From: a virus
Reading direction: 5' to 3' (one strand)
IMG/VR virus record: IMGVR_UViG_3300032284_001223
Span: 1 to 38,889 of that record
DNA: 38,889 nt
Below are positions 1 to 38,889 of this stretch, piece by piece. The notes beneath the pieces were generated by a model that saw nothing but the letters and a program-made list of their open reading frames with translations, made no database searches and was not told where the DNA came from. The stretch's first letter is position 1. Each line of letters begins with the position of its first letter. The translations under genes and the position numbers were made by a program.

Positions 1-438
1 ATGTTTGGAACCAGTGGTAACTCTGGTTATAGAATATATGCATCTGGTAGCATTTATGCGAGCGGCAACGTGTTCGCGGCTTCTGACCGTAGAATCAAGA
101 AAAATATTGTAACAATTGATAACGCATTAAATAAAGTGCTGAGATTGAGAGGTGTTTATTACGAAAAGATTAAGGATATCGATGCAGAGAATCCTCAACT
201 TCGTGTAAATCCTAGACAATTAGGAATGATTGCGCAAGAAGTCGATGAAGTTGTACCAGAACTAGTAACATATGACAGTACAACTGACGAGTTTGGTCTG
301 AATTATGCACCAACTGTGGGTCTACTAGTTGAAGCAATTAAAGAACAAAACGCAACGATTGTAAAACAACAATCAGAAATTGACCAATTAAAAGAATTAG
401 TGGAGAAATTACTAAATGGCGCTACAAAAAACAATTGA
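1..438 (+). CDS. Tail fibre C-terminus with S74 intramolecular chaperone domain (5' partial)
   Basis: This is the C-terminal end of a tail fibre or spike. Residues about 27-145 match the peptidase S74 / endosialidase chaperone domain: the SDRRIKKNI signature at 28-36, then GMIAQEVDEVVPE at about 74-86, then a C-terminal coiled coil. In this family the domain trimerises the fibre and is cut off just before the conserved Ser of SDRR (here Ser28); that cleavage is inferred. The ATG at base 1 is probably an internal Met, because a free-standing S74 domain with a short Gly/Ser-rich lead-in (GNSGYRIYASGSIYASG) is what the end of a longer fibre looks like. The next gene overlaps its 3' end by 23 nt. 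Confidence 0.85.
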   Translation: MFGTSGNSGYRIYASGSIYASGNVFAASDRRIKKNIVTIDNALNKVLRLRGVYYEKIKDIDAENPQLRVNPRQLGMIAQEVDEVVPELVTYDSTTDEFGLNYAPTVGLLVEAIKEQNATIVKQQSEIDQLKELVEKLLNGATKNN

Positions 439-781
439 AGTAATGGGTATTAGATACACGGCCGAAACCAAACGAGATCTAGGGCATCCTATGGACGAGC
501 CACATGCGTTATGGGTCGATACTATGATGATCATTGACGACCCTGAAGATCCAAATAATCCACATTTTCCTGTAAAAAATACCAACATGTATAGATTATA
601 CCAAGACTCTGATATAAGCGGAGAACCACAAATAGTACAGGATATTTGGAATGTGGTTTTTGTAAAAAACGCTATGACTTCAGATGTAAGCATTCCTAAA
701 ATAGGACCAGATGCTACTTTTTATAATAGACCAGTAACAACATCTACAAATACTGTAACCAACGTCACCCCCGGCGCATAA
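416..781 (+). CDS. Hypothetical protein, 121 aa, likely virion-associated
   Basis: I do not recognise a named family. The ATG lies inside the end of the fibre gene, behind a GGAGAA ribosome binding site, so translation is probably coupled to the fibre. The protein is acidic in the middle (DDPEDPNN) and has a Thr/Asn/Val-rich tail. No membrane segment or signal peptide is visible. Its place between a fibre and a set of small late genes suggests a virion or fibre-accessory role, but that rests on position alone. Confidence 0.7.
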   Translation: MALQKTIEVMGIRYTAETKRDLGHPMDEPHALWVDTMMIIDDPEDPNNPHFPVKNTNMYRLYQDSDISGEPQIVQDIWNVVFVKNAMTSDVSIPKIGPDATFYNRPVTTSTNTVTNVTPGA

Positions 782-784
782 ATA
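778..784 (+). promoter_or_regulatory. Putative late promoter ATAAATA
   Basis: ATAAATA matches the T4-type late promoter core. It overlaps the stop region of the previous gene and precedes the ATG at 815 by 30 nt, leaving room for a leader with the AGGAG site at about 804. Confidence 0.5.
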
Positions 785-814
785 ACAATCTAAGCTAAAT
801 TTTAGGAGAAAATT

Positions 815-1252
815 ATGGCAAATTTAACAACATCATCGGCTATTGTCACATATACTGATGGTTCAACATCAACTTTATCATTTTCGTGGACTGTTGATAG
901 TGTAAAAGTAAAAAACGAAGGTACTTTTACTAACGCAATTATTCAAACTTATTGGTCTGTGTCTGGCACAGATGGACATAATAACACAGGAACATTTAAA
1001 GGAGCAACTCCTTTTACTACAAAAGGAATGACAACTCCGTTTGTACAGTTTTCAGATCTACAAGAATTAGACGTGTTAGGTTGGATCCAGGCACAGGTAG
1101 TTGGTCAATACGCAGATCACGTATATGAAAAAATTGTTGATCAGTTAGATGCTAAAGTTATTGTAGTTTCTGAACCAAATCTACCATGGGCACCACCTTC
1201 TACTAGCACATTTGTTTCACCTCCAATAGACGGCGGAGTTGGGCCACAATAA
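815..1252 (+). CDS. Small virion-type protein, 145 aa, paralogue of the 1567 gene
   Basis: The function is unknown. The central part (residues about 85-120) reads FVQFSDLQELDVLGWI, then an amphipathic helix, and lines up with FTPFEQLTQPQVEDWV of the protein at 1567-1890. Both end in a short Pro-rich tail containing PW. This fold is common as a small gene near fibre and baseplate genes of marine T4-like phages. The N-terminal half is beta-rich and Thr/Ser-rich (TYTDGSTSTLSFSW). It has a strong Shine-Dalgarno (TAGGAGAAAATT-ATG) and its own late promoter, which fits a structural protein made late. Confidence 0.75.
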   Translation: MANLTTSSAIVTYTDGSTSTLSFSWTVDSVKVKNEGTFTNAIIQTYWSVSGTDGHNNTGTFKGATPFTTKGMTTPFVQFSDLQELDVLGWIQAQVVGQYADHVYEKIVDQLDAKVIVVSEPNLPWAPPSTSTFVSPPIDGGVGPQ

Positions 1253-1260
1253 TAGATCAC

Positions 1261-1296
1261 AAAGGTTAATAGAGATAAATTAGTATATTAACCTTT
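1261..1296 (+). terminator. AT-rich hairpin, possible weak terminator
   Basis: AAAGGTTAATA (1261-1271) pairs perfectly with TATTAACCTTT (1286-1296) around a 14-nt loop, followed by only one more T. The stem is AT-rich and the U-tract is short, so it may be a weak terminator or an mRNA-end hairpin between the genes at 815 and 1310. Confidence 0.4.
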
Positions 1297-1309
1297 TACG
1301 GAGATTTAA

Positions 1310-1564
1310 ATGACACAAAACGGACAACCACAACCAGGACCAGCAATAGATCCAGCACAAGACATTGATGTTAATCTTACTATAAAAATAAGTCAGGTTA
1401 ATATGATTATTGCAGGGTTAGATGAATTACCACACAAGTTTAGTAGACCTGTTATCGATGCTATTCATCAACAAGTTATGCCACAGGTTCAAGCGGCACA
1501 ACAAAACGGTGGAAATAACGGACTTACCGGTGATTTAGCCGGCAAAGCTAGAGTTGTTCAATAA
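1310..1564 (+). CDS. Small conserved phage protein, 84 aa
   Basis: The function is unknown. The core (residues about 18-62) has the pattern DVNLTIKISQVNMIIAGLDELP followed by a helix ending in HQQVMPQVQAA, which resembles a family of very small proteins next to fibre genes in marine myoviruses. The N-terminus is Pro/Gln-rich and the tail is Gly/Asn-rich, both probably disordered. It has a clear Shine-Dalgarno (CGGAG, 6 nt before ATG). The gene at 1567 follows after 2 nt, so the two are likely co-translated. Confidence 0.7.
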   Translation: MTQNGQPQPGPAIDPAQDIDVNLTIKISQVNMIIAGLDELPHKFSRPVIDAIHQQVMPQVQAAQQNGGNNGLTGDLAGKARVVQ

Positions 1565-1566
1565 AA

Positions 1567-1890
1567 ATGCATATTGTATACGTCTGGGAATTCCTCAAAT
1601 TTAATGTCTATAATTCAACAAATTCTTTAGAAAATGTTGTTTATAGCATTGAATGGTGTTTATCTGCTTCTGATGAAGCAGGACATGGAGCTCAGACATA
1701 CGGTACTACATTTTTTGACACTCCAGATCCGTTAACATTTACTCCATTTGAGCAATTAACCCAGCCTCAGGTTGAAGACTGGGTTATTTCTGCGCTAGGC
1801 GATCAACTAGCAGAATATCAACAAATACTTCAAAATAATATTCAGGCTCAAATGCAGCCTGTAACATCCACTTTAACTAAACCTTGGTAA
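1567..1890 (+). CDS. Small virion-type protein, 107 aa, paralogue of the 815 gene
   Basis: Same family as the 815-1252 product: an N-terminal beta region, a central TFTPFEQLTQPQVEDWV segment at about 58-76, a helix (LAEYQQILQNNIQAQ) and a C-terminal KPW. It starts 2 nt after the stop of the 84-aa gene with no Shine-Dalgarno of its own, so it probably depends on translational coupling. It converges on the Nudix gene, whose stop codon abuts its own. The function is unknown; a fibre or baseplate accessory role is inferred from position. Confidence 0.7.
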   Translation: MHIVYVWEFLKFNVYNSTNSLENVVYSIEWCLSASDEAGHGAQTYGTTFFDTPDPLTFTPFEQLTQPQVEDWVISALGDQLAEYQQILQNNIQAQMQPVTSTLTKPW

Positions 1891-2331
1891 TTAATAGATA
1901 ATTTCTAACAATAACTCTATTTTGTTTTTGTTAGTTTTATTAGACAAGCTTCTTTTAACGCCTTGGTGCAACGGTTTAGGCCATTGATTTAAATTACACC
2001 AAGCATATCCTACATGTTCTTCATTTAATTTTGGAATAAATTCACTGTCTACAACCAAGACATAGGTATGAAAACAAAATTTTTGATCTTCGCTGGTAAA
2101 CAATTCTAAAGGAATTGCTTTTTTAATCAGCGGCGTCTGTCCTACTTCTTCTTTAATTTCTCTTTCAAGAGCCTGATAGACCGTGCTATCTTCGGGTTCT
2201 TTTTTCCCGCCAACTATACCCCAAGTTCCAGCAGTTTTTCCCTGGTCTCGCAACAAGAATAAAAATCTATGGGTGTCTCTAGCAACAAATAATCCACCAC
2301 TACATTCAATTTCTACATTATCATTTATCAT
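1891..2331 (-). CDS. Nudix hydrolase
   Basis: Nudix enzymes cleave nucleoside diphosphates linked to another group. A Nudix box is visible at about residues 40-64 of the 146-aa product: GTWGIVGGKKEPEDS, then eight residues, then REIKEEVG. Against the GX5EX7REUXEEXGU consensus the first acidic residue is Asp and the spacer is one residue longer, while the REIKEE metal-binding core is intact. I place the start at 2331 because ATG overlaps the gp15 stop as ATGA; a TTG at 2346 is less likely. Substrate cannot be told; roles for phage Nudix proteins include nucleotide pool cleaning and decapping. Confidence 0.8.
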   Translation of the reverse strand: MINDNVEIECSGGLFVARDTHRFLFLLRDQGKTAGTWGIVGGKKEPEDSTVYQALEREIKEEVGQTPLIKKAIPLELFTSEDQKFCFHTYVLVVDSEFIPKLNEEHVGYAWCNLNQWPKPLHQGVKRSLSNKTNKNKIELLLEIIY

Positions 2332-3746
2332 AAAACTAATCGCCAATTACCTGCTTCATACAAACCTTCATAACTTTTACTCCAGTTTTCTCCATCCCAT
2401 TTATACTGTATGCCTGTATATAAATTAGTTATATAGGTAACCGTCTCAGTTACTAGAGAATTGAAAATCACGTTCCATTTACTACCATCCCATTGAATGA
2501 TATCGTTAGCATGTGCTACTAAGTACGTTCCGTTATGATTTTTCCAGGCGCTGGCCGCTGTGTAATTTGCCAATGCATAGGCCAAATCTGGATCATTGTC
2601 TGGGTTAGTATTAATATCCTCTAATATTAGGTATCTTGTATCTAATGCAGGAGTCCCTGGATCGTATGTTGTAGGATTTATAATTGCATCAACATTTCCC
2701 CTTGAATAAGAATTAGTTAGATCAGAAATAGGCGTATTATTCATTGTATCGCCATCGAAGTTAATAATCATTTCTGCTTCATCGGTGGGGTTGATGCTGA
2801 TAAATCCAGCAATTTCATCACCGTCGGGTTTTCCTAATCTAATCTGACTTAACCCTGATCTAAATTGCCCCGGATAAAGGTTAGTAAGAATATCCCACAC
2901 TATTCTATTTCCACCGGGTGTCGGTAATTGTACGTATTCATTACCTGATAATGTATCGGTTTGTCGAACTAGTCTTGCTGTATTGTTTAATATTAGTACG
3001 CTGTAATTTCCCGGAGTGACATATACGGTAGATGCAAGTGTTGACCATGATGTTGCATCTGCGGCAATAGCACCGGTAGTTTCATCAAAAATATTAGAAA
3101 TAATTTTTGTAATGATACCTAATTTTTTAACTTTTACAGGAGTACTAATCCAGGCAGGGCATAAAAAACTAATTGATGCAATGTCAATGTCGCTTTCTGT
3201 TCCCTGAGGAACTTGTCTGCTTGACCAAGTAATGCCAGTTTGTTCTAAATAGCTGATGCTTGTCCAGTCAATATAATTATTAGTTGTTTGAATTTCCATA
3301 GCCGGATTAAACAATACTAAAATCTGTTCAAGTATCTGTAATTTTTGTTCTGTATTAGTTGTCCAAATATCTGCCGCAAACGTGATATTATATGGAGTAG
3401 GCATCATACGTTCTACAGTATAATTTGCTCCTTGCATATTAAGATATTCGTTACCGTTAGAATCATACGCACGTTCTCGAATGTTTACCGCAGAAACATT
3501 AGTAGGATCTTGAACACGATCTCTAGCATATTCAAAATTTTTAATATAGCAAGCAATGAATGGCGCACTATTGACTACATTTTCGCTATTCTTTTTCATT
3601 ATTTGAGATACTTGTCTACTCATATCCCCGTAACGAACAGGGATTTGCACAAGTTTTCCTGTACCATCCTGATAGCTAAAATTACTCATTAGCCGCATAA
3701 ATTGTGTTAGGTAACGTCTTAGTTGCCCATCATAAAAAAATTCCAT
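2328..3746 (-). CDS. 15: Proximal tail sheath stabilisation/completion protein (T4 gp15-like), extended
   Basis: gp15 forms the ring ending the tail tube and sheath and joins the tail to the neck. Residues 1-205 resemble T4 gp15: FFYDGQLRRYLTQFMRLMSNF at the start, IPVRYGDMSRQ, then RMMPTPYNITFAADIWT and IVEQIL-like LQILEQILVLFNP, ending near CPAWISTPV. At 472 aa it is about 200 residues longer than T4 gp15 (272). The extra C-terminus ends with two DG-x-x-W units (WDGSKWN near 419-425 and WDGENWS near 450-456), a module also seen in the gp14 and gp18 homologues here. It overlaps the gp14 stop by 1 nt (TAATG) and the Nudix gene by 4 nt (ATGA), forming one operon. Confidence 0.85.
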   Translation of the reverse strand: MEFFYDGQLRRYLTQFMRLMSNFSYQDGTGKLVQIPVRYGDMSRQVSQIMKKNSENVVNSAPFIACYIKNFEYARDRVQDPTNVSAVNIRERAYDSNGNEYLNMQGANYTVERMMPTPYNITFAADIWTTNTEQKLQILEQILVLFNPAMEIQTTNNYIDWTSISYLEQTGITWSSRQVPQGTESDIDIASISFLCPAWISTPVKVKKLGIITKIISNIFDETTGAIAADATSWSTLASTVYVTPGNYSVLILNNTARLVRQTDTLSGNEYVQLPTPGGNRIVWDILTNLYPGQFRSGLSQIRLGKPDGDEIAGFISINPTDEAEMIINFDGDTMNNTPISDLTNSYSRGNVDAIINPTTYDPGTPALDTRYLILEDINTNPDNDPDLAYALANYTAASAWKNHNGTYLVAHANDIIQWDGSKWNVIFNSLVTETVTYITNLYTGIQYKWDGENWSKSYEGLYEAGNWRLVL

Positions 3747-4969
3747 TAGTTATCCGCCTGTGGTTTTAGTGCCTTACTTAGACTTTGACGTTCTTTGACT
3801 ACTTTACCTGCAATAGTAGAAGTAGTGTTATTATTGATAAAGCCTGTTTTTTGTGTTTGACGTACAGTTTTAAGATCTTGTATTTGTGTAGGATCTTGAC
3901 TGTCAAATGTAGTAGCTGTCGAACTATAGCTGTTGCTCAATGTCATACGTATGTTGTCTTCGTACTTAACCCAAGTAGAGCCATCGTATCTAAATAAACG
4001 ATTTGGTAAAAAATCGGTTCTTAAATGAAATTGTCCTTGTACAGGATTTATAGGAAATTGTATACCATGTGTATATGGCGCACCGTTAGGTGGTATTCCG
4101 CTAGACGACAAATAAAATGCCGCATATAAATCTTCAGTAGGAGATTTAAGCACAACACTGGCATCTAAATATTCTGTGCTAACATCAACATCAGTCATAC
4201 TTGCGTCTTCTCTATCAACTGTTCCGTCTGATTTTTGAGGAATAACAAACATCTGAGAAGTATCAAATCCACTTAACGGAGCATCTAATTCTGCCTGCGC
4301 AATCACAGCATTGTTTGTTTCGATACTTTGGTTATATGTTGATAATAAATCACGTAAGGTACTTCCATCATCTGCACCAGATGATTGATCAAATATTTGA
4401 CTGTATTCTTGACTATCAACAATAGGCTGACACTTAGCACGTAATAAATGTGGATACCAAGTTTGACTATAACCTGTCGCCGCACGAGCAACATCTGTTA
4501 CAACATAAAATCTTTTCAATGCTACGCTAGAATCATCTAATGCATACTCATCTTTTAAATGAGGTAATTCTAGAACATCTCCACTCATAATTTTGCGACC
4601 TAGTTTTTCTACACAATCACGAAGATGAAACGTGATCATAATATTATCGTTTTGTAAGAAAAAACCAAATTGTGTTAGATTAAAATCTATATCTTGCATG
4701 GTATATATTCCACGCATGCTATAGATATCTGGCTCGTAATTACGATCTCTATTTTCCATTAGTAATACATCTTGTATTCCTAATTCCGTAATAGGGTTTG
4801 TATTAACCGGAGTTGTAGGTGTAGCAGTTCCATTTTCTGGTGCAACAGGACCGGTGTATTTGTGTACAAAAATGTCTGTTCCACCAATCTGAAATTGCTG
4901 GCTAATGGCACGATCTATAAATTTAAAATCGTTACCTTTTTCTGGGCGATAAAGAGAAAGTCTTGGCAT
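3746..4969 (-). CDS. 14: Neck protein (T4 gp14-like head-closure protein)
   Basis: gp14 closes the DNA-filled head and forms the neck with gp13. The N-terminal half (about 1-195 of 407) has the family pattern: a segment QFGFFLQNDNIMITFHLRDC, KIMSGDVLELPHLKDEYAL, then a Tyr/Trp-rich stretch ending LLRAKCQPIVDSQEYSQI. The C-terminal half is longer than in T4 (256 aa in total there) and contains a module VQGQFHLRT..LFRYDGSTWVKYED at about 310-337. The ATG at 4969 is preferred to an upstream TTG at 5020, because a late promoter ATAAATA ends 7 nt before it. It is divergent from gp13. Confidence 0.8.
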   Translation of the reverse strand: MPRLSLYRPEKGNDFKFIDRAISQQFQIGGTDIFVHKYTGPVAPENGTATPTTPVNTNPITELGIQDVLLMENRDRNYEPDIYSMRGIYTMQDIDFNLTQFGFFLQNDNIMITFHLRDCVEKLGRKIMSGDVLELPHLKDEYALDDSSVALKRFYVVTDVARAATGYSQTWYPHLLRAKCQPIVDSQEYSQIFDQSSGADDGSTLRDLLSTYNQSIETNNAVIAQAELDAPLSGFDTSQMFVIPQKSDGTVDREDASMTDVDVSTEYLDASVVLKSPTEDLYAAFYLSSSGIPPNGAPYTHGIQFPINPVQGQFHLRTDFLPNRLFRYDGSTWVKYEDNIRMTLSNSYSSTATTFDSQDPTQIQDLKTVRQTQKTGFINNNTTSTIAGKVVKERQSLSKALKPQADN

Positions 4970-4976
4970 AGTAATG

Positions 4977-4983
4977 TATTTAT
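4977..4983 (-). promoter_or_regulatory. Late promoter ATAAATA for gene 14 operon
   Basis: ATAAATA on the minus strand ends 7 nt before the gp14 ATG. By T4 late-promoter spacing the transcript would start about 2 nt before the start codon. It lies back to back with the gp13 promoter at 4986-4992, 2 nt away. Confidence 0.65.
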
Positions 4984-4985
4984 GG

Positions 4986-4992
4986 CTAAATA
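4986..4992 (+). promoter_or_regulatory. Late promoter CTAAATA for gene 13, 5 nt from ATG
   Basis: CTAAATA is followed by TTGGT and then the gp13 ATG. The 5-nt gap is the distance expected between a T4-type late -10 element and the transcription start, so the message would be leaderless. Confidence 0.7.
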
Positions 4993-4997
4993 TTGGT

Positions 4998-5756
4998 ATG
5001 AACGATACTACTAACGCCAAACAAGATATAGTTACCTACATTAAAAACATGCTAGGTGACGGCATGATCGATATTGAATTAGAGCCAGCTAACTACGACA
5101 CAGCTATAGATCGTGCGCTACGACGATATCGTCAGCGCAGTTCTAATGCAGTAGAAGAAAGTTGGGGATTTTTTAATCTAGAATTGAATACCAACGAATA
5201 CACTTTAGCACCAGAAGTTATGCAGGTTAGGCAGGTATTCAGACGTAGTATTGGATCACGTTCAGGTGGTGGTGACGGCGGAAGTTTATTTGAACCATTC
5301 AATTTAGCATATACAAACACCTATTTGTTAAGTTCCAGTAATATGGGCGGATTAGCAACTTATTACGCTTTTGCAAGCTATCAAAAATTAGTTGGTAAAA
5401 TGTTTGGTAGTGAAATTAATTTTAGTTTTAATCCTGCTACTAAAAAATTAACCATTATGCAACGCCCGCAGAGCCAAGAAATTCTGTTGCTATGGATGTA
5501 TAATCACAAACCAGATTGGGTCTTATACGAAGATCCTTACGCAAGCATGTGGATTAGAGATCACGCATTAGGTAGTTGTAAAATCATGGTTGGCGAAGCC
5601 CGTGAAAAATTTCAAACTATTGCAAGTCCGCAAGGCGGTACAAGCCTAAATGGTACTGCGCTCAAAGCCGAAGGTCAAAAAATGTTAGATGACCTAGAAC
5701 TTGAATTAATTAATAATAAAGATAACCAACAACCGTTGACTTTTGTGATTGGATAA
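4998..5756 (+). CDS. 13: Neck protein (T4 gp13-like)
   Basis: gp13 forms the head-tail connector ring with gp14. The 252-aa product has the family's opening helix pattern (DIVTYIKNMLGDGMIDIEL, then YDTAIDRALRRYRQRSSNAVEESW), a beta region with YTLAPEVMQVRQVFRR, a Gly/Ser-rich loop, and the late segment ILLLWMYNHKPDWVLYEDPYA followed by a helical region with GEAREKFQ. I start at 4998, not at the earlier 4974 ATG, because the CTAAATA late promoter ends 5 nt before 4998 and family members begin just before this helix. No Shine-Dalgarno is present, which fits a leaderless message. Confidence 0.85.
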   Translation: MNDTTNAKQDIVTYIKNMLGDGMIDIELEPANYDTAIDRALRRYRQRSSNAVEESWGFFNLELNTNEYTLAPEVMQVRQVFRRSIGSRSGGGDGGSLFEPFNLAYTNTYLLSSSNMGGLATYYAFASYQKLVGKMFGSEINFSFNPATKKLTIMQRPQSQEILLLWMYNHKPDWVLYEDPYASMWIRDHALGSCKIMVGEAREKFQTIASPQGGTSLNGTALKAEGQKMLDDLELELINNKDNQQPLTFVIG

Positions 5757-5764
5757 TGTATAGT
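5736..5764 (+). promoter_or_regulatory. Early-type sigma70 promoter TTGACT-N17-TATAGT
   Basis: TTGACT at 5736-5741 and TATAGT at 5759-5764 have ideal 17-nt spacing. They overlap the end of gene 13 and precede the dNMP kinase ATG (5789), leaving an ~18-nt leader with its AGGAGA site. The same -10 (TATAGT) recurs at 20761 and 21621. Confidence 0.6.
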
Positions 5765-5788
5765 ATGGTATCGACTAGGAGAGATACT

Positions 5789-6481
5789 ATGATTATTGGA
5801 ATTTGCGGATTTATTGGGTCTGGTAAAGATACTATTGCCGATTACTTAACTAATTTCCATGGATTCCGCCGAGAAAGTTTTGCAAATAGTCTAAAAGATG
5901 CAGTCAGTATGGTGTTTGGTTGGGATCGCACTATGCTAGAAGGACGCACAAAACAAGCACGTGAATGGCGTGAGCAAGTAGACCCATGGTGGGCCAATAG
6001 ACTTAACATGCCTAATTTAACACCACGTTGGGTATTACAATATTGGGGTACTGAAGTCTGCCGTAAAGCATTTCATGACGATATTTGGATTGCTTCATTA
6101 GAAAATAAACTACGCAACAGCACCGATGATATTGTAATTTCAGATTGCCGTTTTCCAAATGAGATTAAATCAATCAAGGATGCAGGTGGAATTGTTATCC
6201 GTGTTAGGCGAGGTGAAGAGCCTGCCTGGTATAAAGATGCCGCAGATATGAATGCAGGTGATCATTCTATGAATTATGCGATGGCAAAAGATCGTATACG
6301 TAAGTTAGGTATTCATGCTAGTGAAACAGCATGGGTCGGTACCGAGTTTGATCATATCTTAGAAAATAACTCAAGTCTAGATGATTTGTATGCTCAGGTT
6401 AAAACATTGATTAAAAATCCGGAGTTAGATCCCCCTGACGCCAGCGACCTCCCTCTTTATGTAGGACTCGAGCGCAGTTAG
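5789..6481 (+). CDS. 1: Deoxynucleoside monophosphate kinase (T4 gp1-like)
   Basis: This kinase phosphorylates dNMPs to dNDPs to feed phage DNA synthesis. The P-loop GFIGSGKDT sits at residues 7-15 of the 230-aa product. Further T4 gp1-like features are FANSLKDAVSMVFGWDR, a substrate-binding segment ending RWVLQYWGTEVCRKAF, and IVISDCRFPNEIKSIKDAGG. The ATG at 5789 follows TAGGAGAG by 7 nt; the earlier in-frame ATGs at 5756 and 5765 lack a good site and would add residues ahead of the P-loop strand. Its last 71 nt overlap the convergent HNH-like gene. Confidence 0.9.
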   Translation: MIIGICGFIGSGKDTIADYLTNFHGFRRESFANSLKDAVSMVFGWDRTMLEGRTKQAREWREQVDPWWANRLNMPNLTPRWVLQYWGTEVCRKAFHDDIWIASLENKLRNSTDDIVISDCRFPNEIKSIKDAGGIVIRVRRGEEPAWYKDAADMNAGDHSMNYAMAKDRIRKLGIHASETAWVGTEFDHILENNSSLDDLYAQVKTLIKNPELDPPDASDLPLYVGLERS

Positions 6482-6746
6482 CACATATTGTTTTAAGATT
6501 TGTAATGTGATTATTGTTTAAATTTCCATCAACGTAAAACACATTAAAAATTTCTGTGTGCTTGGATTTAAATCCGCACTTGTCACACATGTCTTTCTTT
6601 TTATAGCCTGCTAGTTTCCATAGTGGGCGACTTTCTTCTAGCCCCCTAGCACAATGATCGCACAAAGACCTATAATAGGTCTTTCCTTCTTTGTGATAGT
6701 TAATAGCAACCGGACGTTCTTTACATTTTTTACAAGTCTTCCTCAT
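6411..6746 (-). CDS. Zinc-ribbon protein with a degenerate HNH motif
   Basis: The 111-aa product has four CxxC pairs (Cys5/8, 29/32, 54/57, 88/91), enough for two zinc sites. The C-terminal half follows an HNH layout (VFYVDGNLNNNHITNLKTIC), but the usual HH before the Asp is Phe-Tyr, so the catalytic His appears lost. It may bind nucleic acid without cutting it. A Shine-Dalgarno (AAGGGCAG) precedes the ATG, and a TTAAATA late motif lies 29 nt further up. It runs opposite to the dNMP kinase and overlaps its 3' end by 71 nt. Similar small proteins occur in marine T4-like phages, without known function. Confidence 0.7.
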   Translation of the reverse strand: MRKTCKKCKERPVAINYHKEGKTYYRSLCDHCARGLEESRPLWKLAGYKKKDMCDKCGFKSKHTEIFNVFYVDGNLNNNHITNLKTICANCARVLHKEGGRWRQGDLTPDF

Positions 6747-6775
6747 ATCTGCCCTTTTTGGTTCCCTTTTTGATG

Positions 6776-6782
6776 TATTTAA
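6776..6782 (-). promoter_or_regulatory. Putative late promoter TTAAATA (minus)
   Basis: TTAAATA on the minus strand, with an expected start near 6770 and a ~24-nt leader carrying AAGGGCAG before the HNH-like ATG at 6746. A single weak motif in AT-rich DNA. Confidence 0.35.
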
Positions 6783-6806
6783 CAGGGTAAAAAATGTCCA
6801 ACGGAA

Positions 6807-6813
6807 CTAAATA
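6807..6813 (+). promoter_or_regulatory. Late promoter CTAAATA for the tail sheath gene
   Basis: CTAAATA lies 33 nt before the sheath ATG at 6847. The leader contains GGGAG 8 nt before the start, so this highly expressed gene keeps a conventional ribosome binding site. Confidence 0.6.
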
Positions 6814-6846
6814 TAACAAAGAAATCCATTTATGGGAGATTAACAA

Positions 6847-9800
6847 ATGGCACTAAATTCACCAGGCGTACAAGTAACCGTAGTAGACGAGAGTTTTTAC
6901 ACACCAGCGGCACCGGCTACTGTACCATTAATTATAGTAGCTTCTGGGCAAGATAAACAAAATGCATCCGGAACAGGAACAGCAAAAGGTACTTTAAAAA
7001 CCAATGCTGGACAAGTGTACTTAATCACAAGTCAAAGAGATTTAACAGATACATTCGGTACACCAGTGTTCTATACAGATGCATCGGGTAATCCAGTTAA
7101 CGGCGGCGAACTTAACGAATACGGTCTACAAGCGGCCTATAGTTTATTAGGAGTAAGTGCAAGTGCGTATGTTACTCGTGCAGATTTAAACTTAACTCAA
7201 CTTGTTCCTTCATCAAGTGAACCAGATGGTGCACCTGTTGACGGCACATATTGGTTAGATACTTCTAATACAACATGGGGTGTATTTGAATGGAACGCAA
7301 CAACACAGGCATTTGTTAATAAAGTTCCTACTGTTATCGACGATTCAAATTCTATCTCTGCAACAACAGACGGTTACACACCAAAACCAAGTTTTGGTTC
7401 AAACGGTTCTTACGCTGTAGTTGCTACAAAAAATAACGACACAGTTGTTTGGTATAAAAATACATTAGGTACATGGGTACCGGTTGGATCGGAAGCATCT
7501 ACAAGTACATTTACATTTGGTACATCATGGGATGTTAGTTTTCCAGCAGTGACCAGCACAGCAACAAACAGTCTAGTAAGCAATAACGGTCACGTTATTA
7601 CAATTAACGGTCAATCTATTACATTAAGTGGTACTACTGTTTCCGCACTAGCAACAAGTATTAACAACGTAATGCATACAAAAGGTGTTGGCGCAAAAGC
7701 TGTAGGTAACTACATTCAATTGTATGCCAGTGCGTATGCTAAATCTAACGGAACCAATGCCGACGGAAAAATTGCTGTCTCTGAAATCAGCACACAGTCG
7801 TCAATTTTAGAAGCAATCGGTATTCCTGCAGGAACTTATGAAAATCCTCAATTCTTCCAAGGTCCTCATACAGCTTACCCAGATTTTTCTATGGCACCAA
7901 GTGGTTCTGTTTATATGAAAACAACAAGCCCTAACTACGGTGCAAGTTGGTTTGTAAAATTATACAGCGCCACAACAGAACAATTTACTTTACAAAAAGC
8001 TCCAATTTATCAAGATCCACAGGCCGCATTGATCGCTATTGATCCAGTAGCCGCAGGATTGAATGTTCCTGTCGGTGGATTGTATATTGAAAACATGATG
8101 GATCAAGCAGAGTTTGTAATCTATCGTAGGAGTGCAACTGGTCCTACAAAAGTTACATCTGCTGTAAACACAAATACAGTAGGTTCAACATCTACAATTA
8201 CAATTTCAGAAGGTACATTAGTTGCAACTGCTCCGTATAGTAGTCCTGTATCAATTACAGTTCCGGCAGGTTCAACAATGGATCAAGTTATAGCGTTGAT
8301 TTCAAACGCAGGTTTAACTTATGTAACAGCCAGTGCGGCAACAACTGACGCAAACGGCGATGCTACATCATTAACTATCCAACACAGCAACGGCGGTGAA
8401 ATTGTATTAACAGGTAGCCTATTTGCTGGCTACTTAGGAATGACACCATGGTCGCGTAATGCGTCTGGTGTAGAAAGTGGAACACGAAATTTCTACTCAT
8501 CAATGACTTCCGGAGAATATGAAGTTAGTAACTGGAAACCATTAGTGGTACAATCTTTATCAATTGCTCCTGTTACAACACCAGCAGACGGTCAGTTATG
8601 GTATAGTTCAGTAGTTGACGAAGTTGATATTATGGTACATAACGGTTCACACTTCGTAGGTTACAGAACTGTATATCCAGGAACAGATCCAATGGGACCA
8701 ATTGTTGCTTCATTAGCACCAACTACACAACAAGACGGTGTTACTGCTCTTGCTAACGGTGATATCTGGATCAGCACAGCCGATATTGAAACATACGGTC
8801 ATGAAGTTTATGTGTACAATGGTAATACATTATCATGGGTCGCTCAAGACGTAACTGATCATACAACACCAAACGGTTGGATATTTGCAGATGCACGTTG
8901 GGCTACGAACGGATATACAGCGGCCGCGGCAGATATTTCAGATCTATTATTAAGCAATTATGTAGATCCAGATTCTCCAGATCCAGCACTATATCCAAAA
9001 GGAACACGTCTATGGAATACTCGTCGTTCAGGATTTAACGTTAAGAAATATGTTGCTAATTACATCAACATTTATTCTAACAGCGGTTTAAATCTTCGTT
9101 ATAATAACGAACACATGGACGGTAGCGCAGGTTCTACACCATATCTAACAGCACGTTGGGTAAGTGATAGTCCTAATAATGCAGACGGTTCTGGAACATT
9201 CGGTCGTCATGCACAGCGTTCAGTAGTTGTTAAAGCAATGAAAGCATTAATTGATACTAACTCAGCTATCCGCGATACAGATAGTTTGGTGTTCAACCTA
9301 ATTGCTTGCCCAGGATATCCTGAAGCAATTCAAAATTTAGTTGCTTTCAATACAGATCGAGGACAAACAGCGTTTGTTATTGGTGATACACCATTCCGTT
9401 TACCGAGCGACGGCACATCATTACATGCTTGGGGATTAAACAGCAACGGTGCTCTTGATAATAACGACATCGGTGCAGTTAGCTATGATGATTACATGGC
9501 TATGTTCTATCCAAGTGGTTATACAAACGATAACACAGGAAATTATATTGTTGTTCCACCAAGTCATATGATGTTACGTACTATTGCAAATAGCGATGCT
9601 AAGAGCTATCAGTGGTTTGCACCAGCAGGTTTACGTCGCGGTGTGGTCGACAACGCAACAGCAGTTGGTTATATCGATTCTGTAACCGGTGAGTTTACTC
9701 GTACAACATTACCACAAAGCATTCGTGATGTGTTAGCAGGTGTCAAAATTAACCCAATAGCAACTTTAACAGGTGCTGGAATTGTTAATTTTGGTCAATA

Positions 9801-10164
9801 CACTCGTGCTAATGCGGCAAGTTCAATGGATAGAATTAACGTTGCACGTTTAGTTGCTTACATTCGTAGACAACTATCGTTAATTGTTAAACCATATTTG
9901 TTTGAACCTAACGATGCACTAACACGCGGCGAAGTTAAAAACGCAATCGAAAGCTTCTTCTTAGAGCTAGTTGCACAACGTGGTGTAAACGACTTTATTG
10001 TTGTTTGCGACACAAGCAATAATACTCCAACAAGAATCGATAGAAGCGAATTGTGGATTGATATCGCTATGGAACCAGTTAAGGCAGTTGAATTCATTTA
10101 TATCCCAGTTCGCTTGCTTAACACAGGGGCTATTGCCGCAGGCAACTTAGGTAGCAACGGGTAA
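6847..10164 (+). CDS. 18: Tail sheath protein (T4 gp18-like), greatly enlarged
   Basis: This is the contractile sheath subunit. The N-terminus (SPGVQVTVVDES, then TVPLIIVASGQ and QAAYSLLGVSASAYVTRAD) and the C-terminal third (from about 780: RSVVVKAMKALIDT, VVPPSHMMLRTIAN, WFAPAGLRRG, INPIATLTGAGIVNFGQYT, DRINVARLVAYIRRQL, ELWIDIAMEPVKAVEFI) follow gp18. At 1105 aa it is much longer than T4 gp18 (659). The extra material, roughly residues 125-690, contains several copies of a G-x-x-W/Y unit ending in a Tyr/His-rich strand (near 132, 352, 581 and 638) and two flagellin-like strand pairs. This is likely a set of surface domains projecting from the sheath. A conventional Shine-Dalgarno and late promoter precede it. 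Confidence 0.93.
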   Translation: MALNSPGVQVTVVDESFYTPAAPATVPLIIVASGQDKQNASGTGTAKGTLKTNAGQVYLITSQRDLTDTFGTPVFYTDASGNPVNGGELNEYGLQAAYSLLGVSASAYVTRADLNLTQLVPSSSEPDGAPVDGTYWLDTSNTTWGVFEWNATTQAFVNKVPTVIDDSNSISATTDGYTPKPSFGSNGSYAVVATKNNDTVVWYKNTLGTWVPVGSEASTSTFTFGTSWDVSFPAVTSTATNSLVSNNGHVITINGQSITLSGTTVSALATSINNVMHTKGVGAKAVGNYIQLYASAYAKSNGTNADGKIAVSEISTQSSILEAIGIPAGTYENPQFFQGPHTAYPDFSMAPSGSVYMKTTSPNYGASWFVKLYSATTEQFTLQKAPIYQDPQAALIAIDPVAAGLNVPVGGLYIENMMDQAEFVIYRRSATGPTKVTSAVNTNTVGSTSTITISEGTLVATAPYSSPVSITVPAGSTMDQVIALISNAGLTYVTASAATTDANGDATSLTIQHSNGGEIVLTGSLFAGYLGMTPWSRNASGVESGTRNFYSSMTSGEYEVSNWKPLVVQSLSIAPVTTPADGQLWYSSVVDEVDIMVHNGSHFVGYRTVYPGTDPMGPIVASLAPTTQQDGVTALANGDIWISTADIETYGHEVYVYNGNTLSWVAQDVTDHTTPNGWIFADARWATNGYTAAAADISDLLLSNYVDPDSPDPALYPKGTRLWNTRRSGFNVKKYVANYINIYSNSGLNLRYNNEHMDGSAGSTPYLTARWVSDSPNNADGSGTFGRHAQRSVVVKAMKALIDTNSAIRDTDSLVFNLIACPGYPEAIQNLVAFNTDRGQTAFVIGDTPFRLPSDGTSLHAWGLNSNGALDNNDIGAVSYDDYMAMFYPSGYTNDNTGNYIVVPPSHMMLRTIANSDAKSYQWFAPAGLRRGVVDNATAVGYIDSVTGEFTRTTLPQSIRDVLAGVKINPIATLTGAGIVNFGQYTRANAASSMDRINVARLVAYIRRQLSLIVKPYLFEPNDALTRGEVKNAIESFFLELVAQRGVNDFIVVCDTSNNTPTRIDRSELWIDIAMEPVKAVEFIYIPVRLLNTGAIAAGNLGSNG

Positions 10165-10179
10165 TAGGTAAAAAATATG

Positions 10180-10186
10180 TTAAATA
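10180..10186 (+). promoter_or_regulatory. Late promoter TTAAATA for the tail tube gene
   Basis: TTAAATA lies 20 nt before the gp19 ATG. The short leader carries AAGGAG, a strong ribosome binding site fitting an abundant protein. Confidence 0.6.
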
Positions 10187-10206
10187 AAGAACAAGGAGCA
10201 ATTTAA

Positions 10207-10863
10207 ATGGCTATAACCTTAACAAGTTTAAAAAATCTATCAGTTCCAAATGCAAGTGGCAATGCCAACTTGCTAATGCCAAAACTGAAATACAGATTTA
10301 GAGTAATTCTAGAAAATTTCGGCAACGTAGTTGGAGCAAGTACTGATCTTACTAAACAGGTTGTAACTGCCGCTCGTCCACAAGTACAATTTGAAAATCA
10401 AGTTATCCATGTGTACAACAGCCAAGTTAACTATGCCGGTAAACACACATGGCAACCAATGAATTTGGTTGTTCGCGATGCAGTTGATAACAGCGTTTCA
10501 CGTTTAGTAAATGCACAGTTACAAAAACAAGTAGACTTCTTTGAACAGGCCAGTGCGGCTTCTGGTGGAGACTATAAGTTTGTTACTGTTATTCAAGTAC
10601 TTGATGGTGGTAACGGTGATACTGATACTCCAAACATTTTAGAGCAGTGGGAATGCTTAGGATGCTACTTACAAACTGTCAACTTTAACGAAATGACATA
10701 CGCAGAAAGTGCTCCGATGGAAATTGCATTAACTATTCAATTCGATAACGCACTATGCGTAGACGGAAAGAATGCGGCAATTGGTGCAGGTGCAGGTGCG
10801 GCACTTGGTCAATCTGTTGGTACACTAGCATCAGCATTGGCTACTGGTCAAATCAGCATTTAA
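10207..10863 (+). CDS. 19: Tail tube protein (T4 gp19-like)
   Basis: This is the major tail tube subunit, which polymerises inside the sheath. The 218-aa product has the gp19 family layout: PKLKYRFRVILENFG near 25-39, LTKQVVTAARPQVQFENQVIHVYNS near 47-73, KHTWQPMNLVVRDAVDN, and ILEQWECLGCYLQTVNFNEMTYAESAPMEIALTIQFDNA near 143-180. A small Gly/Ala-rich tail follows. It sits directly after the sheath gene, has its own late promoter and strong AAGGAG site, and is followed by a rho-independent terminator. Confidence 0.92.
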   Translation: MAITLTSLKNLSVPNASGNANLLMPKLKYRFRVILENFGNVVGASTDLTKQVVTAARPQVQFENQVIHVYNSQVNYAGKHTWQPMNLVVRDAVDNSVSRLVNAQLQKQVDFFEQASAASGGDYKFVTVIQVLDGGNGDTDTPNILEQWECLGCYLQTVNFNEMTYAESAPMEIALTIQFDNALCVDGKNAAIGAGAGAALGQSVGTLASALATGQISI

Positions 10864-10883
10864 TTCTAATAATTAAATCTAAG

Positions 10884-10910
10884 AAAGCCGGAAATTTATC
10901 CGGCTTTTTT
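10884..10910 (+). terminator. Rho-independent terminator after gene 19
   Basis: A 9-bp stem (AAAGCCGGA at 10884-10892 with TCCGGCTTT at 10899-10907), a 6-nt loop and a run of T to 10910. It separates the tube gene from the next late promoter. Confidence 0.85.
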
Positions 10911-10915
10911 AACGG

Positions 10916-10922
10916 CTAAATA
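10916..10922 (+). promoter_or_regulatory. Late promoter CTAAATA, 5 nt from ATG
   Basis: CTAAATA, then TTATT, then the ATG at 10928. It directly follows the gene 19 terminator, and no Shine-Dalgarno fits between, so the message is predicted to be leaderless. Confidence 0.7.
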
Positions 10923-10927
10923 TTATT

Positions 10928-12622
10928 ATGGCCAATTTCTTCAACTCATTTTTACAAGGCGCTCTCGGTGCAGGTAATCAATTTAAAGATTTCCAGCATG
11001 CTACTCGCCTATATGTCGACAACAGGTATGCCCTTGCTCCTAAAGAAGGATTTTTATACTATGTCAAATTTAGCATTAATCAAGCGGCAATTCCTAATAA
11101 TCAATGGGCGCAGACAAGTCAAAGAGAAATAGGTATGTTAGTTAAAGGATGTGACCTTCCTAAGTTTACTATAGGCCACGAGGTATTGAATCAATATAAT
11201 AGAAAAACTTATATACAAAATAAAATTACCTACTCAACTGTTAGTTTTACATTTCACGACGACCACTCAAATACTACTCATAATTTATGGAAAAGTTATT
11301 ATGCATATTATTATGCTGACGGAAAAACAGGTGCAACAAACTCTACCCAACGAACATCAGGAGGTCCGGGTCCTTCAGCGAACCAATTTACAGTACCTCC
11401 TGCATTTGGAGATACAAAATATCAAAATGGTTCTAACCCTTTCCAAACAACCAGTTACGGATTAAACAATGGTCAGAATAAACCATACTTTAACTATATC
11501 ATTGTCTATCAGTTGAATAGAAAACAATATACTTCATATTTGTTAGTAAATCCTATAATTACAGAGTGGGCACACGACAAATTAGAACAATCATCAAATG
11601 CTAAAATGTTAGAAAATAGAATGACTATAGGATACGAAGCTGTCCTATACAGTGAAGGTAAAGTTACACAAGGGTCTCCAGCGGGTGAATTTTCCACAGT
11701 ACATTACGATTTAAGCCCAAGCCCATTAAGTGTATTAGGCGGAGGTAGTGCTAGCCTTTTTGGTCCTGGTGGAACTATAGACGGTATTAATGAAGTCTTC
11801 GGCGATTTACAGCAATATCAATCCGGTAACGGTAGTCCTTCTGATTTATTTAAAGCGGCAATTGGTAGCGCAAATATTTTAAGAAACGCAGGTAATATAA
11901 CAGGTGCAGGCGCGGCCAGCGAAGGTCTAGCATTATTAACAGGTGGAATTGCAAGTTTAGGAGGATCTAGAGGTAATCTTCCTACTAGTGTATCCGCTGG
12001 TGCAGGATCAGTAGCAGGTTTTGCAGTAAATTTATTCAAAGGAAAAAGCACATCGGCTCCAGCTGATGCATCTCAAGCACAAGTTACTGACCAACAACAG
12101 AGTCAGGTAGCTCAAGGAGATTTACCGGGACCATCTACAGCGGCAGCTCCTAGCGGTCCTACATTACCTTCGCCATTGCCCACGGATGCTGATAGTTTAA
12201 ATACAGTATTAGCAGATCAACAGGCCGCAGAATCTAGTTTATTAGATCAAATTACAAAAAACACAGATTTAAAGGCCAAGTACGATTCAATAATTGCAAC
12301 GGCAAAAGCATCAGGTAATCCCCTTGCCTTAAATGCAGTATACGCAAAAATGGCCGCTCAAAATTATACAGATCCTGTAAAACTCACAGCTTCACTAACA
12401 CAAGTACAAAATAATATTTCACAGGTACAGTCAGCACTACAAACAGCACAAGCCACTGAAACTCCGCCAGACACGCTAAGTGCTGATCAAAAGGTAGCAG
12501 GAACAGCACCAGAATCAAATCTCGATTCATCTGAAAATACTGATTATAATATTAATACTAACGATATAAAAATAGCCGATAATAACGATTCAACACCCAA
12601 AGAGGATTATCAATCAGCATGA
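10928..12622 (+). CDS. Tube-like virion protein with long disordered C-terminus (baseplate/tube initiator candidate)
   Basis: The 564-aa product has an N-terminal domain (about 1-245) built like tail-tube proteins: RYALAPKEGFLYYVKFSINQ, a strand with REIGMLVKGCDLPKFTIGHEVLNQYNRK, VSFTFHDDHSNTTHNLWKSYYAYY, and MTIGYEAVLYSEGKV. I infer a tail-tube fold, possibly the counterpart of the T4 tube initiator gp54 or a baseplate hub protein; the exact role is uncertain. The rest is Gly/Ala/Ser/Gln-rich and probably disordered, with a short helical patch near 410-500. The stop overlaps the next ATG by 4 nt (ATGA). Confidence 0.7.
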   Translation: MANFFNSFLQGALGAGNQFKDFQHATRLYVDNRYALAPKEGFLYYVKFSINQAAIPNNQWAQTSQREIGMLVKGCDLPKFTIGHEVLNQYNRKTYIQNKITYSTVSFTFHDDHSNTTHNLWKSYYAYYYADGKTGATNSTQRTSGGPGPSANQFTVPPAFGDTKYQNGSNPFQTTSYGLNNGQNKPYFNYIIVYQLNRKQYTSYLLVNPIITEWAHDKLEQSSNAKMLENRMTIGYEAVLYSEGKVTQGSPAGEFSTVHYDLSPSPLSVLGGGSASLFGPGGTIDGINEVFGDLQQYQSGNGSPSDLFKAAIGSANILRNAGNITGAGAASEGLALLTGGIASLGGSRGNLPTSVSAGAGSVAGFAVNLFKGKSTSAPADASQAQVTDQQQSQVAQGDLPGPSTAAAPSGPTLPSPLPTDADSLNTVLADQQAAESSLLDQITKNTDLKAKYDSIIATAKASGNPLALNAVYAKMAAQNYTDPVKLTASLTQVQNNISQVQSALQTAQATETPPDTLSADQKVAGTAPESNLDSSENTDYNINTNDIKIADNNDSTPKEDYQSA

Positions 12623-12987
12623 CAATAGCATACACAAATTTACCTACTAATAATAAATCCAATGCAACAGTTCAGGTATTTGATAGATACTATTCTAAAC
12701 CTATTGAATTGAATTCAACAGCCTTAACAGCTATGACAGGATATTTAGAAAAAAAGGGTTTTGGATCCGAAGCGGCTGAATTAATTTCTATTGCTGTTCT
12801 AAAACAAGCTAAAGCTGACGGATATAGTCCTTTTACTGTATTTGATACTATCAAAGGTTTAGACGGCCCTCAATTAACTACATTTATAGGACAAATCTTA
12901 AACTGGAATAGATTAAGTACCAGTACATTAGGAACCATACAAAAAATAACATCAGTTGATGATATACAAAGAAACATATTACCTTAA
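12619..12987 (+). CDS. Conserved phage protein, 122 aa, unknown function
   Basis: I cannot name a function. The pattern VQVFDRYYSKPIELNSTALTAMTG..LEKKGFGSEAAELIS followed by QAKADGYSPFTVFDTIKGLD and LNWNRLSTSTLGT is all-alpha and resembles a small late protein of marine T4-like phages. It overlaps the preceding tube-like gene by 4 nt (ATGA) and the gp4-like gene by 1 nt, so the three are probably translated as a unit. A virion or assembly role is inferred from position. Confidence 0.7.
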   Translation: MTIAYTNLPTNNKSNATVQVFDRYYSKPIELNSTALTAMTGYLEKKGFGSEAAELISIAVLKQAKADGYSPFTVFDTIKGLDGPQLTTFIGQILNWNRLSTSTLGTIQKITSVDDIQRNILP

Positions 12988-13427
12988 TGAGAAATACCGC
13001 TCGTGGAAAATTTGCGCCTAAGAACCCTGAAAAATATGTAGGCATAGGAAACCCGACTTATCGATCTAGTTGGGAATTAACTTTTATGATGTTTTGTGAT
13101 AATAATCCTAGTGTACAGGAATGGGCAAGCGAAAGTGTAAAAATTCCTTACCAAGATCCGCTAACAGGAAAAAATACAGTTTATGTTCCTGATTTTTTAA
13201 TAACGTATGTTGATAAAAACATGAAAAAACATGCAGAACTTATCGAAGTTAAACCTAATAAACAAATGACGTTAGAAGCTGTGGGTAAAAATCCCTACAA
13301 TCAAGCAGAATATGTAAGAAACATGGCCAAATGGGAAGCCGCAAGTGCATGGGCAAAAAGATTTGGGGTAAAATTTAGAGTAATCAATGAGCATGATATT
13401 TTTTATCAAGGTAGTAAAAAACGATAA
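12987..13427 (+). CDS. 4: Head completion protein (T4 gp4-like nuclease fold)
   Basis: T4 gp4 is needed to finish DNA-filled heads. The 146-aa product matches it in length (150 aa in T4) and pattern: GKFAPKNPEKYVG, YRSSWELTFMMFCDNNPSVQEWASESVKIPY, VPDFLITYVDKNMKKHAELIEVKP, and AKRFGVKFRVINEHDIF. The spaced acidic residues (Glu of SSWE, Asp of PDFL, Glu-x-Lys of IEVKP) are those of a restriction-endonuclease-like fold, as in TnsA-type nucleases; the enzymatic role is inferred. ATG overlaps the previous stop (TAATG). Confidence 0.82.
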   Translation: MRNTARGKFAPKNPEKYVGIGNPTYRSSWELTFMMFCDNNPSVQEWASESVKIPYQDPLTGKNTVYVPDFLITYVDKNMKKHAELIEVKPNKQMTLEAVGKNPYNQAEYVRNMAKWEAASAWAKRFGVKFRVINEHDIFYQGSKKR

Positions 13428-13435
13428 GTATCTAA

Positions 13436-14608
13436 ATGGAAATAGCAATTATAGGTAGAGGAACGGCAGGGGCTCAAGCCGCTCTTTATTTTTTAAAAAA
13501 TACAGATTGGAACATAGACTGGTATTACGATTCTAAAACTCCTACACAAGCGGTAGGAGAAGGAAGTCAAACTGATTTTCCCGGTGTACTTAATAATTTA
13601 GGTTTTAATTTTCAAGATCTAAAATATATAGACGGCACGTTAAAGGGCGGGATTAAAAAAGCAAATTGGGGAATGGGATCAGAAGATTTCATGCATCCCT
13701 TTTATCCAGGAACACATGGATATCATTTTAACGCTGTTAAACTTCAAGAGTATATTTTTAATATTTTAAAAAATCAAAAAAGAATAAGGATAATCGATTC
13801 TAATCTAATAAAGCATGAGGATGCTCATACCGATTTTGTATTTGATTGTTCAGGAGTTCCAAAACCGGAATTATTAAAAAGAGAGTTTATACAATTAGAA
13901 ACTATACCTGTCAATTCAGTATATGTTACTCAATGTCCCTGGGAATATTCCCAATTCCAACACACTATCACAGATGCTCAAGCACACGGATGGGTATTTG
14001 GAATACCACTGACTAATAGATGTTCTATCGGATATATGTATAATAATGAGACAAGCACATTAGAAGAGGTAAAACAAGATGTATTGGAAGTTTTCAATCG
14101 ATACAGCTTAACCCCCGGCAATGTTACCAATAATTTTTCTTTCAACAGTTATTATAGGAAAATAAATTTCTTTGACAATGTTGCTTTTAACGGAAATGCC
14201 AGTTTCTTTTTAGAGCCATTAGAGGCTACATCTATCACATGTATTAACATGATACAAACAATGGCACTAAATGTGTGGACCAAAAAAATGTCAATGGAAG
14301 AAGCCAATTTCCAATACACTAGATTAATTAAAGGTGTGGAAAATATGGCTATGTTACATTATTTTAGGAATAAAAAATATCAAACTAAATTTTGGAAAAA
14401 AGCTACTGTTCAAAGTCGTGCTCATTTAGAGACAGCCGTGAAAGAAATCGAATTTGGTAAAATTGTTAGAGAATCTATTGATCCTTTATATCATTCAAAA
14501 CAGCATAACCCAATTCTCGGAGGATATGGAACATGGAGTTTAGATTCATATCAATGGAATATAACACAACTAGGAATTAAAGAAGAATTAAAAAATCTTC
14601 TTAAATAA
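13436..14608 (+). CDS. Flavin-dependent (tryptophan-type) halogenase
   Basis: These enzymes use FADH2, oxygen and halide to halogenate a substrate. The 390-aa product has the FAD-binding start MEIAIIGRGTAGAQAA (family GxGxxG), VGEGSQTDF, then TLKGGIKKANWG (69-79), which aligns with the segment holding catalytic Lys79 of PrnA. GWVFGIP at 185-191 stands for the WxWxIP motif (second Trp is Phe), and FFLEPLEATSI at 257-267 matches the EPLESTGI motif, with Glu263 at the PrnA Glu346 position. It is shorter than bacterial enzymes (about 520-540 aa). A cyanophage relative, VirX1, has been shown to halogenate with a preference for iodide. It lies between head-completion and terminase genes and is probably expressed late. 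Confidence 0.85.
   Translation: MEIAIIGRGTAGAQAALYFLKNTDWNIDWYYDSKTPTQAVGEGSQTDFPGVLNNLGFNFQDLKYIDGTLKGGIKKANWGMGSEDFMHPFYPGTHGYHFNAVKLQEYIFNILKNQKRIRIIDSNLIKHEDAHTDFVFDCSGVPKPELLKREFIQLETIPVNSVYVTQCPWEYSQFQHTITDAQAHGWVFGIPLTNRCSIGYMYNNETSTLEEVKQDVLEVFNRYSLTPGNVTNNFSFNSYYRKINFFDNVAFNGNASFFLEPLEATSITCINMIQTMALNVWTKKMSMEEANFQYTRLIKGVENMAMLHYFRNKKYQTKFWKKATVQSRAHLETAVKEIEFGKIVRESIDPLYHSKQHNPILGGYGTWSLDSYQWNITQLGIKEELKNLLK
14601..14607 (+). promoter_or_regulatory. Late promoter TTAAATA for gene 16, 5 nt from ATG
   Basis: TTAAATA overlaps the last codons and stop of the halogenase gene; ACAAT follows, then the small terminase ATG at 14613. Same 5-nt geometry as at genes 13 and 17. Confidence 0.6.
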
Positions 14609-14612
14609 CAAT

Positions 14613-15095
14613 ATGACTAAAAAACTTGAAGAATTATTTAATTTACCAGAACAGACTAAGGAAGAATTTATTGATCCTGCGTCTGCACCTACAACTCCAC
14701 CTACGCTTTCTTTACAAGAAAAGTTAGATGAATTTGATAAGATTTCTGCCGCCTTACCTAAAGTAAAAGGGTTAGGTGATGTTAGTGATGCAGAACTTGA
14801 GGCGTTAGCAACTAAGGCCGAACAAGCATATGAAGATATCATGGATTTAGGAATGAACGTAGAAGCAAGATATAGTGCTCGCATGTTTGAAGTTGCGGGC
14901 AATATGCTAAACGCGGCTATTACAGCTAAATCTGCAAAAATAGATAAAAAATTAAAGATGGTTGAACTTCAAATTAAAAAATACGCCATAGATAAAAAGA
15001 ATGGAGATTCAGATCAAAATGCAATAGAAGCAGAAGGTTACATTGTTGCTGATCGTAACAGTATCTTGGAAAAACTTAAAAATCTGAATAAATAA
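14613..15095 (+). CDS. 16: Terminase small subunit (T4 gp16-like)
   Basis: gp16 recognises DNA and stimulates the packaging ATPase gp17. The 160-aa product matches T4 gp16 in length (164 aa) and has its central helical hairpin: AELEALATKAEQAYEDIMDLGMN at about 60-82, then ARMFEVAGNMLNAAITAKSAKIDKKLKMVELQIKK at about 89-124. The N-terminus is acidic and Pro-rich, the C-terminus helical. It begins 5 nt after a late promoter motif and lacks a Shine-Dalgarno. The large subunit is about 1.8 kb downstream, separated by two probable internal-head genes. Confidence 0.8.
   Translation: MTKKLEELFNLPEQTKEEFIDPASAPTTPPTLSLQEKLDEFDKISAALPKVKGLGDVSDAELEALATKAEQAYEDIMDLGMNVEARYSARMFEVAGNMLNAAITAKSAKIDKKLKMVELQIKKYAIDKKNGDSDQNAIEAEGYIVADRNSILEKLKNLNK
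15088..15094 (+). promoter_or_regulatory. Putative late promoter ATAAATA
   Basis: ATAAATA at the very end of gene 16, 18 nt before the ATG at 15113. The leader would be about 13 nt with only a weak ribosome binding site (AGGAC). Confidence 0.45.
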
Positions 15096-15112
15096 AGCAT
15101 AGGACAACCGCT

Positions 15113-15706
15113 ATGAGAACATTAAAAGAATACTTAACTGAATCAGCAAAGAGATACGATTTTCGTATTAAACTTGCTCATGATGTATCACCAGAACACG
15201 AAGCAAAACTAAAAACCATGTTGGAACGCTTCAGCGTAGCTGACTTCAAAAAAATTGGTAAAACACCAGTACAAGAACTTCCATTAGATTTTCCTAAACT
15301 TCGAAACAGAGAAGTTACCGTATTTGAAGTATCTTTGGAATACCCTACAACACAGTTCGAACTAACAGAATATGTTTCACAAGGTTTAGAAATTGCAAAA
15401 GAAGGCATAGTTGTAAGAAAACCAGGCGAAGCACTAGAAGAATATCAAACACCATCAGAAAAACGTAATGGCGCATTACTAGACGACCCAGAATACAAAG
15501 AAGCAGGTAGTCCTAAATTTGAAGATTATTACGGTGAAAAATACAATGCATCTTTTTTAAAATCACTAAACGATGATGCTAAAAGAAGACGAGAAGAAAG
15601 AGGCGAAGTTATCCCAGGTGCATTAGAACACAATGACCTAAATACTATTCCTCAAAATAACACAAGTCCAATCAAACAAACGGACTATGATCCAAGGAAG
15701 AAATAA
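15113..15706 (+). CDS. Probable capsid-internal protein with a targeting-like N-terminus
   Basis: The 197-aa product starts MRTLKEYLTESAKRY. This resembles the capsid targeting sequence of T4 internal head proteins, such as MKTYQEFIAE of IPIII, which sends proteins into the prohead core and is cut by the gp21 protease. Residues 15-95 form an alpha/beta region (YDFRIKLAHDVSPEHEAKL, then VTVFEVSLEYPTTQFELTEYV); the rest is charged and probably disordered. No enzymatic motif is visible. It sits between small and large terminase genes. The internal-protein role is inferred from the N-terminus and location; it could instead be a scaffold component. Confidence 0.65.
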   Translation: MRTLKEYLTESAKRYDFRIKLAHDVSPEHEAKLKTMLERFSVADFKKIGKTPVQELPLDFPKLRNREVTVFEVSLEYPTTQFELTEYVSQGLEIAKEGIVVRKPGEALEEYQTPSEKRNGALLDDPEYKEAGSPKFEDYYGEKYNASFLKSLNDDAKRRREERGEVIPGALEHNDLNTIPQNNTSPIKQTDYDPRKK

Positions 15707-15708
15707 TT

Positions 15709-16857
15709 ATGAACATGATCAATGTACTACAACGCCTATCTGAATTAGATGCAGGTAATCCAAGAGTAGATAAGTCGATGACACAAGTCCAGGCATTGGC
15801 AATGACCGGTGACGGAATACATCAATTAGATGTTCACATGGAAGAGCCAGATATGGCATCTCTACGTGCATTATCTGGTCTAAAAGAAAGTAAAGAAATT
15901 GTTGAATGTGGTATGCCGGGGTTAGGTGCTCCTATGCCAACAATGCCAACAACAATCAATATGAGTGCTCCTACAGGTTCTGAACTTGTTGGTTTAATTC
16001 GTGGTATTATGGATCTTGCTGGAAAAGACGAAGCATCTGCACATATGGGGCTTCCTCCTTCTAACATTGATTCACTAGTAGGACACGAACCGTTAGTTGC
16101 TGAGCCAGAACACAACGTTGCTCATTCAGTTCCTGCTGTAAGCGGCCCTACGTTTGGAGATACAGGTGGTATTGATGCAGGCAGTAGCGGAGAAGATGAA
16201 TTAGCAGATATGATTCGCAAAATTAAAACTGGTCAACCAGTTAAAGTAACAACTGATATGCCTGTTAAAGTAACTTCAGACGAACCAATTAAGGCAAGTA
16301 CTACAGACAAATTAAATGTAAAAGACAAAGAAGAAGACGAAGGCTACGATAATACACCAGCCGACCCACAACCTAAAAAACCTTATAATCCAAATGATTT
16401 TGCAGATGTAGTTAACAAAGTTCGTGATTTTGATTATACTCCACCTAACAGTGGATCTAATCCTATGCAAGATAAAGAAGAAGACAAAGAAGATAAAAAA
16501 GAAGAAGCAATTTTACAATCTTTTGAATCTCAACTATTTGCAGAATACAAAAAATTTGTAAGTGAAGGCAAAAAAGGCCACGCTAAATCATGTAAATGTA
16601 AAGAGTGTGTGTCAATGGAAGGCGCCAAACCTGATTTTTTAGATTTAGACAACGACGGTGATAAAAAAGAGCCAATGAAGAAAGCCGCTAAAGAAAAGAA
16701 AGTTAGCGAGCGCGATGAAGGCAAACACAACAATGGAAAAACAACCGGTTTCAAAGCAGTTGCTAAAAAAGCCGCAAAAGAATATGGTAGCAAGAAAGCC
16801 GGAGAGCGTGTAGCAGGTGCTGTACGTGCCAAGATGGCAAAAGCAGGTAAACTATAA
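15709..16857 (+). CDS. Charged low-complexity virion-type protein with a DxDxDG loop
   Basis: The 382-aa product is of unknown function and mostly disordered. Its N-terminal third is Met/Pro/Gly-rich (PGLGAPMPTMPTT). The middle is acidic with short repeats (VKVTTDMPVKVTSDEPIKAS, near 178-197). The C-terminus has a Cys cluster (CKCKEC, near 295-300), then KPDFLDLDNDGDKKEP, whose DxDxDG core looks like a calcium-binding loop, and a Lys/Ala-rich basic tail fit to contact DNA. A similar C-terminus recurs in marine T4-like phages. The gene has a good AGGAAG site and ends before a strong terminator. An internal-head or DNA-associated role is inferred. Confidence 0.65.
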   Translation: MNMINVLQRLSELDAGNPRVDKSMTQVQALAMTGDGIHQLDVHMEEPDMASLRALSGLKESKEIVECGMPGLGAPMPTMPTTINMSAPTGSELVGLIRGIMDLAGKDEASAHMGLPPSNIDSLVGHEPLVAEPEHNVAHSVPAVSGPTFGDTGGIDAGSSGEDELADMIRKIKTGQPVKVTTDMPVKVTSDEPIKASTTDKLNVKDKEEDEGYDNTPADPQPKKPYNPNDFADVVNKVRDFDYTPPNSGSNPMQDKEEDKEDKKEEAILQSFESQLFAEYKKFVSEGKKGHAKSCKCKECVSMEGAKPDFLDLDNDGDKKEPMKKAAKEKKVSERDEGKHNNGKTTGFKAVAKKAAKEYGSKKAGERVAGAVRAKMAKAGKL

Positions 16858-16874
16858 TCTATCATGTATCACTC

Positions 16875-16901
16875 AATAGCCCCTTCGGGGGCTATTTTTT
16901 T
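16875..16901 (+). terminator. Rho-independent terminator with UUCG tetraloop
   Basis: AATAGCCCC (16875-16883) and GGGGCTATT (16888-16896) close a TTCG tetraloop, followed by a T run to 16901. C(UUCG)G is an exceptionally stable RNA loop. It ends the gene 16 group just before the gene 17 promoter. Confidence 0.9.
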
Positions 16902-16903
16902 CG

Positions 16904-16910
16904 GTAAATA
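16904..16910 (+). promoter_or_regulatory. Late promoter GTAAATA for gene 17, 5 nt from ATG
   Basis: GTAAATA, then TTTAC, then the terminase ATG at 16916, immediately after the terminator U-tract. No ribosome binding site lies between, so a leaderless message is predicted. Confidence 0.7.
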
Positions 16911-16915
16911 TTTAC

Positions 16916-18499
16916 ATGGCACAAAAATACGATACCCTTGTTAAGAAAGCATACGCTACTCAAAAGTGGACAGAAAAAGATATTGACGATATCATGAAAT
17001 GTAATGACCAAAAAATTGGTCCACACTATTTCTTAGATAACTTTTTCTTTATTCAACATCCTGTTAAAGGCAAGATGAAATATAAAGCGTTTGATTATCA
17101 GCGACGTCTTATAGATTCGTATCACGATCATAGATTCAATGTAAACTTGCTTCCAAGACAAACAGGAAAAACAACAACAGCCGCAGGTTACTTATTATGG
17201 TTTGCTATGTTTGTTCCAGATTCAACTATTTTAGTTGCCGCCCACAAATATACAGGTGCTCAGGAAATTATGTCGCGTATTCGTTACGCATACGAGTTAT
17301 GCCCTGATCACATAAGATGCGGTGTCAAAAATTATAATAAACAAAGTATTGAATTCGATAACGGTTCGCGCATCATTGCACAAACAACAACACCTACAAC
17401 AGGTCGAGGTTTATCACTATCATTATTATATGCTGACGAATTTGCGTTCGTTGAACCTAACATTGCTACTGAATTCTGGACTTCAATTTCTCCTACTCTA
17501 GCAACTGGTGGTAAGGCAATTATTACTTCAACACCTAACTCAGACGAAGATCAATTTGCTCAAATTTGGAAAGAAGCAAACAAACGTGTAGATGAAGATG
17601 GAAACGAAACAGAAGTAGGCCGAAACGGATTCTTTCCATTCAGAGCACACTGGAGTGAACATCCAGATCGAGATGAAGAATGGGCAAACACAGAACGTAG
17701 TCGCATAGGTGAAGAACGTTTTCGTCGAGAACACGAATGCGAATTTTTGATTTTTGATGAAACTTTAATCAATAGCATTACACTTGCCGACTTAGAAGGC
17801 ATTGACCCTATTATAAAAATGGGGCAAGTTCGCTGGTATAAAAAAGTCGATCCAACACAAATGTATGTTGTTAGTTTAGACCCTAGTTTAGGTACAGGCG
17901 GTGACTACGCGGCTATTGAGGTATTTTCACTTCCTAGCTTTGAACAGGTAGCAGAGTGGAATCACAATACAACGCCTGTCCAGGCGCAGGTAAGAATACT
18001 TCGAGATATATGTAAGTATCTAGATACAGAATGTAACAATTTAGGAGTAGGATCTCAAATTTATTATAGTGTAGAAAATAATACAATAGGAGAAGCCGCA
18101 CTTGTTGCAATTAATGAAATGGGGGAAGAAAGTATTCCAGGCATGTTTGTAAGTGAGCCTATCAAAAAAGGACATGTGCGCCGTTTCCGTAGAGGATTTA
18201 ACACTACAAATATTGCTAAAATTGCGGCCTGTGCTAAGGTTAAACAATTAATTGAACAAAACCGTTTAAAAATATACAGTAGAAATTTGATATCAGAATT
18301 AAAAACTTATATTGCTCACGGGGTAGGGTTTGAAGCAAAAACTAACGAAACTGACGATTTAGTTAGTTCTTTGTTACTCAATGTACGTATGATAGGTATG
18401 TTAGGAGAATGGGATCCTGCTGTTTACCAACGTATGATTGAGGATAGAGGACTAGAAGAGCACGATTTACCGATGCCTATCTACATCAACACTTTTTAA
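16916..18499 (+). CDS. 17: Terminase large subunit (T4 gp17-like)
   Basis: This packaging motor pumps DNA into the prohead and cuts concatemers. The ATPase domain has the Walker A PRQTGKTT at 80-87, Walker B LLYADEF with Asp174-Glu175, and the coupling motif ITSTPN near 203-208. The C-terminal nuclease domain starts VVSLDPSLGTGGDYAA near 322 with its first catalytic Asp, and the last acidic pair is in NETDDLVSSLLL near 477-488. At 527 aa it is shorter than T4 gp17 (610 aa), as in marine relatives. It stands alone between a terminator and the next late promoter. Confidence 0.95.
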   Translation: MAQKYDTLVKKAYATQKWTEKDIDDIMKCNDQKIGPHYFLDNFFFIQHPVKGKMKYKAFDYQRRLIDSYHDHRFNVNLLPRQTGKTTTAAGYLLWFAMFVPDSTILVAAHKYTGAQEIMSRIRYAYELCPDHIRCGVKNYNKQSIEFDNGSRIIAQTTTPTTGRGLSLSLLYADEFAFVEPNIATEFWTSISPTLATGGKAIITSTPNSDEDQFAQIWKEANKRVDEDGNETEVGRNGFFPFRAHWSEHPDRDEEWANTERSRIGEERFRREHECEFLIFDETLINSITLADLEGIDPIIKMGQVRWYKKVDPTQMYVVSLDPSLGTGGDYAAIEVFSLPSFEQVAEWNHNTTPVQAQVRILRDICKYLDTECNNLGVGSQIYYSVENNTIGEAALVAINEMGEESIPGMFVSEPIKKGHVRRFRRGFNTTNIAKIAACAKVKQLIEQNRLKIYSRNLISELKTYIAHGVGFEAKTNETDDLVSSLLLNVRMIGMLGEWDPAVYQRMIEDRGLEEHDLPMPIYINTF

Positions 18500-18505
18500 T
18501 AAATA
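18499..18505 (+). promoter_or_regulatory. Late promoter ATAAATA, 5 nt from ATG
   Basis: ATAAATA overlaps the gene 17 stop codon; CACTT follows, then the ATG at 18511. Same leaderless geometry as genes 13, 16 and 17. Confidence 0.65.
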
Positions 18506-18510
18506 CACTT

Positions 18511-20733
18511 ATGAATATTATTGAGATCATAGCCCAAGACGTCTTTGATAAAGTACGTTCTCGTTTTACCAATTTAGAAATGGGCGACGAGAACGGCGCA
18601 GTTACATCTGATCCTAAAGACGCAAGATTTTTTGATTTTGACTTTGCTATAGAAGGCAATAATCTAGGTAGAGTCAGTATCAGTATTAACGAACGCGGTA
18701 CATTAAAAGTATATTATGGACAAGGTATTTTAGAAGGCAGTGATCCAATAACACAAGGTCTTTGGTATAAATTTCTTAGAGAAATGCGCTTCTTTGCTAA
18801 ACGTAGAATGTTAAGATTTGACACAAGAGATATTACTAAAGGAAACCTTAACAAAGACGATTTCCAACACCTTGCACAAACTGGATCTAAGGAAAATAAC
18901 ATGAATGAATCTAAACTAAGTGGAACAAAATATAGAAGTTATAGACAACTAGAAAGCACACGTCTAGTTATTAAACATAAAAAAGATCGTCCAGTTGACG
19001 AATCTGTTCCAGGAGCACGTTCTAGAAATATAGAAGCGATGTTTATTGAAAATGCCGCAGGCGAACGTTTTAAATATCCCTTTATTCATTTAGCTGGTGC
19101 AAAGGCTATGCAACGCCATGTTGCTAATGGGGGTTATCCGCATGATCCTGCCGGTAGAGCAATTATGCAAATGAGCGAAAATATTGCTAAATTAAATTCT
19201 TTTAAACGCCATGCCGCTCATCACGATGGCCTAAATCAAGAAGCACACGAAATTGTTGATCGAGCTAATGCAAAATTAGAATCATTAAAAAATGAATGTT
19301 TAAAATTAAGTAGCCAGGGATTTTACGAACAATGGATGGAAAATTTTGTTCCTATCGAAGAATCAGGTGAAATAGATCCTGTTACAATGGAAGATTACAA
19401 AACTAAATTTACAGTACAACAATTTGACGAAACACTAACAGATGTATTTCCATTGCTACATAGAATAATGCAAGAAACTGGCGAACTTGATTTAGATACT
19501 ATAGTTGGCGAAGGAAAAAAATGTACTGTATGTCATGAAGATCCTTGCCAATGCGATGAAGATGAAGTTAAAAAAGTTGATGAATTTGCAGATTTTGAAT
19601 TATGGGCAGATAGACTTGCAGAAGGTTATCTAGAACCAGATACCATTATGGCCCTTAAAGACCTACTAGATGGCGGACTCGAAATGGGTGGTAATGATGC
19701 ATTAGGTGCGATTCAGGCTTTACAAGATATCGGAATTAATGATGAAGAATTAGAAGGTTTATTACAGGCAGAGGCAAAATTAGATCCAATGGCAGATCCT
19801 GCTGAAGCTATTTTAAAATGGTTAGGAAAAACAGATCCAGAAGCCGCACAAGAACTAACAGCATCGGCTCAACAAGGCGAAGCACCGCAGGCCGGCGGAG
19901 AACCTGCTCCAGGTTTAGGCATAAACGAACCTAACGTACCAGATGACGGCACACCAAACAATGTAGGTCATGGTATAGGAACACAAGGCGGAATTGGCGA
20001 ATCTAGTAGTGATTTGATGTCAGCACTAAAAGCCAAATACGATGAACTTGCTCCACATATTGAAAAACATAAAGACGAACATGGCGCAATGAATTTGTTC
20101 AAAGAATTACAAGCAGTTGCTCATGAACAAGGTGCAACTAAAGAATTTAAAAATATGTTAAACGGGGCTCAGCGCAACGCCCACATGGACTACGATACTA
20201 ATCCAGGCGGATTTGAAAATTGGTTTTGGTACTTACCTTTTGCAGGCGAAGAAGGCGAAGAGACAATGACTAACGCAGAGCCAGAACGTGAAAAACTAAA
20301 CACTAAAGAAATTGCCGAAGTTGTAAAATCTTTTTATGATAGAGAAACTGGAAAATTTCCAAAAGGCGAAACCGGTGTTGTTACTCATTGCAAAAAGATG
20401 TTTGGTGACCAAGGCGGTCAACTTGCAGAACGCCTAGTAGCACATTTGAGCCAAAAAGGCGAAGCAATGGCTCAGGAAAACGAAACTATGCAACAATTTG
20501 AAAGTATCAAAAAGTTAGCAGGTCTAGTTAAAGAACAAGGACCAAAAAAATCAGATATCCCTGCTTATCAGCGCAAAAAATCTGGAGACTCTGATTGGAG
20601 AGTTACCCATAAAGATTTAGAAAAAGATAAAGAGCGTACAGCTACAAGTCCAGAAGGTCTTGCTAAAAGAAAAAGAGAAAGAGGCATTGAAGAAACTGCT
20701 GATATTCTAAAATTAGCAGGCTTGGCAAAATAA
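18511..20733 (+). CDS. Large unknown late protein, 740 aa
   Basis: I do not recognise a characterised family. Residues 1-130 form an alpha/beta domain (IAQDVFDKVRSRF, then VSISINERGTLKVYYGQGI, then WYKFLREMRFFAKRRMLRFD). A helical part follows (about 165-300), and then a Cys cluster CTVCHEDPCQC near 339-349, perhaps metal-binding. The rest is acidic and repetitive, with a possible folded segment SDLMSALKAKYDELAPHIEKH. The C-terminus repeats a short KKLAGL / LKLAGL motif. The late promoter and the position after the large terminase suggest a virion protein, possibly ejected or internal. The size rules out a simple accessory peptide. Confidence 0.75.
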   Translation: MNIIEIIAQDVFDKVRSRFTNLEMGDENGAVTSDPKDARFFDFDFAIEGNNLGRVSISINERGTLKVYYGQGILEGSDPITQGLWYKFLREMRFFAKRRMLRFDTRDITKGNLNKDDFQHLAQTGSKENNMNESKLSGTKYRSYRQLESTRLVIKHKKDRPVDESVPGARSRNIEAMFIENAAGERFKYPFIHLAGAKAMQRHVANGGYPHDPAGRAIMQMSENIAKLNSFKRHAAHHDGLNQEAHEIVDRANAKLESLKNECLKLSSQGFYEQWMENFVPIEESGEIDPVTMEDYKTKFTVQQFDETLTDVFPLLHRIMQETGELDLDTIVGEGKKCTVCHEDPCQCDEDEVKKVDEFADFELWADRLAEGYLEPDTIMALKDLLDGGLEMGGNDALGAIQALQDIGINDEELEGLLQAEAKLDPMADPAEAILKWLGKTDPEAAQELTASAQQGEAPQAGGEPAPGLGINEPNVPDDGTPNNVGHGIGTQGGIGESSSDLMSALKAKYDELAPHIEKHKDEHGAMNLFKELQAVAHEQGATKEFKNMLNGAQRNAHMDYDTNPGGFENWFWYLPFAGEEGEETMTNAEPEREKLNTKEIAEVVKSFYDRETGKFPKGETGVVTHCKKMFGDQGGQLAERLVAHLSQKGEAMAQENETMQQFESIKKLAGLVKEQGPKKSDIPAYQRKKSGDSDWRVTHKDLEKDKERTATSPEGLAKRKRERGIEETADILKLAGLAK

Positions 20734-20737
20734 ATCA

Positions 20738-20766
20738 TTGCATTATTAAACTAAAGTGTGTATAGT
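20738..20766 (+). promoter_or_regulatory. Early-type promoter TTGCAT-N17-TATAGT (copy 1)
   Basis: TTGCAT (20738-20743) and TATAGT (20761-20766) have 17-nt spacing. The -10 lies in the 5' arm of the hairpin at 20753-20782, so the transcript would start in the 3' arm. It serves the methyltransferase gene at 20798. Confidence 0.55.
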
Positions 20767-20786
20767 CAACTATGCACACTTTTTTT
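20753..20786 (+). terminator. Terminator hairpin overlapping a promoter (copy 1)
   Basis: AAAGTGTG-TATAGT pairs with ACTATG-CACACTTT around a 2-nt loop (one T-G wobble), followed by T to 20786. It ends transcription of the 740-aa gene. A near-identical element occurs at 21612. Confidence 0.75.
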
Positions 20787-20797
20787 ACGGGTTTATA

Positions 20798-21601
20798 ATG
20801 CGAACTATCGAATTTCATTCACACGAACAACAAGACGAATATATCTTTAATATTTTTAATGGTAAAACAAACGGATTCTTTTTAGATATTAGCTGTGGTA
20901 ATCCTATTATCGGTAACAATAGCTATACTTTAGAAAAATTTTGTGGCTGGAACGGGATTTGTTTTGATCTGTTAGATATAGAAAAAAATCTTAATTTTAG
21001 TCAGAAACGTCTAGCTAAATTTATTCAAATGGATGCTACCTCTGAAAAATTAACCAACTATCTAAAAAATAATATTCCAGCAGATCTAGTAGTCGACTAC
21101 GTATCTTTAGACGTAGACACCGGAAATGTAAACCTAGCACTTCCTGTTCTTAAAAGGTTGTTAGCATCCGGGATTAAATTTAAGGCAATGACATTTGAAC
21201 ATGAGGAATGCATACACGGACCTGCTGTTCGAGACGAACAACGTGCCCTACTTGAAGCACAAGGGTATGTTAGACTATTTGAAGATGTAAAGGCATGGAC
21301 TAAAAAATTAGAATATCCTCAAAGCACTGAATATTTCGAAGACTGGTGGATCAATCCGGTATATTTTGATTCAAAGATTTTAGAAACACAAGCTCAAGGG
21401 TTATATACCTTTGAAGCAATCGAACATTTAAGAAATACATTAGGTAATACCAACGAGTATCGTTCTATTCATAACTGTGCAAGATCGCATCCAGATGAAT
21501 ATTCTATGTATTGGGATAATAATGAAAAGGCAAGATGGCCTCAATTAAGATTGGCAATAAAAAATTTATTCAACCAATATAATTCATCAAAAAACCCTTG
21601 A
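20798..21601 (+). CDS. FkbM-type SAM-dependent methyltransferase
   Basis: The 267-aa product resembles FkbM-family methyltransferases, which methylate small molecules or sugars in glycan and natural-product pathways. FFLDISCGNPIIGNNSYTLEKFCGWNGICFDLL at 27-59 corresponds to the family's SAM-binding loop and following strand; VDYVSLDVDTGN near 99-110 is the conserved acidic strand. I start at 20798; an earlier GTG at 20756 lies inside the hairpin. Two near-identical hairpin/promoter elements bracket the gene, suggesting an independently transcribed and possibly acquired cassette between late and replication blocks. The substrate is unknown; phage or host glycans are plausible given the sugar genes downstream. 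Confidence 0.75.
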   Translation: MRTIEFHSHEQQDEYIFNIFNGKTNGFFLDISCGNPIIGNNSYTLEKFCGWNGICFDLLDIEKNLNFSQKRLAKFIQMDATSEKLTNYLKNNIPADLVVDYVSLDVDTGNVNLALPVLKRLLASGIKFKAMTFEHEECIHGPAVRDEQRALLEAQGYVRLFEDVKAWTKKLEYPQSTEYFEDWWINPVYFDSKILETQAQGLYTFEAIEHLRNTLGNTNEYRSIHNCARSHPDEYSMYWDNNEKARWPQLRLAIKNLFNQYNSSKNP

Positions 21602-21626
21602 CATGATAAATAAAAGTGCGTATAGT
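21598..21626 (+). promoter_or_regulatory. Early-type promoter TTGACA-N17-TATAGT (copy 2), gene 32
   Basis: A consensus -35 (21598-21603), 17-nt spacer and TATAGT -10 (21621-21626). The start is expected near 21633, giving a ~72-nt leader before gp32. It probably drives the replication block. Confidence 0.75.
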
Positions 21627-21649
21627 TAACTATATGCACTTTTTCTTTT
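21612..21649 (+). terminator. Terminator hairpin overlapping a promoter (copy 2)
   Basis: AAAAGTGC-G-TATAGT pairs with ACTATA-T-GCACTTTT around a 2-nt loop (one G-T wobble), with a T-rich tail. It stops methyltransferase read-through while its 5' arm carries the -10 of the gene 32 promoter. Confidence 0.75.
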
Positions 21650-21704
21650 AGTCAGTTGGCTAGAAGGAAGCGGCAAATAAAGGCATAACATTAAGGAGAT
21701 TATT

Positions 21705-22712
21705 ATGGCAACTTTAGCTGAAATTCGCGCAAAACTACAAGCATCATCACAAGCCCAAAACGGTAATTCCGCAGGCGGCGACAACGCAATATACCCACAT
21801 TGGAACATGCCAGAAGGCACAACGACTACAGTTCGTTTTGTACCCGACGCAGATCCTAACAACACTTTTTTCTGGATTGAACGTGCAATGATCAAATTGC
21901 CTTTCGCCGGTGTTAAAGGTGAAACCAACAGTAAACCTGTTACTGTACAAGTTCCTTGTATGGAGATGTGGGGAGAAACATGCCCAATTCTAACAGAAGT
22001 ACGTCCTTGGTTTAAAGCAGGAGACAAGAATTTAGAAGACATGGGTCGTAAATATTGGAAAAAGAAATCTTATTTGTTCCAAGGCTTTGTAGTTGATAGC
22101 AAACTACAAGAAGATGGCAAATTGCCAGAGAATCCAATTCGTAGATTCATTATTGGTAGTCAAATTTTTAACATTGTTAAAAATGCACTTCTTGATCCAG
22201 ATATGGAAGAATTGCCAACAGACTATGTACGTGGTGTTGATTTTAAGATCACTAAAACTAGTAAAGGTGGCTATGCTGACTATTCAACTTCAAGCTGGGC
22301 ACGTCGCGAACGTGCATTGAGTGAAGAAGAAAATGCGGCTATTAAACAATACGGTACTTTTAATCTTAAAGAATTTTTACCTAAGAAACCAGGTGATGTT
22401 GAACTTAAGGTTATGAAGGAAATGTTTGAGGCATCAGTTGATGGTGAAGCATTTGACATGAATCGTTGGGGTCAATATTTTAAACCAGCAGGAATGGGTG
22501 GTAGCGGACAGGCTACTGGTTCTACAACAGCACCAGCATCTGCTCCAGTTGCTAAAGCAACACCGGTAGTTACGGAAGATGACGATGCTCCATTTGAAGC
22601 AGATGCTCCAACAGCATCAGCACCAGTGGTAACTCCACCTTCGGGCGGCGAAGCAAGTGGACGTGCGGCAGACATCCTAGCAATGATTCGTAATCGTAAA
22701 GCAGTAGAATAA
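21705..22712 (+). CDS. 32: Single-stranded DNA-binding protein (T4 gp32-like)
   Basis: gp32 coats ssDNA in replication, recombination and repair. The 335-aa product has the N-terminal cooperativity region (MATLAEIRAKLQ), an OB-fold core starting YPHWNMPEGTTTTVRFVPDAD, VQVPCMEMWGETCPI near 81-95, and MGRKYWKKKSYLFQGFVVD, and an acidic, Ala/Pro/Thr-rich tail for partner binding. Only two Cys (85, 93) are in the region where T4 gp32 binds zinc, so zinc binding is doubtful. It has a strong AAGGAG site and a long leader, which could allow autogenous control as in T4, though I see no clear pseudoknot. Confidence 0.92.
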   Translation: MATLAEIRAKLQASSQAQNGNSAGGDNAIYPHWNMPEGTTTTVRFVPDADPNNTFFWIERAMIKLPFAGVKGETNSKPVTVQVPCMEMWGETCPILTEVRPWFKAGDKNLEDMGRKYWKKKSYLFQGFVVDSKLQEDGKLPENPIRRFIIGSQIFNIVKNALLDPDMEELPTDYVRGVDFKITKTSKGGYADYSTSSWARRERALSEEENAAIKQYGTFNLKEFLPKKPGDVELKVMKEMFEASVDGEAFDMNRWGQYFKPAGMGGSGQATGSTTAPASAPVAKATPVVTEDDDAPFEADAPTASAPVVTPPSGGEASGRAADILAMIRNRKAVE

Positions 22713-22724
22713 GGAGAATAGACT

Positions 22725-23783
22725 ATGGGAAAGGCCTTCGATATTTCGAAGTTCCGTAAGTCTATCACTAAATCTATTGATGGCTTAGGAATCGGGTTTA
22801 ACGACCCAACTGATTGGATTTCAACCGGTAACTACGCCCTAAACTATCTTATCTCAGGGGACTTCTTTAAAGGAATTCCCCTGGGTAAAGTTACAGTTTT
22901 TGCAGGCGAGTCTGGCGCAGGTAAATCATATATCTGCTCCGGGAATATTATTAAACACGCCCAAGAGCAAGGCATCTATCCTATCTTAATCGACACAGAA
23001 AATGCGTTGGATGAAGATTGGTTAAAGGCCCTTGGTGTTGATACATCAGAAGATAAACTTCTAAAACTGAGTGTTGCTATGATTGATGACGTTGCTAAAA
23101 CTATCAACGAATTCATGAAAGAATACAAGTTAATGCCAACGGAAGAACGCCCTAAGGTATTGTTTGTTATCGATAGTCTCGGTATGTTGTTAACTCCAAC
23201 TGATGTTAATCAATTCGAAGCAGGAGATCTTAAAGGTGATATGGGTAGAAAGCCAAAAGCACTTACGGCGCTGGTTCGTAATTGTGTTAATATGTTTGGT
23301 AATTACAATGTCGGCATGGTATGTACAAATCACACATACGCTTCGCAAGATATGTTTGATCCAGATGATAAAATCTCAGGCGGACAAGGCTTCATTTACG
23401 CATCTTCTATCGTGGTTGCCATGAAGAAGTTGAAGTTAAAAGAAGATGAAGATGGTAATAAGGTTAGTGATGTATTAGGCATTCGTAGTTCATGTAAAAT
23501 TATGAAAACACGATATGCAAAACCTTTTGAAACCGTACAAGTTAAGATTCCTTATACAACAGGTATGGCTCCTACTTCAGGTCTAGTCGATATGTTTGAG
23601 AAAATGGGTGTATTATCTAAAGTCGGAAATAAATTAGCATATACTAGTAAGTCTACTGGTGAGATTGTTGCAGAATTTCGTAAAAATTGGACAGAAGATA
23701 AACTAAGGGTTATCATGGACGAGTGGGATGAATCAGCAGTCGCAACTACAACAACTATTGATACAGAAGAAGAGGAAGTATAA
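22725..23783 (+). CDS. uvsX: RecA-like recombinase UvsX
   Basis: UvsX forms the presynaptic filament for strand exchange and recombination-dependent replication. The 352-aa product has the Walker A GESGAGKS at 61-68, Walker B VLFVIDSLGML near 145-155, and GGQGFIYASSIVVAMKK near 217-233, which follows the RecA L2 region. The C-terminus is acidic. It has an AAGGAG site 8 nt before ATG and lies 12 nt after gp32, with which it works, together with UvsY just downstream. The stop overlaps the next start (TAATG). Confidence 0.95.
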   Translation: MGKAFDISKFRKSITKSIDGLGIGFNDPTDWISTGNYALNYLISGDFFKGIPLGKVTVFAGESGAGKSYICSGNIIKHAQEQGIYPILIDTENALDEDWLKALGVDTSEDKLLKLSVAMIDDVAKTINEFMKEYKLMPTEERPKVLFVIDSLGMLLTPTDVNQFEAGDLKGDMGRKPKALTALVRNCVNMFGNYNVGMVCTNHTYASQDMFDPDDKISGGQGFIYASSIVVAMKKLKLKEDEDGNKVSDVLGIRSSCKIMKTRYAKPFETVQVKIPYTTGMAPTSGLVDMFEKMGVLSKVGNKLAYTSKSTGEIVAEFRKNWTEDKLRVIMDEWDESAVATTTTIDTEEEEV

Positions 23784-24031
23784 TGGACGAAAGTTTAGTT
23801 ATAGAAGTGTGGGATACATTTAAGGAATATATTCCAGAGAAAAACAAAGATATGGCCGCAACCCAGTATGTTGATTTTCTCTTAGGCAAGGAAATATCTC
23901 CGTCAATATTGGAAAGTTTCTTAGGTTACGATACTCATTTAGATGACGCTATTAAAACAGCGATTGATGAAGAAGAAACCTACAAGGACGAAGAAGAAGA
24001 CGATTGGGGTGGTGAGGAAGAGGACTACTGA
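23783..24031 (+). CDS. Small acidic protein between uvsX and uvsY, 82 aa
   Basis: The function is unknown. A helical N-terminal domain (LVIEVWDTFKEYIPEKNKDMAATQYVDFLLG, then a second helix to about 60) is followed by a very acidic tail (EEEDDWGGEEEDY). It overlaps uvsX and uvsY by 1 nt each, so the three are translationally coupled. Small proteins with this make-up sit here in marine T4-like phages. The acidic tail could contact UvsX, UvsY or gp32; that is inference. Confidence 0.75.
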   Translation: MDESLVIEVWDTFKEYIPEKNKDMAATQYVDFLLGKEISPSILESFLGYDTHLDDAIKTAIDEEETYKDEEEDDWGGEEEDY

Positions 24032-24486
24032 TGAGTTGGTACTCAAAAGTAAGTAAAGATATTGCTCATTTACCGGCCTGCATCGATCATTACTATGCAG
24101 AACTAGATAGTGCCAAGCAGGAAGTTAAAATCTACGGAAACGTAGAAAAACTTTCTGCTAGCCTTCCTGGTATAGTAGAACAACGGTTTAATCAACTTCA
24201 AGAAATTGAAGGTATACTTGAATATTTGAATATTGAACTCCGGCGCCTTAGGTCTAAAACCTTTAAAAAGTATTTAGAAAATTATCAACGTGCATTGAGT
24301 TCGAGAGATGTTGAAAAATATGTCGACGGAGAGGCAGATATAGTTGATATGGAAAAAATTATCAACGAATTTGCACTTTTACGAAATCAATGGCTAGGTA
24401 TTATTAAAGGTCTTGATATAAAACAGTGGCAGGTAAGTAATATTATAAAATTGCGAACTGCTGGTATGGAAGATGTTTCTGTTTAA
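24031..24486 (+). CDS. uvsY: Recombination mediator UvsY
   Basis: UvsY loads UvsX onto gp32-coated ssDNA. The 151-aa product matches T4 UvsY in size (137 aa) and all-helical make-up. Its pattern includes YYAELDSAKQEVKIYGNVEKLSASLPGIVEQ, a basic YLNIELRRLRSKTFKKYLENYQRALSSRDVEKYVDGEADI, and the ending WLGIIKGLDIKQWQVSNIIKLRTAGMED, close to the T4 ending around IKHIQDMRAFEAG. Position after uvsX supports the call. Confidence 0.8.
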   Translation: MSWYSKVSKDIAHLPACIDHYYAELDSAKQEVKIYGNVEKLSASLPGIVEQRFNQLQEIEGILEYLNIELRRLRSKTFKKYLENYQRALSSRDVEKYVDGEADIVDMEKIINEFALLRNQWLGIIKGLDIKQWQVSNIIKLRTAGMEDVSV

Positions 24487-24494
24487 GGTAATTT

Positions 24495-25670
24495 ATGTAC
24501 ATAGAGGACATGATTGATCGGTTGGCATCAAATGGTAACTACATTTTTCGAGAGCCGTTACAGTTATGGTCTCGCGATGTACAAATTATAGGCAGTTTTT
24601 CTGATCAAATAAACAGAGGTTTGACTTTAACCGAAAAACAGGCCAACATGGCCATCGGTTTTTGCAAAAAATACAAAAAACAACTAGAAGACGATCTTAA
24701 GATCAATCTCGATCTTGCCATTAATAGTCCACAATTTAAAAATCCTTTTAGGGTCATTGGTCAAACTCTAAAAGAAGTTTCATTAATTGATGGGCCACCT
24801 AAAAAAATCCAGGTTTCTTTCAAATATGACGAAAATTTAGTAAAACTCTTCAAAGAACACAAGGCACGTAGCGATGTGGATATTGCTCAATGGAACCCAG
24901 ATGCCTCTGTCTGGCATCTAAGCCTTACCGAGGGTAACATACTTTTTGTAAAAACTTCACTAATTCCCAATGGTTTTAGAATAGACCCAAAAATTACCGA
25001 ATTTATTGAAAAAATTGATGAAATTTCTCTAAATTTTGAAAGTCATGTACCTATGGTATCAATGGAAGGTAATAGGCTTTTTTATAAAAATACTCATCCA
25101 TCCGTTCCTCAACCAACTAACAACAATATTGTTGAATCGTTGATTAAAGCTCGAGAATATGCGATCACTGTATGGGACGATTTAGTGGAAAATTATGTAA
25201 ATTCCAAAATTATACCATTTACAGCTAGATTCTTAAAGACCAGGTTAGGTGAAAAAATTGAACTAAACTCTAACGTTACCCCTATAGAACAATTTTCTGA
25301 TATTGTTCGATATTCAAAAAACGTATTGATTATTGTGCCTGGTGGCAACGAATTGTTCCATTTGAAAAATTGGTATGATTTCTTAATTTCTGAGGAATTT
25401 TCAGAAAAAGACATGAGTGTATTCTTTAGACTCGACAACTCGAAAGATAAAGAATTTAATAATTTTATAAAAGAGAAAAAATTAAATTCACCGTTGACGC
25501 CCGAGACTAGAATATTTTTTGTAAGTCAAAAATTACCTAAACCTCTAATCAAAAATCATCAAAATTTTGGTGCTGTAATAAATTTAGGGTCAAATCATGC
25601 ACCGCATTATTCGATACAAAATATATTACTTGGCCATCATGACATTATCACGTATAATAAAAAGAAATAA
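24495..25670 (+). CDS. HARP-like protein beside UvsW, 391 aa
   Basis: I know no named T4 counterpart. Residues about 105-155 (KKIQVSFKYDENLVKLFKEH, then AQWNPDASVWHLSLTEGNILFV) resemble the HARP domain of SMARCAL1-type annealing helicases: a strand with F-x-Y, a helix binding DNA, then a W-x-P/F turn. The C-terminal half (VLIIVPGGNELFHLKNWYDFL, then RIFFVSQKLPKPLI and NFGAVINLGSNH) has Rossmann-like strands but no Walker A or DExH motif, so it is not an active ATPase by itself. It ends 11 nt before uvsW. I infer a DNA-remodelling partner of UvsW. Confidence 0.75.
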   Translation: MYIEDMIDRLASNGNYIFREPLQLWSRDVQIIGSFSDQINRGLTLTEKQANMAIGFCKKYKKQLEDDLKINLDLAINSPQFKNPFRVIGQTLKEVSLIDGPPKKIQVSFKYDENLVKLFKEHKARSDVDIAQWNPDASVWHLSLTEGNILFVKTSLIPNGFRIDPKITEFIEKIDEISLNFESHVPMVSMEGNRLFYKNTHPSVPQPTNNNIVESLIKAREYAITVWDDLVENYVNSKIIPFTARFLKTRLGEKIELNSNVTPIEQFSDIVRYSKNVLIIVPGGNELFHLKNWYDFLISEEFSEKDMSVFFRLDNSKDKEFNNFIKEKKLNSPLTPETRIFFVSQKLPKPLIKNHQNFGAVINLGSNHAPHYSIQNILLGHHDIITYNKKK

Positions 25671-25681
25671 TAAGGAATCAA

Positions 25682-27136
25682 GTGGGAGCATTTTGTAAAA
25701 TTGTAATCAAGGATGAAGTAAATGTTAAGATAGAAAATTTAGATCTTGACACTCGTAAATCTTTGGTAAAAAAATTCAAGTATTTTGACCAAAAAGCCAG
25801 ATATTCACCTGCCTACAAACTCGGTAGGTGGGATGGATGTACAACATTTTTTGGTCTTGGCGGCACAACTTATCTAAACTTACTACCAGACGTCATTGAA
25901 GAATTAATAAGCCAAGGGTATGATCCTGCGCTTGAAGATCACAGGTCTGCAACTCCCCTAGAATTTGACAAAATTTCTGAAGATTTTTGGGGAGATAAAT
26001 GCTGGCCAGAAGGACATAGATTTGCTGGTCAGCCAATAAGATTGCGTGACGATCAAGTAGAAGTTGTTAATAAATTTCTTGAGAATCCCCAGTGCATCCA
26101 AGAAATTGCTACAGGATTCGGTAAGACAATTATCACCGCAACATTGAGTAAAATTTGTGAAAAATACGGTCGAACAATAGTCATTGTTCCTAACAAAAGT
26201 CTTGTAGAGCAAACCGAAGAAGACTATGTTAACTGTGGCCTAAACGTAGGTGTTTACTATGGTGATCGAAAAGAACTAGGTCGAACGCACACTATTTGTA
26301 CATGGCAAAGTTTAAATATTTTAGACAAAAAATCTCATGAAAAAGAAGATGTATTAGACCTAGCAACATTTTTAGATGGTGTTCAAACAGTCATGGTTGA
26401 TGAAGTACATATGGCCAAGGCAGACGTATTAAAAAGATTATTAACACAAAATTTATCTAACGCACCAATACGTTGGGGACTAACTGGTACTGTACCTAAA
26501 GAAGATTTAGAATTCCAAAATCTACGTGTAAGTTTAGGAGAAGTCGTACATAGAGTTAGTGCAAGCGAACTGCAAGAAAAAGGTGTGTTAAGTGATTGTC
26601 ATGTTAATGTTATACAGACTGCCGAATGGAAAGAATTTAAAAGTTATCCAGAAGAATTAAAATATCTTGTAACAGATGAAGATAGAATGTCATATGTTAG
26701 CGGACTAATTAAAAAAATTGCAACAGGCGGAAATACTCTAGTATTAGTTGACAGGATAGAATCAGGCCGTATAATAACAGAAGCTATTGATGATTCTGTA
26801 TTCATTAGCGGAGAAGTAAAAACTAAAGACCGTAAAGAAGAATATGATGAAGTTAAAACATCTACTAATAAGATTATTGTGGCAACTTACGGTGTGGCCG
26901 CTGTGGGTATTAATATTCCTCGGATTTTCAATTTGGTGCTTTTGGAACCCGGAAAGAGCTTTGTCCGGGTTATCCAATCTATTGGACGAGGTATTAGGAA
27001 AGCAGACGACAAAGACTTCGTCCAAATCTGGGACATAACTGCGGCTACAAAATACGCAAAAAAACACTTAACGGAAAGGAAACGATATTATAAAGAAGCA
27101 AAATATCCGTTCACAATAGAGAAGGTAAAATATTGA
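25682..27136 (+). CDS. uvsW: DNA/RNA helicase UvsW
   Basis: UvsW is an SF2 helicase that regresses forks, branch-migrates and removes R-loops, ending origin-dependent replication. The 484-aa product has the substrate-binding N-terminal domain (KFKYFDQKARYSPAYKLGRWDG), Walker A ATGFGKT at 143-149, DEVH near 240, motif III LTGT near 265-270, and motif VI QSIGRGIRK near 445. It begins with GTG (25682) after AAGGAATCA, an unusual start for this set. The stop overlaps the next ATG by 1 nt. Confidence 0.95.
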   Translation: MGAFCKIVIKDEVNVKIENLDLDTRKSLVKKFKYFDQKARYSPAYKLGRWDGCTTFFGLGGTTYLNLLPDVIEELISQGYDPALEDHRSATPLEFDKISEDFWGDKCWPEGHRFAGQPIRLRDDQVEVVNKFLENPQCIQEIATGFGKTIITATLSKICEKYGRTIVIVPNKSLVEQTEEDYVNCGLNVGVYYGDRKELGRTHTICTWQSLNILDKKSHEKEDVLDLATFLDGVQTVMVDEVHMAKADVLKRLLTQNLSNAPIRWGLTGTVPKEDLEFQNLRVSLGEVVHRVSASELQEKGVLSDCHVNVIQTAEWKEFKSYPEELKYLVTDEDRMSYVSGLIKKIATGGNTLVLVDRIESGRIITEAIDDSVFISGEVKTKDRKEEYDEVKTSTNKIIVATYGVAAVGINIPRIFNLVLLEPGKSFVRVIQSIGRGIRKADDKDFVQIWDITAATKYAKKHLTERKRYYKEAKYPFTIEKVKY

Positions 27137-27639
27137 TGCAAATTTTAACATTAGAAAATAAGACTTATTACTTAAATGATTTACCTGACGAGGTAGATGA
27201 GGATTTAAGATTTACAGTAATGGATAACAGCGACCCTAACAATCCTGATTATTTTTACATTCCTTTAATCTTTTTAGAATCATTTACTGCACCTGCGGCG
27301 GTACTTAAAGTAGGACCATACACAGTTAATATGCCATTAGATTGGTGTTGTATAGTAGGTGACCCAACCGGTCCTGAGATGGAGGTATTACCTTTAACTA
27401 GTTTAAACGACAGAGGTTTTAAAACATTTATTTTTAACCCGTTAAGTTCATTCCGCCCAGAATTTATGGACATTGATATTATTGATGTATACCAAGATGT
27501 TAAATGGTATTTTCCTAAAATGAAAGCAGGTCAACTGCTATGCACCCCCTTACATCCAGGAGAAAAACCTAACTGTGCTTATTTTGTCAAAGAAGTTAGT
27601 AGACAAAGTGAGCTAATAAATTATACAAAATGTTGGTAA
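27136..27639 (+). CDS. Conserved unknown protein, 167 aa
   Basis: The product is beta-rich and without a named function. It has highly regular segments that look strongly conserved: DEDLRFTVMDNSDPNNPDYF, IPLIFLESFTAPAAVLKVG, EVLPLTSLNDRGFKTFIFNP, MDIDIIDVYQDVKWYFPKMK and CAYFVKEVSRQSE. Proteins of this kind occur next to uvsW in marine T4-like phages. The ATG at 27136 overlaps the uvsW stop (TGATG); a TTG one codon earlier is less likely. A role in DNA metabolism is suggested by the operon only. Confidence 0.75.
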   Translation: MQILTLENKTYYLNDLPDEVDEDLRFTVMDNSDPNNPDYFYIPLIFLESFTAPAAVLKVGPYTVNMPLDWCCIVGDPTGPEMEVLPLTSLNDRGFKTFIFNPLSSFRPEFMDIDIIDVYQDVKWYFPKMKAGQLLCTPLHPGEKPNCAYFVKEVSRQSELINYTKCW

Positions 27640-27648
27640 GGAGTAATA

Positions 27649-27963
27649 ATGGGATCATTAAAACCTGGAGCAATATACGTACACGAACGAGTAGGCAATG
27701 TAGTTTATGCTAGAGAAGCCGGTGCTGATCCTAGTACTAGGCAAGTTGTTGGATGGGACTATGACAAAGATAATCCAAATTTTGACCCTCGCACTAGCGA
27801 TGGCCGGCCGCTAATTGATCAAATGCGAGAAGACAAATTATGGGCAGAAATTCGTCGGGCGACAAAAACCAATCCCACTTTACAAGAGGCTATGGAACGT
27901 GTTAAAATACTATATTACTTGAGTAAAGATTCAAAGTCTAAAACAAAACATCACCCGGTATAA
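27649..27963 (+). CDS. Conserved unknown protein, 104 aa
   Basis: The function is unknown. The N-terminal half (GSLKPGAIYVHERVGNVVYAREAG) is beta-stranded; the middle has GWDYDKDNPNFDPR, and the end is a helix (KLWAEIRRATKTNPTLQEAMERVKILYYLSKD) with a basic tail. It resembles a short protein common in marine T4-like phages beside the clamp-loader gene. It has a strong AAGGAG site 5 nt before ATG, and the next gene starts 1 nt after its stop. Confidence 0.75.
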   Translation: MGSLKPGAIYVHERVGNVVYAREAGADPSTRQVVGWDYDKDNPNFDPRTSDGRPLIDQMREDKLWAEIRRATKTNPTLQEAMERVKILYYLSKDSKSKTKHHPV

Positions 27964-27964
27964 T

Positions 27965-28438
27965 ATGGCAACTAAAAAACCCCCAGTACTAGACATTAAA
28001 CGAGAATTATCTGCGGTTGATAAAAAAGATTATAATTTTTATGACAACCTCAACGATGACGAAAAGAAAGCATTTAGTCCTTACCTTTTAATGCGTTATG
28101 TTAGTAATGTACAGGGTGATAGAGATACGCAAGAATGGTTTTTAGAAATGACAAATGAATTTGTCAATAAAGATTTTTCGTCAATTGGTAAAGATCATAG
28201 ACCATTATATTGGAAATTATTTGCTGCCATCGGAACCGGAGTAACTGCATTTCATCCATACTTAGCGGCAGGTAAAAAAGAAAAAGCGGTTAAAATTGAA
28301 AAATTATTAGCAGAATTATATCCTGCCAGAAAATTAAGTGATATTAAGTTACAGGCTAGTTTGATGACAAAACAGGATAAAGAAGAATTGTTTGATATGA
28401 TGGGATTTGATAAAAAACAAAGGAAAGAATATGAATAA
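27965..28438 (+). CDS. 62: Clamp-loader small subunit (T4 gp62-like)
   Basis: gp62 works with gp44 to load the sliding clamp gp45. The 157-aa product is helical with a pattern shared by gp62 proteins: KDYNFYDNLNDDEKKAFSPYLLMRYVS near 21-47, then LYWKLFAAIGTGVTAFHPYLAAGKKEKAVKIEKLLAELYP near 82-121, ending DKEELFDMMGFDKKQRK. T4 gp62 is 187 aa. Similarity to T4 itself is weak, so the call leans on the marine-phage pattern and position in the replication operon; gp44 and gp45 are not in the window. Confidence 0.6.
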   Translation: MATKKPPVLDIKRELSAVDKKDYNFYDNLNDDEKKAFSPYLLMRYVSNVQGDRDTQEWFLEMTNEFVNKDFSSIGKDHRPLYWKLFAAIGTGVTAFHPYLAAGKKEKAVKIEKLLAELYPARKLSDIKLQASLMTKQDKEELFDMMGFDKKQRKEYE

Positions 28439-28613
28439 TTTTTGGACGGTGGGGATTGATGCTGACGGAAAAGTATTTCTAGAAAACGAAAAGGTCAGAG
28501 ATATCAAACTGTATGTTGAAGGAAAAGAATTTAAATCAGTAGACGAAAAGGCATTGTTTGCTAGTAAATTAGCAAGATCAATCAACGGAACATTGAATGA
28601 TAGCATTGGTTGA
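28431..28613 (+). CDS. Small unknown protein, 60 aa
   Basis: The ATG at 28431 overlaps the gp62-like stop by 8 nt and follows AAAGGAAAGA. An in-frame ATG at 28407 deep in the previous gene is less likely. The product (NNFWTVGIDADGKVFLENEKV, then a helix with EKALFASKLARSINGTLND) looks like a compact beta-hairpin and helix. The function is unknown. Its 3' end overlaps the glycosylase gene by 17 nt. Confidence 0.65.
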   Translation: MNNFWTVGIDADGKVFLENEKVRDIKLYVEGKEFKSVDEKALFASKLARSINGTLNDSIG

Positions 28614-29007
28614 ACCCTTGCGTGATGATCTAATGGTGCAACAACAGATCAACAATTCGTGGGAACATATGGTCGGTGTTATCATGCTTAACCAAACAGG
28701 TCGTAAACCAGTTAAAATGGCCTTACCAGAATTTCTATATTGGTTTCCTACTCCGTACGCACTATTAAATGCAGATGAAGAATTTGTTAAGAGCATTATT
28801 GCTCCTCTCGGTATGGTTAATGTGAGATATAAGAGACTTGTTAGAATGAGTCAAGATTACCTCACATGGGACGGAAATGATGCAACTGATCTGTACGGTA
28901 TTGGAAAATACGGAAGTGACAGTTACGAAATATTTTTTAAACAGAACTACAATGTAGATCCCACAGATAAAGAATTGAAAAGATACTTAGAAGAAGAAAT
29001 TAGATAA
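28597..29007 (+). CDS. MBD4-like HhH-GPD DNA glycosylase
   Basis: The 136-aa product aligns with the catalytic domain of eukaryotic MBD4, a mismatch-specific thymine/uracil glycosylase. SWEHMVGVIMLNQTGRK (21-37) parallels the family's ATIFLNRTSG segment, IIAPLGMVNVRYKRLVRMSQDYLT (67-90) parallels LLKPLGLYDLRAKTIVKFS, and DLYGIGKYGSDSYEIF (98-113) is the helix-hairpin-helix. VDPTDKELKRY (120-130) matches VHPEDHKLNKY, with Asp124 at the catalytic Asp560 position. It is a near-minimal version. It probably repairs or excises modified bases in phage or host DNA; the substrate is not known. The gene is embedded in the replication operon. Confidence 0.8.
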   Translation: MIALVEPLRDDLMVQQQINNSWEHMVGVIMLNQTGRKPVKMALPEFLYWFPTPYALLNADEEFVKSIIAPLGMVNVRYKRLVRMSQDYLTWDGNDATDLYGIGKYGSDSYEIFFKQNYNVDPTDKELKRYLEEEIR

Positions 29008-29699
29008 TGCAACTTGCCGAACAACCTTTCAATTGCGTACATTGCGGTAAGAGTTTTATGAAAGAAAAAACTCTATTTGCTCACATGTGCGAGCCTAAAC
29101 GCAGGGCTATGCAAAAAGACGAAAAACGTGTTCAAACAGGATTTTATGCATTTAATCAATTTTATAAAATTAAACAAGGCGCAAGAAAACAAAAGACCTA
29201 TGATGAATTTTGCAAAAGCTCCTATTACAATGCATTTGTAAAATTCGGTAGTTTTGTTAATAACGCTATACCGATATATCCAGACAAGTTTGTAGACTTT
29301 GTAATTCGAAGTGATGTAAAATTAGATCACTGGTGTCGAGATGAACTGTATGACACCTACTTGTTTGAAATGTTGAAAATTGAACCTGTTGAAAATGCAG
29401 TACAAAGAACAATTCAACATATGATGGAATGGGGCGATAGTCAAAGTGCAAATTTTGCACATTACTTCTTATATGTTAACCTTAATCGTGCAGTTAATGA
29501 TATAAGAAATGGAAGAATTAGTCCTTGGGTGATATTAAATTGTAATAGTGGCAAAGACATGATTAATAAATTTAATGACGAGCAATTAGATATTATTGCT
29601 CCTGCATTTGATGTAGCATTCTGGTTAAAGAAATTTAAATCTGTACCTGCAGATGTTGCATTAGTAAAAGAAATATGTAATGAGGCTGGAATAGAATGA
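29007..29699 (+). CDS. C2HC zinc-finger protein, 230 aa
   Basis: An N-terminal zinc finger (FNCVHCGKSFMKEKTLFAHMC; Cys10, Cys13, His26, Cys28) is followed by a helical region with no enzymatic motif I recognise (QTGFYAFNQFYKIKQGARKQKTYDEFCKS, VKLDHWCRDELYDTYLFEML, FAHYFLYVNLNRAVNDIRNGRISPWVILNC). Such proteins are common in marine T4-like phages near replication genes. It may bind DNA and act in replication or expression. The ATG overlaps the glycosylase stop by 1 nt, and its own stop overlaps the cupin gene by 4 nt. Confidence 0.75.
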   Translation: MQLAEQPFNCVHCGKSFMKEKTLFAHMCEPKRRAMQKDEKRVQTGFYAFNQFYKIKQGARKQKTYDEFCKSSYYNAFVKFGSFVNNAIPIYPDKFVDFVIRSDVKLDHWCRDELYDTYLFEMLKIEPVENAVQRTIQHMMEWGDSQSANFAHYFLYVNLNRAVNDIRNGRISPWVILNCNSGKDMINKFNDEQLDIIAPAFDVAFWLKKFKSVPADVALVKEICNEAGIE

Positions 29700-30055
29700 C
29701 GCGATTATCGGGATTTGTAGAAAAAGGTTGGGGACGAGAAAATATTTGGGCCACCAACGATAAGTATTGCGGAAAACTTTTGGAGTTTAATACAGGCGCA
29801 AAATTCAGTATGCACTTCCATGCTGAAAAAGATGAAACTTGGTATGTGCTTAGTGGTAAATTTAAAGTTATTTGTATCGATACAAAAAATGCCAGTCAGT
29901 ATGAGCATTATTTGAATGTAGGTGATGTGTGGCACAATGAACCTCTTCTTCCTCATCAGGTTATTTGCCTTGAAGCAGGTACTATTATTGAAGTGTCTAC
30001 CCCAGATTCGATAGCAGACAACTATCGAGTATCTAAAGGTGATAGTCAAAAATGA
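29696..30055 (+). CDS. Cupin, mannose-6-phosphate isomerase-like
   Basis: The 119-aa product is a single cupin barrel. Motif 1 is complete: GAKFSMHFHAEKDETWYVLSG at 34-54 gives His40, His42 and Glu47. Motif 2 is VGDVWHNEPLLPHQV near 75-89 with His88-type ligand. This is the metal-binding pattern of type II phosphomannose isomerase and sugar-epimerase-like cupins. It is the first of three overlapping genes ending with heptose adenylyltransferase and kinase, so it most likely acts on a sugar phosphate or nucleotide sugar. It overlaps its neighbours by 4 nt on each side. Confidence 0.85.
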   Translation: MTRLSGFVEKGWGRENIWATNDKYCGKLLEFNTGAKFSMHFHAEKDETWYVLSGKFKVICIDTKNASQYEHYLNVGDVWHNEPLLPHQVICLEAGTIIEVSTPDSIADNYRVSKGDSQK

Positions 30056-30453
30056 AAATAATGGTTAACGGAACTTTTGACATACTGCACCGAGGACATC
30101 TAGACTTATTGCACTATGCAAAAAGTCTTGGAGATTATCTGTTGGTGGCAATTGATACTGATCGACGAGTCAAAGAATTAAAAGGTGATTCTCGACCTAT
30201 TAATAATCAAAGTGATAGGGCATACATGCTAAGAAGTTTGCGATGTGTTGACTATGTTCAATTATTTGACAGTAAAGAAGAATTAATAAACATTATGCTA
30301 ACCTATAAACCAACTATCTATGTTAAGGGTAGTGATTGGAAAAAAGATGCTCCATCGACAGCAGAACAATATTGCAAGGAAGTAGTATATTATGACAGAG
30401 TCGGATCGTATTCAACCACAAACACCATTCAAAATATTGTTAATTGGGGATAA
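30052..30453 (+). CDS. rfaE2: D-beta-D-heptose 1-phosphate adenylyltransferase (HldE C-terminal domain)
   Basis: In Gram-negative bacteria HldE is a kinase-adenylyltransferase fusion that makes ADP-heptose for lipopolysaccharide. This 133-aa protein is the second domain alone: NGTFDILHRGHLDLLHYAK has the HxGH nucleotide-binding motif, LKGDSRPIN is specific for HldE relative to other cytidylyltransferases, YVKGSDWKKD follows, and the C-terminal YSTTNTI is the family's last motif. It lies before, not after, the kinase gene, the reverse of the fused order, and its 3' end overlaps the kinase by 62 nt. Confidence 0.88.
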   Translation: MKIMVNGTFDILHRGHLDLLHYAKSLGDYLLVAIDTDRRVKELKGDSRPINNQSDRAYMLRSLRCVDYVQLFDSKEELINIMLTYKPTIYVKGSDWKKDAPSTAEQYCKEVVYYDRVGSYSTTNTIQNIVNWG

Positions 30454-31159
30454 CTGCATCGATGTGTACCAATATGGTACCGTAGATCGTATTAGTCCCG
30501 AAGCGCCTATTCCTGTATTTGTTCCAACATATCAAGAATCAAAACCAGGTATGGCTGGAAATGTATATGCTAATCTTGTGACATTAGGTTGTACTGTTAA
30601 CATACTATGCGGTCATTCAAGTAAAAAAACTAGGTTGATCGATCAACGTAGTAAACAACAAGTTCTTCGAATTGATGAAGATGTTAAATCTACTCCCATA
30701 ACTTTTGAAACAGAAATTCCAAAAATGTATGATGCTATTGTTATTAGTGATTATTGTAAAGGAGTAGTTACTTATGATATGGTGTATCAATTAATACAAG
30801 AGTTTAAAGGACCAATTTTTATTGATACTAAAAAACACGATTTAGCTCAATTTCAAGGTGCTTGGGTCAAGATAAATGAATTAGAACATAGTAAATTAAT
30901 TAGTGAATGTTCTGGTTTAATTGTTACATTAGGAAGTAAAGGTGCTCGATTATGGGATGAAATTTTTCCAGGAACACCTACTGAAGTTACCGACGTATGC
31001 GGAGCAGGAGATACCTTTCTAGCCGCATTGGTTGTCCAATACCTCTATACAAACGACATAAAGAAAGCTATAATGTTTGCTAATATTGCCGCAGGCATAA
31101 CTGTAAAACATTTAGGAAATTATTCACCATCATACGACGAGATTAGACGTGCCTACTAA
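30392..31159 (+). CDS. rfaE1: Heptose 7-phosphate kinase (HldE N-terminal domain)
   Basis: A PfkB-type kinase matching the first domain of HldE, which phosphorylates D-glycero-D-manno-heptose 7-phosphate at C1. The signature VDRISPEAPIPVF at 31-43 matches the E. coli HldE RISPEAPVPVV segment, VISDYCKGV (117-125) matches SDYGKG, and DVCGAGDTF (201-209) is the PfkB ATP-binding loop with the catalytic Asp207. At 255 aa it is shorter than the bacterial domain (about 318), mainly in the lid region near 60-100. The ATG follows AAGGAAG. It overlaps the adenylyltransferase gene by 62 nt. Confidence 0.88.
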   Translation: MTESDRIQPQTPFKILLIGDNCIDVYQYGTVDRISPEAPIPVFVPTYQESKPGMAGNVYANLVTLGCTVNILCGHSSKKTRLIDQRSKQQVLRIDEDVKSTPITFETEIPKMYDAIVISDYCKGVVTYDMVYQLIQEFKGPIFIDTKKHDLAQFQGAWVKINELEHSKLISECSGLIVTLGSKGARLWDEIFPGTPTEVTDVCGAGDTFLAALVVQYLYTNDIKKAIMFANIAAGITVKHLGNYSPSYDEIRRAY

Positions 31160-31325
31160 ATCATATTCATCAACTACATGGATACTATCAGATGGTTCCG
31201 TTGTAGAAGATATACCTAATCAAAATCGATGTGCAGATATTTGGAGATTAATTAATCCTATAACACAAGAGCCATCTAACCCAGAAAAAGACGAACCTAA
31301 ACAATGGATACATACGGATTACTAA
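31149..31325 (+). CDS. Small unknown protein with GTG start, 58 aa
   Basis: An open frame starting GTG inside the kinase stop region (11-nt overlap) and ending TAA directly before the next ATG. The product begins MPTKSYSSTTWILSDGSVVED and ends EPKQWIHTDY; it is hydrophilic, with a plausible strand then helix (RCADIWRLINPI). It fills the only gap in the operon and couples both neighbours, which supports coding, but the ribosome binding site is weak and I know no homologue. Confidence 0.5.
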   Translation: MPTKSYSSTTWILSDGSVVEDIPNQNRCADIWRLINPITQEPSNPEKDEPKQWIHTDY

Positions 31326-31904
31326 ATGCCTGATATCGACATAGACTTTGCTGATAGGACAAGAGTGCTTGATATTATCAAACATGTTCCAGCCAGCAGG
31401 TTAGAAAATGGAATAATTAAAAAACACAATACAGGGGTTTATTGTCATAAGATACCTGTAAATCCATTAACCGGTTTATCAAATATTGAATACGAAGAAG
31501 CGGAAACTCGTGGTTACTTTAAAATAGATTTTTTAAATGTTAGCATCTATAAAGATGTTAAAAATGAAGAACATCTGATCGAACTGTCTACAAAGGAGCC
31601 TTTATGGGAACTACTGGAGAACGACGATTTCACGAATTTATTATTTCACATAAACGGGTATGGCGACTTGCTACGGAAGCTGAAGCCGAAGAATATAGAA
31701 CAACTGGCCGCTTGCCTGGCTTTGATCCGCCCCGCGAAGAGGGCCCTACAAAATCTGACTTGGAACGATATTATGGACCAGATATGGGAGAAACCGACGA
31801 ATGGTGACTACCATTTTAAAAAGGCTCATGCTATAGCCTATGCCTTAGCGGTAGTTGTTCAAATGAATTTAATTTGTGAAGGCGTTAGCCCCGAGATTTC
31901 TTAG
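31326..31904 (+). CDS. Miniature DnaE-like protein (bacterial PolIII alpha palm/finger remnants)
   Basis: The 192-aa product condenses motifs of bacterial DNA polymerase III alpha. MPDIDIDFADR at 1-11 matches PDFDIDF with the two catalytic Asp. GYFKIDFLNV at 63-72 matches the KFDFLGL strand with the third Asp (Asp68). LLFHINGYGDLLRKLKPKNIEQLAACLALIRP at 105-136 matches the finger segment (FQLES-GM-LL-LKP-FED). YHFKKAHAIAYALAVVVQ at 162-179 matches YGFNKSHAAAYAL. DnaE is over 1100 aa, so nearly all linking domains, PHP and thumb are missing. It may be a tiny polymerase or terminal transferase, or a decoy or adaptor. Its 3' end overlaps the convergent gene by 20 nt. Confidence 0.7.
   Translation: MPDIDIDFADRTRVLDIIKHVPASRLENGIIKKHNTGVYCHKIPVNPLTGLSNIEYEEAETRGYFKIDFLNVSIYKDVKNEEHLIELSTKEPLWELLENDDFTNLLFHINGYGDLLRKLKPKNIEQLAACLALIRPAKRALQNLTWNDIMDQIWEKPTNGDYHFKKAHAIAYALAVVVQMNLICEGVSPEIS
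31604..31807 (+). CDS. Possible overprinted ORF inside the mini-DnaE gene, 67 aa
   Basis: This frame (+2 relative to the surrounding gene) starts ATG 5 nt after AAAGGAG, a strong ribosome binding site, and encodes a hydrophilic protein (RRFHEFIISHKRVWRLATEAEAEEYR, then GFDPPREEGPTKSDLERYYGPDM). The region is more GC-rich than its surroundings. The Shine-Dalgarno may be chance, since it encodes Lys-Glu of the outer frame, so this is only a candidate. Confidence 0.3.
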   Translation: MGTTGERRFHEFIISHKRVWRLATEAEAEEYRTTGRLPGFDPPREEGPTKSDLERYYGPDMGETDEW

Positions 31905-32268
31905 TACTTCGAATTAGTTGAATAGATTTACGTTTTACACGTTTTTCGGCAATTTCGGTTAGATTAACAATTGGCCCAAATACTACTTCTACATCTTTGC
32001 TGTTAAACGTTTTAATATACGGACGATATATAATCATTTCTGTTTTGAGAAATATACTAATAGGTATCTTGCGATTACTTTCCCACCACCAACTATCTCC
32101 TAGCTCTAAAAACATCTGTTTTTCAGCTTCAGACCTAATATCGGCATAGTTGTAGATACTTGTTACATTATCATCTAAATTGATAATAATACCAACATAT
32201 TCTTCATCTCCTGTTTTAATGCAGGTTATGAATGGAAATTGTTTTTGAAATGAGTCCTTGTCTATCAT
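31885..32268 (-). CDS. Conserved unknown phage protein, 127 aa
   Basis: Function unknown, but the sequence has regular conserved-looking blocks: FPFITCIKTGDEEYVGIIINLDDNVTSIYNY, then ADIRSEAEKQMFLELGDSWWWESNRKIPISIFLK, FNSKDVEVVFGPIVNLTEIAEKRVKRKSIQLIR. It starts with an SH3/OB-like strand set and ends in a basic helix that might bind nucleic acid. Relatives occur in marine T4-like phages. It is divergent from the virion gene at 32285 with 16 nt between starts and converges on the mini-DnaE gene. Confidence 0.7.
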   Translation of the reverse strand: MIDKDSFQKQFPFITCIKTGDEEYVGIIINLDDNVTSIYNYADIRSEAEKQMFLELGDSWWWESNRKIPISIFLKTEMIIYRPYIKTFNSKDVEVVFGPIVNLTEIAEKRVKRKSIQLIRSTKKSRG

Positions 32269-32272
32269 CTAA

Positions 32273-32279
32273 ATAAATA
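32273..32279 (+). promoter_or_regulatory. Late promoter ATAAATA, 5 nt from ATG
   Basis: ATAAATA, then CTTAT, then the ATG at 32285; a second motif CTAAATA overlaps it at 32269-32275. The 5-nt geometry predicts a leaderless late message. Confidence 0.7.
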
Positions 32280-32284
32280 CTTAT

Positions 32285-33172
32285 ATGTTGAAATTACCAG
32301 TCTATTTATACCCCAATAAACTTGATGTTATATTGGATTTGGATCAAAACCGAGGGATTAACAATACCATGTATCAGCGTGAACTTAAAATACAAAAAGG
32401 CATTACTAATACTGTACAGATACAGTTTAAAAATAGCGATCAAAAACCTGTAGATGTTTCCACTGCTACATTTTTCTTTAGTATGATCGATACTATTAGT
32501 CAGCAACTAGTTTTAGAAAAACCTCTTACTATTTTAGATGATGGTACTACTCGTACACTAAAAGGACTGGCACAATTACAACTAATCGAAAGTGATACTA
32601 TTAATTTAGACAGCACATCTTACACTTTTGGTATTAAACAGTTAAATCCTGATGGAAATACATTTAGTCCTACGTATGCAAACACCTATTATGGAATGAG
32701 TGGAGTTTTACAAGTTGTTCAAGATCTATTTCCTGTACTTAAACCAAGTCAAGAAGTTCCGCTGGCTACCCGGTTAGCTAATGGAGATCCTAGCCATAAT
32801 ATGTATGATTTTTGGGGAGGCAATGTATATGCTAATCCAGAATTAAAATCAAACACAGGACTGTATACAGCGGCGTTATACCTAAATAATTTTGCAGGAA
32901 CATATTCAATAGAAGGTACATTAGATAATGAACCAGCACAGCCTGGAAATGCCAATGCAAATTTTGTTACCATTACTTCTGCTACAATTAGTACCAATAC
33001 CACAGGAATAGTGTATGTAAATTTTAACGGTATATTTAACTATGTTCGTTTTAAATCAACTCCTGCACCAGATGCATTTGCAACCAATTGGTACAGCACT
33101 CCACAATTGAATCCTGCTACGCCTACTCAATTCCCTAACGGAAAGATTGACAAAGTTTTATTTAGAAGTTAA
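32285..33172 (+). CDS. Virion structural protein, 295 aa
   Basis: The N-terminal part (KLPVYLYPNKLDVILDL, then YQRELKIQKGITNTVQIQFKNSDQKPVDVSTATFFFSMID) resembles the domain found at the start of phage baseplate upper proteins, which anchors fibres or receptor-binding proteins. The rest is beta-rich with Asn/Thr/Ser repeats, likely carrying a carbohydrate- or fibre-binding domain (YSIEGTLDNEPAQPGNANANF, then YVNFNGIFNYVRFKST, near 206-260). A leaderless-type late promoter precedes it, standing out among replication genes. The exact place in the virion is not known. Confidence 0.7.
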   Translation: MLKLPVYLYPNKLDVILDLDQNRGINNTMYQRELKIQKGITNTVQIQFKNSDQKPVDVSTATFFFSMIDTISQQLVLEKPLTILDDGTTRTLKGLAQLQLIESDTINLDSTSYTFGIKQLNPDGNTFSPTYANTYYGMSGVLQVVQDLFPVLKPSQEVPLATRLANGDPSHNMYDFWGGNVYANPELKSNTGLYTAALYLNNFAGTYSIEGTLDNEPAQPGNANANFVTITSATISTNTTGIVYVNFNGIFNYVRFKSTPAPDAFATNWYSTPQLNPATPTQFPNGKIDKVLFRS

Positions 33173-33175
33173 ACT
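33147..33175 (+). promoter_or_regulatory. Possible sigma70 promoter for gene 61, start at ATG
   Basis: TTGACA (33147-33152), 17 nt, TAAACT (33170-33175; 4 of 6 consensus bases), then 6 nt to the ATG at 33182. The expected transcription start is the A of the ATG, giving a leaderless message. Confidence 0.4.
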
Positions 33176-33181
33176 AACTGT

Positions 33182-34183
33182 ATGAACCTCATACAGGCTA
33201 CTGTTAATAACTTCTTACCTTCAAAAAGAAAGGCCACTCCTAGCGGATGGACAAGTTTTAATGCAGTCTGTTGTGCCCATAACGGAGAAAATTCCGACAC
33301 TCGAAAACGTGGAGGAATTATGTTTAGCAATGATGGTTTTCAATATCATTGTTTCAACTGTAATTTTAAAGCAGGCTGGACTCCAGGAAAGTTACTGAGT
33401 AAAAATACTAAAAATCTTTTTATTTGGTTAGGCATCCCTCAAAGCGAAATTGCTCAACTAAATCTCTATGCCTTAAAAAGCAAAGAAGATATTCCTAAGC
33501 TAGAAAAGTTACTTAATTTTGATATTGAAGATAGGCAACTACCGGAAGATTGTTTATCTATAAAAGAATGGATTGATGCAGGTTGCGAGGACAAAGAATT
33601 TATAGCAATTATTCAATATATCTATGATAGAGGATTTTCCTTAGATGATTATCCATGGCATTGGAGTGCGGCCAACGGATATAAAGATAGATTGATAATA
33701 CCTTTTTATTTTGAAAAAAGAATAGTAGGGTGGACTGGAAGGAAAATCACTAACGGCAAACCAAAATATCTTACAACAACACAACCTGGGTATCTATTCA
33801 ATCTAGATGCGCAGACTGATGATAGAAAATATGTTATAGTTGTAGAAGGTCAATTTGATGCATTGGCCTGTGACGGCGTTGCTGTTATGCACAATGACCC
33901 AAATGAAGTACAAATTGCACGTCTTAATAAATTAGGACGAGAAGTTATTGTTGTTCCTGATCGAGATAAGCCTGGTGCTGTAATGTTAAAAGCCGCACTA
34001 GAAAATCATTGGACTGTTAGTTTACCTGATTGGGGAACAGATGTAAAAGATGTTGCCGATGCTATGTTAAGGTATGGTAAAATTTATGTGTTAGCCACAA
34101 TTTTACAATACCGAGAAACAAACGAGATAAAAATACAACTACTAAAGAAAAAACTAGAGAATATTAATGACAACCAATTATAA
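33182..34183 (+). CDS. 61: DNA primase (T4 gp61-like)
   Basis: gp61 makes RNA primers for lagging-strand synthesis. The N-terminal zinc-binding domain has Cys30/Cys31, His33, Cys57 and Cys60 (AVCCAHNGENSDTR; QYHCFNCNFKAGW). The catalytic TOPRIM domain includes KDRLIIPFYFEKRIVGWTGRK, VVEGQFDALACDGVAVMHND near 222-241, and VVPDRDKPG near 259-267 with the metal-binding DRD. At 333 aa it matches T4 gp61 (342 aa). Its 3' end overlaps the helicase gene by 17 nt, mirroring the primosome partnership. Confidence 0.92.
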   Translation: MNLIQATVNNFLPSKRKATPSGWTSFNAVCCAHNGENSDTRKRGGIMFSNDGFQYHCFNCNFKAGWTPGKLLSKNTKNLFIWLGIPQSEIAQLNLYALKSKEDIPKLEKLLNFDIEDRQLPEDCLSIKEWIDAGCEDKEFIAIIQYIYDRGFSLDDYPWHWSAANGYKDRLIIPFYFEKRIVGWTGRKITNGKPKYLTTTQPGYLFNLDAQTDDRKYVIVVEGQFDALACDGVAVMHNDPNEVQIARLNKLGREVIVVPDRDKPGAVMLKAALENHWTVSLPDWGTDVKDVADAMLRYGKIYVLATILQYRETNEIKIQLLKKKLENINDNQL

Positions 34184-35600
34184 CGCTGAAATACAAAAAT
34201 TATATCTTGAAATGTTCCTAAGTGATGCAGAAACATTTGTACGCTGTCAGAATATCTTTGATCCAGAGAATTTTGATAGAAAATTTCAAGAATCTGCAAA
34301 GTTTATAAATGAATATGTAGACAAATACAAAGTAATGCCGGAGGTAAGCATTGTTAATAGTGCCACCGAAAGCAACTTTGAATCTGTAACTTTACCTGCA
34401 CAAAACTATGCGTGGTTGATGGATGAATTTGAAAATTTTAGCAGGCACAAAGGGCTAGAACGAGCTATCCTAAAAGCCGCCGACATGTTAGAAAAGGGAG
34501 AATATTCTCCAGTAGAAAAACTGATTAAAGATGCTATTCAAATCAGTTTGAACAAAGATATGGGTACAGATTACTGGGCTGATCCTAGAGCACGTTTGAT
34601 GAAATTAAAAGATAATAATGGGCAAATTAGCACTGGCTGGCCTACTATTGATAAGAAACTTTATGGTGGATTTAAGCGAGGTGAATTGAATATTTGGTGT
34701 GCAGGGTCTGGTGGCGGTAAGTCATTATTTCTAGCTAATCTAGGAGTTAACTTTGCGCTTGCTGGACTTAATGTAATCTACTTTACTTTTGAGTTAAGTG
34801 AAGAATTAGTAGGTATGCGGGTAGATAGTATGATCACTGAAATTTCTACAAGAGACATATTCAAACAATTGGATGATGTAGAAATGAAGGTTAAACTCAC
34901 TGGAAAGAGGGCCGGCGGAATGCAGATAAAATACATGCCTTCCGGCAAAAATTGTAACGATTTGAGGTCATATTTGAAGGAATATGAAGTCAAAACAGGC
35001 AAAAAACCCGACATTCTTTTAGTGGACTACTTAGACCTTATGATGCCTCTATCAGTGAAGGTTTCGCCGTCAGATTTGTTTGTTAAAGACAAATATGTAT
35101 CAGAAGAGTTGCGTAACTTAGCAATGGAAACACAATGCGTAGTTGTTACCGCGGCGCAGTTAAATCGATCAGCGGTTGAAGAAATTGAGTTCGATCACAG
35201 TCATATTTCTGGTGGTTTAAGTAAGATTCAAACAGCAGATAACGTAATTGGTATCTTTACATCACGTGCTATGCGTGAACGTGGACGTTATCAAATCCAG
35301 TTTATGAAAACACGTAGCAGTTCGGGTGTAGGACAAAAAGTTGATTTAGAATTTGATGTAGATACTTTAAGAATCAAAGACTTGGGAGAAGAAGAAGCTG
35401 AACAAAGTTTAAATCAACAGCGTAGTGCGGCAAGTTCAGCATTAATTAACGGACTCAAAAAGACTAGTGTTGTAACATCGACTAATATAGATTCAGAAAC
35501 TGGTGAAATTGATCCAAATGCAGGAGTAGCAGTTGGTAAACTTAAAGCTGAAACAAGTTCATCTCGTATACGAGATCTATTAAAGAATTTAAATTCTTAA
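34167..35600 (+). CDS. 41: Replicative DNA helicase (T4 gp41-like)
   Basis: The DnaB-family hexameric helicase of the primosome. The helical N-terminal domain (1-130) is followed by the RecA-like core: GWPTIDKKLYGGFKRGELNIW, Walker A GSGGGKS at 180-186, a strand VIYFTFELSEELVGMRVDS, Walker B ILLVDYLDLM near 280-289, and VVVTAAQLNRSAVEEIEFDHSHISGGLSKIQTADNVIGI. Length (477 aa) matches T4 gp41 (475 aa). The C-terminal tail is hydrophilic. It starts within the end of gene 61 and converges on the AlgH-family gene with a 4-nt overlap. Confidence 0.95.
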   Translation: MTTNYNAEIQKLYLEMFLSDAETFVRCQNIFDPENFDRKFQESAKFINEYVDKYKVMPEVSIVNSATESNFESVTLPAQNYAWLMDEFENFSRHKGLERAILKAADMLEKGEYSPVEKLIKDAIQISLNKDMGTDYWADPRARLMKLKDNNGQISTGWPTIDKKLYGGFKRGELNIWCAGSGGGKSLFLANLGVNFALAGLNVIYFTFELSEELVGMRVDSMITEISTRDIFKQLDDVEMKVKLTGKRAGGMQIKYMPSGKNCNDLRSYLKEYEVKTGKKPDILLVDYLDLMMPLSVKVSPSDLFVKDKYVSEELRNLAMETQCVVVTAAQLNRSAVEEIEFDHSHISGGLSKIQTADNVIGIFTSRAMRERGRYQIQFMKTRSSSGVGQKVDLEFDVDTLRIKDLGEEEAEQSLNQQRSAASSALINGLKKTSVVTSTNIDSETGEIDPNAGVAVGKLKAETSSSRIRDLLKNLNS

Positions 35601-36163
35601 AGCCAATCGCTAACTTTAGCAGTGGCAATAATATCAATTGCCTGCTCCCATTGATCGTCGCCTTTTAAATTAAACACAGAATCTATAGTAGCAGGAGCAT
35701 CTAACCAACTATGTTTAGTGTTCCAAGGCGGCAATCCTTTGTACTCACCTTCTAATTGACCAGGCGACCAAGCACTTAATCCAACGTAGGTTCTAAATAA
35801 TCTAGGTCCTTCGCCCCGACTAATTGCGGCTAATACACTAATATCTCCAGTAACTCCTATTTCGCTTGTTATAGGAATAGTTGTCATTCCTTGCCAATCT
35901 AACGTATGTAAGATGTGTACTCTTTGTTGTTCTACTGGTCCCCCTGTATAGACTGTATCTGTATACAGATAATCGTTAATACCTGCGCTCTCCATTATTT
36001 TATCTAATGTAATTTTAGTGTTTATTTTGTTAACAATTAATCCCCAAGCACCGTCATTCTTGTGTTGGGCAATTAATACAACTGACTTTTCGAAGATACT
36101 ATCATTAGAACCGCGTGGCGGCATTGCTAATATATGTCCGGTTAAATTTAATGATCCTTGCAT
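35597..36163 (-). CDS. UPF0301 / AlgH (YqgE) family protein
   Basis: The 188-aa product matches the DUF179/AlgH family: LTGHILAMPPRGSNDSIFEKSVVLIAQHKNDGAWGLIVNK at 7-46, YTGGPVEQQRVHILHTLDW near 71-89, GDISVLAAISRGEGPRLFRTYVGLSAWSPGQLEGEYKGLPPW near 109-150. The bacterial proteins have no settled function (AlgH was linked to alginate regulation and may affect gene expression). Length is as in bacteria (about 187 aa). It has a TTAAATA-type late motif 5 nt before its ATG. A bacterial origin and a host-modulating role are inferred. Confidence 0.85.
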   Translation of the reverse strand: MQGSLNLTGHILAMPPRGSNDSIFEKSVVLIAQHKNDGAWGLIVNKINTKITLDKIMESAGINDYLYTDTVYTGGPVEQQRVHILHTLDWQGMTTIPITSEIGVTGDISVLAAISRGEGPRLFRTYVGLSAWSPGQLEGEYKGLPPWNTKHSWLDAPATIDSVFNLKGDDQWEQAIDIIATAKVSDWL

Positions 36164-36168
36164 ACCAA

Positions 36169-36175
36169 TATTTAA
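36169..36175 (-). promoter_or_regulatory. Late promoter TTAAATA for the AlgH-like gene, 5 nt from ATG
   Basis: TTAAATA on the minus strand, then TTGGT and the ATG at 36163. The core and spacer TAAATATTGGT are identical to those before gp13. It lies 3 nt from the divergent motif at 36179-36185. Confidence 0.65.
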
Positions 36176-36178
36176 TCA

Positions 36179-36185
36179 ATAAATA
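36179..36185 (+). promoter_or_regulatory. Late promoter ATAAATA for the nucleotidyltransferase gene, 7 nt from ATG
   Basis: ATAAATA on the plus strand ends 7 nt before the ATG at 36193, giving a predicted ~2-nt leader. Back to back with the AlgH-like gene promoter. Confidence 0.6.
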
Positions 36186-36192
36186 TATATCT

Positions 36193-36867
36193 ATGCCAAA
36201 TATTGATTACAAGTTACACGACCAACTAAACCCTAAAATATGGAATAATTATGTCTTACGGCCTGACGTAAGATTAGCGTCTATGAAAATTGCTTTAGAA
36301 TTTTATAAATTTTTACAGGTAGATATTAAAATAGTCGATGTTGTTATTTCAGGTAGTCAGGCAAACTATAACTACACCGAACACAGTGATTTAGATCTAC
36401 ATCTTATAGTTGACTACTCGCAAGTACAATGCGAATATCCTGTAGACGAATTGTTTGATACAAAACGATTGTTATGGAAAGAACAACATGACATAACTAT
36501 ACATAATATTCCTGTTGAATTATATGTTGAAGATACTGCTAACCCTGCTGTAAGTTCTTCTTATTCTATTATTAAAGATCAATGGATCGATGAACCAAAG
36601 AAGCAAATAAAAAATATAGATAATAACAGGGTTAGATCTGCTACTCAAAAATGGAGTAAGCTAATAAAATTCTCATTACATCACAATGATCTAGGTGTAA
36701 TTCGAAAAACTAAAGATTTATTAAAAATGTACAGACAATCCGGTTTATCTAGAGAAGGTGAATTCAGTGTGCCTAATTTAGTTTACAAGACTTTAAGAAA
36801 TGAAGGTTACATTCGTAAATTAATGGATGCAATACGATCTTTACAAGATGCACAATTGAGTATATAA
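36193..36867 (+). CDS. Pol beta superfamily nucleotidyltransferase
   Basis: The 224-aa product has the minimal nucleotidyltransferase core: VISGSQANYNYTEHSDLDLHLIVDY at 51-75 gives the GS motif (Gly54-Ser55) and the metal-binding DxD (Asp66, Asp68); the third acidic residue is probably Glu109 in IPVELYVED. The C-terminal half is helical and basic (RSATQKWSKLIKFSLHHND, KDLLKMYRQSGLSREGEFSVPNLVYKTLRNEGYI). I start at 36193 because the late promoter motif and the natural strand order fit it; the upstream 36115 frame start lies in the divergent gene. It might modify RNA, protein or an antibiotic-like molecule; the target is not known. Confidence 0.8.
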   Translation: MPNIDYKLHDQLNPKIWNNYVLRPDVRLASMKIALEFYKFLQVDIKIVDVVISGSQANYNYTEHSDLDLHLIVDYSQVQCEYPVDELFDTKRLLWKEQHDITIHNIPVELYVEDTANPAVSSSYSIIKDQWIDEPKKQIKNIDNNRVRSATQKWSKLIKFSLHHNDLGVIRKTKDLLKMYRQSGLSREGEFSVPNLVYKTLRNEGYIRKLMDAIRSLQDAQLSI

Positions 36868-36868
36868 T
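36840..36868 (+). promoter_or_regulatory. Sigma70 promoter TTTACA-N17-TATAAT, start at ATG
   Basis: TTTACA (36840-36845), 17 nt, TATAAT (36863-36868), then 6 nt to the ATG at 36875. The expected +1 is the start codon itself, so the deoxyribonucleotidase message would be leaderless. Confidence 0.6.
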
Positions 36869-36874
36869 TGTAGC

Positions 36875-37405
36875 ATGAAAACAATATACTTAGATATGGA
36901 TGGTGTAGTTGCCGATTGGATGACTGGCGCCGCAATAATAGTGGGATATGAAATAGCTGATCCACAGGCCTATTATCCTCCTGAAGATTGGGAAAAAGTA
37001 AAACAAAATCAACGCATGTTTCGATATCTTCCAAAGATGAAACACGCAGACGAACTAGTTAAGATAGCACGTAAGTTTAGAGATGATTGTGGTTGGCAAT
37101 TATTGTTTTTAACTGCTGTCCCTCATTATAATGACATTCATTGGGCGTTCTGGGATAAGATATGGTGGGGTCAAGAACACTATCCAGATATTCCTGTACA
37201 CTTTGGGCCGTACAGTGGAGACAAATGGAAGCATTGCGTTCCTGGTGACATTCTAGTCGATGATCGTCCTTCTAATATCGAAGAATGGAACAATGCTGGT
37301 GGTCGAGGTATAGAAGTAAAATTTGGTGAAGCTGAATACCTTAAAGCATTGGATGAAGTTGCCCAATTACTGTACATTGAACAACTTAAGATTAGAAAAT
37401 ATTAA
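36875..37405 (+). CDS. 5'(3')-deoxyribonucleotidase, HAD superfamily
   Basis: The enzyme dephosphorylates (d)NMPs. The 176-aa product has HAD motif I YLDMDGVVADW at 5-15 with nucleophile Asp7 and acid Asp9, motif II FLTAVP near 77-82, the lysine region GDKWKH near 111-116, and motif IV GDILVDDRPSNIEEWNNAGG near 120-139. This arrangement is the NT5C type found in several T4-like phages, where it may tune nucleotide pools alongside the dNMP kinase. A near-consensus sigma70 promoter overlaps the end of the preceding gene. It converges on the glycosyltransferase gene with a 4-nt overlap. Confidence 0.85.
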   Translation: MKTIYLDMDGVVADWMTGAAIIVGYEIADPQAYYPPEDWEKVKQNQRMFRYLPKMKHADELVKIARKFRDDCGWQLLFLTAVPHYNDIHWAFWDKIWWGQEHYPDIPVHFGPYSGDKWKHCVPGDILVDDRPSNIEEWNNAGGRGIEVKFGEAEYLKALDEVAQLLYIEQLKIRKY

Positions 37406-38169
37406 AAATAATGAACATTAGGGCGAACGTAATAACACTCGTTTTGCTCTAATTTCAAATCCTTCCTGCACTCGCAGAATGTAGTTTTACCTAACCCTAA
37501 TGCAATACTTAGGCACATGCTTTGACTGCCAATAAACTGTTCTGCACCTGCAATTACCTGAGCGGCCTCTAATATATCCTTGGTAGGGTAATGTTCAATT
37601 TTGATACCTAGAGATTTTTCAAACCAAGCATGTTCTTCTGGTTTGCCGATATAGACTGCGGTGTCTGTTAGTCCTCTACGCAGGAATTCTTTCCATACCT
37701 TCATTTCTGGATCACAGGCGTATAGATGTCGATTTACTCGATTAACTACAATAGGCTTACCGGGGATCTTGATTGGGTCGGGAACCGTTAACCAAGGTTC
37801 TAGCATAAACTCTTTGTAATTTTTATAAAAATCCAAACCTAGATGTGTTGCATAACTATAGGCATAATTACCACCTTGTTTGACAATAGTAAATCCGCAT
37901 TCTTCAAGACAATAATCAATTTCTTCGTCTTTCCAAACACGCCAACTATTGATGTAGGGTTGTGCTTCTATAAACGATGTAAGAGCATCAAACTGGCCTT
38001 GTGTCATTTCGCCTGCATGATCGCCTGCTGATGCTACACCTAACACGCGATGAGCCATACGGTTCATGTCGTGTAATCGGAGATAAAGATCTCCTCCGCC
38101 CATGTGTTTTATCATTGCTAGGGAGTATATAAGGTCCCCTAGCGTACCTGAGTGAGAGAATGTTGTCAT
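37402..38169 (-). CDS. GT9-like (heptosyltransferase-type) glycosyltransferase
   Basis: The 255-aa product resembles the GT9 family that transfers ADP-heptose to lipopolysaccharide. FSHSGTLGDLIYSLAMIKHMGGGDLYL at 4-30 is the family's opening (the GDL loop follows the first strand), and YPTKDILEAAQVIAGAEQFIGSQSMCLSIALGLGKTTF near 194-230 matches the nucleotide-sugar pocket with IAGA-x-x-FIG-x-x-S. It is shorter than bacterial enzymes (about 320-350 aa). With rfaE1 and rfaE2 in the window, a heptose-based glycosylation is possible. A 14-bp inverted repeat covers its start codon. Confidence 0.7.
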   Translation of the reverse strand: MTTFSHSGTLGDLIYSLAMIKHMGGGDLYLRLHDMNRMAHRVLGVASAGDHAGEMTQGQFDALTSFIEAQPYINSWRVWKDEEIDYCLEECGFTIVKQGGNYAYSYATHLGLDFYKNYKEFMLEPWLTVPDPIKIPGKPIVVNRVNRHLYACDPEMKVWKEFLRRGLTDTAVYIGKPEEHAWFEKSLGIKIEHYPTKDILEAAQVIAGAEQFIGSQSMCLSIALGLGKTTFCECRKDLKLEQNECYYVRPNVHYF

Positions 38170-38204
38170 AGTATCGTAAAGTTTACAATATTTACGATAC
38201 TATG
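38167..38204. repeat. 14-bp perfect inverted repeat over the glycosyltransferase start
   Basis: CATAGTATCGTAAA (38167-38180) is the exact reverse complement of 38191-38204, around a 10-nt centre. The minus-strand ATG of the glycosyltransferase is in one arm and a plus-strand ATG (38202, opening a 14-codon frame, MSTAQLIFESIRSL) in the other. There is no U-tract, so a terminator is unlikely. In mRNA from the upstream fibre gene the hairpin would mask the start codon. Confidence 0.85.
38189..38195 (-). promoter_or_regulatory. Putative late promoter GTAAATA inside the inverted repeat
   Basis: GTAAATA on the minus strand overlaps the far arm and centre of the inverted repeat. A start 5-6 nt downstream (near 38183) would give a 14-nt leader lacking the far arm, freeing the glycosyltransferase start codon. 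Confidence 0.5.
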
Positions 38205-38232
38205 TCAACTGCTCAATTGATTTTTGAATCAA

Positions 38233-38889
38233 TTAGAAGTTTGTAATATATGATCCAGTGAAATAAATTGTTGCGCCTACTACTAGTTCAGAAACCGGCA
38301 TTACTGTGCTAGGACCATCTGCGGCTGTTTTATAATATAAAACAGCATATGATTGTATAGATGATATCTGTATTCCGTAAGGCTGATGGGTTTTAAAACC
38401 AGAAGCGTTTTGAACAAATATATTTGGGGATGAATTAAGTGGAAGAGAGGGACCTGCAAAAGGTAAATTTATAGTTAAATCACCACTAGCACTTCCAGTA
38501 GTGAGTGCAGAGATAATAATATAGCCGTCGATTGTTACCGATCTCCCTACTTTAACATACCAACCTTGAGCAGTAGCACTAGCTGAGCTAAATCCTCCTG
38601 AAGATCCTGAAAAACCTGGAGACCAGGTTCCGGTTTCATAATCATTAAAGGTGCTAGTAGTTAAAGCGTGACTATTGGTATTAATAAATTGAACACCGTT
38701 GTTAAACGTGATCAAATTAGCCTGATTTGAACTAAATGCCCCAGTAGCACCTTGTGGGCCAGTAGAACCTTGTAGACCAGTTGCACCTGGATTACCTGCT
38801 ACACTCACTGCCCAAGTTGAAGTAGCTCCGTTACCGCCATAGTTGTATTGATCAACCAATAGGGTAATCCAGTTAGTACCTGTAATTGC
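38233..38889 (-). CDS. Tail fibre-like protein with short collagen-like stretch (5' partial)
   Basis: The frame is open to the right edge of the window, so the gene continues beyond it. After ITLLVDQYNYGGNGATSTWAV the sequence has Gly-x-x triplets (GNPGATGLQGSTGPQGATGAF), a common linker in phage fibres, then a beta-rich domain from ETGTWSPGF to the end (WYVKVGRSVTIDGYIIIS, LTINLPFAG, SYAVLYYKTAADG). This C-terminal domain resembles short receptor-binding tips of marine phages. The TTG at 38859 is not a credible start. It is transcribed toward the glycosyltransferase. Confidence 0.75.
   Translation of the reverse strand, partial: AITGTNWITLLVDQYNYGGNGATSTWAVSVAGNPGATGLQGSTGPQGATGAFSSNQANLITFNNGVQFINTNSHALTTSTFNDYETGTWSPGFSGSSGGFSSASATAQGWYVKVGRSVTIDGYIIISALTTGSASGDLTINLPFAGPSLPLNSSPNIFVQNASGFKTHQPYGIQISSIQSYAVLYYKTAADGPSTVMPVSELVVGATIYFTGSYITNF

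Follow-up and report, generated by a model that had tools for sequence, protein, structure and literature searches.

A short phage flavin-dependent halogenase that groups with SrpI-like bacterial enzymes

What is the gene for a flavin-dependent halogenase (FDH) doing among the head and packaging genes of a phage, and on what would its product act? Phage halogenases have mostly been interpreted, by way of PrnA and VirX1, as small-molecule enzymes. We analyzed such a gene in a viral sequence of 38,889 nucleotides (IMG/VR record IMGVR_UViG_3300032284_001223; here, the window), in which a first-pass annotation had proposed an FDH lying between the genes for gp4 and gp16.

An intact FDH and its active site

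The gene at positions 13436 to 14608 (+) is a single uninterrupted open reading frame (ORF) of 390 amino acids (aa), running from ATG to TAA with its boundaries exactly as annotated, and its product was confirmed to be an intact FDH. As the first-pass annotation had claimed, the FAD site, the Lys, and the Glu were all present, together with the FDH fold and a match to Pfam family PF04820 (Trp_halogenase; E = 1.3e-32, with a score of 113.7 against a cutoff of 21 bits). The protein also matched PHROG 2928 (tryptophan halogenase; 1.6e-70). A profile search of the PDB retrieved 31 chains, nearly all of them FDHs (RebH at ~1e-35), and tblastn retrieved 68 phage records, with cyanophage S-RIM4 at the top (7e-95). 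The kind of enzyme is already known; this one is a member of an abundant phage subclade for which no description was found in the literature searched. The predicted halogenase chemistry is well supported.

An AlphaFold2 model (76 sequences; pLDDT, 95.1; pTM, 0.93) was compared with known structures, including the PrnA and VirX1 structures suggested for comparison in the first-pass annotation. All 50 matches listed by VIA-align were FDHs, with AbeH at the top (Z score of 41.0, with a root mean square deviation of 3.0 over 362 residues) and CmlS last; the Z scores were 35.8 for PrnA, 33.0 for MibH, and 30.4 for VirX1. Against crystal structures of PF04820-type FDHs, Z scores ranged from 30 to 41 over 350 to 370 residues, and the Foldseek result was consistent with these matches. 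The model retained the FDH fold, the FAD motif, and the Lys, and among the best structural matches listed no nonhalogenating monooxygenase was closer.

TABLE 1 Halogenase, active-site motifs, and head and packaging genes around it (positions in the window)
Feature	Positions	Strand	Basis
gp4-like head completion/closure protein, upstream neighbor	12987..13427	+	PHROG 218, 1.2e-40; TnsA-like Pfam; 45% to PAC2
Short FDH, SrpI-side clade	13436..14608	+	Pfam, PHROG, AlphaFold2 model, tree
GRGTAG, FAD-binding GxGxxG, aa 7-12	13454..13471	+	Motif; G7 and G9 99/99, G12 98/99
K70, catalytic Lys (RebH/PrnA K79, SrpI K84)	13643..13645	+	Profile alignment to RebH
GWVFGIP, WxFxIP form of WxWxIP, aa 185-191	13988..14008	+	Motif
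FLEPLEATSI, tunnel/active-site motif, aa 258-267	14207..14236	+	Fits FX[DE]PX[EFL] (PMC8407142)
E263, catalytic Glu (RebH E357/PrnA E346)	14222..14224	+	Profile alignment
Probable gp16 (small terminase), downstream neighbor	14613..15095	+	37% to PAC2 homologue; PHROG 445 in relatives
Large terminase gp17	16916..18499	+	55.6% to Paride/PA5oct

The motifs are collected in Table 1; a VGEGS motif lies at aa 40 to 44. The first-pass reading of the active site stood for GxGxxG and for the equivalent of Glu346, which profile alignment placed at E263, opposite RebH E357. It erred in placing the catalytic Lys within GIKKANW, which begins at residue 72, just downstream of K70; it is K70, in TLKGG, that meets RebH K79. 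Among 99 nonredundant relatives, K70 was invariant (99/99), whereas E263 was retained as Glu in 92 and replaced by Gln in five and by Ser in two. Both columns were absent from the pattern used to fetch the relatives, so that conservation there was not built in. The Glu-to-Gln replacement occurs naturally in homologues from S-SSM7, P-TIM40, Campylobacter phage IBB_35, and S-RIM44; the same change inactivates some of the FDHs studied (PMC8407142).

An isolated insertion in the head module

The upstream neighbor was borne out as gp4 through PHROG 218, and the downstream neighbor is probably gp16, a grade that it owes to its relatives. PHROG 445 ("terminase small subunit") matched 33 of 37 of them (best, 1.5e-6) and the window protein at only 0.0027; the model of the latter, a low-confidence long helical hairpin (pLDDT, 62), was too weak to identify gp16 by structure. 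The large terminase was 55.6% identical to that of PA5oct/Paride-type jumbo Pseudomonas phages, and by its sequence the phage resembles the PA5oct-like jumbo phages. Phage PAC2 (Arenbergviridae) has the gene order of the window (neck, kinase, sheath, tube, baseplate, hypothetical, gp4, gp16-like, and later terminase), with gp4 adjoining the gp16-like gene and no halogenase between them.

Of 155 other loci having both genes, none carried a halogenase between gp4 and gp16. In 12 of the 155, the junction contained a different or somewhat longer insert, the longest being 760 bp; ten loci of related phages had inserts of 400 to 760 bp there. Because the halogenase is absent from all 155 loci, gp4 and gp16 are adjacent in PAC2, and other inserts are present, the gene is cargo, a single, isolated insertion at a junction tolerating inserts. 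With no halogenase at any of the 155 other junctions, the head-module position therefore says little about function, and we dropped it as a functional clue.

The presence of a halogenase at this junction in 1 of 156 loci could also be taken to mean that the cargo gene of this one phage is inactive or in decay. We consider this very improbable, since the 390 codons contain no stop or frameshift and the GC3 of the gene (23.0%) equals that of its neighbors. The protein departs from the residues that are 90% conserved in its clade at a single position (H131 in place of D) and has one extra residue, E145, where 98% of relatives have a gap.

Elsewhere in the window, the tail sheath protein (6847 to 10164; 1,105 aa) was matched by sheath families only over residues ~446 to 1094, so that its N-terminal part forms a long extension. 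In PAC2, the gene for the sheath measures 2,640 bases. A run at 28597 to 31159, encoding an HhH-GPD glycosylase, an unknown protein, a cupin, a cytidylyltransferase-like protein (heptose adenylyltransferase type), and a PfkB kinase, resembles a module of the sugar/ADP-heptose type. An AlgH-like DUF179 protein (PF02622; 1.3e-31) is encoded at 35597 to 36163 (-).

A short phage clade beside SrpI-like enzymes

When IMG/VR was scanned directly with the halogenase protein alone, no relatives were found, and profiles were required: one retrieved 503 relatives and a second retrieved 36. Most of the relatives taken (the best 80 of the 503, on which the details given here rest, and those of the second profile) were 367 to 420 aa long. 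These short phage FDHs lack the insert of ~50 to 70 aa found in PrnA, RebH, and VirX1: the stretch at residues 85 to 97 comprises 12 to 14 aa in the phage short clade versus 57 to 86 aa in bacterial WxW FDHs. The clade is also marked by the motifs GW[VIM]FG[IV]P and EP[LM]EAT. Short-clade genes also occur in tandem, with up to three in a row. In one case, three were interleaved with a 2OG-Fe(II) oxygenase, with PPIC-type prolyl isomerases nearby, and a 345-kb viral contig (IMGVR_UViG_3300027708_000012) had matches at about five places, which we read as about five halogenase genes.

Isolated cyanophages carry members of this clade. The S-RIM4 protein RW110999_041, annotated as hypothetical, is 44 to 46% identical over its full length and has all of the catalytic residues; the short FDHs of S-ShM2, S-SSM5, and Sf-CH8 belong to the same clade. 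The short cyanophage genes occupy various positions in these different phages: beside talC and tail fibers, following the major head protein, or beside gp33.

A genome scan added bacterial relatives, mostly of 420 to 450 aa, from sponge- and marine-associated bacteria and cyanobacteria; one SrpI-like halogenase gene is in the cultured Prochlorococcus sp. MIT 0701. Although only ~30% identical to the phage halogenase, these proteins share WxF, EPLEAT, and a short loop after the HPF motif (14 to 15 aa in the stretch at residues 85 to 97), and their catalytic Lys aligns with K70. Precursors of the NHLP type were encoded at 35 of 80 bacterial loci, nearly all with an LCCCW C terminus, which is the SrpE core of the srp clusters of sponges (PMC10286304, PMC10858898). 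Counted from the MIQPG start, the catalytic Lys of the bacterial proteins falls at position 84, in line with the published numbering of SrpI (PMC10858898). The rows used in our tree are orthologues recognized by srp context and Lys84 numbering, and they stand for the published SrpI.

In a 50-row tree, the phage short clade received support of 100/96, and its grouping with the SrpI-like proteins received 100/100. VirX1 and other long viral FDHs grouped among bacterial WxW FDHs, both there and in a wider quick tree, and a single clade of all viral FDHs, short and long, was rejected (p-AU of 2.9e-6). By this phylogeny, the phage short clade is kin to the SrpI-type peptidyl-Trp brominases. The analogy to VirX1 drawn in the first-pass annotation did not survive this comparison. 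The characterized enzyme of cyanophage Syn10 shares the PF04820 assignment and the catalytic Lys, but it sits on the other main branch and differs in its length (507 aa as annotated), its large insert, and its WxW. Likewise, PrnA, RebH, and PyrH agree in fold and catalytic Lys/Glu, whereas they have a long substrate-binding insert, a longer C-terminal part, WxW, and free Trp as the substrate.

The first-pass annotation had singled out two residues as possible modifiers of substrate or halide choice, Phe188 (the second Trp of WxWxIP, here WVFGIP, aa 186 to 191) and Ala264. Nearly every member of the phage short clade proved to have both, as did all of the bacterial SrpI-like enzymes sampled; they are clade characters rather than oddities of this gene. 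The equivalent of Phe188 was Phe in 84 of 85 short viral rows and in 15 of 15 SrpI-like rows, where uniformity is partly selection, the SrpI-like set having been fetched with a pattern that included WxF; the WxW set was gathered by family searches that did not use this pattern. Could an enzyme altered in this way be a flavin monooxygenase or oxidase, in which WxF and EA let the hydroperoxide oxygenate the substrate directly? The WxWxIP motif, which is variable or absent in proven FDHs, is believed to prevent monooxygenation (PMC8407142); this protein has WxFxIP instead, and it also lacks the Ser and Gly of the Fx.Px.Sx.G motif. Yet the same WxF and EA occur in bacterial SrpI-like enzymes, SrpI itself being a proven brominase; the Lys, for which a monooxygenase would have no use, is invariant across the clade; and only FDHs appeared among the structural matches listed. 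We regard oxygenation without halogenation as unlikely.

Candidate substrates and a possible role

What would the enzyme halogenate? We favor, at an intermediate level of confidence, an active compact FDH that uses host FADH2 and probably brominates tryptophan residues of peptides or proteins. The likeliest substrate would be such a side chain, rather than free tryptophan, because the short loop, WxFxIP, and EPLEA are common to the phage clade and SrpI. SrpI, which comes from the srp clusters of sponge microbiomes and is an obligate peptidyl Trp-6 brominase (PMC10286304, PMC10858898), brominates the C-terminal Trp of proteusin peptides without chlorinating it and accepts free indole but not free Trp; a peptide fused to a protein of 400 residues can also be brominated by it (PMC10286304, PMC12615548). 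The FDH fold, the conserved K70 and E263, the short loop, the NHLP/LCCCW loci, Lys 84, and the tree all argue for this reading. Both the substrate class and the bromide preference are suggested by kinship at ~30% identity, a distance over which substrate or halide may have changed.

Under the favored reading, reduced FAD from a host flavin reductase would bind the Rossmann site and, with O2, yield the C4a-hydroperoxide (hydroperoxyflavin). Halide, most likely bromide, would attack the hydroperoxide to give hypohalous acid, which would travel through the FLEPLE-lined tunnel to K70; there, K70 with E263 would direct electrophilic halogenation of an electron-rich ring. The route through FADH2/O2, hypohalous acid, and an active-site Lys is established FDH chemistry (PMC10858898). 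FADH2 is presumably supplied by the host: in agreement with the first-pass annotation, Pfam detected no flavin reductase family among the ~30 larger ORFs of the window, itself a fragment, and none was found in 12 halogenase-bearing viral records, mostly fragments in which absence is weak evidence.

Several observations weigh against the favored reading. SrpI needs an NHLP leader, and none (TIGR03793) was found in the window or in the 12 halogenase-bearing viral records, whereas the bacterial SrpI-like genes often lie beside NHLP precursors. Proteins with a C-terminal Trp were not enriched near phage halogenases (12 of 225 near versus 30 of 588 far), and such neighbors were discarded as candidate substrates; two unknown window proteins end in Trp (27133 to 27639, YTKCW; 1567 to 1890, TKPW), which is close to chance expectation. 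In a few phage members of the short clade, Gln or Ser takes the place of the catalytic Glu, 2OG-oxygenases showed no local enrichment, and other phage halogenases have been interpreted as small-molecule enzymes (PMC7824862).

The last point leads to the main competing explanation, in which the substrate would be free tryptophan, indole, or a secondary metabolite and its halogenation would alter the chemistry of the host in the course of infection, a role that has been proposed for cyanophage halogenases. VirX1 halogenates many small aromatics in vitro, according to a review (PMC8407142), and jumbo cyanophages carry a predicted metabolite cluster of halogenase, carbamoyltransferase, and 2OG-oxygenase (PMC7824862). 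Carbamoyltransferases and 2OG-oxygenases were also found near short-clade phage halogenases. However, 2OG-oxygenase genes were no denser beside the halogenase than 1.5 to 4.5 kb away, and with no falloff over distances up to 4.5 kb, a functional link to these neighbors was set aside. VirX1 lies on the other main branch of the tree, the window halogenase stands alone in a structural block without biosynthetic neighbors, and SrpI, the nearest characterized enzyme, refuses free Trp, though it takes free indole. A small-molecule substrate is the less probable choice.

A different genomic context is suggestive of a virion target. In 12 contigs, a collagen-repeat tail fiber gene, a PF16778 tail assembly chaperone gene, and a halogenase gene followed one another in the same direction. 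The four members of this arrangement placed in the tree formed one subclade, and the order may therefore reflect a single ancestral event. The wider proposal, that a large family of SrpI-related halogenases spread over many phage lineages brominates Trp in the phages' own virion proteins or in those of the host, is one that we put forward tentatively. No report of phage-encoded posttranslational protein halogenation was found for a viral halogenase.

Because a large clade of phage enzymes is placed next to peptidyl brominases, the role of these enzymes becomes testable, through bromo- or chloro-Trp in the proteins of virions and infected cells, and the test is feasible now with the isolated cyanophages S-RIM4, S-ShM2, S-SSM5, and Sf-CH8, which have such genes. 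If it acts on proteins, so compact an enzyme would be useful for labeling. The kinship described here suggests that, in many phages, halogenation may be directed at proteins or peptides and not at free small molecules.
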